From NCBI GenBank assembly GCA_026392465.1, contig JAPLCA010000018.1:1-64000 (forward strand): a stretch of 64,000 nt of DNA, read 5' to 3'. A model generated the notes under the pieces. It saw only the letters and a list, made by a program, of their open reading frames with translations, was not told the DNA's origin and made no database searches. How positions within the stretch are numbered: the stretch's first letter is position 1; every line of letters starts with the position of its first letter. Of the stretch, positions 1-64,000 are shown piece by piece. The stretch comes from Propionibacteriales bacterium. GTDB taxonomy: Bacteria > Actinomycetota > Actinomycetes > Propionibacteriales > Nocardioidaceae. A program made the translations under genes and the position numbers.

Positions 1-75
1 CCCGAGACCCGGAACCGACCCCCGCCCAGCTGCCCGGTCGAGGCCCTTTCGGAGGCCACCCCCAGCGAAGGCCGA

Positions 76-199
76 GGCAGCGCACCAACAAGCACAGCCC
101 AACTACGGCAGCGCACCAGCAACCACAGACCCGCGCAGGCTCAACACCAGCAACCCCAGACCCACGCAGGCAGCGCACCGGCAAGCCGAGACCCCGACA
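76..199. repeat. 31-bp tandem repeat, four units
   Basis: Four consecutive 31-bp units begin at 76, 107, 138 and 169. Each starts with GGCAGCGCACC, which is exact in units 1, 2 and 4 and degenerate in unit 3. A 25-nt stretch of unit 2 (116-140) recurs in unit 3 (147-171) with only two differences. No gene is visible in 1-218. The array sits just downstream of the leftward oxidoreductase stop codon. Confidence 0.75.
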
Positions 200-218
200 G
201 GAAGAGCTCGAGCCCGCC

Positions 219-1235
219 TCAGCGCCAGCCCAGCTCCGGCGCGACGTGCTGGAGGATGCTCTCGACGACGTGGGCGTTGTACTCGACGCCGAGCTGGTTC
301 GGGACGGTGAGGAGGAGGGTGTCGGCGGCGGCGATGGCGGTGTCCTCGCGCAGCTGCTCGACGAGCTGGTCGGGCTCGGCGGCGTAGGTGCGGCCGAAGC
401 GGGCGCGGCCGCCCTCGAGGAACCCGACCTGGTCGTCGCCGCCCGACCCGCCGAAGTAGGCGCGGTCGCGGTCGTCGACGAGGGCGAAGATGCTGCGGCT
501 CACCGACACGCGCGGCTCGCGCTCGTGGCCGGCCGCCTTCCACGCGTCGCGGAAGCGTTGGATCTGCTCGGCCTGCAGCTCGTGGAACGGGACGCCCGTG
601 TCCTCGGTGAGCAGGGTGGAGCTCATGAGGTTCATGCCCTGCTCCGCCGTCCACTCGGCGGTGGCCCGGCTGCCGGCGCCCCACCACACCCGGTCGCGCA
701 GGCCGGGGGAGTGCGGTTCGAGGCGCAGCTTGCCCGGCGGGTTCGGGAACATGGGCCGCGGGTTCGGCTCGGCGAACCCGGTGCCCTTGAGCAGCTCCAG
801 CAGCACCGCCGTGTGCTCGCGCGCGAGGTCGGCGTCGGTCTTCCCGTCGCTCGGGGCGTAGCCGAAGTAGCGGTAGCCGTCGATCACCTGCTCCGGTGAT
901 CCGCGGCTGATGCCGATCTGGAGCCGACCGTCGCTGATGAGGTCGACCGCCCCCACCTCCTCGGTCATGTAGAGGGGGTTCTCGTACCGCATGTCGATGA
1001 CGCCCGTGCCGATCTCGATCCGGCTCGTGCGCGCGGCGACGGCTGCGAGGAGAGGGAACGGCGACGCGAGCTGCCGCGCGAAGTGGTGCACGCGGTAGTA
1101 CGCGCCGTCGCCGCCGAGGTCCTCCACCGCCTCGGCGAGCTCGATCGACTGGTGCAGCACGTCCGCGGCGCTGCGGGTCGCCGAGTGCGGCGAGTCCGAC
1201 CAGTGCCCGAAGGACAGGAACCCGATGTTCTTCAT
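219..1235 (-). CDS. LLM-class flavin-dependent oxidoreductase
   Basis: A 338-residue protein of the bacterial luciferase-like (TIM-barrel) superfamily, which uses reduced F420 or FMN to oxidise or reduce small organic substrates in the cytoplasm. Family hallmarks are the N-terminal NIGFLSFGHW strand, the RIEIGTGVIDMRYENPLYM segment and the following DLISDGRLQIGISRG stretch. The ATG at 1235 is chosen because luciferase homology begins there. The frame is open upstream, but that part reads as compositional noise and overlaps the divergent DUF952 gene. Substrate and cofactor cannot be told from sequence. Confidence 0.88.
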   Translation of the reverse strand: MKNIGFLSFGHWSDSPHSATRSAADVLHQSIELAEAVEDLGGDGAYYRVHHFARQLASPFPLLAAVAARTSRIEIGTGVIDMRYENPLYMTEEVGAVDLISDGRLQIGISRGSPEQVIDGYRYFGYAPSDGKTDADLAREHTAVLLELLKGTGFAEPNPRPMFPNPPGKLRLEPHSPGLRDRVWWGAGSRATAEWTAEQGMNLMSSTLLTEDTGVPFHELQAEQIQRFRDAWKAAGHEREPRVSVSRSIFALVDDRDRAYFGGSGGDDQVGFLEGGRARFGRTYAAEPDQLVEQLREDTAIAAADTLLLTVPNQLGVEYNAHVVESILQHVAPELGWR

Positions 1236-1302
1236 GCCTGCGTCAAGCCGTCGTGAGGGTGTCGCATTCCCGCTGCCAGGGTGTTCGTGGTCCCATGACC
1301 TC

Positions 1303-1755
1303 GTGACGCCCGACGGTGACGTTCCCCGACCGACCAGCCCGACCACGATCCTGCACCTCGTCCCGGCGCCCGAGTGGGCCGCCGACCCCGATCGTCCGTA
1401 CGCGCCCGCGTCGCTCGCGGAGGAGGGGTTCGTGCACTGCTCGCCCGACGAGGCGACGACGCTCGCGGTGGCCACGGCGTTCTACGCCGACGCGCCGCGC
1501 CCGCTGCTGGTCCTGCGCCTCGACGTGTCGCGGCTGCGGGCGGACGTGGTCCACGAGGCGGCGTCACCGGTCCCGCCCCCGGGCGTGGGCGACGACGTCC
1601 TGTTCCCGCACGTCCGCGGCCCCCTCGACCGCGACGCCGTGACGTCCGTCGGCGAGGTGGAGTGGGAGGGTCGTGTTGCTGTGCGGATCTGGGAGGAAGA
1701 CCCTAGGATCGCGTCCGAGACGACGGTTCGGGGTTCCGAAAGGCATGGCGTGTGA
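1303..1755 (+). CDS. DUF952 family protein
   Basis: A 150-residue cytoplasmic protein with the DUF952 pattern: ILHLVPAPEWA near the start, then EEGFVHCSPDEA, a hydrophobic LLVLRLDVSRL strand and the C-terminal FPHVRGPLDRDAV signature. The fold is related to ADP-ribosyl transferases, but no reaction is established for the family. The GTG at 1303 lies just before the conserved region. The longer in-frame ATG at 1225 would overlap the divergent oxidoreductase start. Its stop overlaps the GTG of the GAF/EAL gene (GTGA), so the two are probably co-translated. The C-terminal 35 residues after the domain are not recognisable. Confidence 0.8.
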   Translation: MTPDGDVPRPTSPTTILHLVPAPEWAADPDRPYAPASLAEEGFVHCSPDEATTLAVATAFYADAPRPLLVLRLDVSRLRADVVHEAASPVPPPGVGDDVLFPHVRGPLDRDAVTSVGEVEWEGRVAVRIWEEDPRIASETTVRGSERHGV

Positions 1756-2888
1756 GCAGGCTCAGGACGGACGCACGCACGGCAGCGACGGCCATGGTCG
1801 ACCTGGTGCGTCGCGAGCTCGGCCTCAACGTCGCGTTCATCAGCGAGATCGAGGGTGATCGTCGCTCGTTCCGTGCGCTGGTGTCCGACGTCGACCTCCC
1901 GATCCAGGTGGGGTTCAGCGAGCCGTACGAGGGCACGTACTGCCAGATGATCACGAGCGGCCAGCTGGGCGAGGTCGTGCCCGACACCGCCACCGAGCCG
2001 CTCACGGTCGACGCGTTCCACACGTCCTACCTCGGCATCGGCGCCTACGTGGGCGTCCCGATGACCCGCAGCAGCGGCGAGCTGTTCGGCACGCTGTGCG
2101 CCTTCTCGCGCGACCCGCACCCGGACCTCTCGCCGGCCGAGGCGGAGGTGCTGCGGGCGACCGCCGTGCTCATCATGCGGCTCATCGAGATGGAGGAGCA
2201 GGTCGACGGGCGGCTGACCGACCTGGCCGACCTCGCGGAGACCATCGACGGCGCCCTCGATGACGCGACGATCGAGCTCCTGCCCGTCTCGGAGGTGGTC
2301 TCCGGCGCGGTCGTCGGCCACGAGGCGGTGGCCCGCTTCGCGGACGGCCGTCCGTTCCGCCGCCGGCTGGGGGAGGCGCGCGAGGTGGGTCGCGGTGTCG
2401 AGCTCGAGCTGTCCGTGCTGTCGCGCACCTTGAAGGCCGTCGAGCAGACGTCGGTGCCGGTCGTGAGCGTCAGCCTGTCGGCGGAGGCCCTGCGCGACCC
2501 GGCCTTCCAGGCGCTGATCGCCTCGATGCCGCCGTCGCGCCTGATGCTGCGCTTCGACGTGGACGAGACGATCGAGGACTACGAGGAGCTCACGTCGCTG
2601 CTGCAGCCGCTCCGTCGGCTCGGAGCGCGGGTGGCGGTCGACCGGGTCGGTGACGGCGCGGCGGAGCTGCGCCACATCCTCCTGCTCTCGCCCGACGTGC
2701 TGCGCATCGATCCCGAGCTGGTGCACGGCCTGGCCGACGACCTGCGACGTCGGGTCCTCGTGGAGTCCATCGCGACGCTGGCGGCGCAGATCGACGCCGA
2801 CTGCGTCGCGCTGGGCGTCTCCGACGCCGAGCTGCCGTGGATGGACGAGCTCGGCGTGACGCACGTCGTGCGCGGCACCTTCGACTGA
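1752..2888 (+). CDS. GAF domain plus degenerate EAL-like domain protein
   Basis: A 378-residue cytoplasmic protein. Residues about 10-150 form a GAF sensory domain (YCQMI, VDAFHTSYLGIGAYVGVPM and LFGTLCAFSRDPH match the family). Residues about 155-378 resemble an EAL c-di-GMP phosphodiesterase, with GHEAVARF where the EALxR signature belongs and LRIDPELV matching the family KID motif. The DDFGTG-type motif reads VDRVGDG. The late AEGVE motif reads VALGVSD, so a metal-binding glutamate is missing. A regulatory, non-catalytic c-di-GMP-related role is inferred. The GTG start overlaps the DUF952 stop. Confidence 0.75.
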   Translation: MSRLRTDARTAATAMVDLVRRELGLNVAFISEIEGDRRSFRALVSDVDLPIQVGFSEPYEGTYCQMITSGQLGEVVPDTATEPLTVDAFHTSYLGIGAYVGVPMTRSSGELFGTLCAFSRDPHPDLSPAEAEVLRATAVLIMRLIEMEEQVDGRLTDLADLAETIDGALDDATIELLPVSEVVSGAVVGHEAVARFADGRPFRRRLGEAREVGRGVELELSVLSRTLKAVEQTSVPVVSVSLSAEALRDPAFQALIASMPPSRLMLRFDVDETIEDYEELTSLLQPLRRLGARVAVDRVGDGAAELRHILLLSPDVLRIDPELVHGLADDLRRRVLVESIATLAAQIDADCVALGVSDAELPWMDELGVTHVVRGTFD

Positions 2889-3236
2889 CGAGGCGCCCGC
2901 GGGGCCCGACTCGTACGGCCGTCCCACCGCCCGGCGCGACACCCCTCAGGGGAGTCAGGGCGGACGTATCGTCTTCCGTGCTCCAGCGCGCCAGGAGCGA
3001 GGCGCCCCTGCTCTCCGTGTCCGAGAGCAGGGGCGCTGCGCCGTCCGCGTCCAGGGGTGGGCGATCCGGCGCAGGCTGGAGCCTACGATGTCCGGCAACT
3101 CCGCGCTGACTGGGCGCGGAGAAAAGGTGACAGGCGTTCACATGGCCTACTCCGGTCGGTGTCGCGGGCGAGGAGACCGGGGGAGCACCAAGGCGCCCGC
3201 CGCCAGGTGGCGACGGGACCGATGCGCTGTGCTGGG
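2889..3236. other. intergenic stretch, no gene seen
   Basis: Between the GAF/EAL stop and the tRNA there is no supportable reading frame. The only clear element is the strong hairpin at 3002-3036, which can stop transcripts from either side. Confidence 0.6.
3002..3036. terminator. bidirectional hairpin terminator
   Basis: GCGCCCCTGCTCT pairs with AGAGCAGGGGCGC, extended by one more C-G pair, around a short loop. There is no T-run, which is usual for actinobacterial terminators. It lies between convergent transcripts, the GAF/EAL gene and tRNA-Arg. Confidence 0.75.
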
Positions 3237-3308
3237 TACCCCCGGCAGGATTCGAACCTGCGCTCCCGCCTCCGGAGGGCGGTGCTCTATCCCCTGAGCT
3301 ACGGGGGC
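3237..3308 (-). tRNA. tRNA-Arg (anticodon CCG)
   Basis: The minus strand folds into a full cloverleaf. The acceptor is GCCCCCG with CGGGGGT (G1-U72 wobble), followed by discriminator A73. The D arm is GCTC/GAGC, the anticodon stem CCGCC/GGCGG around loop CTCCGGA (anticodon CCG), and the T arm GCAGG-TTCGAAT-CCTGC. The 3-prime CCA is not encoded. It reads CGG arginine codons and lies 540 bp from argS on the opposite strand. Confidence 0.93.
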
Positions 3309-3358
3309 CGGTGCACGGTTCCGCGGGTGCGGTGACCGGTCTGGCCGAGTGCGGTACG

Positions 3359-3364
3359 ACCCTA
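3359..3364 (-). promoter_or_regulatory. -10 element of the tRNA-Arg gene
   Basis: On the minus strand TAGGGT lies about 50 bp upstream of the tRNA 5-prime end, in the divergent gap before the response regulator. No good -35 is visible. Confidence 0.5.
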
Positions 3365-3376
3365 CCCCACGCCCGC

Positions 3377-3382
3377 TACGGT
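3377..3382 (+). promoter_or_regulatory. -10 element, leaderless response regulator mRNA
   Basis: TACGGT is followed by 7 nt and then GTG at 3390. The spacing places +1 at or beside the start codon. Confidence 0.55.
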
Positions 3383-3389
3383 GGTGCGC

Positions 3390-3782
3390 GTGCCCACGGT
3401 CCTGGTCGCTGACGACACCGCGTCGATCCGGTTCCTCATCCGCACGAACCTCGAGCTGGCGGGGTTCGACGTGCGGGAGGCCGTCGACGGCCTCGACTGC
3501 GTGGAGCGGCTGCGGGCCTCGGCCGACGTTGGCGACCTGCCCGACGTCGTCACCGTCGACGTCATGATGCCGCGCCAGGACGGCGTGAGCACGGTGCACG
3601 CCATCCGGGCGGACGAGCGGCTGCGGCACCTCGGGGTGGTCATGGTGAGCACCCAGAACCTGCCCGCCGACATCCAGCGGGGGCTCGACGCCGGCGTCGA
3701 CGCGTACGTGACGAAGCCGTTCGACCCCGACGACCTGGTGTCGACGGTGAACGACGTCATCCGACGGCGCTCGCAGGCCTGA
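3390..3782 (+). CDS. single-domain response regulator (CheY-like)
   Basis: A 130-residue receiver domain with no output domain. The acidic pocket is in VLVADDTAS. The phospho-acceptor Asp is in VTVDVMMPRQDG, the Ser/Thr switch in VVMVSTQN, and the conserved Lys in YVTKPFDPDDL. Such proteins act by protein-protein contact after phosphorylation by a histidine kinase, and no kinase lies nearby. The GTG at 3390 is favoured over GTG 3381 because a TANNNT box sits seven bases before it. It is transcribed divergently from tRNA-Arg and ends 64 bp before argS. Confidence 0.88.
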   Translation: MPTVLVADDTASIRFLIRTNLELAGFDVREAVDGLDCVERLRASADVGDLPDVVTVDVMMPRQDGVSTVHAIRADERLRHLGVVMVSTQNLPADIQRGLDAGVDAYVTKPFDPDDLVSTVNDVIRRRSQA

Positions 3783-3834
3783 CGCGCCGGTCTCGCCAGC
3801 GCTTCCCGCGGACGGGGAGCGGCGCGCCGGTCGA

Positions 3835-3840
3835 TAGGCT
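3835..3840 (+). promoter_or_regulatory. -10 element, leaderless argS mRNA
   Basis: TAGGCT is followed by 6 nt and the GTG of argS at 3847. No Shine-Dalgarno sequence is present. Confidence 0.65.
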
Positions 3841-3846
3841 GGTGCG

Positions 3847-5511
3847 GTGACTCCCGAGCAGCTCAGCGACGTGATCGTGTCCGCCCTCCAGCGGCTCGTC
3901 GACGAGGGACGGCTCAGCCTCCCCGACGGCGTGCCGACCCAGGTGCGCGTGGAGCGACCCAAGGTCAAGGAGCACGGCGACTACGCCACGAACATCGCGC
4001 TGCAGCTGGCCAAGAAGGCGGGCCTGAACCCGCGCGACCTCGCCACGGACCTCGCCGGGGTGCTCGCCGAGCACGACGGTGTGAGCGCCGCCGAGGTCGC
4101 CGGCCCGGGCTTCCTCAACCTGCGCGTGGCCGCCGACGCGCAGGGCCAGGTGGCCGCACACGTGCTCCAGGCCGGAGCCGACTACGGCCACAGCGAGCTC
4201 TACGCCGGCCAGAAGGTCAACCTCGAGTTCGTCAGCGCCAACCCCACGGGCCCCATCCATATCGGCGGCGTGCGCTGGGCCGCCGTCGGCGACTCGCTCG
4301 GCCGACTGCTGACGTTCGCCGGTGCCGACGTCACCCGCGAGTACTACTTCAACGACCACGGCGCCCAGATCGACCGCTTCGCCCGGTCGCTGCTCGCGTC
4401 GGCGCGGGGCCAGGAGGCGCCCGAGGACGGGTACGGCGGCCAGTACATCCACGAGATCGCGGCCGACGTCGTGGCGAAGCACCCCGACGTCGCCTCGCTG
4501 CCCGACCCGGAGGCGACCGAGGTGCTGCGCGCCGAGGGCGTGGCACTGATGTTCGCGGAGATCAAGGCGTCCCTGCACGACTTCGGCGTCGACTTCGACG
4601 TCTACTTCCACGAGAACGACCTGCACGAGTCCGGCGCGGTCGAGCGGGCCATCGCGCGGCTCGACGAGCTCGGCAAGATGTACGAGAAGGACGGCGCCCG
4701 CTGGCTGCGCACCTCCGACTACGGCGACGACAAGGACCGGGTCGTCGTGAAGTCCGACGGCCAGGCCGCCTACATCTCCGGCGACCTCGCGTACTACCTC
4801 GACAAGCGCGAGCGGGGCTTTGACCGCTGCCTCATCATGCTGGGCGCCGACCACCACGGGTACGTGTCGCGGATGATGGCCATGTGCGCCGCGTTCGGTG
4901 ACGAGCCCGGCGTGAACCTCGAGCTGCTGATCGGCCAGATGGTCAACCTGCTGCGTGACGGCGAGCCCCTACGGATGAGCAAGCGCAACGGGACCGTCAT
5001 CTCCCTCGAGGACCTCGTGGGCGCCATCGGCGTCGACGCGGCCCGGTACGCCCTGTCCCGCTACTCGACGGACTCGCCGATCGACCTCGACCTCGACCTC
5101 TGGGCCAGCACGACGAACGACAACCCCGTCTACTACGTGCAGTACGCACACGCGCGGCTCTCGAGCATCCTGCGCAACGCCGCCGACCTCGGCATCGACC
5201 ACGGCCTCGACCGCTTCGACCCGGGCCTGCTCGAGCACGAGAAGGAGGGCGACCTGCTGCGTGCCCTGGCGAGCTTCCCCGAGGTGGCGTCGCGTGCGGC
5301 GGAGCTGCGGGAGCCGCACCGGGTGGCCCGCTACCTGGAGCGCACCGCGGCCGCCTTCCACGCGTTCTACGCCGTCTGCCGCGTGCTGCCCCAGGGGGAC
5401 GAGGACGTCACCGACGTCCACCGCGCGCGGCTGGTGCTGGTCGACGCGACCCGTCAGGTCGTCGCCAACGGGCTCGGCCTGCTCGGCGTCTCGGCCCCGG
5501 AGCGCATGTGA
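3847..5511 (+). CDS. argS: arginyl-tRNA synthetase
   Basis: A 554-residue class I aminoacyl-tRNA synthetase that charges tRNA-Arg in the cytoplasm. The N-terminal additional domain covers about residues 1-105. The HIGH-type motif is in [12 protein letters not shown], followed by the Rossmann fold. A KMSKS-like RMSKRNG precedes the DALR anticodon-binding domain at the C terminus. Length is normal for the family. The GTG start follows a TAGGCT box by six bases with no leader. The last four bases overlap the lysA start (ATGA), coupling the two genes. Confidence 0.97.
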
Positions 5512-6920
5512 TGAGGGCCCACGAGGCGGGCGCGCTGCACGGCCAGGCCGGAGACAGGGGTCCCGCGTGGCTGCGTCGCCCCGACGACGTCGACGCGCTC
5601 GTGCCGCACCTGTGGGCACGCAACGTCTCCAAGGTCGACGGGGTCGTGACCGTCGCCGGTGAGTCGGTCACGGACCTGGCCGAGGAGTTCGGCACGCCGC
5701 TGTACGTGCTCGACGAGGACGACTTCCGCAGCCGGGCGCGGGCCTTCAGCGACGCCTTCGAGGGGTGCGAGGTGTACTACGCCGGCAAGTCGTTCCTCTG
5801 CGTCGCCACGGCGCGCTGGGTCGAGGAGGAGGGGCTGAGCCTCGACGTGTGCACGGGTGGCGAGCTCGCCGTGGCGCTGCGTGCCGGCTTCCCGCCCGAG
5901 CGGCTCGCGCTGCACGGCAACAACAAGTCCGTGGCCGAGCTGCGGCGTGCGCTCGAGGCGGGCGTCGGGCGGATCATCGTCGACTCGCTGGAGGAGGTCG
6001 ACCGGCTCGTCGCCCTCACGGCGGAGACCGGCCGTGAGGCAGCCGTCATGGTCCGCGTGACCGCGGGCGTCGAGGCGCACACCCACGAGTACATCTCCAC
6101 CTCCCACGAGGACCAGAAGTTCGGGTTCTCCATCGCCGACGGCGCCGCGTTCGAGGCCGTCAGCCGCATCGTCTCCGCCCACCGGCCCGGGGGAGGCGGC
6201 CTGCGGTTCCTCGGGCTGCACTCGCACATCGGCTCGCAGATCTTCGTGGCCGACGGCTTCGAGGTGGCCGCGCGGCGCGTGCTGCGCCTGCACGCGCGGA
6301 TCATCGAGGAGCTCGGCGTCGTCCCGCCGGAGATGGACCTCGGCGGCGGCTTCGGCATCGCGTACACGACGCAGGACGACCCCCGCTCGCCCGCCGAGCT
6401 CGCCGACAGCCTGCTCGGCATCGTGCGCGCGGAGTGCCGGGCACTCGACGTCGACGTGCCGCACCTGTCGATCGAGCCGGGGCGCGCGATCGTCGGGCCC
6501 ACGACGTTCACGCTCTACGAGGTCGGCACGGTCAAGTCCGTCGGTCTCGACGGGGGCGCCTCGCGCCGCTACGTCGCCGTCGACGGCGGCATGAGCGACA
6601 ACGTGCGGCCCGCGCTCTACAGCGCCGACTACTCGTGCACCCTCGCCTCGCGGCGGTCCGAGGAGCCGGCGGTGCTGAGCCGCGTGGTCGGCAAGCACTG
6701 CGAGAGCGGCGACATCGTCGTGAAGGACGAGTACCTCCCGGGCGACGTCGCCGCCGGCGACCTGCTCGCCGTCCCCGGTACCGGGGCGTACTGCCGCTCG
6801 CTCGCGAGCACCTACAACCACGTGCCGCGTGCGGCCGTGGTGGCGGTGCGCGACGGCGAGGCGCGGCTGATCCTGCGCCGCGAGACGGAGGACGACCTCT
6901 TCACGCTCGACGTCGGCTGA
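5508..6920 (+). CDS. lysA: diaminopimelate decarboxylase
   Basis: A 470-residue PLP enzyme of the alanine racemase-like fold III group. It converts meso-diaminopimelate to L-lysine and CO2, the last step of lysine synthesis. The PLP lysine is K94 in YYAGKSF. Further landmarks are [11 protein letters not shown], the phosphate-binding [16 protein letters not shown] and the C-terminal active-site CESGD. The first 40 residues are an extension common in actinobacterial LysA. It overlaps argS by 4 nt and precedes the aspartate-family genes hom-thrC-thrB by 3.5 kb. It converges on the azlCD genes with a 17-bp gap. Confidence 0.96.
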
Positions 6921-6937
6921 CGCCGGCGCCCCGCCCG

Positions 6938-7252
6938 CTAGGGAAGGCCCGCGAGGCGCAGCAGCGCCGTCACGACCACCGCGACGGCGAGCGTCGTCAC
7001 GACGGAGGCGCCGCGCCAGGCGACCACGCCGGCGGCCGCGACGCCGACGGTGTCGGCCCCGGCGTGCCACCGGTCGCCGTCGGCGAGCACGCTGGTCACC
7101 ACCAGCGCGGTGAGCAGCGCCGGGGCCATGAGGGCGATGACGCCGGTGAACCGCTCCGGCAGGTCGCGACCGCCCAGCAGCACCGGCACGACGGCCTTGA
7201 CGGCGGCCGTCGCGAGGGTGAGGCCGAGGATGGTGGCCCAGACGGTGCTCAC
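6938..7252 (-). CDS. azlD: AzlD-type small subunit of a branched-chain amino acid exporter
   Basis: A 104-residue inner-membrane protein with about four hydrophobic segments and the family PERFTGVIALMAPALLTALV region. AzlD pairs with AzlC to export branched-chain amino acids or related compounds. The GTG at 7252 overlaps the azlC stop (GTGA), showing translational coupling; the longer in-frame start lies inside azlC. Substrate is inferred from the family only. Confidence 0.85.
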   Translation of the reverse strand: MSTVWATILGLTLATAAVKAVVPVLLGGRDLPERFTGVIALMAPALLTALVVTSVLADGDRWHAGADTVGVAAAGVVAWRGASVVTTLAVAVVVTALLRLAGLP

Positions 7253-7923
7253 GGCGCCTCCCGTCGACGCAGTCCCCACAGGGCCGCGAGCCCCGCGGCG
7301 AGCACGGGCACGCCCGGGGGAGCGACGGGCACGAGCGCGAGCGCCAGCAGGCCGCCGACGACCGCCACGCCCCGCCGGTCGCGGTCGCGCAGCTCGGGCA
7401 GCAGCACCGCGAGGAAGAACGCCGGGTAGACGGCGTCGAGCCCGAACCGGTCGAGGTCGCCGATCAGCTCACCGCCGAACGCCCCGACCACGGTGCCCAG
7501 GTACCAGGCCACCAGCTGCGGAGCGGTGGTGCCGAACAGGCGCCAGCGGTCGAACGTGCCGTCGCCGCGCGCCGCGAGCGCCCAGGACGAGTCGACGACG
7601 GCGAGTCCTTGCAGGCCCCGCCACCAGGCGCGCCCGGGCAGCGACGGCGCGAGCGCGATGCCCATGGGCAGGAAGCGTGAGTTCATCAGCGTCCCTGCGG
7701 CGACGGCGGCGCCCGCTCCTCCGCCGGCGGCGAGCACCGCCACGGCCGCGAACTGGGCCGAGCCGGCGAACACGAGGACCGACATCGCGACGGCGGCCAG
7801 CACGCTGAAGCCCGTCTCCCGGGCGACGACGCCGAACGACATCGACAGCAGGAAGGAGGCGACGCCGAACGGCACCCCGAGCCTCAGCCCCTCCCGGAAG
7901 GAGGCGCGGTCGTCGGCGCCCAC
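7249..7923 (-). CDS. azlC: AzlC family amino acid exporter, large subunit
   Basis: A 224-residue polytopic membrane protein. The AzlC signature begins at FREGLRLGVPFGVASFLLSM, followed by VFAGSAQFAAVAVL and NSRFLPMGIALAP. The GTG at 7923 is chosen because homology starts about eight residues later. It places the start 2 bp from the upstream MmpS-like stop codon. It is coupled to azlD by a 4-nt overlap. Together they form a two-component exporter in the cytoplasmic membrane. Confidence 0.88.
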   Translation of the reverse strand: MGADDRASFREGLRLGVPFGVASFLLSMSFGVVARETGFSVLAAVAMSVLVFAGSAQFAAVAVLAAGGGAGAAVAAGTLMNSRFLPMGIALAPSLPGRAWWRGLQGLAVVDSSWALAARGDGTFDRWRLFGTTAPQLVAWYLGTVVGAFGGELIGDLDRFGLDAVYPAFFLAVLLPELRDRDRRGVAVVGGLLALALVPVAPPGVPVLAAGLAALWGLRRREAP

Positions 7924-7924
7924 C

Positions 7925-8395
7925 TCAGCCGGCGCAGACGGTCTGGGCGTAGAGGCCCGACTGCTCGGTCGACGACGTCTGCCTCCCGTCGACGGCGACA
8001 CGGCAGCGGACGGTGGCGTTGCCGGTGGTCTGCACGCTCGCCAGCACGTACGGGCCGGCACCTTCGTACACGCGGGTCACCGTGACGTCCCGACCGGTCG
8101 AGCGGAACGTGCGCTCGCGCTTCGACGCGTCGACGACCGTGGCGTTGAACGGACCGGTGCCGAAGAAGGTGACGGTGACCGCCACCTGCCGCTCGGTGGT
8201 GCTGCCACGGGCGCCGGCCGTCGCGTCCGGTGCGGCGGCGACCTGTGCGGCGGGGGCCTGCGCGAGGAGCGACCGCACGTCGAGGACGGCCCACACGAGC
8301 ACGACCGTGACCACGACGACGGTGACCAGTCCGACCACCTTGACGGGCCCCAGCTGCCGCAGGCTCGACGACAGGCTGCTCGGGCGCGTGCTCAC
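7925..8395 (-). CDS. MmpS-like membrane-anchored protein
   Basis: A 156-residue protein with one N-terminal membrane helix (about residues 18-38) and an extracytoplasmic beta domain. The C-terminal part, with VRCRVAVDGRQ and GLYAQTVC (Cys131 and Cys154, a likely disulfide), matches the mycobacterial MmpS accessory family. No MmpL partner lies in the window, so the transport role of MmpS proteins should not be assumed. The GTG at 8395 follows a TACCCT box by six bases. It leads a leftward group with azlC and azlD. Confidence 0.65.
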   Translation of the reverse strand: MSTRPSSLSSSLRQLGPVKVVGLVTVVVVTVVLVWAVLDVRSLLAQAPAAQVAAAPDATAGARGSTTERQVAVTVTFFGTGPFNATVVDASKRERTFRSTGRDVTVTRVYEGAGPYVLASVQTTGNATVRCRVAVDGRQTSSTEQSGLYAQTVCAG

Positions 8396-8401
8396 CGGAC
8401 C

Positions 8402-8407
8402 AGGGTA
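8402..8407 (-). promoter_or_regulatory. -10 element, leaderless mmpS-like/azlCD mRNA
   Basis: On the minus strand TACCCT, then 6 nt, then GTG at 8395. Confidence 0.6.
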
Positions 8408-8441
8408 GGTGACGGCGGACCTGCCCCGTGATCGATCCGCC

Positions 8442-8885
8442 TCAGGTGAGGCCCCGGTGCGGACCGGGACCTCGGCGCGCGAGCTCGTCGTCGTGGTTGT
8501 AGACCGAGCAGCTGCGCAGGGACAGGCAGCCGCACCCGATGCAGCCGTCGAGGTCGTCGCGCAGGGCCTGGAGCCGGGCGATGCGGGCGTCGAGGTCGGC
8601 ACGCCAGCGCGACGTGAGCCGCGTCCAGTCCCGCTTGGTCGGCACTCGACCGTCGGGGAGCGACGCGAGCGCCTCGCCGATCTCGGCCAGGGGGATGCCG
8701 AGTCGTTGGGAGAACTGGATGAACGCCAGCCGGCGCAGCACGTCGCGTCGGTAGCGACGCTGGTTGCCCGGCGTGCGGGCCGCCGTGATGAGACCGCGCG
8801 ACTCGTAGAAGTGCAGGGCGGAGACCGCGACGCCCGATCGCTCGGCGACCTGCTGCGGGGTGAGCTGGTCCCTCGTGTCCGCCAT
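8442..8885 (-). CDS. soxR: redox-sensing MerR-family regulator SoxR
   Basis: A 147-residue MerR-family activator. The HTH covers about residues 8-30 ([20 protein letters not shown]), followed by the dimer helix and a [2Fe-2S]-ligating cysteine cluster at C115, C118, C120 and C126 ([12 protein letters not shown]). In actinobacteria SoxR answers redox-active compounds and controls exporters and oxidoreductases, not soxS. The ATG at 8885 has an AGGAGG-like site. The divergent MFS gene carries a SoxR-type promoter, so it is the likely target. Confidence 0.93.
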
Positions 8886-8907
8886 CCGGGCCTCCTGTCG
8901 GTCGGTG

Positions 8908-8938
8908 TTGACCTCAACTTTGGTCGAGGTTGTCTGAT
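8908..8938 (+). promoter_or_regulatory. SoxR-type promoter and operator of the MFS gene
   Basis: -35 TTGACC (8908-8913) and -10 TCTGAT (8933-8938) are separated by 19 bp, the over-long spacer typical of MerR/SoxR promoters. The spacer region holds CCTCAACTTTGGTCGAGG (8912-8929), which matches the enterobacterial sox box at 13 of 18 positions. The start ATG at 8945 follows the -10 by six bases, so the mRNA is probably leaderless. Confidence 0.75.
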
Positions 8939-8944
8939 CGTCCC

Positions 8945-10372
8945 ATGACGACGCCGGACGCCCTCGACGCCCAGACGACCACACCCGACGACGTCGACTC
9001 GATCTGGCGCGGGCGGCTGGGCCGCACGTCGCTCGGCCTCTTCTCGCTGGCCTTCCTCGTCGCCTTCGAGTCGCTCGCGGTGGTCAGCGTCATGCCGGAG
9101 GTGGCCCGCGCGCTCGACGGGCTCGCCCTGTACGCGGTGGCGTTCGCCGCCCCGGTCGCGGTGAGCATCTTCTCGAGGACCGCCAGCGCCTCCTGGATCG
9201 GTCGGGCGGGCCCCGCGCCGGCGCTCGGCTGGGGGGTGACGCTGTTCGCCGTCGGGCTCGTCGTGTGCGGCACCGCCACGTCGATGTCCGGCTTCCTCGT
9301 CGGTCGCGCCGTGCAGGGGCTCGGGGCCGGGCCGATCGGCGTCGCCCTCTGGGTCGTGGTCGCGCGGGCCTACCCGGACCACCTGCGTCCCCGCGCGCTC
9401 GCCGTGATGACGAGCGCCTGGACCGTGCCGGCGATCGTCGGACCCGTCGTCGCCGGTGGCCTGACCCACGCGTTCGGCTGGCGGGTCGTGTTCCTGCTCG
9501 GGCCCGTGCTGGCCGCCGCGAGCCTCGCGGTCGCCTGGTCGGCCGTCCGGTCGCTCGCCGCTGCTCCGGCCGGTGCCGGGGACGACCGCGCTCGCCACGA
9601 CGTCGGCCGTGGGGACGGCGCGGTGGGCGGCCTGGCTGCCGCCGCGGTGGCTGCGGCAGCGGTGCTCCTCGTGTCCGTCGCCGGGCAGCGGACGCTCCCG
9701 GCCTGGCCGGTCTGGCTCGTGCTGGGGCTGGTGGCCCTCGGGCTCTCTGTCCGTCGGCTGGTCCCTCCGCGCACCTGGACCGGCGGCCGCGGCCTCCCGT
9801 CCCTCATCGGGTCTCGAGCCTTCCTCATGGCGGCGTACTTCGCGGCGGAGGTCTACGTGCCGCTGGTGCTGGTCGACCAGCGGGGACTCTCCGTGGGCCT
9901 GGCGGGTGCGGCGATCTCCGGCACGGCCTTCACCTGGTACGCCGGCGCGGCCTTCGTGTCGCGGCCGGAGCGGCTGCCCGCGCTGGTCGGCACGCCCCGA
10001 CGTCGCGCGGCGCTGGGTGCCGGCGCGATCCTCCTGGGGCTCCTCGCCGTGCCGCTCTCGCTCGTCGCCGACGTCCCGGTGGTGGTCGTGGCGACGGTCT
10101 GGGTCGTGGGCGGCTTCGGGATGGGCGTGCTCTCGTCGACGTCGGTGACCGAGGTGCTGCGTCGCTCCCGCCCGGGGGAGGAGGCGGACCACAGTGCCTC
10201 CCTGCAGACCAGCGACTCGGTCGCCGAGTCCGTCGCACTCGCCCTGGGTGCCACCGTGTTCGCCGCGGCCGTCGGCCACGGCCTGGGCGTCGGCGTGCTC
10301 GCGGCCCTCGCGGTGCCGGCAGGGTGCGTGGTCGCGGGGCTGCTCGTGCTCGGGCGCGGCTACGAGCGGTGA
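8945..10372 (+). CDS. MFS drug-type exporter, predicted SoxR target
   Basis: A 475-residue major facilitator superfamily protein with 12-14 hydrophobic segments. It has a DHA-type motif around [22 protein letters not shown] and a late [26 protein letters not shown] segment typical of this exporter group. It would expel redox-active drugs or pigments using proton motive force. The ATG at 8945 is favoured over the in-frame TTG at 8930 because it sits six bases after the -10. It is divergent from soxR with a 59-bp shared promoter region. Confidence 0.88.
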
Positions 10373-10435
10373 GCCTCCCGCAGGGAACCCGGTCTCGTCG
10401 CGAGGACTGGGGACCGGACCGAGGACGGACGCCGA

Positions 10436-10441
10436 TAGGCT
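10436..10441 (+). promoter_or_regulatory. -10 element, leaderless hom operon mRNA
   Basis: TAGGCT, then 7 nt, then GTG of hom at 10449. Confidence 0.65.
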
Positions 10442-10448
10442 GTCGCGC

Positions 10449-11765
10449 GTGAACACCGCTCCGTCGACCGCCCGACCCCTCAAGGTCGCCCTGCTGGGCT
10501 GCGGCGTCGTGGGGTCGGAGGTGGCCCGGCTGCTGACCCGCGACGGCGACGAGCTGGCGCGTCGGATCGGCGCGCCGATCGAGCTCGTCGGCATCGCCGT
10601 GCGTCGTCTCGGCCGGGCGCGCGACCTCGACCTCCCGGCCGACCTGTTCACCACCGACGCGCACGCGCTGGTCACCCGCGGCGACCTCGACGTGGTCGTG
10701 GAGGTCATCGGCGGCATCGAGCCGGCCCGCGAGCTGATCCTCGCCGCGCTGGAGCACGGCGCCTCCGTCGTCACCGCCAACAAGGCCCTCCTCGCCGAGG
10801 ACGGTGCCCACCTGTTCGAGGCGGCCGAGAAGGCCGAGCGCGACATCGCCTTCGAGGCGGCGGTCGCCGGTGCCATCCCGATCATCCGACCGCTCCAGGA
10901 GTCGCTGGCCGGCGACGCCGTGCAGCGGGTGCTCGGCATCGTGAACGGCACGACGAACTTCATCCTCGACGCCATGACCACCACGGGAGCCGGCTTCTCC
11001 GACGCGCTCGACGAGGCGCAGCGTCTGGGCTACGCCGAGGCCGACCCCACCGCCGACGTCGAGGGCTTCGACGCCGCCGCCAAGGCCGCGATCATCGCGT
11101 CGCTCGCGTTCCACACCCGCGTGACCATCGGCGACGTGCACCGCGAGGGCATCACCGACGTCACGGCCGCCGACGTCCGCTCGGCCGACGAGATGGGCTG
11201 CGTCGTCAAGCTGCTCGCGATCTGCGAGAAGATCACCACGCCCGACGGCGACGCCGTGTCGGCGCGCGTCCACCCGGCGATGATCGCGAAGAGCCACCCG
11301 CTCGCCAGCGTCCGGGGCGCGTTCAACGCCGTGTTCGTCGAGAGCGAGTCCGCCGGCCAGCTCATGTTCTACGGTCCGGGTGCCGGTGGCGCCCCCACGG
11401 CGAGCGCGGTGCTCGGCGACCTCGTCTCGGTCGCGCGCAACCGCCGCCAGGACGTGCACGGCCCCGGCGACACCGCTCATGCGGACCTGGAGGTGCTCGA
11501 CGTCGGACGCGCCCGCACCCGCTACCACGTGTCGATCGACGTCGACGACCGCGCAGGCGTGCTCGCCTCGGTCGCCGACGCCTTCGCGCAGTACGACGTG
11601 TCGATCAAGACGGTCCGCCAGGAGGGCCACGGATCCGACGCCCAGCTCGTCATCGTGACCCACGAGGCCGACGACGCCGCCCTGGCCGCGACCGTCGAGG
11701 TGGTGCGCGCGCTCGACATGGTGCGTGACGTCTCGTCGGTCATGCGTGTCGAAGGCCTCAACTGA
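10449..11765 (+). CDS. hom: homoserine dehydrogenase
   Basis: A 438-residue NAD(P)-dependent enzyme reducing aspartate semialdehyde to homoserine. The Rossmann motif is [13 protein letters not shown] at the N terminus. The catalytic domain contains [15 protein letters not shown] and [13 protein letters not shown]-terminal ACT domain (about residues 355-435, starting [16 protein letters not shown]) probably confers threonine feedback inhibition. The GTG at 10449 follows a TAGGCT box by seven bases. It is the first gene of the threonine operon, 16 bp before thrC. Confidence 0.97.
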
Positions 11766-11781
11766 TGAAGGAGTTCCGCTG

Positions 11782-12846
11782 ATGGCGCAGCCGTGGCGTG
11801 GTGTCCTCGAGGAGTACCGCGAGTGGCTCCCGGTCGACGAGGACACCCCGGTGATCTCGCTGGGGGAGGGCGGCACGCCGCTCGTCCACTCGGCCTGGCT
11901 GTCCTCGCTCGTCCAGGGCGACGTCTGGCTCAAGGTGGAGGGTGACAACCCGACGGGCTCCTTCAAGGACCGTGGGATGACGGCGGCCATCTCCGTGGCG
12001 GTCGGCGAGGGCGCGAAGGCCGTGGTGTGCGCCTCGACCGGCAACACGTCGGCGTCCATGACCGCCTACGCGGCGCGCGCCGGCCTCACGCCGATCGTGC
12101 TCGTCCCGCACGGCAAGATCGCGAGCGGCAAGATGGCCCAGGCCGTCATGCACGGCGCGGAGGTCATCCAGGTGCGGGGCGGCTTCGACGAGTGCCTGCA
12201 GCTGTCGCGGGCACTGGCCGACGAGTACCCCGTCGCGCTCGTCAACTCGGTCAACCCGGTGCGCCTGCAGGGCCAGAAGACCGCCGCGTTCGAGATCGTC
12301 GACGTCCTGGGCGACGCCCCCGACGTGCACGTGCTCCCGGTGGGCAACGCCGGCAACATCTCCGCCTACTGGATGGGCTACCGCGAGTACGCCGACGCCG
12401 GTCTGGCCACCCACCGCCCGCGCATGTGGGGCTTCCAGGCCGCCGGCGCCGCGCCGCTCGTCCGTGGCGAGGCCGTGGCCCGGCCCGAGACCGTCGCCAC
12501 GGCGATCCGCATCGGCAACCCGGCGTCCTGGCAGCTGGCCATCGAGGCCCGCGACAGCTCCGGCGGGCGCATCGACGCCGTCACCGACGAGCAGATCCTC
12601 GACGCCCAGCGTCGGCTCGGCGCCCACGACGGCGTGTTCGTCGAGCCGGGGTCGGCCGCGGGTGTCGCCGGCCTGCTGGCCGCCGCCGAGGCGGGCGAGG
12701 TCGACCCGGGTCTGCGCATCGCGGTGACCGTGACGGGCCACGGCCTGAAGGACGTGGAGACGGCGTTGTCGGGCGTGGAGTCCGTGGTGGACTCCGTCAT
12801 CGACGCCGACGTGCACGACGCCGCGGCCGCCGCCGGTCTGGCCTGA
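11782..12846 (+). CDS. thrC: threonine synthase
   Basis: A 354-residue PLP fold II enzyme converting O-phosphohomoserine to threonine. The PLP lysine is K62 in [12 protein letters not shown]. The phosphate-binding loop is near [12 protein letters not shown] and the serine-rich [13 protein letters not shown] segment is typical. The ATG at 11782 has a GAAGGAG Shine-Dalgarno about 10 bases upstream. It lies 16 bp after hom and 11 bp before thrB. Confidence 0.97.
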
Positions 12847-12857
12847 GCGGCGCCGTC

Positions 12858-13751
12858 GTGGTCGACCAGCCGTTCCGCCGCGGGCCCGTGACGGTCCGCA
12901 CGCCCGCCAGCAGCGCGAACCTCGGTCCGGGCTTCGACGCCCTCGGGCTGGCGCTCGACGTGCACGACGAGCTGACCGCCGAGGTCGTCCCCGGCGACGG
13001 GCTCGAGGTCGTCGTGGAGGGCGAGGCCGCCGACGAGGTGCCGCGCGACGAGCGGCACCTCGTGGTCCGTTCCCTCGACGCCGCCCTCGACCTGATGGGC
13101 GTGCGACGTCCGGGTCTGCGGCTCACGTGCCGCAACGTGGTGCCGCACGGTCGGGGGATGGGCTCCTCCTCGGCCGCGATCGTCGGCGGGATCGTGCTCG
13201 CCAAGGCGCTCGTCGAGGGCGTGGAGCCGCTGGACGACCGCGCGACGCTGCAGCTCGCGCAGGACATCGAGGGTCATCCCGACAACGTGGCGGCGGCGCT
13301 CCTCGGCGGTCTGACCATCGCGTGGATCGACGGCTTCGCCGCCGAGGCGGTCCGGCTCGACGTCGCGGTGCCGCTGACCCTCTTCGTGCCGCCGGAGCCG
13401 GTCTCGACCCAGGCCGCGCGCGGTCTGCTGCCCGACGTGGTCAGCCACGCCGACGCCGCGGCGAACGCCGGCCGTGCCGCGCTGCTCGTGGCGGCGCTGA
13501 CCCAGGCGCCCGAGCGGCTCGCGTCGGCCACGGAGGACCTCCTGCACCAGCAGTACCGAGCCGGCGCGATGCCGGAGTCCTACCGCCTCGTCCGCAGCCT
13601 GCGCGTGGACGGCGTGCCCGCCGTCATCTCCGGTGCCGGCCCCACGGTCCTCGCGTTCGCGCGGGGCGTGTCCGACGCGGTACCCGACGGCTGGAAGGTG
13701 CTCGAGGTCGACGTCGCCGACCGCTGCGCCCACGTCGTCACGACGTCCTGA
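12858..13751 (+). CDS. thrB: homoserine kinase
   Basis: A 297-residue GHMP-family kinase making O-phosphohomoserine, the substrate of the adjacent thrC product. ASSANLGPGFDALGLAL is the N-terminal GHMP motif, PHGRGMGSSSAAIVGG the ATP-binding loop, and VISGAGPTVLAF the C-terminal motif. The GTG at 12858, 11 bp after thrC, is taken as the start; translation is probably coupled. It is the last gene of hom-thrC-thrB. Confidence 0.95.
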   Translation: MVDQPFRRGPVTVRTPASSANLGPGFDALGLALDVHDELTAEVVPGDGLEVVVEGEAADEVPRDERHLVVRSLDAALDLMGVRRPGLRLTCRNVVPHGRGMGSSSAAIVGGIVLAKALVEGVEPLDDRATLQLAQDIEGHPDNVAAALLGGLTIAWIDGFAAEAVRLDVAVPLTLFVPPEPVSTQAARGLLPDVVSHADAAANAGRAALLVAALTQAPERLASATEDLLHQQYRAGAMPESYRLVRSLRVDGVPAVISGAGPTVLAFARGVSDAVPDGWKVLEVDVADRCAHVVTTS

Positions 13752-13804
13752 CGGGCGGTCCGGACGCCGCTCGTGGGGGCGGACCGGGCTCCCGACGGCA
13801 CTGC

Positions 13805-13810
13805 TAGAGT
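13805..13810 (+). promoter_or_regulatory. -10 element of rho, leadered
   Basis: TAGAGT lies 126 bp before the rho start. This predicts a roughly 120-nt untranslated leader, unlike the leaderless neighbours. Rho genes often carry a long leader for autoregulation. Confidence 0.5.
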
Positions 13811-13936
13811 GACGGACGTCGGTGTGGATCCCGTTCCCCGACACGTGTACGTCCGCCCGCCGTCGGCGGGTGGCCACGGTGCCCCGGTCTTCGCCGGAGG
13901 GCCTGTGGCGCCCCCTCCCACCCAGGAAGCATCCTC

Positions 13937-15847
13937 GTGACCGACACCCCCATTGACCAGTCTGCGTCCCCGTCGGCGGAGCCGGCCTCCGCCGCCCCCG
14001 CCAAGCCCGCCCGTCGCTCGGGCGGTGCCCTCGGCGGCAAGGTGCTCGCCGAGCTGCGCGAGATCGCGTCCGGCCTCGGCATCAGCGACGCCGGCAAGCT
14101 GCGCAAGGGCGAGCTGATCGACGCCATCAAGGCCGCCCGTGGAGAGAGCGCTCCGAGCGCCGTCCAGGCCGCCCCGGCGCAGCAGGCGCCCCAGCAGGAC
14201 GAGCCGGCGACGGACGACCAGCCGCAGCAGAACCCGCGTGGTCGCGGTCGTCGCGGCCAGGGCGCCCAGCCCCAGGACGGCGAGCCCCAGGACGCTCCCC
14301 AGAAGGACGCCCAGCCCCAGGACGCTGTCCAGAAGGACGTCCAGGCCAAGGACGGGCAGAACCGCGGCCAGGGCAAGGGCCAGGGCGCGAAGAACGGCAA
14401 CCAGCGCGCCAAGAACGACGGACAGCGCAACGACGGCCAGAAGAACGACGGCCAGAAGAACGACGGCGCTCAGAAGAACGACGGCGGCCAGAAGAACGAC
14501 GGCGGCCAGAAGAACGGCGACGGTCAGAAGAACGACGACCAGCGTCGCGGTGACCAGCAGCGCAAGGGCGACCAGCAGGGCGGGCAGGACGCGTCGCCGA
14601 AGAACGGTCAGCGCGGCCCGGACCCGCAGGCAGCCGACGACGACGAGGCCGGCGGACGTCGTCGCAACCGACGCGGTCGCAACCGCGGCGGCCGGGGCGC
14701 CGACGGCGAGCCCACCTACACCGAGGACGACGTGCTGGTCCCGGCCGCGGGCATCCTCGACATCCTCGACAACTACGCCTTCGTGCGCACCACCGGCTAC
14801 CTGCCGAGCGAGAACGACGTGTACGTCTCGCTCTCCATGGTCCGCAAGTGGGGGCTGCGCAAGGGTGACGCGGTCACCGGGCAGGTGCGCCAGCCGCGCG
14901 AGGGGGAGCGCAAGGAGAAGTTCAACCCGATGGTGCGGGTCGACACCGTCAACGGGACGCCGCTGGAGGAGGCGCGCGGTCGCATCGAGTTCTCCTCGAT
15001 GACGCCGGTGCACCCCGAGGAGCGTCTGGTCCTGGAGACCGACCCGACGGTCGTCACGACCCGTCTCATCGACCTCTTCGCGCCCGTGGGCAAGGGTCAG
15101 CGCCAGCTGGTCGTCTCGGAGCAGCGGGGCGGCCGCTCGGCGCTCGTGCGCACCGTCGCCGACGCCCTGACGGCCAACAACCCCGAGTGCCACCTCATGG
15201 TCGTCCTCATCGACGAGCGTCCCGAGGAGGTCACCGAGCTGCAGCGCTCGGTCAAGGGCGAGGTCATCGCCTCGACGTTCGACCGTCCGGCCGCCGACCA
15301 CACGACGGTGGCCGAGCTGGCCATCGAGCGCGCCAAGCGGCTGGTCGAGCTGGGCCACGACGTCGTCGTCCTCCTCGACTCGCTCACGCGGCTGGGCCGG
15401 GCGTACCACCAGGCGTCCACGGCCTCGAGCCGGATGGCCGGCGCGGTCGACGCGGCCGCCCTGCACCCCGTCAAGACGTTCTTCGGCGCGGCACGCAACG
15501 CCGAGGACGGCGGCTCGCTGACCATCCTCGCGACGGCGCTGGCGGGCACCTCCTCCGTCGTCGACGAGGCCGTGCTGGAGGAGATCGACGGTGCCGCCAA
15601 CAGCGTGCTGCGCCTGCACGTCGACGAGAACCAGCAGGTCTTCCCGGCCGTCGACATCGCCGGCTCGCGCACGAACCACGAGGAGCTGCTGCTCGACGAG
15701 CAGGAGCTCGACATCCTCGTCGCGGCGCGCCGGGCCCTCGTCGGCCGCAGCCCGCAGCAGGTCCTCGACGCGGTCGTCGGACGGCTGGAGAAGACCGGCA
15801 GCAACGCCGAGCTGCTCCTCGCGCTCCAGCGCAGCCCCCTGGCCTGA
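13937..15847 (+). CDS. rho: Rho-type transcription terminator with altered ATPase residues
   Basis: A 636-residue homologue of the hexameric RNA helicase Rho. Rho_N spans about residues 35-70, then a low-complexity Gln/Asn/Asp/Lys-rich insert about 75-255, a cold-shock-type RNA domain (NYAFVRTTGYL) and a RecA-type motor. GKGQRQLVVS, DERPEEVTELQR (D426-R428) and LLDSLTRLGRAY are kept. The Walker A stretch, PPKAGKT in typical Rho, reads EQRGGRS (R400 replaces the catalytic Lys). Residues aligned to E. coli Arg353 and Arg366 are Q567 and N580. The locus is the canonical one (thrB-rho-rpmE-prfA), so identity is sure, but ATPase activity is doubtful. The start is GTG. Confidence 0.9.
   Translation: MTDTPIDQSASPSAEPASAAPAKPARRSGGALGGKVLAELREIASGLGISDAGKLRKGELIDAIKAARGESAPSAVQAAPAQQAPQQDEPATDDQPQQNPRGRGRRGQGAQPQDGEPQDAPQKDAQPQDAVQKDVQAKDGQNRGQGKGQGAKNGNQRAKNDGQRNDGQKNDGQKNDGAQKNDGGQKNDGGQKNGDGQKNDDQRRGDQQRKGDQQGGQDASPKNGQRGPDPQAADDDEAGGRRRNRRGRNRGGRGADGEPTYTEDDVLVPAAGILDILDNYAFVRTTGYLPSENDVYVSLSMVRKWGLRKGDAVTGQVRQPREGERKEKFNPMVRVDTVNGTPLEEARGRIEFSSMTPVHPEERLVLETDPTVVTTRLIDLFAPVGKGQRQLVVSEQRGGRSALVRTVADALTANNPECHLMVVLIDERPEEVTELQRSVKGEVIASTFDRPAADHTTVAELAIERAKRLVELGHDVVVLLDSLTRLGRAYHQASTASSRMAGAVDAAALHPVKTFFGAARNAEDGGSLTILATALAGTSSVVDEAVLEEIDGAANSVLRLHVDENQQVFPAVDIAGSRTNHEELLLDEQELDILVAARRALVGRSPQQVLDAVVGRLEKTGSNAELLLALQRSPLA
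14411..14540 (+). repeat. KNDGGQ-type tandem repeats inside rho
   Basis: Imperfect tandem copies of a 15-18-nt unit (cagaagaacgacggc-like) encode repeated QKNDG(G) peptides in the low-complexity insert of Rho. A second repeat family, PQDG/PQDA/QKDV, lies just before at about 14270-14355. Confidence 0.7.
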
Positions 15848-15853
15848 CCCGGC

Positions 15854-15893
15854 CCCGACGGGCCCGCCGACCCTGGTCGGCGGGCCCGTCGGG
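15854..15893. terminator. rho hairpin terminator
   Basis: Perfect 19-bp inverted repeat starting CCCGACGGGCCCGCCGACC and its complement with a 2-nt spacer, seven bases after the rho stop. No U-tract follows. Confidence 0.85.
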
Positions 15894-15963
15894 CTTCCCG
15901 CCGCCGTCCGGCAGCGCGAGCTCCGGCGCGTCGCGCTCGTCTGCGGAGGGTGGACCGCGTCCC

Positions 15964-15969
15964 TAGGAT
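15964..15969 (+). promoter_or_regulatory. -10 element, leaderless glutathione peroxidase mRNA
   Basis: TAGGAT, then 6 nt, then GTG at 15976. Confidence 0.65.
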
Positions 15970-15975
15970 GGCGAC

Positions 15976-16458
15976 GTGACCACTGCCTACGACTTCACCG
16001 CCACGACCATCGACGGCGCACCGCGAGACCTCTCCGACTACCGGGGGAAGGTCCTGCTCGTCGTGAACACCGCCACGCAGTGCGGCTTCACCCCCCAGCT
16101 GACCGGCCTGGAGGAGCTGTACAGCCGGTACGCGGACCGCGGGCTCGTCGTCCTTGGCTTCCCGTGCGACCAGTTCGGCCACCAGAACCCGGACTCCGAC
16201 GAGGACACGGCGGCGTTCTGCCAGAAGAACTACGGCGTCAGCTTCCCGATGTTCTCCCAGGTCGACGTCAACGGCGACGACGCACACCCGCTCTACCGCT
16301 GGCTGCGCTCGGAGAAGGGCGGCGTCCTCGGCAGCAAGATCAAGTGGAACTTCACCAAGTTCCTCGTCGACGCCGAGGGCAACGTCGTGAAGCGCTACGG
16401 CTCGACGACGAAGCCCGAGAAGATCGCCGAGGACGTCGAGGCCCTGCTGCCCGCCTGA
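15976..16458 (+). CDS. glutathione peroxidase family protein (Cys type)
   Basis: A 160-residue thioredoxin-fold peroxidase. The peroxidatic cysteine is in [11 protein letters not shown]; it is Cys, not selenocysteine. The catalytic Gln/Trp/Asn partners are visible in the [13 protein letters not shown] region and [11 protein letters not shown]. Actinobacteria lack glutathione, so thioredoxin is the likely reductant. It reduces hydrogen or organic peroxides in the cytoplasm. The single gene stands between the rho terminator and rpmE with its own leaderless promoter. Confidence 0.93.
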
Positions 16459-16591
16459 CGAGCCCGACGGTCGGGCCACGGGAACAGAGTCGGCCCCGGT
16501 TTGGTTGACGCCCGTGCCCCTGGCACAATCGATCCCCGGTCCTGGTTCACGGTCCGCGCCGCGGCCCGACCCAGCACCACGAGAGGACACC

Positions 16592-16798
16592 ATGAAGCGC
16601 GACATCCACCCCGAGTACGTCGAGACCCAGGTCACCTGCACCTGTGGCAACTCGTTCACCACCCGCAGCACCGCCACGGAGGGCACCCTCCGCGCCGACG
16701 TGTGCTCGGCCTGCCACCCGTTCTACACGGGCAAGCAGAAGATCCTCGACACCGGCGGCCGCGTGGCCCGGTTCGAGAAGCGCTACGGCAAGAAGTAG
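16592..16798 (+). CDS. rpmE: 50S ribosomal protein L31, zinc-binding form
   Basis: A 68-residue ribosomal protein at the intersubunit bridge. The four zinc-ligand positions CTCG and CSAC mark the primary C+ form, which is replaced by a zinc-free paralogue under zinc starvation in related bacteria. The ATG at 16592 has a GAGAGGA Shine-Dalgarno. It lies between rho and prfA as in most actinobacteria and is followed by its own terminator. Confidence 0.97.
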
Positions 16799-16807
16799 CT
16801 CCTCTCC

Positions 16808-16843
16808 GACGCCGACCCGATCCCCAGCGGACGGGTCGGCGTC
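16808..16843. terminator. rpmE hairpin terminator
   Basis: GACGCCGACCCG and CGGGTCGGCGTC form a 12-bp stem around a 12-nt loop, ten bases after the rpmE stop. Confidence 0.8.
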
Positions 16844-16906
16844 GTCGTCCGTCCGGGCGCAGCGCGCCGAGGAGCTCGTGAGCACGAGCGAGGAGAGGGG
16901 ACCAGC

Positions 16907-17974
16907 ATGTTCGAGGCCGTCGAGGCGCTGCTGTCCGAGCACGCCGAGCTCGAGCGACAGATGTCGGACCCTGCCACGCACGCCGACCCGGCCCGGGCGA
17001 AGAAGGTCGGGCGCCGCTACGCCGAGCTCGGCGCGGTCGTGCGCACCTACCGCGCCTGGCAGCAGGCGGGGGAGGACCTCGAGGCGGCCCGCGAGCTCGA
17101 GCTGGTCGAGGAGGCCGGCGAGCTGGCCGCCGAGCGCGCTGAGCTGGAGGAGCGGCTGCAGCGCCTGCTGGTGCCGCGCGACCCCGCCGACGACAAGGAC
17201 GTCATCCTCGAGGTGAAGGGTGGCGAGGGCGGCGAGGAGTCGGCGCTGTTCGCCGGCGACCTGCTGCGCATGTACACGCGCTTCGCCGAGACGAAGGGCT
17301 GGCGGGTCGAGATCATCGACGCCACGGAGTCCGCGCTCGGCGGCTACAAGTCGGTGACGGCCTCGGTGGCGGCGAAGGGCACCCCCGAGCCGGGGCAGGC
17401 TCCCTACGCGTTGCTGAAGTTCGAGGCCGGGGTGCACCGCGTGCAGCGGGTGCCGGTCACCGAGTCCCAGGGGCGCATCCACACGTCCGCGGCCGGGGTC
17501 CTGGTGCTGCCCGAGGCCGAGGACGTCGACGTTCAGGTCAACGACGCCGACCTGCGCATCGACGTCTTCCGCTCCTCCGGACCCGGAGGCCAGAGCGTCA
17601 ACACGACCGACTCCGCCGTGCGCATCACCCACCTGCCGACCGGCCTCGTCGTGAGCTGCCAGAACGAGAAGAGCCAGCTGCAGAACAAGGAGCAGGCGCT
17701 GCGCATCCTGCGCTCGCGCCTGCTGGAGGCGGCGCAGGCGGCAGCCGACGCGGAGGCGTCCGACGCGCGGCGCTCGCAGGTCCGCACGGTCGACCGGTCC
17801 GAGCGCGTGCGCACCTACAACTTCCCCGAGAACCGCGTCTCCGACCACCGCACCGGCTTCAAGGCCTACAACCTCGACGCCGTCATGGACGGTGCGCTCG
17901 ACGACGTCATCGGCTCGCTCGTCGACGCCGACCTCGCCGAACGGCTCGAGACCGCCGACGGGTCGCGGGCGTGA
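16907..17974 (+). CDS. prfA: peptide chain release factor 1
   Basis: A 355-residue release factor reading UAA and UAG. The catalytic GGQ motif is in [17 protein letters not shown], and the C-terminal [17 protein letters not shown] block is typical of RF1. The ATG at 16907 follows GAGGAGAGGGG. Its stop overlaps the prmC GTG (GTGA). The pair is functional: PrmC methylates the GGQ glutamine of release factors. Confidence 0.97.
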
Positions 17975-18831
17975 GTCGCGTCCGCAGCCAGGCCGAGCGC
18001 CTGCTCGAGGAGGCCACGGCCACCCTGACGGCCGCCGACGTCGCGTCGCCGCGGGTCGACGCGGAGCTGCTCCTCGCCCACGTCACCGGGACCCCGCGCG
18101 GCCTGCTGCTCAGCGCCCGCCTCCAGGGCCCGCAGCTGCAGGTCTACCGCGACATGGTCGCGGCCCGTGCGCGTCGGGTGCCCCTGCAGCACCTCACCGG
18201 CTCCGCCGGCTTCCGCTACGTCGACCTCGAGGTCGGTCCTGGGGTGTTCGTGCCGCGTCCGGAGACCGAGCTGCTGGCGGGCTGGGCGGTCGAGCAGGCG
18301 TCGGCCGTGCTGTCGTCCGGCCGGGAGACCCCGCCGGTGGTGGTCGACCTCTGCACCGGGTCGGGGGCGATCGCGCTGTCCGTCGTGCACGAGGTGCCGC
18401 GCGCCCAGGTGCACGCGGTCGAGCTCGACGAGCAGGCCTTCGCGTGGGCGGAGCGCAACCTCGGCGACACGGGCACCGACCTGCGGCTCGGTGACGCGTT
18501 CGAGGCCTTCGCCGACCTCGACGGCACGGTCGACGTCGTCGTGTGCAACCCGCCGTACATCCCGCTGGACGCGTGGGAGGGCGTGGCGCCCGAGGCCCGC
18601 GACCACGACCCGTCCCTGGCGCTCTGGTCGGGTGACGACGGCCTCGACGCGATGCGTCGTCTCGAGCGTGCGGCCTGGCGCCTGCTGCGACCCGGCGGTG
18701 TCGTCGGGGCCGAGCACGCCGACGCGCAGGGGGAGTCGGCGCCCGCGGTGTTCGCCGGCCGGTGGGCCGACGTGCGCGACCATGCGGACCTCGCGGACCG
18801 GCCGCGGTACGTCACCGCGCGACGCCCCTGA
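17971..18831 (+). CDS. prmC: release factor glutamine methyltransferase
   Basis: A 286-residue SAM-dependent N5-glutamine methyltransferase. It has an N-terminal helical domain, SAM-binding [15 protein letters not shown] and the catalytic NPPY in [10 protein letters not shown]. It modifies the GGQ glutamine of RF1 and RF2. The GTG start overlaps prfA by 4 nt. Confidence 0.96.
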
Positions 18832-18884
18832 GCGGCTCGGCGCGCACGAGGCAGGACCTCCGGCGCGGCGCGGAGCGGGATCGG

Positions 18885-18890
18885 TAGGGT
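18885..18890 (+). promoter_or_regulatory. -10 element, leaderless mRNA of the membrane protein at 18897
   Basis: TAGGGT, then 6 nt, then ATG at 18897. Confidence 0.65.
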
Positions 18891-18896
18891 CGCGGC

Positions 18897-19409
18897 ATGG
18901 TCGCCGAGCTCCTGATCCACGGGGCCGCGTTCGCGTTCGGGGTCGGCTCGGCCATCCTCCCGGTGTTCCTCAACGCCGAGGTCTACGTCGTCGCCATGGG
19001 CGCGACGATGCAGGACTGGATGCTGTTCTGGGGCGTCATGGCGCTCAGCGTCGGCACGGTCGCCGGGAAGGCGCTCGTGTTCGTGCTGATCCGCGGCGGG
19101 TCGCAGCGCTTCCGCCGGGAGGCGCGGCGCTCGGAGCCCCGCTACCGGTTCACCGCCTGGCTGCGGCGGGTCGGCGACCTGCTCCTGACCTGGCTCGACC
19201 GTCCGGTGCTCGGTGCGGCGACCGTGCTCCTGTCCTCCCTCCTGGCCGTGCCGCCGCTCGCCGTGGTGACGATCTTGGCGCCCCTGTCACGCCAGCGTCT
19301 GTGGGTGTTCCTCACGATGGTCTTCCTCGGTCGGACGGCGCAGTTCCTGGCGCTCGCCTTCCTCGTCCACGGGCTCGACCTGCTGGACGCCGTGCACGAC
19401 CTGTGGTGA
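18897..19409 (+). CDS. VTT/DedA-like small integral membrane protein
   Basis: A 170-residue protein with about four hydrophobic segments. An amphipathic N-terminal stretch and a re-entrant-like GSAILPVFLNAEVYVVAMG segment come first. A central basic loop (RFRREARRSEPRYRF) and a C-terminal helix pair follow. The pattern resembles short VTT/DedA (YqaA-like) proteins, possibly lipid scramblases. Assignment is by pattern only. It is monocistronic, with its own leaderless promoter. Confidence 0.5.
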   Translation: MVAELLIHGAAFAFGVGSAILPVFLNAEVYVVAMGATMQDWMLFWGVMALSVGTVAGKALVFVLIRGGSQRFRREARRSEPRYRFTAWLRRVGDLLLTWLDRPVLGAATVLLSSLLAVPPLAVVTILAPLSRQRLWVFLTMVFLGRTAQFLALAFLVHGLDLLDAVHDLW

Positions 19410-19432
19410 CCGGCGGGCCCACCCGTGCCCGC

Positions 19433-19438
19433 TAGGGT
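19433..19438 (+). promoter_or_regulatory. -10 element, leaderless sua5-wecA mRNA
   Basis: TAGGGT, then 6 nt, then GTG at 19445. Confidence 0.65.
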
Positions 19439-19444
19439 GGTCCG

Positions 19445-20089
19445 GTGAGGTACGACTGCGCCGACGAGGAGATGCGCCGCACCGGCGTCGACGCCGCCCA
19501 GGCGGCGCTGGAGGCCGGCGAGCTCGCCGTGCTGCCCACCGACACCGTGTACGGCCTGGCCGCCGACGCGTTCTCGCCCGAGGCGGTCCAGCGGCTGCTG
19601 GACGCCAAGGGACGCACGCGCCAGAAGCCGCCGCCGGTGCTGGTCGGGGCGCCGACGACCCTGGAGGCCCTGGTCACCGAGGTGCCGGGATGGCTCCGGT
19701 CGATGACCACCGAGCTGTGGCCCGGACCGCTCACGGTCGTGTGCCGGCAGCAGCCGTCGCTCACGTGGGACCTGGGGGAGACCCACCACACCGTCGCGGT
19801 GCGCATGCCCGACCACCCCGTCGCGCTCGGTCTGCTCAAGCAGACCGGTCCGCTCGCCGTGAGCAGCGCGAACCTGACCGGCGAGCCGGCCGCCACGACG
19901 ATCGACGACGCCGAGCGGATGCTCGGCGAGACCGTCAGCGTCTACCTCGACGCGGGCCGGAGCCCGGGCGGCACCGCGTCGACCATCCTCGACGTCACCG
20001 GCGCCACGCCGCGCATCCTGCGCGAGGGCCCGATCGGGCTCGACGTGCTCCACCGGTTCAACAACACGGTGGAGCCGCTCGGTGCGTGA
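19445..20089 (+). CDS. sua5: L-threonylcarbamoyladenylate synthase
   Basis: A 214-residue TsaC/Sua5 (YrdC-fold) enzyme. It makes threonylcarbamoyl-AMP from threonine, bicarbonate and ATP for the t6A37 modification of ANN-decoding tRNAs. PTDTVYGLAADAF and the KGRTRQKPPPVLVG substrate loop are diagnostic, as is the late SSANLTGEPA motif. Length is of the TsaC type, without the full Sua5 C-terminal domain. The GTG start is leaderless. It overlaps wecA by 8 bp. Confidence 0.93.
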   Translation: MRYDCADEEMRRTGVDAAQAALEAGELAVLPTDTVYGLAADAFSPEAVQRLLDAKGRTRQKPPPVLVGAPTTLEALVTEVPGWLRSMTTELWPGPLTVVCRQQPSLTWDLGETHHTVAVRMPDHPVALGLLKQTGPLAVSSANLTGEPAATTIDDAERMLGETVSVYLDAGRSPGGTASTILDVTGATPRILREGPIGLDVLHRFNNTVEPLGA

Positions 20090-21209
20090 GTACCTCGTCG
20101 TCTTCGGCGTCGCCCTGGGGGTGACCTACCTCCTCGCCTCGATCGCCAGGACGCTCGCGATGCGCTTCGGAGCCGTCGCCAAGGTGCGCGACCGCGACGT
20201 GCACGCGATCCCCACCCCGTACTTCGGCGGCCCCGCGATGCTCGGCGGCCTCGTCTCGGCCTACCTGGTGGCGACCCACCTGCCGTTCCTGTCGCGCAAC
20301 GAGGACGCCGTGTTCGGCGACGCCCGCGCGGTCATCGTGGGCGGTGCCGTCATCTGCCTCGTCGGCGTGATCGACGACCTCTTCGAGCTCGACGCGCTCA
20401 GCAAGTTCGCCGGCCAGGTGCTGGCCGGCATCGTCGTCGTCGCGATGGGCCTGCAGTTCCTCTACCTGCCGCTGTACAACAACTACCTCGGGCTCGACAA
20501 CGCCCAGTCGATCATCTTCACGGTGCTGCTCATCGTCACCACCGCGAACGCCGTCAACTTCGTCGACGGCCTCGACGGGCTGGCCGCCGGCATGGTCGCG
20601 ATCGGCGCCGTGGCCTTCTTCTCGTACGCCTTCTCCCTCGCCGTCGTGAACGGCGAGGCACGCGCGATCGGCGCCGCCCTGCTCACGGCCGCCCTGGCGG
20701 GCGCCTGCCTCGGCATCCTGCCGCACAACTTCTTCCCCGCCCGCATGTTCATCGGCGACTCCGGGTCGATGCTGATCGGGTTCGTCCTCGCGTGCTCCTC
20801 GATCAGCCTCACGGGCCAGTTCCCGGCCACCAGCCTCTCCGAGGGCGTGGGCGGCGGGGCCGCGAGCTTCCTGCCGGCCCTCCTGCCGCTCTTCCTGCCC
20901 TTCGCGATCCTCATCGTGCCGTTCGTCGACCTGGGGCTGGCGGTCGTCCGCCGCACCCGCGCGGGACGCTCGCCGTTCAGCCCGGACAAGATGCACATCC
21001 ACCACCGGCTCCTCGAGATCGGGCACTCGCACCGTCGTGCGGTGCTGCTCATGTACGCGGCCGCCGGCCTGGTCGCGTTCGGCAGCGTGGTGGTGAGCCT
21101 GTTCAGCGGGTGGCAGTCGATCGTCGGGTTCGGCGTGCTGAGCGTGCTCACGGCCGCCGCGGTCTTCGTGCTCCCGCGGCTCGAGCAGCGCGTCTGGGAC
21201 GGGTCGTGA
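20082..21209 (+). CDS. wecA: polyprenyl-phosphate GlcNAc-1-phosphate transferase, WecA type
   Basis: A 375-residue multi-pass enzyme moving a sugar-1-phosphate from a UDP-sugar onto decaprenyl/undecaprenyl phosphate, the first step of cell-wall linker or polysaccharide synthesis. Family motifs in order are IPTPYFGGPAMLGG, LVGVIDDLFELDALSKF, NAVNFVDGLDGLAAG, MFIGDSGSMLIGF and the basic DKMHIHHRLLEIGHSHRRA loop. It has about 10-11 helices. It lies between sua5 (8-bp overlap) and the atpI-like gene (4-bp overlap), as in many actinobacteria. Confidence 0.94.
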   Translation: MREYLVVFGVALGVTYLLASIARTLAMRFGAVAKVRDRDVHAIPTPYFGGPAMLGGLVSAYLVATHLPFLSRNEDAVFGDARAVIVGGAVICLVGVIDDLFELDALSKFAGQVLAGIVVVAMGLQFLYLPLYNNYLGLDNAQSIIFTVLLIVTTANAVNFVDGLDGLAAGMVAIGAVAFFSYAFSLAVVNGEARAIGAALLTAALAGACLGILPHNFFPARMFIGDSGSMLIGFVLACSSISLTGQFPATSLSEGVGGGAASFLPALLPLFLPFAILIVPFVDLGLAVVRRTRAGRSPFSPDKMHIHHRLLEIGHSHRRAVLLMYAAAGLVAFGSVVVSLFSGWQSIVGFGVLSVLTAAAVFVLPRLEQRVWDGS

Positions 21210-21625
21210 CGTCCGCGCAGCGGGGTGCCGTCCGCACGCACGTCCTCGCGTACGCGGCCGTCGTCGCCCTGGCCGCCGTCGCCGGGCTCGCCGCGCGGGG
21301 GACCGCCGGGCTCCTGGGAGCGCTCCTCGCGGGCCTCGTCGTCGCGGTGTTCCTCGGGTCGACGCCGGTCGTCCTGAACCCGGTCGCGCGGTCCAGCCCG
21401 GTGCTCTCGCTCCCCGCGGCGGTCCTCTTCTTCCTCGTGAAGGCGTTCGCGGCGATGGCCGTGCTGTTCCTCCTCTTCGACGTCGGGGGAGTGGCGGAGC
21501 ACGTCGACCGTCGCACGTTCGGCCTCGCCGCGGTCCTGTCCAGCTTGGTCTGGACCGTGCTGGCGACGTGGTCGTTCCGTCGCCGCCGGGTCCCCACCTA
21601 TGACCTGGGCGACACCCCGTCGTGA
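21206..21625 (+). CDS. AtpI-like membrane protein ahead of the ATP synthase operon
   Basis: A 139-residue protein with four predicted membrane helices and a basic RRRRVP cytoplasmic tail. The position, four bases overlapping wecA and directly before atpB, is that of subunit I. AtpI is thought to assist c-ring assembly or magnesium handling. Sequence similarity to classical AtpI is not obvious, so the name rests on position and topology. Confidence 0.6.
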   Translation: MTSAQRGAVRTHVLAYAAVVALAAVAGLAARGTAGLLGALLAGLVVAVFLGSTPVVLNPVARSSPVLSLPAAVLFFLVKAFAAMAVLFLLFDVGGVAEHVDRRTFGLAAVLSSLVWTVLATWSFRRRRVPTYDLGDTPS

Positions 21626-21633
21626 CCCCCTGG

Positions 21634-21639
21634 TAGCCT
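21634..21639 (+). promoter_or_regulatory. -10 element of the atp operon
   Basis: TAGCCT in the 136-bp gap before atpB. It predicts an mRNA leader of about 115 nt. Confidence 0.45.
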
Positions 21640-21761
21640 CACTCATGCGCCGGACCGGAACCGCACAGCGACCGGGCTCGACGTGAACGATGACGCTGGC
21701 CGTACTGCCGGATCGCCGACCTTCGTCGGAATCGACCGCGCCATGAGACAAAGGTGACCGA

Positions 21762-22568
21762 GTGACCCTCGCCTCGACCGCCCTGGTGGCTGCCGCTGAC
21801 GGCCCGCCGCAGCCCGGCCCCGGGAGCTTCCTGCTCCCGCCGACGTTCACGATCGGCGGGTGGGAGGTCAACAAGCCCGAGCTGTTCCTCGTGCTGTCGC
21901 TGGTGATCGTCTTCGCGTTCGCCTACGCCACCAGCCGCAAGGCCCAGGTCGTGCCCGGGCGTCTGCAGTTCGCCGGCGAGCTCGTCTACGGGTTCATCCG
22001 CAACTCCATCGCGCGCGACAACATCGGCAGCGCCGACTACATGAAGTACGTGCCGTACCTCTTCACGGTGTTCCTCTTCGTGCTGGTCAACAACTTCTAC
22101 GGCGTCATTCCCGTGATCCAGTTCCCGTCGATGTCGAAGTTCGGCTTCCCGGTCGCGCTGGCGCTGGTCACCTGGCTGATCTACAACGTCGCCGGCATCG
22201 GCCGCCACGGCTTCGTCGGCTACCTCAAGCACCAGACGGTCCCGGCCGGCGCCAAGGGCCCGATCCTCATCGCCCTCGTGCCGCTGGAGTTCCTCTCCAA
22301 CATCATCGTGCGCCCGTTCACGCTGGCGCTGCGTCTCTTCGCGACGATGTTCGCCGGACACCTGCTGATCCTGCTGTTCTCGCTGGGTGCCGCGTACCTC
22401 GTCACGGGCTACGCCAACGCCGCCATCGGCATCCCGGCCGGCGTGCTCTCCTTCGTGCTCGGCATCGGGGTCAGCTTCCTCGACATGCTGATCATGTTCC
22501 TGCAGGCCTACGTCTTCACGCTGCTGACCGCGATGTACATCGGCAGCGCGATCGCCGACGAGCACTGA
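21762..22568 (+). CDS. atpB: ATP synthase Fo subunit a
   Basis: A 268-residue membrane subunit forming the proton half-channels against the c-ring. The essential arginine is in [16 protein letters not shown]. There are five to six helices and a long extracytoplasmic N terminus. The GTG at 21762 is used. First of eight consecutive F1Fo genes in the order B-E-F-H-A-G-D-C, all of them present and full length. Confidence 0.96.
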
Positions 22569-22644
22569 GCTCGGCCGGCTCCATCCGACCACTTCTCGAC
22601 CCGCACCAGACGCGTCCGCGTCGTCACGAAAGGAAAGAACCGTC

Positions 22645-22857
22645 ATGAATGGTTCCATCGCCACCGTCGGCCTCGGCCTCGCTGCCATCGGCCCGGCCAT
22701 CGCCGTCGGTCTGATCTTCGCCGCCTACGTCACGGGCGTCGCCCGTCAGCCCGAGGCGCAGGGTCGTCTCCAGGGCATCGCGATCTTCGGCTTCGTCCTC
22801 GCGGAGCAGTTCTTCATCATCGCGCTGGCCCTCGCCTTCGTCTTCGGCTACAACTGA
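22645..22857 (+). CDS. atpE: ATP synthase Fo subunit c
   Basis: A 70-residue hairpin of two membrane helices that forms the rotor ring. The polar loop is [12 protein letters not shown] and the proton-binding acidic residue is the Glu in [12 protein letters not shown]. The ATG at 22645 has a GAAAGGAAAG Shine-Dalgarno, a strong site fitting the high copy number of c. Confidence 0.97.
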
Positions 22858-22880
22858 TCCTCTGCTAAGGGAGATTCACC

Positions 22881-23420
22881 ATGAGCGCGATCCTGGTCGC
22901 AGCAGCTGAGGGGGAGGAGCACAACCCCCTGATCCCGGAGCTGCCGGAGATCGTCCTGGGCCTGGTGGTCCTGGGGATCCTCTTCCTCCTGATCCGCAAG
23001 TTCGTCGTCCCCAACTTCGAGAAGGCCTACGCCGAGCGCACGGCCGCGATCGAGGGCGGGATCGAGGAGGCCAAGTCGGCGCAGCAGGAGGCCCAGGCCG
23101 CGCTCGAGCAGTACACCGCGCAGCTCGCCGACGCTCGTCACGAGGCCGCTCGCATCCGCGAGGAGGCCAAGGAGCAGGGCGCGCAGATCATCGCCGAGCT
23201 CCGGGCCCAGGCCCAGGAGGAGGCTGCCCGCATCACCGCGACCGCGCACGCGCAGGTCGAGGCAGAGCGGTCGCAGGCCCTCGCCCAGCTCAAGTCCGAG
23301 GTGGGCTCGCTCGCCACGGACCTCGCCGGGCGCATCGTCGGTGAGTCGCTCGAGGACGAGGCGCGTCAGCGTCGCACCGTCGAGCGCTTCATCACGGAGC
23401 TGGAGGGGTCGGCCAACTGA
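22881..23420 (+). CDS. atpF: ATP synthase Fo subunit b
   Basis: A 179-residue stator subunit. One N-terminal membrane helix (about residues 22-42) is followed by a long coiled coil (EEAKSAQQEAQAALEQY onward) that reaches F1. It is separate from delta, unlike the fused b-delta of mycobacteria. Its last base is the first base of atpH. Confidence 0.96.
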   Translation: MSAILVAAAEGEEHNPLIPELPEIVLGLVVLGILFLLIRKFVVPNFEKAYAERTAAIEGGIEEAKSAQQEAQAALEQYTAQLADARHEAARIREEAKEQGAQIIAELRAQAQEEAARITATAHAQVEAERSQALAQLKSEVGSLATDLAGRIVGESLEDEARQRRTVERFITELEGSAN

Positions 23421-24217
23421 TGCGAGGCATCTCCGCGCGGTCCCTCGAGGAGGTTCTGTCCGCCGTCGAGTCGGCCCAGGACTCGGCGGACCTCGGCACG
23501 CAGCTGTTCGGCGTCGTGTCCCTGCTGGACGCCAACCCGGCTCTGCGCCGGGTGCTCACCGACCCGTCGACCGAGTCCGACGCCAAGGCGGGTCTCGCGT
23601 CCCGTGTGCTCGGCTCGCAGGTCGGTCCGGGCACGGTCGACGTCGTGCGTGCCGCCGCCGCCGCGCGGTGGAACGCCGGTCGTGACCTCGCCGACGCCCT
23701 CGAGACCGCCGGCGTGAGCGCCCTGGTCGCACGGGCCGACGCCGCCGGCTCCCTCGAGCAGCTCGAGACCGAGCTGTTCGAGATCGGGCGCACCGTGGCG
23801 GCCGACGTCGAGCTCCGCGGTGTCGTGGCCGACCGGTCCTACCCGGCGCAGGCCAAGGCGTCGCTGCTCGCGACGCTGTTCGGCTCCCAGGTCTCCGCCG
23901 AGGCGCTCGAGCTCGCGCAGCAGGCCGTGGTGGCACGCACCGGCTCCTTCGAGAAGGTGCTCACCTTCTTCGGCGAGATCGCCGCCCAGCGTCGCGACCG
24001 CGCGGTCGCCGTCGTGCGGGTCGCCTACGACCTCTCCGAGGACGAGCGCACCCGGTTGGCATCCGCGCTGGCCGCCAAGTACGGCCGCGACGTGCACCTC
24101 AACGTCGTGGTCGACCCGAGCGTCGTCGGAGGCATCGCCGTCTCCCTCGGCGGCGAGGTCGTCGACGGCACCATGTCCAGCCGGCTCGAGGCCGCCCGGC
24201 GGCGGCTCGCGGGCTGA
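23420..24217 (+). CDS. atpH: ATP synthase F1 subunit delta
   Basis: A 265-residue stator protein, longer than the 180-residue enterobacterial form, as usual in actinobacteria because of an N-terminal duplicated helical region. The C-terminal domain with [22 protein letters not shown] contacts subunit b. It starts at the last base of atpF. Confidence 0.95.
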
Positions 24218-24276
24218 ACCCCACCCACACTTCCGGCTCCACCCAGCCACCAGACCCACAGAAGGCAGGCAGAAAC

Positions 24277-25917
<1,641 letters not shown>

Positions 25918-25923
25918 CCCACT

Positions 25924-28305
<2,382 letters not shown>

Positions 28306-28306
<1 letters not shown>

Positions 28307-28680
28307 TGGCGGACACGTCGCTCCAGGTCGAGCTGGTCGCAGCCGACCGCGTCGTGTGGTCGGGCCAGGCCGACGAGGTCGTCGCGCGCACCGTCGAGGG
28401 TGACCTCGGCGTCCTCGTCGGGCACGCCCCGCTGCTCTCGGTCCTCGTGCCGGGCGTGGTGAAGATCAAGGCGGGCGCGGAGACCGTGGTGGCCGTCGTC
28501 GAGGACGGGTTCCTGTCCGTCGCCGACGACCGGGTCTCGATCCTCAGCGAGGACACGTCCCTGGTGTCCGAGCTCGACCGCGACCAGGTGCAGGCCGAGC
28601 TCGAGCATGCCCGTTCGGCGGACGACACGGACGCGGTGCTGCGTGCCGAGGCCAAGCTGCGGGGCATCGAGCTCGCCTAG
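28306..28680 (+). CDS. atpC: ATP synthase F1 subunit epsilon
   Basis: A 124-residue rotor subunit: N-terminal beta sandwich (VELVAADRVVWSGQADEVVARTVEGDLGVL) and a C-terminal helical hairpin that can inhibit ATP hydrolysis. The ATG at 28306 overlaps the atpD stop by one base, and homology begins immediately. Confidence 0.96.
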
Positions 28681-28713
28681 CACCGGACGACTGCCGGAGG
28701 AGGGAGGGGCCGG

Positions 28714-29160
28714 GTGCCCCTGTGGTTGTGGGCCGTGGACCTCGTCCTGGCCGCGATCGCCCTCAGCGTGCTGCTGCTCGCCGTCCTGGTGCTCCGCCGG
28801 CGGTACCTGGCGCGTCGCCTCGGTGCCTTCGACCTGAGCATCAACAAGCGGGACGCGGCGTCGGCCCAGGGCTGGACCCTGGGCCTCGCCGTGTACCGCG
28901 GCAGCACGCTGGAGTGGTACCGCACGTTCTCGCTGCGGATGCGCCCGGCGTACCGGTTCACGCGCGATGCCATGCTGGTCGACGGTCGGCGTGACCCGGT
29001 CGGGGGAGAGGTGCACGCCATCCACGACGGGCACGTGGTGGTGGCGACCGACAACGGGACCGCCGTGCGCCAGCTGGCCCTGACGCCGGCAGCGCTCACC
29101 GGTCTTCTGGCGTGGCTCGAGGCCTCGCCGCCCGGTCGCAGCGTCAACACCGTCGTCTGA
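28714..29160 (+). CDS. DUF2550 family membrane-anchored protein
   Basis: A 148-residue protein: one N-terminal helix (LWAVDLVLAAIALSVLLLAVLVLR) and a cytoplasmic domain with GAFDLSINKR, GWTLGLAVYRG and LEWYRTFSLRMRPAYRF, the DUF2550 pattern. The family is actinobacterial and nearly always follows atpC. Its role is unknown; a link to ATP synthase or the membrane is inferred from conserved position. The GTG start is preceded by GGAGGGAGG. Confidence 0.85.
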   Translation: MPLWLWAVDLVLAAIALSVLLLAVLVLRRRYLARRLGAFDLSINKRDAASAQGWTLGLAVYRGSTLEWYRTFSLRMRPAYRFTRDAMLVDGRRDPVGGEVHAIHDGHVVVATDNGTAVRQLALTPAALTGLLAWLEASPPGRSVNTVV

Positions 29161-29203
29161 CGGCACACGCCCGGACGATCGTCCCGCCACGTCGTCGCGG
29201 AGG

Positions 29204-29232
29204 TTGACGTCGATCGTGGACTAGGCGACGAT
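29204..29232 (+). promoter_or_regulatory. candidate promoter of the small secreted peptide
   Basis: TTGACG (29204-29209) and GACGAT (29227-29232) are separated by 17 bp, upstream of the ATG at 29291. Confidence 0.4.
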
Positions 29233-29290
29233 GACTCACACGAGCCATGCCCGGACGTCCCGGGTTCCCCCGATGGAACAGGTAGCCACT

Positions 29291-29464
29291 ATGAACCGCA
29301 CCTTCAAGCGCCTCGTCGTCGCGACCTTCGCCTCGGCGGTCGCCGTCCTCCCGCTCTCGATGCCGGCCCAGGCCGACACCGGCTCCAAGCCGGCCGTCAC
29401 CAAGGTCGTCAAGGGCGACAGCACCGGCGGCGCCACCACCCAGCGCGCGATCGACTGGGAGTGA
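29291..29464 (+). CDS. small secreted peptide, unknown function
   Basis: A 57-residue product with a clear Sec signal: basic MNRTFKR, hydrophobic LVVATFASAVAVLPLS, then an AQA-like cleavage site before DTGSK. The predicted mature peptide is about 30 residues, rich in Lys, Thr and Gly, ending in AIDWE, without cysteines. The ATG at 29291 is chosen because it gives a proper signal peptide. In-frame starts at 29231 and 29273 would add polar residues. It stands alone and is followed by a strong terminator. No family is recognised. Confidence 0.6.
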   Translation: MNRTFKRLVVATFASAVAVLPLSMPAQADTGSKPAVTKVVKGDSTGGATTQRAIDWE

Positions 29465-29485
29465 CCGAGCACCCGTCTCGCACCA

Positions 29486-29529
29486 CACCGTCGCCCACGT
29501 CCCTTCCCCGAGGGACGTGGGCGACGGTG
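29486..29529. terminator. strong hairpin terminator
   Basis: Perfect 19-bp inverted repeat (right arm AGGGACGTGGGCGACGGTG) around TCCCCG. It is shared by the small peptide gene and the convergent adenosyltransferase. Confidence 0.88.
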
Positions 29530-29556
29530 CGTTCGTCCCCGTGGTGAGCGGTCGGG

Positions 29557-30129
29557 TCAGCGTTCGCCGCCGGGCACCCACAGCACGTCGCCGACCTCGC
29601 GGTTGGCGTAGCGGCCGAGGATGAAGAGCAGGTCGCTGAGTCGGTTGAGGTAGCGCGCGGTGAGCGGGTTCATGGTCGGTCCGTGCACCTCGATGGCGGC
29701 CCAGGCGGAGCGCTCGGCGCGCCGCGTGACGGTACGCGCCACGTGCAGCGCCGACGCCGAGCGCGTGCCGCCGGGCAGGATGAACGACCGCAGCTTCTCG
29801 AGCCGCTCGTTGTAGTCGTCGCACCACCCCTCCAGCCGGTCGACGTAGTCCGGCTCGACGCGCAGCGGGGGGTGCTCGGGGTTCTCCACGACCGGGGCAC
29901 CGAGGTCGGCCCCGACGTCGAACAGGTCGTTCTGCACGTGCCGGACGATCCGCACGACGTCGTCGTCGAGCTCGTCGAACGACAGCGCGAGACCCAGCTG
30001 GCTGTTCGCCTCGTCGACGTCGGCGTAGGCGACCAGGCGCAGGTCGTTCTTCGAGGTGCGGCTGAAGTCGACGAGGTTCGTCGTGCCGTCGTCGCCGGTG
30101 CGGGTGTAGATGCGCGTCAGGTTGACCAT
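29557..30129 (-). CDS. cob(I)alamin adenosyltransferase, PduO type
   Basis: A 190-residue ATP:corrinoid adenosyltransferase that makes adenosylcobalamin. The ATP loop is RIYTRTGDDGTTNL. The second signature is GGTRSASALHVARTVTRRAERS, followed by NRLSDLLFILGRYAN. The trimeric PduO/MMAB family supplies coenzyme B12 to mutases. It is divergent from the B12-dependent ethylmalonyl-CoA mutase with 125 bp between them, so a functional pair. The ATG follows a TAGGGT box by six bases. Confidence 0.95.
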   Translation of the reverse strand: MVNLTRIYTRTGDDGTTNLVDFSRTSKNDLRLVAYADVDEANSQLGLALSFDELDDDVVRIVRHVQNDLFDVGADLGAPVVENPEHPPLRVEPDYVDRLEGWCDDYNERLEKLRSFILPGGTRSASALHVARTVTRRAERSAWAAIEVHGPTMNPLTARYLNRLSDLLFILGRYANREVGDVLWVPGGER

Positions 30130-30135
30130 GGACTC

Positions 30136-30141
30136 ACCCTA
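30136..30141 (-). promoter_or_regulatory. -10 element, leaderless adenosyltransferase mRNA
   Basis: On the minus strand TAGGGT, then 6 nt, then ATG at 30129. Confidence 0.65.
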
Positions 30142-30229
30142 GGCGGTGCCGCCGGGTGACCGGACGCGCGAGCGACAGCGCGGGACCGTGTGAGGTGGGT
30201 CGCGTGGCTCACAGAGTCTGCCACGTCAC

Positions 30230-30245
30230 GTTACGGCGCGGTAAC
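30230..30245. promoter_or_regulatory. palindromic operator at the mutase promoter
   Basis: GTTACGGCGCGGTAAC is a perfect GTTAC-N6-GTAAC palindrome. The right half overlaps the -10 TAACCT, so a bound dimer would block transcription. Similar but imperfect boxes lie at the ccr, etfB and hydroxybutyryl-CoA dehydrogenase promoters. The layout recalls the GTTAA-N6-TTAAC site of Streptomyces AccR. Confidence 0.65.
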
Positions 30246-30247
30246 CT
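30242..30247 (+). promoter_or_regulatory. -10 element, leaderless mutase mRNA
   Basis: TAACCT, then 7 nt, then ATG at 30255. Confidence 0.65.
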
Positions 30248-30254
30248 GGCGGGC

Positions 30255-32246
30255 ATGCCTGACAAGTCTGCGCCCGACCGTCCCTGGGTGATGCGCACGT
30301 ACGCCGGTCACAGCTCCGCGGCGGAGTCCAACGCGCTGTACCGCAAGAACCTCGCGAAGGGCCAGACCGGGCTCTCCGTCGCGTTCGACCTGCCGACCCA
30401 GACCGGGTACGACCCCGACCACGTGCTGTCGCGGGGCGAGGTCGGCAAGGTGGGTGTGCCGATCCCGCACCTCGGGAGCATGCGCCGGCTGTTCCAGGAC
30501 ATCCCGCTCGGCGAGATGAACACGTCGATGACGATCAACGCGACGGCCATGTGGCTGCTGGCCATGTACCAGGTGGCCGCCGAGGAGCAGGGTGTCGAGC
30601 CCGCGCAGCTCGCCGGCACCACGCAGAACGACATCATCAAGGAGTACCTGTCGCGCGGCACCTACGTCTTCGGACCGGCGCCGTCGCTGCGGCTCACGAC
30701 GGACATGATCGCCTACACGGTGAACACCATCCCGAAGTGGAACCCGCTCAACATCTGCAGCTACCACCTGCAGGAGGCGGGGGCGACGCCGACGCAGGAG
30801 ATCGCCTACGCGCTCAGCACCGCCATCGCCGTCCTCGACGCCGTCAAGGACTCCGGGCAGGTCGACGACGCCGACTTCGAGAAGACCGTCGGGCGGATCT
30901 CCTTCTTCGTCAACGCCGGCGTGCGGTTCATCGAGGAGACCTGCAAGATGCGCGCCTTCGGGCAGCTGTGGGACGAGATCACCCGTGACCGCTACGGCGT
31001 CACCGACCCGAAGATGCGGCGCTTCCGCTACGGCGTGCAGGTCAACTCGCTCGGCCTGACCGAGGCCCAGCCCGAGAACAACGTCCAGCGGATCGTGCTG
31101 GAGATGCTCGGCGTCACGCTCAGCAAGAACGCGCGTGCGCGTGCGGTGCAGCTTCCCGCGTGGAACGAGGCGCTCGGGCTGCCGCGCCCGTGGGACCAGC
31201 AGTGGTCGCTGCGGCTGCAGCAGGTGCTCGCCTACGAGTCCGACCTGCTGGAGTACGACGACATCTTCGAGGGGTCGCACGTCATCGAGGCCAAGGTCGC
31301 CGAGATCGTCGAGGGAGCGAAGGCCGAGATCGACCGCGTCCAGGCCATGGGCGGAGCGGTCGCTGCCGTCGAGTCGGGCTACATGAAGTCCGAGCTCGTC
31401 GCCTCGCACGCCGCCCGTCGTGCCCAGATCGAGGCCGGCGAGCTGAAGGTCGTCGGCGTCAACAGCTACACCGAGACCGAGCCGTCGCCGCTCACCTCCG
31501 ACCTCGACGCGGCCATCATGGTGGCCGACCCCCAGGCCGAGGCCAACGCCGTCGCCGACGTCCAGGCGTGGCGTGACCAGCGCGACCAGGCCGCCGTCGA
31601 CCAGGCGCTGGAGCGTCTGCAGTCCGAGGCCAAGACCGACACCAACCTCATGGAGGCGACGCTGGCGGCGGTGCGCGCCGGTGCCACCGTCGGTGAGTGG
31701 GCAGGTGCGCTGCGCGAGGTGTTCGGCGAGTACCGCGCCCCCACGGGCGTCTCCGGCGCCGTGGGAGTGGCCGAGGCGGGAGCCGAGCTCACCGCCGTGC
31801 GCGAGCGCGTCGCACGCACGGGGGAGGAGCTGGGCACCCGGCTGCGCTTCCTCGTCGGCAAGCCGGGCCTGGACGGTCACTCCAACGGTGCCGAGCAGAT
31901 CGCCGTCCGTGCCCGCGACGTCGGCTTCGAGGTCGTCTACCAGGGCATCCGCCTCACGCCCGAGCAGATCGTGTCGGCCGCGGTCGCCGAGGACGTGCAC
32001 GTGGTCGGTCTGTCGATCCTCTCGGGCTCCCACATGGAGCTCGTCCCGGACGTCCAGCGTCGTCTGCTCGACGCCGGCATGGACGACGTGCCCCTCATCG
32101 TCGGCGGGATCATCCCCGACTCCGACGGTCGCCGTCTGGAGGCCGACGGCATCGCCGCGGTGTTCACGCCGAAGGACTTCGGGATGACCGACATCATGGC
32201 CCGGATCGTCGACGAGATCCGCAAGGCCCACGGACTGGAGGTCTGA
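30255..32246 (+). CDS. ecm: ethylmalonyl-CoA mutase (MeaA type)
   Basis: A 663-residue adenosylcobalamin-dependent mutase converting ethylmalonyl-CoA to methylsuccinyl-CoA. The N-terminal TIM barrel starts at RPWVMRTYAGHSSA, with LSVAFDLPTQTGYD and MTINATAMWLLAMYQ. The C-terminal B12 domain carries the cobalt-ligand motif GLDGHSNGAEQIA. Length and the RTYAGHS start fit the MeaA/Ecm group, not the 730-residue methylmalonyl-CoA mutase. The ATG at 30255 follows the -10 by seven bases. Partner genes in the window are Ccr, epimerase, adenosyltransferase and MeaB. Confidence 0.92.
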   Translation: MPDKSAPDRPWVMRTYAGHSSAAESNALYRKNLAKGQTGLSVAFDLPTQTGYDPDHVLSRGEVGKVGVPIPHLGSMRRLFQDIPLGEMNTSMTINATAMWLLAMYQVAAEEQGVEPAQLAGTTQNDIIKEYLSRGTYVFGPAPSLRLTTDMIAYTVNTIPKWNPLNICSYHLQEAGATPTQEIAYALSTAIAVLDAVKDSGQVDDADFEKTVGRISFFVNAGVRFIEETCKMRAFGQLWDEITRDRYGVTDPKMRRFRYGVQVNSLGLTEAQPENNVQRIVLEMLGVTLSKNARARAVQLPAWNEALGLPRPWDQQWSLRLQQVLAYESDLLEYDDIFEGSHVIEAKVAEIVEGAKAEIDRVQAMGGAVAAVESGYMKSELVASHAARRAQIEAGELKVVGVNSYTETEPSPLTSDLDAAIMVADPQAEANAVADVQAWRDQRDQAAVDQALERLQSEAKTDTNLMEATLAAVRAGATVGEWAGALREVFGEYRAPTGVSGAVGVAEAGAELTAVRERVARTGEELGTRLRFLVGKPGLDGHSNGAEQIAVRARDVGFEVVYQGIRLTPEQIVSAAVAEDVHVVGLSILSGSHMELVPDVQRRLLDAGMDDVPLIVGGIIPDSDGRRLEADGIAAVFTPKDFGMTDIMARIVDEIRKAHGLEV

Positions 32247-32259
32247 GCTCTGGACGTGA

Positions 32260-32293
32260 CGAGGCCCCGCACCGTGCCCGGTGCGGGGCCTCG
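32260..32293. terminator. bidirectional hairpin terminator
   Basis: CGAGGCCCCGCACC and GGTGCGGGGCCTCG form a 14-bp stem with a 6-nt loop between the convergent mutase and ICL/PEPM genes. Confidence 0.88.
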
Positions 32294-32298
32294 CGTCG

Positions 32299-33072
32299 TC
32301 AGTTGAGGACGCGGAAGTCCTCGGGCAGCCCGCCGCCGGCCTCGACGTCGCGGGCGAGGTCCTGCAGCGCCATGAGGGCGACCGACTGGGTGAACGGTCC
32401 GTACGAGACCCGCGCGACGCCGAGCTCCTGCTGACGTGCGAGCGGGACCGAGCCGGGGTAGCCGATGGTGGTGAGACGCTGCGGTCCCCACGCGTCGACG
32501 AGGACGCTGATGTCGTCCTCCGACAGCGGGCCGGGCACGAAGACGACGGGCGCACCGGCCTCGAGGAAGGCATTCCCGCGCTCGACGGCGTCGGCGATGA
32601 CCTCGTCGTGCGGGCGGTCGCCGGCCTGTGCGACGACGTCGGTGCGGGCGTTGAGCACGAACGGGACGCCCTCGGCCTCGCCGGCCTTGACGACGGCCTC
32701 GACCGCGGCCACGGCCTCGGCGAGCGGCTTCTGCTGGTCCTCGAGGTTGGCGCCGACCGCGCCGACCCCGATGGCCTTGCGGGCGGTCTCGCCCGGGTCG
32801 CCGTAGCCCGTCTCGAGGTCGGCGCTGACCGGGAGGTGGGTGTTCGCGACGATGAGCCCGATCGCGGCGATCATCTCGTCGACGGGGATGTTCTCCCCGT
32901 CCTCGTAGCCGTGCGAGGCCGCGATGGAGTGGCTCGCGGTGGCGAGGGCTCGGGTGCCCTCCACCTCGGTCACGATGCGGGCGGTGATGGCGTCCCACAC
33001 GTTGACGACGGTGAGCAGCTCCGGCGCGGTGTGCAGGTCGAGCAGGGTCTGGGCGCGGGTCGAGAGGTCCAT
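32299..33072 (-). CDS. isocitrate lyase / PEP mutase superfamily protein
   Basis: A 257-residue TIM-barrel protein of the ICL/PEPM superfamily. VNVWDAITARIV, the metal-binding VSADLETGYGD and GANLEDQQ are typical. The KKCGH cysteine motif of true isocitrate and methylisocitrate lyases is absent, so it is not a classical glyoxylate-cycle lyase. Oxaloacetate decarboxylase-like or other C-C lyase activity is possible. It converges on the mutase gene; a role with acyl-CoA metabolism is only suggested by position. The ATG is leaderless. Confidence 0.85.
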   Translation of the reverse strand: MDLSTRAQTLLDLHTAPELLTVVNVWDAITARIVTEVEGTRALATASHSIAASHGYEDGENIPVDEMIAAIGLIVANTHLPVSADLETGYGDPGETARKAIGVGAVGANLEDQQKPLAEAVAAVEAVVKAGEAEGVPFVLNARTDVVAQAGDRPHDEVIADAVERGNAFLEAGAPVVFVPGPLSEDDISVLVDAWGPQRLTTIGYPGSVPLARQQELGVARVSYGPFTQSVALMALQDLARDVEAGGGLPEDFRVLN

Positions 33073-33079
33073 GGACCTG

Positions 33080-33085
33080 ACGCTA
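33080..33085 (-). promoter_or_regulatory. -10 element, leaderless ICL/PEPM-family mRNA
   Basis: On the minus strand TAGCGT, then 7 nt, then ATG at 33072. Confidence 0.6.
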
Positions 33086-33130
33086 GGACAGCGGACCAGG
33101 GCCCACCAGCCGAGTCCCGCGGGGTGGACG

Positions 33131-33430
33131 TCAGGCGGCGCGCAGGCCGGAGGTCGAGGACTTCTTCCCCTTCGTCTGGCCCTTGGCGCGGGCCTTCTTC
33201 TCTGCCTTCTTGCGAGCCTTCTTCTTGGCCTTCTTCTTCGCGGCCTTCTTGGAGGACTTCTTGTCCTTCTTCTCCAGCGGCAGGACCGTGCCGTCGGCGT
33301 CGATGCGGACGAGCCGCCGACGCTTGACGCCGTACCCGTCAGGCAGGGTGCCTTCCTTCAGCATGCGCAACGGGCAGCGCTTGCACCGCGTCTTGCTGAC
33401 GCAGCACTTCTTCTTCGGGAGCTTCGACAC
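33131..33430 (-). CDS. small basic protein with Cys-rich head and Lys-rich tail
   Basis: A 99-residue protein. The head holds five cysteines (KKKCCVSKTRCKRCPLRML), a likely metal site, followed by a short conserved-looking GYGVKRRRLVRIDADG segment. Residues about 54-92 are almost all Lys and Ala with Arg, resembling histone H1-like or nucleic-acid-binding tails. Function unknown; nucleic acid binding is inferred from charge. The GTG at 33430 follows a TAGGTT box by six bases. Confidence 0.75.
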   Translation of the reverse strand: MSKLPKKKCCVSKTRCKRCPLRMLKEGTLPDGYGVKRRRLVRIDADGTVLPLEKKDKKSSKKAAKKKAKKKARKKAEKKARAKGQTKGKKSSTSGLRAA

Positions 33431-33436
33431 GAGCAG

Positions 33437-33442
33437 AACCTA
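33437..33442 (-). promoter_or_regulatory. -10 element, leaderless mRNA of the Lys-rich protein
   Basis: On the minus strand TAGGTT, then 6 nt, then GTG at 33430. Confidence 0.65.
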
Positions 33443-33496
33443 GCACCGCCGCCCCCACCACGCCCGGGTCCGGACCCTCCCGACCCGGTGGCCGGA

Positions 33497-34942
33497 TCAG
33501 CGCTGGAAGTGGTGCAGGTCGGCGAACCCGAGCCAGCGGAAGCCGTGGCGCCGCAGGACGGCGACGACGGGGTCGTTCGCACCGCGGTAGGTGATCGCGG
33601 CGGGCGTGGTGCGTCGCTGCCAGGTGCTGTTGGGCGTCCACCCGTAGCCCGACGCGAACGGGTTCTCCCACGGGTTGATGTCGATCGAGCTCCCGTAGGC
33701 GTGGGGACTCCGGGTGCCGGGTCGGCCCACCACCTGGCGGCAGTTGAAGCCGGAGGTGTTGTCGGCGCGCATGGAGGCGTAGTCGTCGGCGCCACGCAGG
33801 GCGCTGTTCCAGCCGAAGCGGTCGACGCGGTACATCGACCGGATCGGGGCCCGCATGCGGAACAGGTCGGTGAAGACGGCAGCGGTGGCGCGGGCGTGCT
33901 GGGCGTGTACGACGATCTCGCCGCGCCGGACGTAGCCGTCGAACGCCCAGTAGCTGACCCGGACGACGCGCAGCTGGTCGCGGCCGACGGGGCAGCCGGC
34001 GTGCCAGCTGCGCCCGCGCATCGACCGCCACATCGCGGTCGGGATGCGCGAGACCGTGGCGTCGGCGCTGACCCGCGGTGCACGCGGCTGGGCGGCCAGG
34101 CGGATGCCAGGTCCGGGCGTGCCCTTCGGCAGGCGGACGACCGATCCCGGTGGACGGTTGTCGACGTAGACCGAGCTGGAGCGGGTGGGCAGGACGGTGC
34201 TGGTGCCGAAGGACCGCACCCGCCACCGACCGTCGTGGCGCGGCTTGACGTCCGTGGCCCCCTTGCCGCCGCGCAGGGTCACGGTGCCGGACCGGACCCA
34301 CGTGCGGGTGCCGGAGCGGCGGAACTCGACGGCGAGGCGTGCGCTGACGGCACGCCCGTCGACGGTGCGCCATGACGCGGCCACCTTCGCCTTCCTGTAG
34401 TCGGTCACCGCCTTCGGCATCGCGATCCGCGCGGTACTGGGTGCGGCAGCCCCGACGACGTCGGCGGACGAGGAGGCGGCCACGACCACACCGGCGTCGA
34501 CGAGCTCCACGCGCACCGTGGTGCGCCCGGCCGCCGCCGGCACCTTCGCGGTGAACGTGCCGTCGCTGCCGACGACCACGCTGCTTCCCGCGAGCACGGC
34601 CCACTGGTCCCCTGAGCGCCGGGCGACCCGCAGCGCGCCCGTGGGACTCGCGCCGTCGACCCGGCCGCTCAGGGTCGCGGTGGTGCTGGCCCAGACCCGC
34701 ACCGCGGTGGCGTCGAGGCTCACGGTGGGGCTCGGCGTCGGTGCGGGGTCGCTCGGTGCGGGGTCGGTCGGCTCTGGGTCGACGGGGTCGGGCTCGGTCG
34801 GCTCTGGTGTCGGGTCCGAGGAGGGCTCGGTGGTCGACGTGACGGTCGGGAACGGTGACGGCTCGGCCGTCGTGCTGGCCCGCGCCGCCGCGGTGGGCGT
34901 GACGAGAACGGTCGTGAGGAGGATCACCAGGAACCGGCGCAT
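33497..34942 (-). CDS. secreted M15-type peptidase with Ig-like region
   Basis: A 481-residue exported protein. It has a signal peptide (RRFLVILLTTVLVTPTAAARA), then a Pro/Glu/Asp/Thr-rich linker (about residues 28-72), beta-rich Ig-like modules (about 75-270) and a C-terminal VanY-like M15 domain. Zinc ligands fit the His and Asp of SPHAYGSSIDINPWENP and the His of the terminal FADLHHFQR. The M15 family cuts peptidoglycan peptides, and the linker suits crossing the cell wall. The ATG follows a TACGGT box by five bases. Confidence 0.8.
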   Translation of the reverse strand: MRRFLVILLTTVLVTPTAAARASTTAEPSPFPTVTSTTEPSSDPTPEPTEPDPVDPEPTDPAPSDPAPTPSPTVSLDATAVRVWASTTATLSGRVDGASPTGALRVARRSGDQWAVLAGSSVVVGSDGTFTAKVPAAAGRTTVRVELVDAGVVVAASSSADVVGAAAPSTARIAMPKAVTDYRKAKVAASWRTVDGRAVSARLAVEFRRSGTRTWVRSGTVTLRGGKGATDVKPRHDGRWRVRSFGTSTVLPTRSSSVYVDNRPPGSVVRLPKGTPGPGIRLAAQPRAPRVSADATVSRIPTAMWRSMRGRSWHAGCPVGRDQLRVVRVSYWAFDGYVRRGEIVVHAQHARATAAVFTDLFRMRAPIRSMYRVDRFGWNSALRGADDYASMRADNTSGFNCRQVVGRPGTRSPHAYGSSIDINPWENPFASGYGWTPNSTWQRRTTPAAITYRGANDPVVAVLRRHGFRWLGFADLHHFQR

Positions 34943-34947
34943 GCCTC

Positions 34948-34953
34948 ACCGTA
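34948..34953 (-). promoter_or_regulatory. -10 element, leaderless M15 peptidase mRNA
   Basis: On the minus strand TACGGT, then 5 nt, then ATG at 34942. Confidence 0.5.
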
Positions 34954-35027
34954 GGTCCGCTCCCGCCAGACCGCGCGTCGAGGAAGTCAGCGGCTGTCGC
35001 CCGCTCCTCGTTGCTCCCATGCGCAGC

Positions 35028-35200
35028 TCAGCGCGGACGGATCGCGCGGAGGTAGCACTCGGTGACCCGGGCCTGCACGAGGCGGGAGAAGGGGCCTCCT
35101 CACCGCGCGAGCGTGGCGGCCGGGCGCGAGAAGGCCCTCACCGTGAAGCGAGCCGCACCGTCGACGCGCTCGACGACGAACTGCTCCTCGCCGCGCCCGG
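35028..35200 (-). pseudogene. 3-prime remnant of a DUF1990 gene
   Basis: One minus-strand frame reads GEEQFVVERVDGAARF, TVRAFSRPAATLAR, an in-frame TGA at 35102-35100, then GGPFSRLVQARVTECYLRAI and a final stop at 35030-35028. This is the C-terminal third of the DUF1990 family (RAFSRPA..LARLGGP...LVQ.RVT..YL.A), broken by a nonsense codon. No family sequence is seen upstream, where the gene at 35275 begins. The rest of the 332-bp gap (34943-35274) holds no other recognisable feature. Confidence 0.55.
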
Positions 35201-35274
35201 GCGCCCTCGCAGGACGTCGTGCGTGGCGCCGCGAGGCGGTGACTGGGCCAAGGCCGTCGTGGGACGATCTCCCG

Positions 35275-35733
35275 GTGGTAGGAGAACTGCGACCGTTCGC
35301 CATCGCGATGTCGGCTCTCGAGACTCGACTGCGCGATGAGCTCCGCGGGCTCGCGACGGTCACGCGGGAGAGGTCCGAGGACGGTCGGGTCGAGGGTGTC
35401 CACGTCGAGCCCCGCAACCCACGCAGCATCGACTTCTCCTGGTTCGACCACGGGGACCACCACGTCAGCATCGGCGGCTGGGGTAACCGCTGGGAGCTGG
35501 ACGACGATGCCGAGAGCGCTGTGCTCGCGGCGGATCTCGCCCGCAGCGTCGTCGAGGGCCGCGTCTGGCAGGTGTGCGCCCGGGGGCGCTCCCTCCTCGT
35601 CGTCACCCTCCCGGACGGCACGCAGTGGCACGACACGACCTACACCGCAGGCGCGGGTCTGCGCCCGATCCTGGGCTGGAGGCGGACGGGGGCGAAGACC
35701 TCCTACGAGGCCTATGCCGACGTCGTCGACTAG
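35275..35733 (+). CDS. hypothetical protein
   Basis: A 152-residue soluble protein. The middle is rich in Trp and His ([23 protein letters not shown]), followed by an amphipathic helix ([15 protein letters not shown]) and a beta-rich C terminus. I recognise no family. The GTG at 35275 is the tentative start; ATG 35311 is also possible, and longer frames run into the DUF1990 remnant. It converges on nucS with a 4-bp overlap of the two stops (CTAG). Confidence 0.6.
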
Positions 35734-36407
35734 AAGAGGCGCAGCGAGGGGTCGTCGATGCCACGCAGTGCGTCGTAGTCGACCACGACGCACTGGATAC
35801 CGCGGTCCTCGGCGAGGGTGCGGGCCTGCGGCTTGATCTCCTGGGCGGCGAAGATGCCCCTCACGGGCCGCAGCTGCGGGTCGCGGTTCATGAGCTCCAG
35901 GTACCGCGTCAGCTGCTCGACGCCGTCGATCTCGCCGCGCCGCTTGATCTCGACGGCGACCGAGGCGCCGGCGTCGTCGCGGCACAGGAGGTCGACCGGC
36001 CCGATAGCCGTCATGTACTCACGTCGCACGAGCGTCATGCCGACACCGAGCGTGGTCGTGTGCTCGGCCAGCAGCTCCTGCAGGTGCTTCTCGACACCGT
36101 CCTTGCGCAGCCCCGGGTCGACGCCGAGGTCGTGCTGGGAGTCGTGCAGCACCTCGTCGACGAGGATGCGCAGCGTGTCGTCGGTCTTGCCCGCCTGCAC
36201 CGTCCACTCGACCCGGCCGTCCTCGGCCGTGCCCTCCTTGAGGGTGCACGGCGGGCTCATCCAGTTGAGCGGCTTGTACGACCCGCCGTCGGAGTGCACG
36301 AGCACCGAGCCGTCCGCCTTGACCATGATCACCCGGGTCGCCATGGGCAGGTGGGCCGTGAGCCGCCCGGCGTAGTCGACCTGGCAGCGCGCGACGAGGA
36401 GACGCAC
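35730..36407 (-). CDS. nucS: mismatch-specific endonuclease NucS
   Basis: A 225-residue nuclease of the non-canonical actinobacterial mismatch repair pathway. The N-terminal domain starts [20 protein letters not shown]. The RecB-like catalytic site is in [10 protein letters not shown] and [20 protein letters not shown] (Asp, Glu, Lys). The C terminus ends LRLF, the beta-clamp binding motif of the family. The GTG at 36407 coincides with the stop of the upstream lipoprotein gene (TAGTG), indicating coupling. The enzyme cuts both strands at G-T, G-G and T-T mismatches. Confidence 0.95.
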
Positions 36408-36820
36408 TACTGCTGCCGGACCAGCGTGCCGAGACGGAACACGAGCGTCCCGTCCTTGACGGTGCCACGGTCGGTGTTCCCGTCCGCGCCCATCAGCTGC
36501 ACGATGCCGTCGGAGACCTCGTAGTCGCCCGAGCGGAACTTCGGCACGCCCTGGAAGTCCTCGGTGAAGGTGCCGTCCGCCCTGAAGGTGACGGTCCAGT
36601 CCTTCGCGTCGTCGCGCCACGTGCCAGCGAGGTCGGCCGCGGTGGCCGGGTTCTCGGTCGGCGCGGCCGACGAGGGCGAGGCCGACGGCGATGACGAGGA
36701 CGCGCTCGGGGAGGGCGAGGAGCCCTCCGGCGTGCCGGGACCGTCGTCGGTCCCGCAGGCGGCGACGGTCACGAGGACGAGGGCGGCGACCCCCGTGGCG
36801 CGGCTCATACGTCGATTCAT
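36407..36820 (-). CDS. small lipoprotein upstream of nucS
   Basis: A 137-residue lipoprotein: signal sequence with lipobox VAAC ([18 protein letters not shown]), then a Ser/Pro-rich linker (about residues 28-55). The C-terminal beta domain is of lipocalin-like DUF type ([39 protein letters not shown]). The function is unknown. Its stop overlaps the nucS start. ATG 36820 is used; ATG 36808 is an alternative. Confidence 0.75.
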
Positions 36821-36853
36821 AGGACAGTCCTCCCGTAGATCCTGATCGGACGC

Positions 36854-36859
36854 TAGTGT
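36854..36859 (+). promoter_or_regulatory. -10 element of the hydroxybutyryl-CoA dehydrogenase gene
   Basis: TAGTGT with a predicted leader of about 25 nt before the ATG at 36891, which has an AGGAG Shine-Dalgarno (36881-36885). Confidence 0.45.
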
Positions 36860-36873
36860 GTCACGACCCCGTA

Positions 36874-36889
36874 GTTACCTAGGAGTAGG
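36874..36889. promoter_or_regulatory. degenerate GTTAC-N6-GTARR box
   Basis: GTTACCTAGGAGTAGG matches the mutase-type palindrome at 8 of 10 half-site positions and covers the ribosome binding site of the dehydrogenase gene. Confidence 0.35.
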
Positions 36890-36890
36890 C

Positions 36891-38087
36891 ATGCAGGAGA
36901 TCGTGGACCGTCTGACGGCCGACGACCGTGGCGCGCAGATCGCCCGGACACTGGTGTACCCGTACCTCAACCACGCCGCCTCGATGTACGAGAGCGGCTA
37001 CGCGACGAAGGACGACATCGACGCCTCGATGCGGTTCGGGTGCGGCTACCCGGTCGGGCCGCTGGCGCTCGTCGACGCGCTCGGTGCGGCCACGGTCGTG
37101 GAGGGCCTGCGCGAGCAGCACGCCACCACCGGCGACCCGCTGCACGAGCCCGCGCCGGTCCTCGTGAAGCTCGCCGAGGCCGGCTCGACCTTCGAGTCCG
37201 CTGCCGCCGACGCTGGAGCCGCCCCGGCGCCGCAGAAGCACCACCCGGTCGGCAAGGTCGGCGTCGTCGGCACCGGCACCATGGCCTCCGGCATCGTCGA
37301 GGTCTTCGCCAAGGCCGGGCACGAGGTCGTGTTCGTCGGCCGCACCGACGACAAGGTCGCCGCGGTCCAGGCGCGGATCGAGAAGAACCTCGACCGCGCG
37401 ATCGCCAAGGGCCGGCTCACCGAGGACGAGAAGTCCGACGTCATCGGTCGCCTCACCGCCGCGACCGACCGGCACGCGCTCGACGACGTCGACATCGTCG
37501 TCGAGGCGATCGCCGAGGACATCGACGTGAAGCTCGAGCTCTTCCGCGACCTCGACCGGATCACCAAGCCGGGTGCCATCCTCGCCACGACGACGTCGTC
37601 GCTGTCGATCGGGACGTGCGCGGAGGCCACGTCGCGGCCGCAGGACGTCGTCGGCATGCACTTCTTCAACCCGGCACCCGTCATGAAGCTGGTCGAGGTC
37701 GTGTCGGCCGACAGCACGTCGCCCGAGGTCGCGGAGACGGTCAAGGCGCTGTGCCTCGACGTCGCCAAGCACCCGGTCTCGTGCGGCGACCGGGCGGGCT
37801 TCATCGTGAACGCGCTGCTGTTCCCGTACCTGAACGACGCCGTCAAGCTGCACGAGGCCGGCGGCGGCAGCCTCGAGGAGATCGACACGGCCCTCAAGGA
37901 GACCAAGCTGCCCATGGGTCCGTTCGAGCTGCTCGACGTCGTCGGCAACGACGTGTCGCTGGCCATCGAGCAGACGCTCGTGAGCACGTTCGGGCACGAC
38001 GGCTGGGCGCCCGCTCCCACCCTCGAGCGCCTCGTCGCCGAGGGCAAGCTCGGCCGCAAGACCGGCGAGGGCTTCCACACCTACTGA
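36891..38087 (+). CDS. 3-hydroxybutyryl-CoA dehydrogenase with extra N-terminal domain
   Basis: A 398-residue dehydrogenase. Residues 1-85 (NHAASMYESGYATKDDIDASMRFGCGYPVGPLALVDALG) are a partial 3HCDH C-terminal domain. The Rossmann domain starts at KVGVVGTGTMASG (near 120), and the usual C-terminal domain follows (DRAGFIVNALLFPYLNDAV, LPMGPFELLDVVGND). It reduces acetoacetyl-CoA or oxidises 3-hydroxybutyryl-CoA, linking the thiolase and crotonase of this window. The ATG at 36891 has an AGGAG site, and a GTTAC-N6 box overlaps it. Confidence 0.9.
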   Translation: MQEIVDRLTADDRGAQIARTLVYPYLNHAASMYESGYATKDDIDASMRFGCGYPVGPLALVDALGAATVVEGLREQHATTGDPLHEPAPVLVKLAEAGSTFESAAADAGAAPAPQKHHPVGKVGVVGTGTMASGIVEVFAKAGHEVVFVGRTDDKVAAVQARIEKNLDRAIAKGRLTEDEKSDVIGRLTAATDRHALDDVDIVVEAIAEDIDVKLELFRDLDRITKPGAILATTTSSLSIGTCAEATSRPQDVVGMHFFNPAPVMKLVEVVSADSTSPEVAETVKALCLDVAKHPVSCGDRAGFIVNALLFPYLNDAVKLHEAGGGSLEEIDTALKETKLPMGPFELLDVVGNDVSLAIEQTLVSTFGHDGWAPAPTLERLVAEGKLGRKTGEGFHTY

Positions 38088-38101
38088 GCCGCCACGTCAC
38101 G

Positions 38102-38135
38102 ACAGGGGCGTCCGGGATCTCCCGGGCGCCCCTGT
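38102..38135. terminator. hairpin terminator
   Basis: ACAGGGGCGTCCGGG and CCCGGGCGCCCCTGT form a 15-bp stem (one T-G wobble) with a 4-nt loop, 15 bases after the dehydrogenase stop. Confidence 0.85.
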
Positions 38136-38259
38136 GCGTGTCACGGGGCGTGTCACGGGAGGTCCAGCGCGCGGACCGTCGGGTAACTCCGCGTGACGCC
38201 GGTCGTTGATGCTCCCGCGACGGTCATCGGGCCGGAGCGGACGAACGACGGGAGTACCC

Positions 38260-38637
38260 GTGACGACGATCGACCTGGCGAGGCGCGGCAGCGACCTGGT
38301 GCGCAGCTCGGTGCTGTCGTTCGTCATCTCCTTCGTCCCCGCGGTGCTCGTCGCCCACGAGCTCGTCGGCCCTCCCTCCGACCCCGGTACCCAGCAGGTC
38401 GTGCTCTGCGAGCACGGCCCCTGCGCCGCCGACCTGTCCGCGGCTGCTGAGGCCCTGCTCGACGACCTCGTGCGGCAGGGCATGCGGTGCACCGTGCGTC
38501 CGCTGCTCACGGACACCGTCGTCGTGGAGTGGCTGGGAGGCGAGGCGGCCGTGCTGCCCTTCGACCAGGCGCTCGACGTCGCGGCGCACCGGCAGGGCTG
38601 GCTGCGCTCCTACTGCGTGCCTGGGATCGGCGGGTAG
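38260..38637 (+). CDS. hypothetical protein
   Basis: A 125-residue protein with a hydrophobic N-terminal stretch (SVLSFVISFVPAVLVAHEL) and a C-terminal globular part (LCEHGPCAADL, RCTVRPLLTDTVVVEWLGGEAAVLPF). No family is recognised. The start is the GTG at 38260 with a GGGAG site. It ends ten bases before the next gene, whose -10 element overlaps its stop codon. Confidence 0.55.
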   Translation: MTTIDLARRGSDLVRSSVLSFVISFVPAVLVAHELVGPPSDPGTQQVVLCEHGPCAADLSAAAEALLDDLVRQGMRCTVRPLLTDTVVVEWLGGEAAVLPFDQALDVAAHRQGWLRSYCVPGIGG

Positions 38638-38640
38638 TCT
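38635..38640 (+). promoter_or_regulatory. -10 element, leaderless mRNA of the gene at 38648
   Basis: TAGTCT, then 7 nt, then GTG at 38648. The element overlaps the stop codon of the preceding gene. Confidence 0.55.
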
Positions 38641-38647
38641 CGCGCGG

Positions 38648-38920
38648 GTGTCCCGTCGACGACCACCCCGCCGGCCACGCGGGCCCGCGCCGGCCTCTGC
38701 GCCGCCCCCGGTGGAGACCAAGCGCGACGGCGAGTGGCACGTCCGCCGACTGGCCGGTTCGAGCGCGCGCAGCACGTACACCTGCCCCGCCTGCCACCGA
38801 CCCATCCCGCCGGCGACGCCGCACGTGGTGGTGTGGCCGGTGCAGAAGGCGCTGCTCAGCGCGGACGCGGTCGACGAGCGTCGGCACTGGCACACCGCGT
38901 GCTGGACCCGCCGACCCTAG
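38648..38920 (+). CDS. small putative zinc-binding protein
   Basis: A 90-residue protein. A basic Pro-rich N terminus (SRRRPPRRPRGPAPASAPPP) is followed by a compact domain with YTCPACHRPIPPATPHVVVW and HWHTACWTRR. The spacing of Cys and His suggests one zinc ribbon. Proteins of this pattern are widespread in actinobacteria without known function. It converges on the coiled-coil gene. Confidence 0.65.
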   Translation: MSRRRPPRRPRGPAPASAPPPVETKRDGEWHVRRLAGSSARSTYTCPACHRPIPPATPHVVVWPVQKALLSADAVDERRHWHTACWTRRP

Positions 38921-38982
38921 GGCGGTGGGGACGGGGCTGGGGAGACGGGGCGGGGGAGCCAACCGGCGACCCCGCCGACGGC

Positions 38983-40110
38983 TCAGCCGGCCGCCGGCCT
39001 GCTGGGCTCGCCCTCGGTGTCGTCGTCCGCGTCGGCGTCGGACGCCGCGGCAGGTGAAGGCGCGGCGACGGCGTCGCCGGCGAAGGAGGCGACGATGTCG
39101 CGCAGCTGACCCATCTGGGCCAGGATGCCCTCGCGGCGACGCTGGAGCTCGTCCACCTCGGCACGCAGGGCACGCGTCTCGCGCTCGACGTCGGTCGTGG
39201 CGGCCGCGCGCTGGTGCTCGGCGTCCGCCCTCGCGTTGGCGACGAGGGAGGCAGCCTCCTTGCGGGCGTTCTCGATGATGCCCGCCGCCTCGGCGGCAGC
39301 CGACTCCTTCGCCGCGTTCGCCTTGGCCATGAGGCCACGAGCGCGCTCGTCGGCAGCAGCGGCGCGGGTCTCGGCGTCGGTGACCAGCTTGGCGGTCTGC
39401 TCGGTGGCGGCGGCATGGTTCTCGGCTGCCTCGCGGGCGAGCCGCTCCTTCTCCACGGCCAGGACGCGACGAGCCTCCGTGACCTCGCGGTCGGCGGCGG
39501 CGCGGGCCTGCTCGACCTCGCGCGTCGCGCCGAGACGCATGTTCTGGGCGTCCTGCTCGGCGGCGAGCCGGATCTGTGCGGCCTCGCGGTCGGCCTGGGC
39601 ACGCACGTCGTCCGCGTGGGCCGCGGCCTCGGCCCGACCGGCCTCCGCCTCGGTGAGGACCTCGCGACGCTTCTCCTCGATCTCGACGACCGCCCGGCCG
39701 CGGGTCTCCTCGGCCTCCTTCGCGGCGACCGTCCGGACGAGGGTCGCCTCCTCCTCGGCGATCTTCAGTGTCTCCTCGGCCTCGCGGCGGGCGCGGCTGC
39801 GGATCTCCTCGGCCTCCTGCTCGGCCAGCTGCAGCAGCTGGGCCGCGTGACCGCCGAGGCCGGCGTAGGAGGGCCGCTCGATGGACTCGACCCGCTCGCG
39901 CAGCTGCTCGACGATGTCGTGGAGCTCGTCGTTCTCCTCCTGCAGCGCCTGCACGGCGGCGGCCGCCTTCTGGAGCTCCGCGGTCTGCGTGCGGGCCCAG
40001 GCGTCGACGGCGTCGCTGTCGTAGCCGCCGCGCCGGGCGAGGGGGAACGCGGCCTCCGCGGACTTGCGGGCCGCGTCGAAGATGGACAACCCGGACTGCT
40101 CTTCGGCCAT
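38983..40110 (-). CDS. DivIVA/Scy-like coiled-coil protein
   Basis: A 375-residue protein. Residues about 12-65 (AAFPLARRGGYDSDAVDAWART and the coiled coil after it) resemble the DivIVA membrane-targeting head. Residues 65-340 are nearly continuous coiled coil rich in Ala, Glu and Arg with 51-residue-like periodicity, and the tail is acidic. Such proteins organise polar growth or cytoskeleton. In Streptomyces (from memory) scy/filP lie beside the epimerase gene, matching the position here near ccr and the epimerase. The ATG at 40110 is chosen, as homology starts there. Confidence 0.7.
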   Translation of the reverse strand: MAEEQSGLSIFDAARKSAEAAFPLARRGGYDSDAVDAWARTQTAELQKAAAAVQALQEENDELHDIVEQLRERVESIERPSYAGLGGHAAQLLQLAEQEAEEIRSRARREAEETLKIAEEEATLVRTVAAKEAEETRGRAVVEIEEKRREVLTEAEAGRAEAAAHADDVRAQADREAAQIRLAAEQDAQNMRLGATREVEQARAAADREVTEARRVLAVEKERLAREAAENHAAATEQTAKLVTDAETRAAAADERARGLMAKANAAKESAAAEAAGIIENARKEAASLVANARADAEHQRAAATTDVERETRALRAEVDELQRRREGILAQMGQLRDIVASFAGDAVAAPSPAAASDADADDDTEGEPSRPAAG

Positions 40111-40302
40111 GCCGCTGTGCTCCCTGTCGGTTCGGGGGGTGTGCTGGAGGTCGTGCTGGGACGGCGGTGTCGTGGGCGCCGCGGGCGCCGCTGCGCCGGC
40201 TGCGGTGCGCGACGTCGTCCACCATACCCAGGCGGACCGACGACGCAGCGGCGACGCGGGCGCGGGCCGGACGTCCGTGCGGGGGCGGCGGCGCCCCGGA
40301 CG

Positions 40303-40341
40303 CACCGAGGTCCCGGACGCGGCGCGTCCGGGACCTCGGTG
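40303..40341 (-). terminator. ccr hairpin terminator
   Basis: CACCGAGGTCCCGGACGC and GCGTCCGGGACCTCGGTG make a perfect 18-bp stem with a 3-nt loop, 20 bases past the ccr stop on the minus strand. Confidence 0.88.
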
Positions 40342-40360
40342 GGGTGCGTGCGAACGCGGA

Positions 40361-41701
40361 TCAGATGCCGCGGAACCGGTTGATCGCGTCGAGGTGCTGG
40401 GCGCGGAACTCCTCGTTGCGCACGCCCAGGCCCTCCTCGGGTGCCAGCGCGAGCACGCCGACCTTGCCCTGGTGGAGGTTGTGGTGCACGTCGAGGGACG
40501 CCTGGCCCACGTCCTCGAGCTTGTACGTCTTCGACACGGTCGGGTGGATCTTGCCCTGCGCGATGAGGCGGTTGGCCTCGAACGCCTCGCGGTAGTTGGC
40601 GAAGTGGCTCGACACGATCCGCTTGAGGTTCATCCAGAGGTAACGGTTGTCGTACTCGTGCATGAAGCCCGTGGTCGACGCGCAGGTGGTGATCGTGCCG
40701 CCCTTGCGGGTGACGTAGACCGAGGCGCCGAAGGTCTCGCGGCCGGGGTGCTCGAAGACGATGTCGATGTCCTCGCCGCCGGTCAGCTCACGGATCTTCT
40801 TGCCCAGGCGCTGCCACTCCTTGGGGTTCTGCCGGGTGCCGTCCTCGTTCCAGAACTTCCAGTTCTCCTCGGAACGGTTGATGACGTGCTCGGCGCCCAT
40901 GCTGCGCACGATCTTCGCCTTCTCCTCGTTCGAGACGACGCAGATCGGGTTGGCGCCGCCGTTGAGCGCGTACTGCGTGGCGAAGCCGCCGAGTCCGCCG
41001 GAGGCGCCCCAGATCAGGACGTTGTCGCCCTGCTTCATGTTGCCGCCGTTCTTGGACACGAGCTGGCGGTAGGCCGTCGCGTTGACGAGGCCGGGGGACG
41101 CGGCCTCCTCCCACGTGAGGTGGTCGGGCTTGGGGAGGAGCTGGTTGGACTTCACGAGGGCGATGTGGGCGAGACCGCCGAAGTTGGTCTCGAAGCCCCA
41201 GATGCGCTGCTGGGGGTCCATCATCGTGTCGTCGTGGCCGGCCGGGTCCTCGAGCTCGACCGACAGGCAGTGCGCCACGACCTCGGCGCCCGGCTTCCAC
41301 TGCGTGACGCCGGGACCCGTGCGCAGCACGACGCCGGCGAGGTCCGAGCCGACCACGTGGTACGGCAGGTCGTGGCGCTTGGTGAGCGGCGAGAGCTTGC
41401 CGTAGCGCTCGAGGAAGCCGAAGGTCGAGACCGGCTCGAAGATCGACGTCCAGACGGTGTTGTAGTTGATGGCGCTGGCCATGACGGCGACGAGCGCCTC
41501 GCCCGGGCCCAGCTCGGGGAGCGCCACGTCCTCGACGTGGATCGACTTGCGGGGGTCCTTGTCGCGGCTGGCGACGCCCTCGAACATGTCCACCTCGTCC
41601 TTGTGGACGGTGGCGGCGGTGTAGTGGTCGGGGATCTCCAGGTGGGCGAAGTCCTCGTCCGCCGTGTCTCCGGCGAGGATCGCGTCGAGGATGTGCTGCA
41701 C
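40361..41701 (-). CDS. ccr: crotonyl-CoA carboxylase/reductase
   Basis: A 446-residue zinc-free MDR-family enzyme. It reductively carboxylates crotonyl-CoA with NADPH and CO2 to (2S)-ethylmalonyl-CoA, the hallmark step of the ethylmalonyl-CoA pathway. CO2-site residues of the family are present: Asn in AINYNTVW, Phe-Glu in WGFETNFGG and His in RIVSSHFANY. NADPH binding is at LIWGASGGLGGFA. The start is the GTG at 41701 with a GGAGG site. It is followed by a strong terminator and preceded by the epimerase gene, 168 bp away. Confidence 0.96.
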   Translation of the reverse strand: MQHILDAILAGDTADEDFAHLEIPDHYTAATVHKDEVDMFEGVASRDKDPRKSIHVEDVALPELGPGEALVAVMASAINYNTVWTSIFEPVSTFGFLERYGKLSPLTKRHDLPYHVVGSDLAGVVLRTGPGVTQWKPGAEVVAHCLSVELEDPAGHDDTMMDPQQRIWGFETNFGGLAHIALVKSNQLLPKPDHLTWEEAASPGLVNATAYRQLVSKNGGNMKQGDNVLIWGASGGLGGFATQYALNGGANPICVVSNEEKAKIVRSMGAEHVINRSEENWKFWNEDGTRQNPKEWQRLGKKIRELTGGEDIDIVFEHPGRETFGASVYVTRKGGTITTCASTTGFMHEYDNRYLWMNLKRIVSSHFANYREAFEANRLIAQGKIHPTVSKTYKLEDVGQASLDVHHNLHQGKVGVLALAPEEGLGVRNEEFRAQHLDAINRFRGI

Positions 41702-41753
41702 GGGGCCTCCAGTGGTGGGTGTTCCGGCGCTCGGTCCGGCACGGGTTTCGGCG

Positions 41754-41759
41754 ATGTTA
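41754..41759 (-). promoter_or_regulatory. -10 element of ccr
   Basis: On the minus strand TAACAT with a predicted leader of about 45 nt before the GTG at 41701. Confidence 0.5.
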
Positions 41760-41771
41760 CCGAGACGTAGC
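41756..41771. promoter_or_regulatory. operator-like palindrome at the ccr promoter
   Basis: GTTACCGAGACGTAGC matches GTTAC-N6-GTAAC at 9 of 10 half-site positions and overlaps the ccr -10 element, as in the mutase promoter. Confidence 0.55.
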
Positions 41772-41869
41772 CTTCTGCGTCCCGTCTCGCGCATGTGGAT
41801 CAGGTCACGCCAGGTCCAGGGCGGGGTCCGGGGCCCGGGCGGGGGCGGCGCGGGCCGCCGTGGCGGACG

Positions 41870-42319
41870 TCAGTGGCCGGTGGCTGCCGGCTGGACCAGC
41901 TCGACAAGCACGCCGCCGGCGTCCTTCGGGTGCACGAAGTTGACGCGGCTGTCGGACGTGCCGCGCTTCGGCTGGTCGTACAGCAGCCGGACGCCCCGGT
42001 CGCGCAGGACGGCCGACACCGCGTCGATGTCCGTCACGCGGTAGGCGAGCTGCTGGACGCCCTGGCCGTTGCGGTCGAGGAACTTCGCGATGGTCGAGCT
42101 GTCGTCCAGCGGCGCCAGCAGCTGGATGCACGAGCCCGAGTCGCCGACCGCCAGCATCGCCTCGCGGACGCCCTGCTCCTCGTTCACCTCCTCGTGCACC
42201 GACTCCAGCCCGAAGACCGAGGAGTAGAAGGCGAGCGCCTCGTCGAGGTCGGGGACGGCGATGCCGACGTGGTCGATCGCGACGAGCAGGTGGTCGGGGA
42301 CGACGGAGGAGGAGGTCAT
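41870..42319 (-). CDS. mce: ethylmalonyl-CoA/methylmalonyl-CoA epimerase
   Basis: A 149-residue vicinal-oxygen-chelate enzyme interconverting (R)- and (S)-alkylmalonyl-CoA. Metal ligands are the His of IDHVGIAVPDL, the Gln of CIQLLAPL, a His near NFVHPKDAGG and the Glu of LVELVQ. It feeds the mutase at 30255 with the right epimer. The ATG at 42319 follows a TACGCT box by seven bases. In related actinobacteria (from memory) it usually lies beside thiolase and meaB; here the 42.4-47 kb cassette separates them. Confidence 0.95.
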   Translation of the reverse strand: MTSSSVVPDHLLVAIDHVGIAVPDLDEALAFYSSVFGLESVHEEVNEEQGVREAMLAVGDSGSCIQLLAPLDDSSTIAKFLDRNGQGVQQLAYRVTDIDAVSAVLRDRGVRLLYDQPKRGTSDSRVNFVHPKDAGGVLVELVQPAATGH

Positions 42320-42326
42320 GGGAGGC

Positions 42327-42332
42327 AGCGTA
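42327..42332 (-). promoter_or_regulatory. -10 element, leaderless epimerase mRNA
   Basis: On the minus strand TACGCT, then 7 nt, then ATG at 42319. Confidence 0.6.
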
Positions 42333-42369
42333 GAGGAGCGTGCAGCCGGGCGCGGGACGGTCGTCCGAG

Positions 42370-42387
42370 ATCGAACGTAGTGTCGAT
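42370..42387. promoter_or_regulatory. inverted repeat, candidate LysR-type operator
   Basis: ATCGAACGTAGTGTCGAT is ATCGA-N8-TCGAT, 24-41 bases before the first HTH gene. Position and symmetry fit autoregulation by the adjacent LysR-type HTH proteins; this is inference. Confidence 0.4.
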
Positions 42388-42410
42388 AGTCCACGGAGGG
42401 CGGAGGTCGG

Positions 42411-42812
42411 ATGCACGTCGAGATGCGCATGCTGCGGGCGCTGGTGATGGTCGAGGCGCAGGGGTCCATCGGAGGTGCGGCGCAGGCGCTGGCGTTCTCA
42501 CCGGCCGCCGTCAGTGCCCATCTGCGGGCCCTGGAGAAGGAGTGCGGCACGCGCCTGGTCGAGCGCACGGGCTCCGGCACGCGACTCACGGCCGCAGGGC
42601 GGCGGGCCGTGCCGATCGCCCGCCTCATCCTGGTCGCCGCGCAGGAGCTCCAGCGGCTGGAGGCGTCGGTGCAGTCGGGGCCGGCCGGGCCGCGACCGCA
42701 GGGGCGACGGCCACGCGGCGACGTCCCGGGTGCAGCACGTCCCGACGTCGACGGGAGCGGCAGGTCCGCGGCCTCTACCAAGAAGCGAGGGACTTCTCAA
42801 GAGCAGTCCTAG
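42411..42812 (+). CDS. stand-alone LysR-type HTH protein, copy 1
   Basis: A 133-residue protein. Residues 1-85 are a LysR-type winged HTH plus linker helix (RMLRALVMVEAQGSIGGAAQ, SPAAVSAHLRALEKECG, GRRAVPIARLIL). The 300-residue scaffold of normal LysR proteins is missing: no effector domain follows, only a polar Arg/Pro/Ser-rich tail. About 58 percent identical over 85 residues to copy 2 at 42972, so a local duplication. The ATG at 42411 has a GGAGG site. It is probably a regulator of the peptide cassette. Confidence 0.75.
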   Translation: MHVEMRMLRALVMVEAQGSIGGAAQALAFSPAAVSAHLRALEKECGTRLVERTGSGTRLTAAGRRAVPIARLILVAAQELQRLEASVQSGPAGPRPQGRRPRGDVPGAARPDVDGSGRSAASTKKRGTSQEQS

Positions 42813-42971
42813 AGATCGTGAATCTCGTTGTCCTGCGAGGGTCCGCTGCTCTTGGCTCGGTGCTGCGCGGTCGAGCAGGCCGCCCGACCGTCGGGTCCCG
42901 CCCTGCTCCGTGCCGGCGCGCACGGATCGGGCCGCGACGGCCGCCGCGGAGCCAGGGGAGGGGGAGTCGCC

Positions 42972-43286
42972 GTGCATCTCGACCTGCGGATGCTGCGCGC
43001 CTTCGTCGCGGTCGAGCAGATCGGCTCCTTCACCGACGCGGCCCGGGTGCTGCGCTTCTCCACGCCGGCGGTGAGTGCTCAGGTGCAGGCCCTCGAGAAG
43101 GGCTGCGGTGTCCGACTCGTGCGGCGTGAGGGGGCGCGCATCGTGCTGACCGACGCCGGTCGTCGTGCGGCGCCGGTGGCCCGGCTCATGCTCGCCGCGG
43201 CTCGCGAGCTGGAGCGGCTCGGCGACGACGTAGGCGACCGGTCGTCCTGCGTCAAGACCTTCCCCACCAATGCCGAAGACGGGTGA
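42972..43286 (+). CDS. stand-alone LysR-type HTH protein, copy 2
   Basis: A 104-residue protein: HTH and linker helix (LDLRMLRAFVAVEQIGSFTD, TPAVSAQVQALEKGCGVRLV, GRRAAPVARLMLAAARELER) with a 20-residue tail and no effector domain. The GTG at 42972 is used because it matches the start of copy 1 (MHVEMRM/MHLDLRM) and has a GGGGAG site. It lies 69 bp before the peptide gene. Confidence 0.75.
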   Translation: MHLDLRMLRAFVAVEQIGSFTDAARVLRFSTPAVSAQVQALEKGCGVRLVRREGARIVLTDAGRRAAPVARLMLAAARELERLGDDVGDRSSCVKTFPTNAEDG

Positions 43287-43355
43287 CGTCGTCGCGCGGC
43301 ACGCCGTCATGCTCACGCTGGCGGCACCGAAGCCGCCCTCGTGAAAGGAGACATC

Positions 43356-43577
43356 ATGTCCACCCTCGTGCTCGAGGACTACCGCAGTCCCGTCATCGAC
43401 GTCGTGCCCTCGGCGGGCCATGAAGAGAACCAGGCCTGGTTCGTCGTCCCGATCGGCATCGTCGCGTACTTCGGCGGTGCCGCGCTCTGGTGCAAGTACG
43501 TCTGCAAGGGGAACGGTGGCGTCAAGTCGTGCAAGGCGCACTACGTCGTGAACATCAAGGCGGTCTGCCGCAAGTGA
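43356..43577 (+). CDS. putative RiPP/bacteriocin precursor peptide
   Basis: A 73-residue peptide. Residues 1-27 are acidic and leader-like (LVLEDYRSPVIDVVPSAG). Residues 28-45 are one hydrophobic helix with glycines (WFVVPIGIVAYFGGAALW). The C-terminal 28 residues are cationic with four cysteines (46, 50, 59, 71) in CKYVC, KSCK and AVCRK. There is no double-Gly cleavage site. The strong AAAGGAG site before ATG 43356 suggests high expression. The next gene encodes a PqqD-like domain fused to an M50 protease, followed by an ABC exporter. Identity as a secreted modified or disulfide peptide is inferred. Confidence 0.6.
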   Translation: MSTLVLEDYRSPVIDVVPSAGHEENQAWFVVPIGIVAYFGGAALWCKYVCKGNGGVKSCKAHYVVNIKAVCRK

Positions 43578-43686
43578 TGCGGTCCGTCACCGAGGGCACC
43601 CGGGACATCCGTGTCGCGGGTGCGGGGCGGCTCCTTGGGGCCGTCCACACTGCCCGCACCATCCACCCCGCAGGGAGGAGCGGCCG

Positions 43687-44583
43687 ATGAGGCTCGACGT
43701 GCAGGACGTGGTCGGTCTGCCGTCCGAGGTCCGCTGGGACGAGAGGGCCCAGGACCTGGTCGACACCACACTGGGGGCCCGGCACGCGGTCAACGACTCC
43801 GCGGCTGAGGTGGTCGGGGCGCTGGCGGAGGGTGGGTGGACGGTCGAGGAGGTGTCGGTGCGGCTCGCCGACCGCTACGGCATCCCCACCGACCGGGCGC
43901 GTGAGGACGTCCTCGACCTGCTCCGCACTCTCGACGACCAGGCGTTGCTGGCCGTGCGGCGTCCGCGCCGCTTGGTGTGGTCGCGGTCGGGGGTCGCCGG
44001 TACTGCAGCGGCATTCGTCACGGAGGGCGACCTCTTCCGCGCCTACCGCCTGCCCGCCACCGTCCGCGGGGTCGCGCGAGCCACGACACGCATCCTGCTG
44101 TGGCCGACCGTCGTGCTCCTGGTCGGCGCCGGCGGTCTCGTGCTGGCTCTGCGGGGCGTACGACCCGACCTCGGCACTGACGTCCTGGTCGAGTCGTCCG
44201 TCCTCGTCGCGGCACTCGTGGTCTGCCTCTGGGCGACCATGGCGTTCCACGAGATCGGGCACCTCCTGGCGCTCGGCTGGCGTCGCGATCGAGCGGTGGT
44301 CGTCGTGCGGGGGTGGCGGATGGCGCTGCTGCGCCCGCGCGACCTCGAGCCCGAGGGTCGCGCCCGGTCCGCGGCCGTGGCTGTGGCCGGTCCGATCGCG
44401 GGCCTCGCGGGCGGGCTCGCCGTCGCTCCGCTCGGCCTGCTCCCGGTGCTGGGCCTCGAGTTCGCGGTCGTCGCCTGCGCGGTCGGGCTGAGCCACCTGG
44501 TGCACCTCGGGCCATGGGCGGCCGACGGCGCGATGCTCGCGCGGGCGGTGCGCAGGACGGAGGTCCGACGTGCTGCGACTTGA
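43687..44583 (+). CDS. PqqD-like (RRE) domain fused to M50-type membrane protease
   Basis: A 298-residue fusion. Residues about 20-98 form a PqqD-like winged helix, the fold of RiPP recognition elements that bind precursor leaders (ARHAVNDSAAEVVGALAEGGWTVEEV). Then come membrane helices at about 136-156 and 165-187, the zinc motif HEIGH (188-192), and two to three more helices ending in PWAADGAML, where D280 fits the third ligand. Site-2-type proteases of this shape (YydH-like) process peptides in epipeptide systems. It overlaps the ABC ATPase gene by 14 bp. No radical-SAM or cyclase gene is present. Confidence 0.78.
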   Translation: MRLDVQDVVGLPSEVRWDERAQDLVDTTLGARHAVNDSAAEVVGALAEGGWTVEEVSVRLADRYGIPTDRAREDVLDLLRTLDDQALLAVRRPRRLVWSRSGVAGTAAAFVTEGDLFRAYRLPATVRGVARATTRILLWPTVVLLVGAGGLVLALRGVRPDLGTDVLVESSVLVAALVVCLWATMAFHEIGHLLALGWRRDRAVVVVRGWRMALLRPRDLEPEGRARSAAVAVAGPIAGLAGGLAVAPLGLLPVLGLEFAVVACAVGLSHLVHLGPWAADGAMLARAVRRTEVRRAAT

Positions 44584-45277
44584 GGGCGTGCGGACCCGAC
44601 GTGGGTCCTTCGAGGTCGGCCCGGTGGACTGCGAGGTGGCCGACGGTGAGCTGCTGGCCCTCGTGGGCGTCAACGGCTCGGGCAAGACCACGGTCCTCTC
44701 GGCGCTCCTCGGTCAGGTGGAGGTCACCGGCGGAGCGGTCGTGCTCGACGACGACGTCGTCGACCTCGGTGCGCGCCGCCATCTCGCCCGGGTCGGCTAC
44801 GTGCCCGACGAGGAGGCGACCGTCTACCCCGAGCTGACGGCCGACGAGTACTACGCCCTGCTGGCAAGAGTGCGCGACACCGACCGGGCCGCGCAGACGC
44901 TTCGCCACGCGGCCGACCTGGCGTACCGCCTCGGACACGCGCCCGGCAGCACGCCCTTCGCCGCGTTCAGCCACGGGATGCGCCGCAAGACACAGCTCGT
45001 CGCCGCGCTGATGCACCGTCCCCGTCTGCTCCTCGTGGACGAGCTGAGCAATGGCCTCGATCCATTGGCGGCAGGAACCGCCGACCGGATGCTCGACGAC
45101 GCCCGGGCCGACGGAGCGGCGGTCGTCGTCAGCACTCACGACCTCGCCTGGGTCGAGCGCCGGGCCGACCGGGTGGTCCTGCTGCACGGCGGTCGCGTCG
45201 TGGCCACCGGCACTGTCGACGAGGTGCGAGGTCGGCATCGGGCGCTGGCGTCGGCGTACCAGGAGCACGTCGGGTGA
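44570..45277 (+). CDS. ABC transporter ATP-binding protein
   Basis: A 235-residue ABC ATPase. Walker A is VGVNGSGKTTVLS, the signature region AFSHGMRRKTQLVAALM, Walker B LLLVDELSNGLDP, and the switch His is in VVVSTHDLAWVE. Single-ATPase type, as in CcmA-like and bacteriocin immunity/export systems. The GTG lies inside the protease gene end. The stop overlaps the next membrane gene by 4 bp. It presumably energises the membrane subunits that follow. Confidence 0.88.
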   Translation: MLRLEGVRTRRGSFEVGPVDCEVADGELLALVGVNGSGKTTVLSALLGQVEVTGGAVVLDDDVVDLGARRHLARVGYVPDEEATVYPELTADEYYALLARVRDTDRAAQTLRHAADLAYRLGHAPGSTPFAAFSHGMRRKTQLVAALMHRPRLLLVDELSNGLDPLAAGTADRMLDDARADGAAVVVSTHDLAWVERRADRVVLLHGGRVVATGTVDEVRGRHRALASAYQEHVG

Positions 45278-46668
45278 CGGGGGTCCTGCTCGCGCGCGTG
45301 CACGGGCGCCACGTCCTCCTGCGCGGCGCATCGCCGAGGATCGCGCTGGCCCTGGCCGGGCTGGTGGGCGCGGTCGCGGCGTCCGGGGCGGTCTTCGCGC
45401 GCTCCCGGTGGCGTGACGAGGTGTCCACGGGTGCCGTGCTCGTGCCGCCGTCGCTCGTGCTCGCGGTCGGCCTGGCGATCGTGGTGCTTGACCAGACCGC
45501 TCCCCGCGGGGTCCACGGCCCGCTGCTGACCCTGCCGGTCGGTCGTCGTGCGGCCGCCCGTCTGCAGCGGCTGCCGGGTCTGCTCGCGCTCGGGCTGCTG
45601 GTGCTCGTCTGCACTCCCGCGCTCCTGCTCCTCCTCAGCGAGGTCGGCACGGGCTACCTCGAGGCGTCGCTGATGGTCGCGGTCTGCGTCGTCGCAGGAG
45701 TCGCGACGGGCCTCCTGTGCTCTGTGGTCGCCAGCGGCGCGACTGCCGCGGCCGCGCGCCTCGGCGTGCCCGCGGTCGTGGCGGCTCCGCTCGCGGCGCT
45801 CGTGTGGACCGGCTGGACCCTGGCGACCGTCGGGGCCGTCGGCCACGGCCTGCTGCATCCGCTCGCCCCGGCGTTGGCCGTGTGGCCGCGGGTGCTCGAC
45901 GTGATGACGGGCGGCCGTGCAGCCGTCGATCTCGGGCTCGACCTGCTGCTCTGGACGGTGCTGGCTGGTCTGCTGCTCGGGGCGGTGCGACCGGATCCCG
46001 GTCTGCGGGGCGTCTGGGGGCGGAGACGGTTCCGGCGTGTCCCGCTGCTGGTGCTGCAGGTCACCCGGGTCCTGCGTGCCAGGCCCACGCAGGTGCATCT
46101 GCTCATGGGGACGAGCCTGCTGGCCGTGCTGGGCGTGGCGCCTCAGTGGCGTCCCGAGGTCGGTCCGTCCACCGGCGGTGTCGTGGTGGCGGCTCTCGTG
46201 TGCGCGGTGGCGGGGGTGGCGTTGCGCGGACTCGACGGTGTGCTCCCGCTCGACGTGCGCTGGCTCGTCACGTCGTGGCGGCATGTCGGGCTCGCGCTGG
46301 GCGGTGTTCTCGTCTGCACGGCCCCGCTGATCCTCGTGGGACTGGCGCTGTCCTCGCCCTCCGGTGTCGGGATGGTGCTCGTGCCGCTGGTCCTCTGTGT
46401 CGCAGCGACGGGGGTCGGTCTCGCAGTCGGTGCCGTGCTGGGCGCGCCCGCCGGCGACCCCGTGGCTGAGCTGGGCGCCGTCGGCGCGCTGGCCACGGTC
46501 GCCCTCGTGCTCGGTGGCGGCGCGGACCCCGCTGCGCTCGTCACCCTGCTGTCCGCCGTGACCGTGGCGGCCGTCCTCGTCGGCGTGCGAGCCGAAAACG
46601 GCCTGCTCGCCCGCACTCGTCGGGGGGACGTCGACCCCCCTCCGACGTCAGAAGGAGAGACCGGATGA
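45274..46668 (+). CDS. polytopic membrane protein, presumed ABC permease
   Basis: A 464-residue protein with about 12 hydrophobic segments arranged as two sets of six around a cytoplasmic basic loop (GVWGRRRFRRVP). No family is recognised, but position directly after an ABC ATPase with 4-bp overlaps on both sides argues for the permease of the same transporter. Several Cys and Val-rich helices; no extracellular domain. Role in export of, or immunity to, the 73-residue peptide is inferred. Confidence 0.65.
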   Translation: MTGVLLARVHGRHVLLRGASPRIALALAGLVGAVAASGAVFARSRWRDEVSTGAVLVPPSLVLAVGLAIVVLDQTAPRGVHGPLLTLPVGRRAAARLQRLPGLLALGLLVLVCTPALLLLLSEVGTGYLEASLMVAVCVVAGVATGLLCSVVASGATAAAARLGVPAVVAAPLAALVWTGWTLATVGAVGHGLLHPLAPALAVWPRVLDVMTGGRAAVDLGLDLLLWTVLAGLLLGAVRPDPGLRGVWGRRRFRRVPLLVLQVTRVLRARPTQVHLLMGTSLLAVLGVAPQWRPEVGPSTGGVVVAALVCAVAGVALRGLDGVLPLDVRWLVTSWRHVGLALGGVLVCTAPLILVGLALSSPSGVGMVLVPLVLCVAATGVGLAVGAVLGAPAGDPVAELGAVGALATVALVLGGGADPAALVTLLSAVTVAAVLVGVRAENGLLARTRRGDVDPPPTSEGETG

Positions 46669-46970
46669 GCGTGCTCGGACCACGACCCTGGCGACCGGTG
46701 AGACGCGGTGTCGCGCTGGGGATGCTGCTGGCCTGCCTCCTGCTCGCGGTACTCGCGGTGCAGGCCACCCGCGCCCTCGGCGACCGCGACGGCCGTGTCG
46801 CGGCAGGCGTCGGGAACGTGGAGATGGTCGTCCTGACACGCAGCGCTTCCGACGGGGCGAGCAGCGCCTCGCTCGGCGTCCGTCCGGGAGCGGCGTCGCT
46901 GCTGCTCCTGCCAGGGGCTGGCGCGGCAGTGGGTGCACTGCTGGCACGGCGCTTCTCAGGCGCTCCGTGA
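46665..46970 (+). CDS. small membrane protein ending the cassette
   Basis: A 101-residue protein with two hydrophobic segments (ALGMLLACLLLAVLAVQ and SLLLLPGAGAAVGALLA) separated by a 40-residue extracytoplasmic loop. No family is recognised. It is coupled to the preceding permease (4-bp overlap). It may be an immunity or accessory subunit; nothing in its sequence decides this. Confidence 0.6.
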   Translation: MSVLGPRPWRPVRRGVALGMLLACLLLAVLAVQATRALGDRDGRVAAGVGNVEMVVLTRSASDGASSASLGVRPGAASLLLLPGAGAAVGALLARRFSGAP

Positions 46971-46996
46971 GGTGACCCACACCTGCTCCCGAGCAT

Positions 46997-47014
46997 GTGA
47001 CTCGCGAGTAGAGT
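46997..47014 (+). promoter_or_regulatory. thiolase promoter with weak palindrome
   Basis: -10 TAGAGT (47009-47014) lies 44 bp before the ATG at 47058. GTGACTCGCGAGTAGA (46997-47012) matches the GTTAC-N6-GTAAC box at 7 of 10 half-site positions. This is weak, because GTA comes with the -10. Confidence 0.35.
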
Positions 47015-47057
47015 GACCGGCACCCCACCACCTGTGTCCATGCAAGGGAGCAACCCC

Positions 47058-48248
47058 ATGACCCAGTCCGTGATCGTCGCCGGCGCCCGCACGCCGATCG
47101 GTCGCCTCCTCGGCGGCCTCAAGACGCTGTCCGGCACCGACCTCGGTGGCATCGCCATCAAGGGCGCCCTCGAGAAGGCCGGGATCACCGGCGACCAGGT
47201 CGACTACGTGATCATGGGCCAGGTCCTCGGGGCCGGCGCTGGTCAGGTGCCCGCCCGCCAGGCCGCGTTCAAGGGCGGCATCCCGCTCGACGTCCCCGCC
47301 CTGACCATCAACAAGGTCTGTCTCTCCGGCATCAACGCGATCGCGCTGGCCGACCAGCTGATCCGCGCCGGCGAGTACGACGTCGTCGTCGCCGGTGGCC
47401 AGGAGTCGATGACGCAGGCGCCGCACCTGCTCCAGGGCTCGCGCGAGGGCACCAAGTACGGCAAGACCACCCTGCTCGACCACATGGAGTACGACGGCCT
47501 GTGGGACGCGCTCACCGACCAGGCGATGGGTGCGCTCACCGAGCAGCGCAACGCCGACGTCGACACGTTCACGCGTGAGGAGCAGGACGCCTTCGGGGCC
47601 CGGTCCCACCAGCTCGCCGCGACCGCCCAGAAGAACGGCGTCTTCGACGAGGAGATCGTCCCCGTCGAGATCCCGCAGCGCAAGGGCGACCCGGTCGTCG
47701 TCTCCGCCGACGAGGGCGTCCGCGGCGACACCACGGCCGAGTCGCTCGGACGGCTGCGTCCGGCGTTCTCCAAGGACGGCACCATCACTGCCGGCACGGC
47801 CAGCCAGATCTCCGACGGCGCCGCCGCCGTCGTGGTCATGAGCAAGGCGAAGGCCGAGGAGCTCGGCCTGAGCTGGATCGCCGAGATCGGCGCGCACGGC
47901 AACGTGTCCGGCCCCGACTCCACGCTGCAGGAGCAGCCCGCGAACGCGATCGAGAAGGCGCTCGCCAAGCAGGGCAAGACCGTTGCCGACCTCGACCTGG
48001 TCGAACTGAACGAGGCGTTCGCCGCGGTGGGCATCGCCTCGACGCGCAAGCTCGGCATCTCCGAGGAGATCGTGAACGTCAACGGCGGCGCGATCTCGCT
48101 CGGGCACCCGATCGGGATGAGCGGCGCACGCATCGTGCTGCACCTGGCGCTGGAGCTCAAGCGTCGCGGTGGTGGTCTCGGCGCAGCCGCGCTGTGCGGT
48201 GGCGGCGGCCAGGGTGACGCCCTGCTCATCACGGTGCCGTCCGCCTGA
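47058..48248 (+). CDS. acetyl-CoA C-acetyltransferase
   Basis: A 396-residue biosynthetic-type thiolase condensing two acetyl-CoA to acetoacetyl-CoA, or the reverse. The nucleophilic Cys88 is in [11 protein letters not shown], the catalytic His in [12 protein letters not shown] and the second Cys in [10 protein letters not shown]. The ATG at 47058 has an AAGGGAG site. It is 29 bp before meaB, so co-transcribed. It supplies the acetoacetyl-CoA for the dehydrogenase at 36891. Confidence 0.95.
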
Positions 48249-48277
48249 CGGCCGACCACCGTCCACACCGACCGCCC

Positions 48278-49246
48278 GTGGCTGCCTCGCGCCTGCGCGC
48301 ACCCGACGTCGCCGACCTCGTCGCGCGACTGCGGGAGGGGCAGCCCCGGGCGGTCGCCCGTCTCATCTCCCTGGTGGAGGACGAGTCACCCGTGCTCCGC
48401 GAGGTCAGCGCGGCGCTCGCGCCGCTCGTCGGTCGGGCGCACGTCGTCGGCCTCACGGGATCGCCCGGCGTCGGAAAGTCGACGTCGACCGCCGCCCTGG
48501 TCACCGCGCTGCGCGCACGGGGCAAGCGGGTGGGCGTGCTGGCGGTGGACCCGACGTCGCCGTTCACCGGCGGCGCGCTGCTCGGCGACCGCATCCGCAT
48601 GGGCGACCACGCCACGGACGACGGGGTCTACATCCGCTCGATGGCCAGCCGCGGACACCTCGGGGGACTGTCCTGGGCCGCTCCGCACGCCCTGAGGGTG
48701 CTCGACGCGGCGGGCTGCGACGTCGTGCTCGTCGAGACGGTCGGCGTCGGTCAGTCGGAGGTGGAGGTGGCCGGGCTCGCCGACACGACGCTCGTCCTGC
48801 TGGCGCCGGGCATGGGCGACGGCATCCAGGCCGCGAAGGCCGGCATCCTGGAGGTGGGCGACGTCTTCGTCGTCAACAAGGCCGATCGCGACGGTGCGCA
48901 GTCCACCCGGCGGGAGCTGCGTTCCATGGTCGCCATGGCCGAGCGGCCGGAGGGTGCCTGGAAGCCGCCGATCGTCCTCACCGTTGCCTCGCGCGGCGAG
49001 GGCATCGACGACGTGGTGACGGAGATCGACCGTCACCGGGCGCACCAGGACGCCAGCGGCGAGCTGCGCCGACGCAGGCTCGCCCGGACGCGACGGGAGA
49101 TCGAGGCGGTCGCCGTCCACGAGCTGCGGGAGCGGTTCGGGCACGTCGGCGCCGACGCCCGGCTGGACGACCTCGCCGCCGAGGTGCTGGCCGGCGAGCA
49201 GGATCCGTTCGCCGCGGCGGACGTGCTGCTCGACGTGGTCCAGTGA
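48278..49246 (+). CDS. meaB: MeaB-type G-protein chaperone of B12-dependent mutase
   Basis: A 322-residue SIMIBI GTPase that protects acyl-CoA mutases from inactivation and gates B12 loading. P-loop GLTGSPGVGKSTSTAAL, DPTSPFTGGALLGDRIRM, and the GTPase motifs VETVGVGQSE and VVNKADRDG are all present. The partner mutase is at 30255, and the adenosyltransferase is at 29557. The GTG start lies 29 bp after the thiolase. Confidence 0.95.
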   Translation: MAASRLRAPDVADLVARLREGQPRAVARLISLVEDESPVLREVSAALAPLVGRAHVVGLTGSPGVGKSTSTAALVTALRARGKRVGVLAVDPTSPFTGGALLGDRIRMGDHATDDGVYIRSMASRGHLGGLSWAAPHALRVLDAAGCDVVLVETVGVGQSEVEVAGLADTTLVLLAPGMGDGIQAAKAGILEVGDVFVVNKADRDGAQSTRRELRSMVAMAERPEGAWKPPIVLTVASRGEGIDDVVTEIDRHRAHQDASGELRRRRLARTRREIEAVAVHELRERFGHVGADARLDDLAAEVLAGEQDPFAAADVLLDVVQ

Positions 49247-49335
49247 GACCGACGCCCGGGACCCGCTGACGTGGGACGGGCCACGCCGGGCGCGCCTGCC
49301 GGGACACGGGGCCGGCCTGGGGTAGGAATGGTGCC

Positions 49336-49494
49336 GTGCTGAAGAAGGTCCTCGTGCTCCTCGTCGCCGCGTTCGTGGTCTACTACCTGCTGACCGCGCC
49401 CGCTGGTGCTGCCGACGCGGTCAGCGGAGCGGTCAACGCGGTCATCGACGCCTTCGGGCAGGTCTTCATCTTCGTCGACGAGCTCACCCGGTAG
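49336..49494 (+). CDS. short single-pass membrane peptide
   Basis: A 52-residue frame, GTG to TAG: basic MLKK, one hydrophobic helix (VLVLLVAAFVVYYLL), then a short Ala/Val amphipathic segment ending in FVDELTR. A TAGGAA box lies seven bases before the GTG, like the leaderless promoters of the region. It ends five bases before the PH-domain gene. Function unknown. Confidence 0.6.
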   Translation: MLKKVLVLLVAAFVVYYLLTAPAGAADAVSGAVNAVIDAFGQVFIFVDELTR

Positions 49495-49499
49495 TCCCC

Positions 49500-50069
49500 G
49501 TGCTGGGCAGCTCCGCGCTGGCCGCCCTGCTGGCGCGGATCCCGGACCAGGACGTCGAGGGCCACCTCCTCGCTGAGGAGGGTGAGCACGTCATCGACCT
49601 CGTGCGCAAGCACGGTGTCGTGTACCTGCGCCCCGCGGCCGTGGCGCTGGCCGCGCTGCTCGTCGGCGTGCTCGCGTTCGTCGGTCCGATCCAGCTCGGC
49701 TGGTTGTTCCTGCTGCTGGCTGCCGGCGGCCTCGGGTACGCGCTCTACTGCGTCGCGCGGGAGCACCGCGACGTCTTCGTCATCACGAACATGCGCGTCT
49801 TCCGCGCGTCGGGCGTCTTCTCGGTGCGCATCGCGACGATGCCGATCACCCGCATCCTCGACATCACGGTCGAGAAGCCGTTCGTGGGTCGCCTGCTGGG
49901 CTACGGGCACTTCGTGTTCGAGTCCGCCGCGCAGGCGCAGGGACTGCGCGACATCCGCTACATCGGCGACCCCGACGAGCGCGACCTGACGATCCAGCGG
50001 GTCGTGCAGCGAGCCGGGTTGCGCGGACCGCGACCGGACGGCCCGCGGCCGCTGCCCGACGGTCGCTGA
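49500..50069 (+). CDS. bacterial PH domain membrane protein
   Basis: A 189-residue protein: two N-terminal helices (about residues 45-82) and a bPH2-type domain (VFVITNMRVFRASGVFSVRIATMPITRILDITVEKPFVGRLLGYG in part). Such YdbT/YdbS-like proteins are membrane-bound with unknown ligands. The GTG at 49500 is five bases from the preceding short gene. A Pro/Arg-rich tail ends the protein. Confidence 0.8.
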   Translation: MLGSSALAALLARIPDQDVEGHLLAEEGEHVIDLVRKHGVVYLRPAAVALAALLVGVLAFVGPIQLGWLFLLLAAGGLGYALYCVAREHRDVFVITNMRVFRASGVFSVRIATMPITRILDITVEKPFVGRLLGYGHFVFESAAQAQGLRDIRYIGDPDERDLTIQRVVQRAGLRGPRPDGPRPLPDGR

Positions 50070-50115
50070 CGAACGGGGCGCGCGGACAGCCGACCCGACT
50101 CCGGGGGTGGGTTCC

Positions 50116-50121
50116 TAGGAT
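50116..50121 (+). promoter_or_regulatory. -10 element, leaderless ybbN mRNA
   Basis: TAGGAT, then 6 nt, then ATG at 50128. Confidence 0.65.
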
Positions 50122-50127
50122 GGGCCC

Positions 50128-51030
50128 ATGAGCTTCTCGCGTCCCGGTGCCATCGACCTCTCCGCCCTGGCCAAGCCGTCCGCCCCGGCGGGCGCTCCGT
50201 CGGGCCCCGGCGGCGGCTACACGGTCGACGTGTCGGAGCAGACCTTCCAGACCGTCGCGCTCGAGGCGTCCATGCAGCACGTCGTCGTGCTCGCCCTGTG
50301 GTCTCCCCGCGCACCGCAGAGCCGCGACTTCGTCGACCTCCTCGCGCGGGTCGTCGACACGCTCGAGGGACGGGTCCTCCTCGCGGCGGTCGACATCGAC
50401 GCCAACCCGGCAATCGCCCAGGCGCTCCAGGCGCAGGGCGTCCCCGTCGTCGTCGGTCTCGTGAAGGGCCAGCCGGTGCCGCTGTTCCAGGGCCTCGCCG
50501 AGGAGACCGAGGTGCGCCAGTACCTCGAGCAGCTGGTGGCGCTGGCGGTGCAGAACGGACTGACCGGTCGCGCGACCCCGGCCGGGGTCGAGCCGGCCGA
50601 GGCCGAGGAGCCTGCGGAGGACCCCCGGTTCGCCGCGGCCGACGCGGCGTTCGCGGCCGGTGACACCGACACGGCCGTGGCGGAGTACGAGCGGCTCGCG
50701 CTGCAGCACCCCGGCGACGCCGAGGTCGCCGAGCGCCTCGCCGGCGTCAAGCTGTTCGCCCGCACGAAGGACGCCGACCTGCAGCAGGCCCGCAAGGCCG
50801 CCGCGGACGCCCCGGACGACGTCGACGCGCAGCTCCTCGTTGCCGACCTCGACGTGAGCGGCGGACACGTCGAGGACGCCTTCGCGCGGCTCGTCGGACT
50901 GGTCCGCACCGCGCATGGCGACGACCGCGACCGGATCCGTGAGCGGCTCCTGGAGCTGTTCACGGTGGTGGGCACCACCGACCCCCGTGTCGCCGACGCG
51001 CGACGCGCTCTCGCGTCGGCGCTCTTCTGA
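50128..51030 (+). CDS. YbbN/CnoX-like thioredoxin-TPR chaperone
   Basis: A 300-residue protein: thioredoxin fold (about residues 30-140) followed by TPR repeats (about 165-300, starting FAAADAAFAAGDTDTAVAEYERLAL). The active-site CxxC is replaced by SPRAPQS after VLALW, so it is not an oxidoreductase. E. coli YbbN (CnoX) likewise lacks a full CxxC and acts as a holdase for GroEL/DnaK. Own leaderless promoter. Confidence 0.85.
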   Translation: MSFSRPGAIDLSALAKPSAPAGAPSGPGGGYTVDVSEQTFQTVALEASMQHVVVLALWSPRAPQSRDFVDLLARVVDTLEGRVLLAAVDIDANPAIAQALQAQGVPVVVGLVKGQPVPLFQGLAEETEVRQYLEQLVALAVQNGLTGRATPAGVEPAEAEEPAEDPRFAAADAAFAAGDTDTAVAEYERLALQHPGDAEVAERLAGVKLFARTKDADLQQARKAAADAPDDVDAQLLVADLDVSGGHVEDAFARLVGLVRTAHGDDRDRIRERLLELFTVVGTTDPRVADARRALASALF

Positions 51031-51102
51031 CGGCGGCGGCCTCGCCTGCGCGTTAGGGTGCGGCGACGGCAGCCGTGGGAGCAGCCACGGCGAGGAGGGG
51101 TG

Positions 51103-52083
51103 ATGGCGCGACGTCTGGCCTGGCCGCTCGTCGCCGTCGGTCTCCTGCTCGCGCTCGCCGGTGCCGCCGTCATGGTCGTCCTCGGTCCCGACAGCCGCTT
51201 CACGACGGGACCGCACGCGGTCCGGACCGACGGCGTCGCCGTGGTCACCGCGCCCGACGTCATCACCTACCGCGGGCTGCAGGTCGACGTCCTGGTCGAG
51301 GTCCCCGTCAACAAGCCGGTGTTCGTGGGCCTCGGCAACACGGTCGACGTGCAGGACTACCTGGCCGGCACGCGACGGCTCGAGGTCACGTCGTTCCGTG
51401 CCCCGTGGACGGTGCGCACGGCGGAGCGTCGCGGTCGACCGGCGCTGCCCGGCGCGCCCACGGCACTCGACTGGTGGATCGCCGACTCCGCGGGACTCGG
51501 CGGTGCGTCGATCAGCACGACCCTGCCCGACACGCCGGTGTCGCTCGCGATCCTCGCGGTGGGCGCCTCGGACCTCTCCGGCCTGCGGGTCACCTTCGCC
51601 TACGGCGTGAGGGGCGGCTTCGGGCTCGGTCTCGGCGCGCTGCTCGGGGGCCTGGGGCTCGCGTGGTCCGGGGTGCTCCTGCGACGCGGGTCGGTGGCGT
51701 TCACCGGTGGTCCGCGACGTCCGCGGCGCGAGCGCGGCAGCGAGCCGGAGGAGGAGGTCGAGGTCGTGGAGGAGGAGGTCTACGTGTTCGTCGACGAGCA
51801 CGGGGTCGAGCACGAGATCACGGCCGAGGAGGCAGCCCGGCTGCAGGAGCGGCTCGCCGCCGAAGGACCCGACAGCACCGCCCTCGACCCGGGTGCGGCC
51901 GAGCCTGCCGCGACCGGGCCTGCTGCGACCGAGCCTGCTGCGACCGACGAGCCCGCCGCCCGCGTCGTACCACCCCCGCCGGTCGTCTACGTGTTCGTCG
52001 ACGAGGACGGGGTGGAGCACGAGGTCTCCGAGGACGAGCTCGCCGACTACGAGGTCGTCGACGACGAGGAGCGTGACCGATGA
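51103..52083 (+). CDS. membrane protein with duplicated acidic cytoplasmic motif
   Basis: A 326-residue protein: N-terminal helix, an extracytoplasmic beta domain (about residues 35-165), a second helix (about 167-190) and a very acidic cytoplasmic tail. The tail holds two copies of one motif, VYVFVDEHGVEHEITAEEA and VYVFVDEDGVEHEVSEDEL, joined by an Ala/Thr/Pro linker with a PAAT(E/G) repeat. No family recognised. The ATG at 51103 has GAGGAGGGG; GTG 51100 is in frame too. It overlaps the following lipoprotein gene by 4 bp. Confidence 0.7.
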   Translation: MARRLAWPLVAVGLLLALAGAAVMVVLGPDSRFTTGPHAVRTDGVAVVTAPDVITYRGLQVDVLVEVPVNKPVFVGLGNTVDVQDYLAGTRRLEVTSFRAPWTVRTAERRGRPALPGAPTALDWWIADSAGLGGASISTTLPDTPVSLAILAVGASDLSGLRVTFAYGVRGGFGLGLGALLGGLGLAWSGVLLRRGSVAFTGGPRRPRRERGSEPEEEVEVVEEEVYVFVDEHGVEHEITAEEAARLQERLAAEGPDSTALDPGAAEPAATGPAATEPAATDEPAARVVPPPPVVYVFVDEDGVEHEVSEDELADYEVVDDEERDR

Positions 52084-53042
52084 GCCGGCGGTCCGCCCCG
52101 GTCGTGGTGCTGCTGGCCTGCGTGCTGGTCCTGACCTCCTGCACCGTGCCCCGCCCGCGCGACGACCGTCCTGCCTCGACGGTCCCGATCGACCGGGCCG
52201 GGGTCGAACGGGTGCTGAGCCGCTACGACCAGGTGCGGGAGGCCGCCGCGAAGCTGCTGGACCCCAAGCCGCTGTCCACCGTCGAGAGCGGCGCGGTGCT
52301 CGCGATCGACACCGGGTCGTTCGACGTCGCGCAGCGGCTCTCGCGCGGAGTGGGGTCCGACGGCACGTCGGACCAGGTCGAGCGGCTCGCGGTGCCCCGG
52401 TTCACCGCCTACCCGCTCTGGTTCGTCGTCGAGGTCCGCGACCCTGCCGCGAAGGTCAACCGCGTGCAGGTCTTCGAGCGTGGGTCGGCCGTCGACCCCT
52501 GGTTCCTCGTGGCGAGCCCCGAGACGGTGCTGAGCACGCGTCTGCCCGAGCTGCGGGAGCGCGACGGTGCCGCGCTCACCGTCGACCCGCGCAGCGCGAC
52601 CGGCATGAGCATGTCGCCGCAGGAGGCCGCCGACCGCTACGCCGCCGCGCTCGAGGACCCCTCGGCGTCGCAGGCGCGGACGATCGAGAGCGACGACTTC
52701 CGGGCGCAGATGCGCACCGCCGCGCGCCGCAACGCCGCGCTCGACGGCGTCCGGTTCAGCCAGACGTGGAAGTCCGAGAAGGTCACCCACGCGCTCAGGA
52801 CGGCCGACGGGGGAGCGCTGGTCTTCGCCACCCTCGAACGGGTCGACTCCTACCGCGTCCGCGACGGCATCCAGGTGACCTGGCCGGACGACTCCCCGCA
52901 GAAGGCGCTGCTGGAGTCGGGGGTCTCCTCGTCCGGTCGTCTGCGCTACCTGCACCAGGTGCTGGTCGAGATCCCCGGCGGCTCCGGGCGACCGCGCGTC
53001 ATCGGGCAGTACGGCGGCGTGGTGGAGGCCGAGGGTCCCTGA
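52080..53042 (+). CDS. lipoprotein, unknown function
   Basis: A 320-residue lipoprotein. The signal peptide has lipobox LTSC (VVLLACVLVLTSCTVP), followed by an Arg/Pro linker and a large soluble domain. In its middle is YPLWFVVEVRDPAAKVNRVQVF, and the C-terminal half is NTF2-like (EAADRYAAALEDPSASQA, FSQTWKS). The ATG overlaps the preceding stop (ATGA), so it may work with that membrane protein at the cell surface. It converges on the Nudix gene with a 4-bp gap. Confidence 0.7.
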   Translation: MSRRSAPVVVLLACVLVLTSCTVPRPRDDRPASTVPIDRAGVERVLSRYDQVREAAAKLLDPKPLSTVESGAVLAIDTGSFDVAQRLSRGVGSDGTSDQVERLAVPRFTAYPLWFVVEVRDPAAKVNRVQVFERGSAVDPWFLVASPETVLSTRLPELRERDGAALTVDPRSATGMSMSPQEAADRYAAALEDPSASQARTIESDDFRAQMRTAARRNAALDGVRFSQTWKSEKVTHALRTADGGALVFATLERVDSYRVRDGIQVTWPDDSPQKALLESGVSSSGRLRYLHQVLVEIPGGSGRPRVIGQYGGVVEAEGP

Positions 53043-53046
53043 CGAC

Positions 53047-53925
53047 TCAGACGACCGGCGGGTCGGGGGCGAGCGGCGCCTCGCGGTAGGGCGGGACCTC
53101 GCCCGCGGCGAGGGCGTCGAGCAGCTCGGTCGCGGCCGCGGTCGCCCGGTCGCGGACGGTGTCGGCGTCGCACCAGTGCACCCCGGCGATCTCCGTCGGC
53201 TGCAGCGCCATGCCGTCGACGATCGACGCGTCGGCCACGCCCAGGTCGAAGACGAAGACGCACGCGTCGTCCCACCCGCGCCACGCCGGGAGCCAGTTCA
53301 CGGTCAGAAGGCCGTGCAGGGTCAACGTGAGGCCGAGCTCCTCCTCCAGCTCGCGCACGAGCCCCTCCGACGGCGACTCGCCGACCTCCACGACACCTCC
53401 GGGCAGGTCCCACTCCTGCTTGTAGGTGAGCTGGCAGAGCAGCACCCTGCCCTCGCCGTCGCGCAGCACCCCCTGCGAGATGACCCGCTTCGTCGGCAGA
53501 CCGGCGTTCAGCAGCGCGATGAACCCGTCGCGGCTGTCGGCCGGGGGGTCGTCGCGCAGTCGTGCGAGCAGGGCGCGGTCGGGGGAGTCGCCGGCGCCCC
53601 GCGCGATCCCCTCGCGACGTAGACCGCTGATCGACGCCGCGCGGACGTCACCGGTGCGGTCCACCGGCACGCGCGCCTCGATCCTCTGCAGCGCGAGGTC
53701 GTCGAACGCGTGCGCGAGCACGAGGCGCAGGGCGCGCACGGCCAGGCCGAGCGACTGCTCGCCGGTGCCGGTGTTCCAGCGCACGGACCCGGTGCCGCGT
53801 CCCTCGTCGAGCAGCGCAATGGTGCCGCGGCGCTCACCGTCGACGACGACGGACCAGCCGCTGAGGCCGTCCGCGCCGCTCGTCGGCTCGAGGTGGAGGT
53901 CGTCGTCACGCAGGATGGCGGTCAC
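53047..53925 (-). CDS. GNAT-like domain fused to Nudix hydrolase
   Basis: A 292-residue protein. Residues 1-120 resemble a RimJ/RimL-type acetyltransferase (SVRWNTGTGEQSLGLAVRAL, LALQRIEARVPVDRTGDVRAA, GLRREGI). Residues about 140-285 are a Nudix domain with a complete Nudix box (GGVVEVGESPSEGLVRELEEEL). It would hydrolyse a nucleoside diphosphate derivative; the role of the GNAT-like half is unknown. The GTG at 53925 follows a TACGGT box by six bases. Confidence 0.8.
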   Translation of the reverse strand: MTAILRDDDLHLEPTSGADGLSGWSVVVDGERRGTIALLDEGRGTGSVRWNTGTGEQSLGLAVRALRLVLAHAFDDLALQRIEARVPVDRTGDVRAASISGLRREGIARGAGDSPDRALLARLRDDPPADSRDGFIALLNAGLPTKRVISQGVLRDGEGRVLLCQLTYKQEWDLPGGVVEVGESPSEGLVRELEEELGLTLTLHGLLTVNWLPAWRGWDDACVFVFDLGVADASIVDGMALQPTEIAGVHWCDADTVRDRATAAATELLDALAAGEVPPYREAPLAPDPPVV

Positions 53926-53931
53926 GTCGTC

Positions 53932-53937
53932 ACCGTA
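53932..53937 (-). promoter_or_regulatory. -10 element, leaderless Nudix mRNA
   Basis: On the minus strand TACGGT, then 6 nt, then GTG at 53925. Confidence 0.6.
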
Positions 53938-53989
53938 CGCGGCCGACCGACGGCACGCAGCGGGGTCCGGCGCGTGGACGCCGGTGCGT

Positions 53990-55678
53990 TCAGCGTCGCG
54001 CCGTCAGCACCCGCACGGGGTGCTCTGGGTCGAGCGTGAGCGTGTCGAGCGTGTGCCAGGTGCCGTCGAGCTCGTCCTGCAGGCGTTCTCCCGGGGCGCC
54101 GAGGGCGCCCGGCACGCCGACGGACTTGGCGAAGGCGGGGAACAGGTCGACGACGACGAGCAGGGTGTCGTCGCCGTCGCCCCGGCTGAACGCGAGCACG
54201 CCCGCGTGGTGGACGCGGTGCAGCACGAGACCGCGTCGGCGGCGCAGCGCGGGGTGGGCGCGGCGCAGCTCGTTGAGGCGGCCGAGGAACGTGGCCACGT
54301 CGGGCTCCGGCTCCGAGCTCGGTCCGTCGATCGCCTCCAGCATGCTGCCGGTCTCCCACGCCGGACTGCCCAGCGCGGCGACCGCGGCCCACGCGCAGCG
54401 CGTGGCGGCGCCACCGTCGTCCAGGGTCGAGGCGCGCCCACCGCCGGGGGCGGCGACGAGGTGCGTCCGCGTGACCGACCCGCGTCCGACACCCGCGAGG
54501 ACGTCCTCCACGTCGGCGACGCCGAGGGCGTCGTGCAGCGCGGGCGTCGTCTGGTGGAACCCGACCAGCGCCAGGGCGTGCGCCTGCGCGGGGCTGGCCG
54601 AGCCCTCGGACAGGAGGAGGACGTCGGGCGCCGCGACGGCCAGCTCGCGCAGCACCTGCTCCCACAGCCCGAGCGGCCACTGCTGCGCGTCCCGGACCAC
54701 GAAGGCCCCGATGCCGCGATCGGCCCACCCGACCAGCGTCTCCAGCGCCAGCCCGAGCACCCCGGCGGGCTCGGCGTCGGGATCGAGACGCCAGGTCTCC
54801 TCACCGGTCGGCACGAACCACCCCGCGTGCCGCTCGAGCCACGGGTGGCCGGGAGCCACCGTCCAGGTGAGCTCCAGCGCCACCTCGAGCCCGACCTGGT
54901 GGGCGCGCTGCACGAGCGCGTCGAGGTCGGCGACGGTGCCGAGGCGAGGGTCGACGTCGAGGTGGTCACCGACGACGGGGGCGGCGTCCCACGGTCGGCC
55001 GCGCGTGGGGTGCAGCGGCGGGAGGCGGACGACGTCGAAGCCCAGGGCGGCGACGTGGTCCAGGCGCGCGGCGGCGTCGGAGAGCGTGTCGTCGGGGGTG
55101 GACGGGGCCAGGCGGTACCAGGCGCCGACGAGGGCGCGCTCGGGATCCACACGCAGAGGGAGCGGGTCCGTCGAGCCGACGTCGGCGCGGCCGAGGTGGT
55201 CGGGCAGGGATGCCACGTAGGCCAGGCCGACGGCGAGCCGCTCGTGGGCCGGCGTCGTGGTGTCGAGGAGGTCGTCGCCGACGTCGAGAGCTGCCGGATC
55301 CTCGCCTCCGAGCGCGAGGACGAGCGCACTGCCCTGGGCGAGCACGGTCTCCGGGTCGGCCCCGTGGTCGATGTCGGTCACGACCCGTGCCGCCCAGGTG
55401 CGCAGGGGCTCCTGCCAGCTCTCCACGTGGTAGGTCCACGCGCCCACCTCGTCGGCCGACACGGTGGCCGACCAGACGTGGTCGCCGAGGTGCTGCATCG
55501 GCACGGGGTCACGGCGTTCGCCGTCGGGGCCGGTCAGCACGACCGCGGCGCCGACCTCCACCGTGTCGGGCAGGACGAGTGCCTCGACGGTCAACGGTTC
55601 GCCGGGGACCACCTTGGCCGGGAAGCGCCCACGGTCGAGGCACGGACGGACTTCCAGCACCGGGACCCGAGCGACCAT
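53990..55678 (-). CDS. GlgE-like maltosyltransferase homologue, probably inactive
   Basis: A 562-residue member of the GlgE/GH13_3 group, about 100 residues shorter than true GlgE. The N-terminal beta domain (VPMQHLGDHVWSATVSADEVG, TYHVESWQEPLRTW) matches. The barrel keeps LGFDVVRLPPLHP, DVDPRLGTVADLDALV and WEQVLREL. In an ungapped alignment to the GlgE FRVDNPHTKPL segment the nucleophile Asp is R329, and the preceding Arg is V327. The acid Glu (E358, LLLSEGSASP) remains. A regulatory or binding role in alpha-glucan metabolism is inferred. The ATG is leaderless. Confidence 0.7.
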   Translation of the reverse strand: MVARVPVLEVRPCLDRGRFPAKVVPGEPLTVEALVLPDTVEVGAAVVLTGPDGERRDPVPMQHLGDHVWSATVSADEVGAWTYHVESWQEPLRTWAARVVTDIDHGADPETVLAQGSALVLALGGEDPAALDVGDDLLDTTTPAHERLAVGLAYVASLPDHLGRADVGSTDPLPLRVDPERALVGAWYRLAPSTPDDTLSDAAARLDHVAALGFDVVRLPPLHPTRGRPWDAAPVVGDHLDVDPRLGTVADLDALVQRAHQVGLEVALELTWTVAPGHPWLERHAGWFVPTGEETWRLDPDAEPAGVLGLALETLVGWADRGIGAFVVRDAQQWPLGLWEQVLRELAVAAPDVLLLSEGSASPAQAHALALVGFHQTTPALHDALGVADVEDVLAGVGRGSVTRTHLVAAPGGGRASTLDDGGAATRCAWAAVAALGSPAWETGSMLEAIDGPSSEPEPDVATFLGRLNELRRAHPALRRRRGLVLHRVHHAGVLAFSRGDGDDTLLVVVDLFPAFAKSVGVPGALGAPGERLQDELDGTWHTLDTLTLDPEHPVRVLTARR

Positions 55679-55684
55679 GGGGAC

Positions 55685-55690
55685 ACGCTA
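55685..55690 (-). promoter_or_regulatory. -10 element, leaderless GlgE-like mRNA
   Basis: On the minus strand TAGCGT, then 6 nt, then ATG at 55678. Confidence 0.6.
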
Positions 55691-55812
55691 GTGGCTCGGG
55701 ACCGGTCCGCACCCTGTTCACCCGCGCGTCGGACCAGGTGGCGCTCCTCCTATGCTCGCGGCCACGGCCCTGTGGTCGGTGTCACGACGCCGGCCCGACG
55801 GAAGGAACCAGC

Positions 55813-56592
55813 GTGACGCAGCTCGTCCAGCTCGAGGTGACCGACGGGGTCGCCCTCGTCCAGCTCATCCGCCCGCCCATGAACGCGCTCGACGCGCAGG
55901 TCCAGCGCGAGCTGGTCGAGGTGGCGCGGGAGGTGGACATGCGCGACGACGTCGCGGCGGTCGTGCTGCACGGCGGTCCGAAGGTGTTCGCCGCGGGCGC
56001 CGACGTCAAGGAGATGGCCGCGATGTCGTACCAGGAGATGGCGCGGCACGGCCACCTGCTGCAGGAGTTCACGCGCGCGGTCGCGGCCATCGGCAAGCCG
56101 ACGGTCTCCGTGGTGACCGGCTTCGCCCTCGGCGGGGGCTGCGAGCTCGCCCTGTCCACCGACCTGCGGTTCGCGGCGGAGAACGCCAAGCTCGGACAGC
56201 CGGAGATCCTCCTCGGCATCATCCCCGGCGCCGGTGGCACCCAGCGGCTCGCGCGGCTCGTGGGTCCCTCGGTCGCGAAGGACCTCATCTTCACGGGGCG
56301 CTTCGTCGGCGCGCAGGAGGCGCTGCGGATCGGTCTCGTCGACCGCGTGCTGCCCGCCGACGAGGTGCTCGACGCGGCCGTCGCCTGGGCGCGCGGCTTC
56401 GTCGGGGGACCTGCGCTCGCGCTGCGGGCCGCGAAGAGTGCGGTCGACCGCGGGCTGGAGACGGATCTGCAGACGGGCCTGGAGATCGAGCGGATCGAGT
56501 TCACGGGCCTGTTCGCAACGGACGACCGTCGTGCCGGCATGGACTCCTTCGTCGAGAACGGCCCCGGCAAGGCCACGTTCAGCGGGTCCTGA
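55813..56592 (+). CDS. enoyl-CoA hydratase (crotonase)
   Basis: A 259-residue crotonase-fold enzyme. The oxyanion hole is in FAAGADVKEM and GFALGGGCELAL. Both catalytic glutamates of true hydratases are present, in GGGCELAL and QPEILLGIIPGAGGTQ. It hydrates crotonyl-CoA-type substrates and could dehydrate 3-hydroxybutyryl-CoA to crotonyl-CoA for Ccr. The GTG at 55813 has a GAAGGA site. It stands alone, divergent from the GlgE-like gene. Confidence 0.93.
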   Translation: MTQLVQLEVTDGVALVQLIRPPMNALDAQVQRELVEVAREVDMRDDVAAVVLHGGPKVFAAGADVKEMAAMSYQEMARHGHLLQEFTRAVAAIGKPTVSVVTGFALGGGCELALSTDLRFAAENAKLGQPEILLGIIPGAGGTQRLARLVGPSVAKDLIFTGRFVGAQEALRIGLVDRVLPADEVLDAAVAWARGFVGGPALALRAAKSAVDRGLETDLQTGLEIERIEFTGLFATDDRRAGMDSFVENGPGKATFSGS

Positions 56593-56692
56593 CCGGTGTC
56601 CTACCGACGTGGGAGAGGCGCCACTACGGGTTCTGGGTCTCACGCCTCGACATCGCCACGGAACACCTGTGGCACCAGGGACGCATGGGGCA

Positions 56693-56698
56693 TACTGT
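56693..56698 (+). promoter_or_regulatory. -10 element of the long coiled-coil gene
   Basis: TACTGT, 37 bases before the ATG at 56736. The gene has a GAGAAGGG ribosome binding site. Confidence 0.45.
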
Positions 56699-56735
56699 GC
56701 TGCGACGTGCCGCCGTGCTCGCGAGAAGGGTAGTC

Positions 56736-59579
56736 ATGACCGACTCAGGTTCGAACCAGCCGCAGGAGCGTCGACGCGCCGATCCGTTGAAGGTGGCTGC
56801 CGACATGCTGGAGCAGTCTGGCGGTGAGAGCGAGGCTGCCGCGGACGACGCGCGCCGCGGTGCGCCCGACGACCGACGGGCCAAGCGAGCGGCCCAGCGT
56901 GCCGCGCGCCAGATGGCGGCCGAGAAGCGACGTGCCGAGCGCAACGCCGCCCGCGCCTTCAACGCCTCACGCCGCGGGCGTCGCGAGGGTGACGAGCCGG
57001 AGCCCGCGCTCAAGGCGGCCGAGGAGGCCATCGAGGCGCAGGAGCGTGCCGCCGCGCAGGCGAGCGAGCCCGAGCCGCAGCCGGTCGCGCCGCAGGAGCG
57101 GCCCGCGCCCGAGGCGGCCACGTCCGAGCCGACCGCCCCCGCTGCGGATCCCTCGGCCACCGCCGAGCAGCCGGCGGTCGAGACGACGCCGTCGCCCGAC
57201 GCGCCCTCGACCGACGACGAGCACATCGACGCCGCGTTGTCCGAGACGACGCAGACGCTCCCCGCGGTCGAGGACTCCGACGACGAGCCGTCCCAGACCA
57301 GCGCCGACACGTCCTCCTCGGGTACGCGACGGTGGGCGCCCCCGACGGCCGCCTCCCTCGCCGAGCCCGAGTCCGACGCCGCGTCGGACGCTGATGCAGC
57401 CGCTGCGGAGCAGGCCGAGGTCGAGCGTGCGGCCGCGGAGCAGGCCGCTGCGGAGCAGGCCGAGGCTGAGCGTGTGGCCGCGGAGCAGGCCGAGGTCGAG
57501 CGTGCGGCTGCGGAGCAGGCCGAGGTCGAGCGTGCGGCTGCGGAGCAGGCGGAGGCTGAGCGTGCCGCTGCCGAGCAGGCGGAGGCTGAGCGTGCAGCCG
57601 CTGAGCAGGCGGAGGCTGAGCGTGCGGCTGCGGAGCAGGCGGAGGCTGAGCGTGCGGCTGCCGAGCAGGCGGAGGCCGAGCGTGCCGCTGCCGAGCAGGC
57701 GGAGGCTGAGCGTGCAGCCGCTGAGCAGGCGGAGGCTGAGCGTGCGGCCGCGGCGGAGGCGGAGCGTGCGGAGGCCGAGCAGGCCGACGCCGAGCCGAGC
57801 CCGGCCCAGGACGAGCCGTCCGAGCAGGAGCCGACGCCGACCGCCACGGTCCCGTCGGACGACGAGGCCGGCCAGGCCGAGGAGACCACCGTGACGTCCG
57901 AGCAGCCCGCGCAGGACGATCAGGCCGCACCGGCCCCCAGCACGTTCGCCGAGAAGCTCGCCGCGGCCAGCGCCGCCGCGCAGCAGCGCGTCAGCGCCGC
58001 CCGCGCCGAGGCCGCCCGTCTCATGGAGGAGGCCGCACGCGAGCGCGCCGAGGTCGCCGCCCGCATCCGCGCCGACGAGGCCGAGCAGCGGGAGGTGCTG
58101 CAGGGTCGCCTGCGAGCCGCCGAGCAGGCTGCGGAGGAGCGGGTGCGCGCCGCGCGTGCCGAGGCCGAGCGGGTCACGGTCGAGATCGAGCGCGAGCGGC
58201 AGGCCGCCGCCGCCAAGATCGAGCAGCTCCAGCAGGAGGCTGACGCTCGTGTCGAGGCAGCCCGTGCGGAGGCCGAGCGTGCCGCCCAGGAGCGTCTCGA
58301 CGAGGCCAAGGCGGAGGCCGAGCGCCGTATCGCCGAGGCCGAGGAGGAGGCAGCACGGACCGCTGCGGAGCGTCTGGCCCAGGGCGAGCGCGACGCCGAG
58401 GACGCGGCGCAGCGGCGTCTCGCCGCTGCCGAGCAGGACGCGGAGCGCCGGATCAGCGAGGCGCGTGCCGAGGCCCAGAAGCTCGCCGAGGCCGCGCGCC
58501 AGGACCGCGAGGCAGCCCTGCAGCAGCTCGAGAAGGAGCGCGCCGAGGCGGAGGCCAAGCTGGAGCAGGTGCGCCTCGAGGCCGAGAAGGTCGTCGCCGA
58601 CGCCGAGCGGACGTCCGCCGAGCACGTCGCGGTCGCCAAGGCCGAGGCCGAGAAGTACGCCCAGGAGGTCGCGGCGGAGCGGGTCGCGATCGCCGTGCGG
58701 CTCTCCGACGCGGAGCGCTCCGCCGACGAGCAGCTCGCCGCCGCCAAGGCGGAGGCGGAGCGGCTGGCCTCGGAGGCCGCCGAGCGCCACGAGCAGGCCG
58801 CGGCCGAGCTGGCGCGCGAGCGTGACGAGGCGCGGGCGCACGTCGAGCGGGTCACCGCGGAGGCGGCCGAGCTGGCGCGGCAGGCCGAGGACGAGCGCAA
58901 CCAGGCCTCGGCGAAGCTGGCCGAGGCCGAGCGGGTCGCCGAGGAGCGGGTGCGGACGGCGCAGGCCGAGGCCGAGCGCGTGGCGGCCGAGGCTGCCGAC
59001 GCGGCCCGGGCCGCAGCCGCGGCACGCGAGGAGGCCGCCCGTCGTCAGGCCGAGGAGGCCGAGCAGGCCCGGGTCGACGCAGAGCGGAAGCTGGCCGAGG
59101 CCGAGCAGCAGGCCGCGGCCCGCCTCGCCCAGGCCGAGACCGAGGCGCGAGCCGTGGGCGAACGGGCCGAGCAGGACGCCCAGCGCCGTATCGAGGAGGC
59201 GCGCGCCGAGGCCGACCGGGTCGTGCAGCGCGCCAAGCTGGACGCGCAGGAGCGGCTCACGCAGGCCGTCGCCGCGGCACGATCCGCAGCCGAGGAGAAG
59301 CTGGCCGAGGCCGAGGCCACCGCGATGCAGTGGGTGGCGGCCGCCGAGGCGGAGGCCGAGCGCGTCGCCCAGGCGCACATCGTCGCGGCGAACCAGTCGG
59401 CCAAGCAGGTGCCGAGCTTCGCGGAGCTCGAGCCACCAGCGGTGGGGGAGTTCGTCGAGGAGAGGCCGACGGCCGACGAGTCGTCGAGCCAGGCCGGTCC
59501 CGACGCCTCGGCGGGGGTGAGCGACGGACCCGGGGCAGCCGTCCCCCCGACCAAAAAAAGGGTCATCCGGCGATCCTGA
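56736..59579 (+). CDS. very long Ala/Glu-rich coiled-coil protein
   Basis: A 947-residue soluble protein. Residues 1-100 are basic (DRRAKRAAQRAARQMAAEKRR). Residues about 110-225 are Pro/Ser/acidic, and 225-345 hold a decapeptide array. From about 405 to 900 it is one uninterrupted coiled coil (AEAERVT, EAERRIAEAEEEA and so on). There is no membrane segment. It probably has a structural or cytoskeletal role, like FilP/Scy-type actinobacterial filaments; this is inference. Its frame ends 13 bases after an A7 run, and the next ORF is open across that run in another frame. Confidence 0.8.
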   Translation: MTDSGSNQPQERRRADPLKVAADMLEQSGGESEAAADDARRGAPDDRRAKRAAQRAARQMAAEKRRAERNAARAFNASRRGRREGDEPEPALKAAEEAIEAQERAAAQASEPEPQPVAPQERPAPEAATSEPTAPAADPSATAEQPAVETTPSPDAPSTDDEHIDAALSETTQTLPAVEDSDDEPSQTSADTSSSGTRRWAPPTAASLAEPESDAASDADAAAAEQAEVERAAAEQAAAEQAEAERVAAEQAEVERAAAEQAEVERAAAEQAEAERAAAEQAEAERAAAEQAEAERAAAEQAEAERAAAEQAEAERAAAEQAEAERAAAEQAEAERAAAAEAERAEAEQADAEPSPAQDEPSEQEPTPTATVPSDDEAGQAEETTVTSEQPAQDDQAAPAPSTFAEKLAAASAAAQQRVSAARAEAARLMEEAARERAEVAARIRADEAEQREVLQGRLRAAEQAAEERVRAARAEAERVTVEIERERQAAAAKIEQLQQEADARVEAARAEAERAAQERLDEAKAEAERRIAEAEEEAARTAAERLAQGERDAEDAAQRRLAAAEQDAERRISEARAEAQKLAEAARQDREAALQQLEKERAEAEAKLEQVRLEAEKVVADAERTSAEHVAVAKAEAEKYAQEVAAERVAIAVRLSDAERSADEQLAAAKAEAERLASEAAERHEQAAAELARERDEARAHVERVTAEAAELARQAEDERNQASAKLAEAERVAEERVRTAQAEAERVAAEAADAARAAAAAREEAARRQAEEAEQARVDAERKLAEAEQQAAARLAQAETEARAVGERAEQDAQRRIEEARAEADRVVQRAKLDAQERLTQAVAAARSAAEEKLAEAEATAMQWVAAAEAEAERVAQAHIVAANQSAKQVPSFAELEPPAVGEFVEERPTADESSSQAGPDASAGVSDGPGAAVPPTKKRVIRRS
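57409..57750 (+). repeat. 30-bp tandem repeat encoding AAAEQAEAER decapeptides
   Basis: About eleven 30-bp units (gcggctgcggagcaggcg start) encode the decapeptide with E-V or E-A variants. A higher-order 120-bp period is visible: the sequence from 57565 recurs almost exactly at 57685. This suggests recent expansion by slippage or unequal crossing-over. Confidence 0.85.
59553..59559 (+). other. A7 homopolymer near the end of the coiled-coil gene
   Basis: AAAAAAA inside ACC-AAA-AAA-AGG, highly unusual in this GC-rich gene, where Lys is normally AAG. Loss of one A, by +1 shift or transcript slippage, would carry translation past the stop at 59577 into the downstream frame, which is open from 59521 to 60951. 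Confidence 0.6.
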
Positions 59580-59730
59580 GTACCTGACGGCCGGCGCCAT
59601 CGTCGCCGGCCTCGACGCGCCGTCCGCGCAGGCGGACGACGAGCACGACGCGACGTCCGACGTACCAGCGACGTCGGGCGCCGCCGCACCGGCGGACACG
59701 CCCGGCGCCAGCCGCGCGTACGAGGACCTC

Positions 59731-60951
59731 GTGCCCGGCTCGCTCGCCTGGATCGCGGCGACCCACGGCGGCCCCCGTCCGGACCCCCTGGCGCGGGCCG
59801 AGGCTGCGCTCGACACCCCCGAGCGCCGACCCGAGGCCGAGCCCGCGCCCGGGTCGCGCGGAGCCAAGGCGGCCCGTCGCGACGCGGCGAGGCGCGAGCG
59901 TGCACAGCGGCGTGCCGAGGCGAAGGCGGAGAAGCAGCGTGCCCGCGAGGAGCGTGCGCGCGCCCGCCAGGAGGCTGCCGCCGAGCGGGAGCGCGAGCGC
60001 GTGTGGGCCGAGGAGGTCAAGCAGCTCGAGGCCGAGCAGTCGGCGGCCGACGCCGAGGAGCGCGAGCAGGAGCGCGCCGAGACCAGACGGCTCGCCGAGG
60101 AGGAGGCCCAGGCGAAGGCGCGGCGTCGCGCGGAGAGCAAGGCAGCGGCGAGGGCGGCACTGGCCACCCCGCCCGGCAGCCACCGTGCCGAGCCCTCCGC
60201 CGAGGAGCCGGCCGAGGACGCCGACACCTCCGGTCCCGTGACGCGCACCGCGGCCACGGCACCCGCGCCGTCGGAGGAGGACACCGCGCTGCTGGAGGCG
60301 GTCGGAGCCGCCGACGTCCCGGAGGCTCGGACGCCCGCGGGGGAGCCGGCCGACGCGGTCGAGACCCAGGTGGTGCCTGCGGTCGCCGCAGCACCTGACG
60401 CCCCGGAGTCGTCCGCGACGGACCACCGTGCGGAGGCCCTCGGCCCGGTCACGGACGCCACCACAGACACCGCCACGGACGGCGTGCCCGTCGACGCGGC
60501 ACCGACCGACGGATCGTCCCGAGGGCGCCGCGCGGACCGGGTCGAGCGTCGCCGGGCGAAGGTGGCCGCCGCCGCCGTCGCGCGCCGCGACGACGCTGCC
60601 GCGGACGACGTCCCGGAGCCGCCGTCGGTCCCGCAGGAGGGTCCGTCCGCGGTCCGCCGGGGGATCGGTCTGGTCGGCGTCGTGCTGGGCGTCCTCGGGC
60701 TGGTCGCATCGGTCACGCTCGCGCTCGCGGCCCTGCTCGTGGCGTTCGGCTTCGACCCGTCCACCGGTGTGCTCCAGTCGGTCGCGACGGTCGCCGACCC
60801 GCTCACGCAACCCCTGCGCGGACTGGTCTCCTTCAGTGGCGAGAACGCCGCCGCCAAGGAGTCGTTCGTGGCGTACGGCGGGGGATCGGTGGTCTACCTG
60901 GCCATCGGCGTCCTCGCCCCGTCGCTGCTGCACCGGCCCGCCCGGTCCTGA
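59731..60951 (+). CDS. coiled-coil membrane protein, possibly continuation of the preceding gene
   Basis: A 406-residue product if it starts at GTG 59731. The basic/acidic coiled coil is at about residues 45-145 (AARRDAARRERAQRRAEAK). An Ala/Pro/Thr-rich linker follows, then two C-terminal membrane helices (LVGVVLGVLGLVASVTLALAAL in part, and VVYLAIGVLAPSLL). The same frame is open without a stop back to 59521 and no other start exists there. A fusion with the 947-residue protein through the A7 run would give one filament protein with a membrane anchor. Confidence 0.6.
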   Translation: MPGSLAWIAATHGGPRPDPLARAEAALDTPERRPEAEPAPGSRGAKAARRDAARRERAQRRAEAKAEKQRAREERARARQEAAAERERERVWAEEVKQLEAEQSAADAEEREQERAETRRLAEEEAQAKARRRAESKAAARAALATPPGSHRAEPSAEEPAEDADTSGPVTRTAATAPAPSEEDTALLEAVGAADVPEARTPAGEPADAVETQVVPAVAAAPDAPESSATDHRAEALGPVTDATTDTATDGVPVDAAPTDGSSRGRRADRVERRRAKVAAAAVARRDDAAADDVPEPPSVPQEGPSAVRRGIGLVGVVLGVLGLVASVTLALAALLVAFGFDPSTGVLQSVATVADPLTQPLRGLVSFSGENAAAKESFVAYGGGSVVYLAIGVLAPSLLHRPARS

Positions 60952-61023
60952 CCGCGACGCCTGCGACGGCAGGTGCGCGGGAGGTGTGACCTATACCATG
61001 GGTGACGCGCCTGGCCCCGGTAT

Positions 61024-61041
61024 GTAACTCGCCGGTAACCT
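61024..61041 (+). promoter_or_regulatory. etfBA promoter with operator-like box
   Basis: GTAACTCGCCGGTAAC (61024-61039) matches GTTAC-N6-GTAAC at 9 of 10 half-site positions. The right half overlaps the -10 TAACCT (61036-61041), exactly as in the mutase promoter. Confidence 0.55.
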
Positions 61042-61059
61042 TTGGTGCAAGGCTGCCCT

Positions 61060-61121
61060 CACCTCGTGGAGCACCACGTGGGAAGGTGGACGTCCCCGAC
61101 AGCGCGGCGTAGAACGCCGCG
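61060..61121 (+). other. structured leader of etfBA
   Basis: Two hairpins are predicted in the 100-nt leader. CACCT(61060)...AGGTG(61084) encloses CGTGG-AGCA-CCACG. CGCGGCGT-AGA-ACGCCGCG spans 61103-61121. They precede the AGGAGGG site. No known riboswitch class is recognised; the leader may act on translation or stability. Confidence 0.45.
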
Positions 61122-61144
61122 TCCCCGACCACAGGAGGGTCCTC

Positions 61145-61927
61145 GTGACCAACATCGTCGTCGCGGTGAAGTACGTGCCGGATGCCACGGCCGACCGCAC
61201 CTTCGACTCGTCCGACAACACCGTCGACCGTGAGAACGTCGACGGACTGCTCTCCGAGCTCGACGAGTACGCCGTCGAGCAGGCGCTCAAGGTCGTCGAG
61301 GAGGGCGACGGTGAGGTCACCGTCCTGACCGTCGGCCCCGACGACGCCGCCGACGCCGTCCGCAAGGCCCTGCAGATGGGCGCCGACAAGGGCGTCCACG
61401 TCAACGACGACGCCATCGCCGGCTCCGACGCGTTCGCCACCTCGCTGGTGCTCGCGAAGGCCCTCGAGAAGCTCGAGTACGACTTCGTGTTCTTCGGCAT
61501 GGCCTCCACCGACGGCGGCATGGGCGTCGTCCCGACGCTGGTCGCCGAGCGTCTCGGCCTGCCCGCGGTCACCCTCGGCGGCGAGATCACCGTCGACGGC
61601 GACAGCGTGACGATCAAGCGCGACGGCGACGTCGCCACGCAGGAGGTCCAGGGCTCGGGCAAGCTCGTCGTGAGCGTCACCGACCAGACCGGCGAGGCCC
61701 GCTACCCGTCCTTCAAGGGCATCATGGCCGCGAAGAAGAAGCCGGTCGAGGAGTGGGACCTGTCCGACCTCGGTGTCGACGCGTCCGAGGTCGGCCTCGA
61801 CGCCGCCTGGACCAAGGTCGTCAGCACCGAGCCGCGGCCCCCGCGCACGGCTGGCGAGATCATCACCGACGAGGGCGACGGCGGCACGAAGCTCGTCGAG
61901 TTCCTCGCCTCCAAGAAGTTCGTCTGA
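61145..61927 (+). CDS. etfB: electron transfer flavoprotein subunit beta
   Basis: A 260-residue subunit binding AMP in the ETF heterodimer, which takes electrons from acyl-CoA dehydrogenases. MTNIVVAVKYVPD, DEYAVEQALKVVEEG, GADKGVHVNDDA and GMASTDGGMGVVPTLVAERLGLP are family blocks. The C-terminal arm ends VEFLASKKFV. The GTG at 61145 has an AGGAGGG site. It lies 14 bp before etfA. Confidence 0.96.
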   Translation: MTNIVVAVKYVPDATADRTFDSSDNTVDRENVDGLLSELDEYAVEQALKVVEEGDGEVTVLTVGPDDAADAVRKALQMGADKGVHVNDDAIAGSDAFATSLVLAKALEKLEYDFVFFGMASTDGGMGVVPTLVAERLGLPAVTLGGEITVDGDSVTIKRDGDVATQEVQGSGKLVVSVTDQTGEARYPSFKGIMAAKKKPVEEWDLSDLGVDASEVGLDAAWTKVVSTEPRPPRTAGEIITDEGDGGTKLVEFLASKKFV

Positions 61928-61941
61928 GCAGGAGTAGAGAG

Positions 61942-62889
61942 ATGTCCGAAGTCATCGTGCTCGTCGACGTCGTCGACGGCAACGCCACCAAGCCCAGCCT
62001 CGAGCTCCTCACGATCGCCCGCAAGATCGGCGAGCCGTCGGCCGTCGTCTTCGGCGCAGACGTCCCGGCCTCGCTGGCCGAGCACGGCGCCGAGAAGATC
62101 TACCAGCTCGACGACGCCGTCTACGGCGAGTACCTCGTCGGCCCCAAGGCCGAGGCGCTCACCAAGATCGTCACCGACGCCTCCGCCGCAGCGGTGCTCG
62201 TCCCCTCCACCACCGAGGGCAAGGAGATCGCCGCCCGCGTGGCGCTCAAGACCGAGTCGGGCCTGATCACCGACGCCGTCGACGTCTCGGTCGACGGCGA
62301 CACCGTCACCACGACGCAGTCGGTGTTCGCCGGGAACTTCACCGTCGACGCCCAGGTCACGAAGGGCATCCCGGTCATCGCCGTGAAGCCGAACTCCGTG
62401 GCCCCCGAGGCCGCCTCCGGCGCCGGCACGGTCGAGGCCGTCTCGGTCGACGTCTCCGACGCCGCCAAGGGCGCCAAGATCGTCTCCACCAAGGAGAAGG
62501 CCGCGTCGGGCCGCCCCGAGCTGACCGAGGCCGCGATCGTGGTCTCCGGCGGTCGTGGCACCGGCGGCGACTTCTCCGAGGTCGAGGCCTTCGCCGACAC
62601 CCTCGGTGCCGCCGTCGGCGCCTCGCGCGCCGCGGTCGACTCGGGCTGGTACCCGCACAGCTTCCAGGTCGGCCAGACCGGCAAGACGGTCTCGCCGCAG
62701 CTGTACGTCGCCAACGGCATCTCCGGTGCCATCCAGCACCGGGCCGGCATGCAGACCTCGAAGACCATCGTCGCCGTGAACAAGGACGAGGAGGCGCCGA
62801 TCTTCGAGCTCGTCGACTTCGGTGTCGTGGGCGACCTCAAGACGGTCCTGCCGCAGGCCACCGAGGCCGCGAAGGCGCGCAAGGGCTGA
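61942..62889 (+). CDS. etfA: electron transfer flavoprotein subunit alpha
   Basis: A 315-residue FAD-binding subunit. The FAD domain holds [37 protein letters not shown] in sections, [23 protein letters not shown] and [22 protein letters not shown], all typical. In the ethylmalonyl-CoA pathway ETF would accept electrons from methylsuccinyl-CoA dehydrogenase, which is not encoded here. The ATG at 61942 has an AGGAG site. A terminator follows. Confidence 0.96.
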
Positions 62890-62909
62890 TCAGCACCCGC
62901 CTCACCACG

Positions 62910-62939
62910 AGGGCCCCGGACCGCTCGGTCCGGGGCCCT
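62910..62939. terminator. etfBA hairpin terminator
   Basis: AGGGCCCCGGACCG and CGGTCCGGGGCCCT form a 14-bp stem, 20 bases after the etfA stop. Confidence 0.85.
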
Positions 62940-63097
62940 TCGTGCGTCCATGGCCCGTCGGGGCCACACATGATGGCCCATCCTGATCAGGTTGCAAGTT
63001 GGTGAAGTCCCCTCCGGGCCCTGTCGAAGGCCCGTCCGCCGGTGATAGCAATAGGGGCGCACGCGACTGCGTGCACCCATCTTCACAGGAGGAATCC

Positions 63098-64000
63098 ATG
63101 CGTCTCTCCCGACGTACTCGCGTCGCGGGCGTAGCCCTGCTCGCCGCGGGCAGCCTCGTCCTGGCGGCCTGCGGCGGAGGCGGTGACGACTCCGGGTCCA
63201 GCGACTCGGTGATCACCAACTTCAGCACCGAGCCCCAGAACCCGCTCGTCCCCACGTCGACGAACGAGACCGGTGGCGGTCGTGCCATCGACCTGCTCTT
63301 CGCCGGTCTGGTCTCGTACCAGAAGGACGGCTCGAGCGTGAACGAGGTCGCGGAGTCGATCGAGTCCGACGACAACGTCACCTGGACCGTGAAGCTGAAG
63401 GACTGGAAGTTCTCCGACGGCACGCCGGTCACCGCGAAGTCGTTCGTCGACGCGTGGAACTACGGCGCGCTCAGCACCAACAAGCAGCTCGCCAGCTACT
63501 TCTTCTACCCGATCAAGGGCTTCGACGCCGTCCAGGCCGAGAAGCCGACGGCCAAGACGCTCGAGGGCCTCAAGGTCGTCGACGACAAGACCTTCACGAT
63601 CGAGCTCAACCAGCCTGAGGCCGACTTCCCGGCGCGTCTGGGCTACTCGGCGTTCTACCCGCTGCCCGAGTCCGCGTTCGAGGACATCAAGGCCTACGGC
63701 GAGGACCCGATCGGCAACGGCCCGTACAAGATGGACGGCAAGGGTGCCTGGGAGCACGACGTCCAGATCAAGCTCGTCCCGAACGAGGAGTACGACGGCG
63801 TCCGCAAGCCCAAGAACGGCGGCGTCACGCTGAAGTTCTTCACCAACCCGGACACCGCATACACCGCCGTCCAGACCGGTGACCTCGACGTCCTCGACGC
63901 CGTGCCGCCGAGCGCGCTCTCGACCTTCCAGTCGGACAGCTCGGTCCAGGCCATCTCCGAGCCCGGCTCGGTCTTCGGCTCGGTCACCATCCCCGAGCGC
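63098..64000 (+). CDS. peptide-type ABC transporter substrate-binding lipoprotein, partial
   Basis: The first 301 residues of a family-5 (OppA/DppA-like) binding protein; the frame runs off the window end. The signal peptide has lipobox LAAC ([18 protein letters not shown]). Family landmarks are the [14 protein letters not shown] start, [30 protein letters not shown] in sections, [10 protein letters not shown] and [19 protein letters not shown]. It binds oligopeptides at the cell surface for import. The ATG at 63098 has an ACAGGAGGA site. A 157-nt gap follows the etfA terminator; permease genes should follow outside the window. Confidence 0.92.

Follow-up and report, generated by a model that had tools for sequence, protein, structure and literature searches.

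Organization of a five-gene cassette headed by a four-Cys peptide gene

The DNA studied here, hereafter the window, is a stretch of 64,000 nt from a Propionibacteriales bacterium (Nocardioidaceae; GCA_026392465.1, contig JAPLCA010000018.1, positions 1-64,000, forward strand). It contains a five-gene cassette (Table 1), in which a gene for a small four-Cys peptide is followed by genes for an RRE-M50 fusion protein, an ABC transporter ATPase, a presumed ABC permease and a small membrane protein. The peptide stop codon and the RRE-M50 start codon are separated by 109 nt (43578-43686), exactly as the initial annotation had it, while among the RRE-M50, ATPase, 464-aa and 101-aa genes each start overlaps the gene before. 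No sigma-70-type promoter or terminator was found in 43200-43800, and the RNA of the 109-nt gap folded no better than its shuffles (z -0.43). Pfam and NCBIfam searches recognised no tailoring enzyme among the five cassette proteins, and PADLOC and PHROGs searches returned weak matches or none.

Table 1. Features of the cassette, in window coordinates
Feature	Positions	Strand	Basis or remark
Five-gene cassette	43287..46965	+	Absent from genus-mates G007, G027 and G019; blastn and alignment
Ribosome-binding site AAAGGAG	43344..43350	+	5 nt upstream of ATG; sequence
Precursor peptide gene, 73 aa and stop	43356..43577	+	
Leader motif YRSPVI, residues 9-14	43380..43397	+	Fits [Y/W]xxPx[L/V/I/F/A] as given in the cited part of PMC13381572
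Hydrophobic segment, residues 28-46, GG at 40-41	43437..43493	+	
Cationic four-Cys tail, residues 46-73	43491..43574	+	
RRE-M50 fusion, 298 aa, putative RRE-guided intramembrane metalloprotease	43687..44583	+	PF05402, HEIGH, GP, DG
PqqD/RRE domain, residues 33-88 of RRE-M50	43783..43950	+	
HEIGH, putative zinc site and catalytic Glu, residues 188-192 of RRE-M50	44248..44262	+	
DG, putative third zinc ligand, residues 280-281 of RRE-M50	44524..44529	+	Sequence
ABC transporter ATPase, 235 aa	44570..45277	+	PF00005, E 3e-22
Polytopic membrane protein, 464 aa, presumed ABC permease	45274..46668	+	Eleven hydrophobic segments; assigned by position
Two-TM membrane protein, 101 aa	46665..46970	+	Possible immunity protein, role inferred

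The 73-residue open reading frame is a coding gene

Codon statistics and comparative genomics had been named beforehand as checks that could overturn the peptide frame. With a codon model built from six genes elsewhere in the window, the frame scored 0.634 bits per codon, none of its five alternative frames exceeded -0.545, and its GC3 was 0.93. This was the strongest codon signal among the five cassette genes, the remaining four scoring 0.36 to -0.21 bits per codon in their own frames. The initial annotation was also borne out in the 73 residues followed by a stop, in the Cys at residues 46, 50, 59 and 71, in the hydrophobic stretch that these Cys adjoin (its best 19 residues, 28-46, have a mean Kyte-Doolittle value of 1.74) and in the AAAGGAG ribosome site. 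It had counted one His and six Lys/Arg in the tail; the His is there, while seven Lys/Arg were counted in residues 47-73. No acidic residue occurs in this tail, which ends in ...CRK, and residues 1-27 contain five acidic residues and one basic residue. The predicted structure of the peptide was poor (mean pLDDT 54.0).

A chance open reading frame would fit with the failure to find homologues of the peptide and with the finding that at least four Cys in the last 35 residues occur in 4 of the 140 window ORFs of 50-110 aa. However, the codon signal lies far above that of the other frames and also above that of the other cassette genes, the ribosome site is good and the peptide is the first gene of the extra block described below, leaving a chance origin with a next to negligible probability. 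We conclude that this ORF is a real gene for a precursor peptide, which the RRE-bearing protease most likely matures as proposed below and which is probably bacteriocin-like.

The cassette is one block absent from genus-mates

Two genus-mates (G007 and G027) share about 93% DNA identity with the window around the cassette. Blastn matches to both covered 40000-43227 and resumed at 46966, and an alignment extended the left-hand match as far as 43286, which takes in the stop codon of the HTH gene upstream. The sequence separating the two BLAST blocks measures about 95 bp in G007 and G027 and 3738 bp in the window, and the 3.7-kb extra block corresponds exactly to the genes of the peptide, RRE-M50, ABC ATPase, permease and 101-aa membrane protein. 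We then compared 23 corresponding loci, obtained from 23 of the 46 further genus genomes in which a thiolase matched. None of the 23 carried the cassette genes and three carried the HTH pair, while the order of the flanking genes, which we take to be ccr-mce-thl, was found in 22, the last contig being too short for ccr. As the HTH pair also occurs in relatives that lack the cassette, it falls outside the cassette. The simplest reading is that the cassette was gained in this genome, with loss in the other genus-mates as the less simple alternative. No repeats marking both cassette ends were found among those listed (20 of 29 direct and 25 of 35 inverted repeats).

The HTH pair, located between mce and thl, encodes tandem paralogous LysR-type proteins of 133 and about 104 aa (42411-42812 and 42972-43286) with little beyond the HTH domain (PF00126). 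The corresponding slot of G019, downstream of the HTH pair (L145, about 5340-6300 on the reverse complement), holds unrelated cargo, namely a 250-aa secreted-looking protein, for which no Pfam family scored over the cut-off, and a small two-TM membrane protein. The slot may be a variable site.

The RRE-M50 protein combines a PqqD-type domain with a site-2 protease layout

PF05402 matched residues 33-88 of RRE-M50 with an E value of 7.9e-9 and 36.2 bits (cut-off 23.4), and the best NCBIfam match was a lasso PqqD chaperone model (E 1.3e-7, below its cut-off). The protein has four hydrophobic segments, with HEIGH at 188, GP at 235-236 and DG at 280-281. HExxH, GP and DG together with hydrophobic segments form the layout of M50/site-2 proteases, and the DG presumably provides the third zinc ligand, as in M50 proteases. 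No M50 model of Pfam or NCBIfam matched RRE-M50 at E 0.1, indicating that the protease is divergent.

A single-sequence AlphaFold2 model of RRE-M50 had a mean pLDDT of 54.9, and its confident part comprised only some of the RRE (residue blocks within 41-80 at 75-90). The first Foldseek match was the lasso B1 protein with leader (6jx3_B; probability 0.99 but E 1.6) and the second was PqqD (3g2b). With a second aligner, 3g2b reached Z 7.0 and 6jx3_B reached 6.1, each aligned over 51 residues, in a range where Z under 8 is common and where an unrelated translocon chain reached 7.4, above both. The predicted RRE is carried by the sequence match, with which the weak fold evidence agrees. No site-2 protease appeared in the fold searches, which are uninformative here given the low confidence of the model in the protease region. 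The phmmer matches of the RRE to polyubiquitin were sums of weak repeats, and this relationship was rejected.

The ABC pair and the 101-aa protein

The transporter match of the ATPase was ABC_tran (PF00005), its other matches being generic P-loop families. The 464-aa protein had no Pfam or NCBIfam match, and no family of either database scored over the cut-off for the 101-aa protein. Rather than exporting the peptide, the ABC pair could act as an immunity pump, like EpeAB in the epipeptide locus (PMC12871923, cited part). At E 1e-20, ABC relatives were present in 28 plasmid records, five of which were inspected: two lie in daptide-annotated clusters, two elsewhere and one in a record without annotation. 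At 37% identity, this plasmid context is weak evidence. On a Streptomyces plasmid (NZ_CP108358.1; L105 and L107), daptide-annotated genes share a cluster with lanKC and a YcaO-like gene, which may be a hybrid RiPP pathway.

Searches for homologues and for other RRE-M50 fusions

In its own genome the peptide matched itself and one further site at E 0.28. Across 49 genus genomes, matches at E up to 1 were found in 24, including self (best other E 0.026), and none of six such sites that were translated resembled the peptide. The peptide had no match in plasmids and phages at E 1 or in PDB sequences at E 10, and its 8 pattern matches in viral contigs contained no relative. RRE-M50 matched 2 of the 49 genus genomes at E 0.001, namely self and a generic site-2 protease in G023 (1.9e-5), which lies in a 3.4-kb locus without such a cassette. 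In the overlapping family, order and phylum genome sets it matched 1 of 341 (E 1e-8), 1 of 391 (1e-6) and 1 of 366 (1e-5), always self, and plasmids gave no match. Pattern scans with RRE-M50 returned 57 and 596 matches in genome contigs and 5 and 373 in viral contigs, none of them a relative; these contig scans rely on short peptide patterns and so speak against close relatives only. The permease matched self alone in its own genome, 1 of 316 class genomes (self) and no plasmid. With no homologue of the peptide, RRE-M50 or permease, neither the leader motif nor the Cys are backed by conservation.

RRE-M50 fusions were also sought through PF05402. A PqqD match was present in 142 of 393 class genomes, and 33 genomes, most of them with weak matches, were searched a second time. 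HExxH in hydrophobic ORFs was found in none of 50 PqqD loci (L024-L073), nor with a stricter filter, and in four ORFs of 30 further loci (L074-L103); PqqD lay in the same ORF in L074, L075 and L095 and not in L094. RRE-M50 aligned with the L074 and L075 proteins and with daptide MpaP only around HExxH, without significance. The wider loci around L074 and L075 (L111 and L112) encode RRE-M50 fusions of about 394-418 aa, adjoining short ORFs whose leaders are acidic and whose C-termini are Cys/Ser-rich; we take these short ORFs to be thiopeptide-like. The L095 ORF (943-2700) encodes 586 aa with a PqqD match and a HELTH motif, and its N-terminus is presumably FHA-like.

A leader motif and a proposed route of maturation

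In the cited parts of PMC13381572, [Y/W]xxPx[L/V/I/F/A] is bound by discrete lasso RREs, and in the linear polyphosphorylated peptide (LPP) system the Tyr and Pro of the motif matter for RRE binding and cleavage by the leader peptidase needs the RRE. The same pattern arose in 2.4% of shuffled leaders, and 2 of the 140 small ORFs of the window contain it among their first 30 residues, making YRSPVI alone weak evidence for a possible RRE binding. One group of lasso leaders carries the motif at -17 to -12 (PMC10368454, cited part), a spacing that would place the cut after residue 25, at the start of the hydrophobic stretch. In RRE-M50, 9 basic and 5 acidic residues lie between hydrophobic segments two and three, and 5 basic and 2 acidic residues at the C-terminus; these charges are consistent with an active-site face in the cytosol, to which an RRE in the same compartment could pass the leader.

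Given the RRE encoded in the next gene, the YRSPVI leader, the HExxH layout and the single block, we propose, as the reading we judge reasonably probable, that the 73-aa protein is the precursor of a secreted bacteriocin-like peptide. The N-terminal RRE of the adjacent M50 protein would recognise the acidic leader by its YRSPVI motif, and the fused intramembrane metalloprotease would cut either near the leader/hydrophobic border (25/26, if the lasso spacing applies) or within the Gly-containing hydrophobic segment, releasing a cationic peptide of roughly 28-48 residues. Its four Cys would probably form two disulfides outside the cell; with two disulfides, the calculated average mass would be 5200.2 for residues 26-73, 5072.1 for 27-73, 3494.2 for 42-73 and 3052.7 for 46-73. 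In this reading the ABC pair and the 101-aa membrane protein may export the peptide, protect the producer, or both. Daptide MpaP (PMC10036551) and the EpeX-EpeP-EpeAB locus (PMC12871923), as described in the cited parts, are precedents for this logic. Two points stand against the proposal: were the precursor an ordinary membrane protein, a cationic tail on the outside would break the positive-inside rule, and the want of a recognised tailoring enzyme in the cassette is unusual for RRE systems.

Cleavage by the M50 enzyme had already been suggested in the initial annotation. The fused RRE, the RRE-type leader motif and the shared 3.7-kb block favour it, while the argument from a missing Gly-Gly site falls: GG is present at 40-41, within the hydrophobic segment, and at 54-55. 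The statement that there is no double-Gly site is thus literally wrong and holds in substance, as no C39 peptidase domain, as in the ABC transporters of double-glycine class II bacteriocins, was found in the ATPase or the permease with Pfam and NCBIfam. The leader might instead be cut at GG 40-41, or a host protease might remove it; the product would then comprise 32 residues (42-73), and the M50 enzyme would have some other task. Y, I and V at -4, -7 and -12 of this GG agree with what we take to be the double-Gly consensus. We give this a low probability, since the ABC proteins carry no C39 domain and the adjacent protease carries a fused RRE; moreover, every position around the GG is hydrophobic, so that the fit says little.

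One hydrophobic segment with charged ends, encoded beside membrane-protein genes, would also suit a small protein that stays uncleaved in the membrane, as a subunit or regulator of either the protease or the ABC pair. This is unlikely in view of the acidic, leader-like N-terminus, which carries an RRE motif and is encoded next to a protease with an RRE, and of the ribosome site and 109-nt gap that set the gene apart, as in precursor genes, from the four overlapping genes that follow.

Membrane proteases also mature signals, and nothing in the sequence indicates killing. The same maturation could yield a signal or developmental peptide with the ABC pair as its exporter. Daptides, which come from an RRE-S2P pathway, lysed red cells but did not inhibit growth when tested on agar (PMC10036551, cited part). 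We regard a signal as unlikely: no receptor or regulator lies within the cassette, the upstream LysR-HTH pair is also present in relatives without it, and the cationic Cys-rich tail and patchy presence better fit a weapon.

Within the bacteriocin-like reading, the cassette may represent a minimal class in which a protease with its own lasso-type RRE is the sole processing enzyme of an otherwise unmodified, disulfide-stabilised four-Cys antibacterial peptide, a possibility that we put forward tentatively and hold to be short of even. RREs usually work with tailoring enzymes or with soluble leader peptidases. If such a class existed, RiPP leader recognition would here act in intramembrane proteolysis and nothing else, forming a bridge from RiPPs to class II-like bacteriocins, and an RRE fused to an intramembrane protease would suffice for the maturation of a disulfide-type peptide. 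In that case, the 3.7-kb cassette would offer a simple one-peptide, one-enzyme system for direct tests of RRE-guided site-2 proteolysis, a little-studied step of daptide and epipeptide maturation.

Comparison with known systems

Daptides resemble the cassette in having an RRE-fused protease, a short precursor with a hydrophobic core and ABC genes; their RRE is fused N-terminally to the site-2 protease MpaP, which is held to remove the leader (PMC10036551, cited part). Unlike in daptides, no MpaB/C/D/M-type enzyme was recognised in the cassette, the leader lacks ELExMEAP, and the precursor has four Cys and ends in Lys, not Thr. Pfam and NCBIfam detected no daptide oxidative decarboxylase, aminotransferase or methyltransferase family among the five proteins, and the MpaP model NF041824 did not match RRE-M50 at E 0.1 (control Streptomyces MpaP, 1.5e-144).

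The epipeptide locus epeXEPAB (yydFGHIJ) encodes a precursor, a membrane peptidase and an ABC pair giving immunity, and shares with the cassette the order precursor, M50 peptidase, ABC ATPase, ABC permease and the logic of processing and immunity, there in unfused form (PMC12871923, cited part). In contrast, the RRE here is fused to the protease and the precursor has four Cys. No epipeptide radical SAM epimerase was found among the five proteins (Pfam, NCBIfam), and the protease model NF058609 did not match RRE-M50 at E 0.1.

Lasso peptides and LPPs share the PqqD-type RRE and the [Y/W]xxPx[L/V/I/F/A] leader motif, as well as presentation of the precursor to a leader peptidase by the RRE, which is predicted here (PMC13381572, cited part). 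The protease of the cassette, however, is of M50 type and not of the B2 cysteine or SpI serine type, and no cyclase or kinase was recognised in the cassette. The lasso B2 leader peptidase family PF13471 had no match at E 0.01 in the whole genome, and no Asn-synthetase-like macrolactam cyclase was found among the five proteins (Pfam, NCBIfam).

Actifensin, a disulfide-bonded bacteriocin compared here by description, also has a leader, a Cys-containing core and ABC genes nearby, but it has six Cys versus four, and the cited part of PMC6989792 describes a subtilisin-like protease and no RRE-M50. M50 enzymes are further named in epipeptides and pearlins (review PMC10885120), and M50 genes are mentioned in circular-bacteriocin clusters (PMC8534725, PMC8659200), in the parts cited. 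The term M50 is absent from two RRE-mining papers (PMC7470986, PMC12710340), and no RRE-M50 four-Cys system appeared among the best-matching titles and abstracts of the open-licence PMC literature. Taken together, on the features compared the cassette belongs neither to the daptides nor to the epipeptides or lasso peptides. The logic of an RRE-fused site-2 protease is already known from daptides, while the combination of a lasso-type leader motif, an RRE-M50 fusion and a four-Cys core seems to be new.
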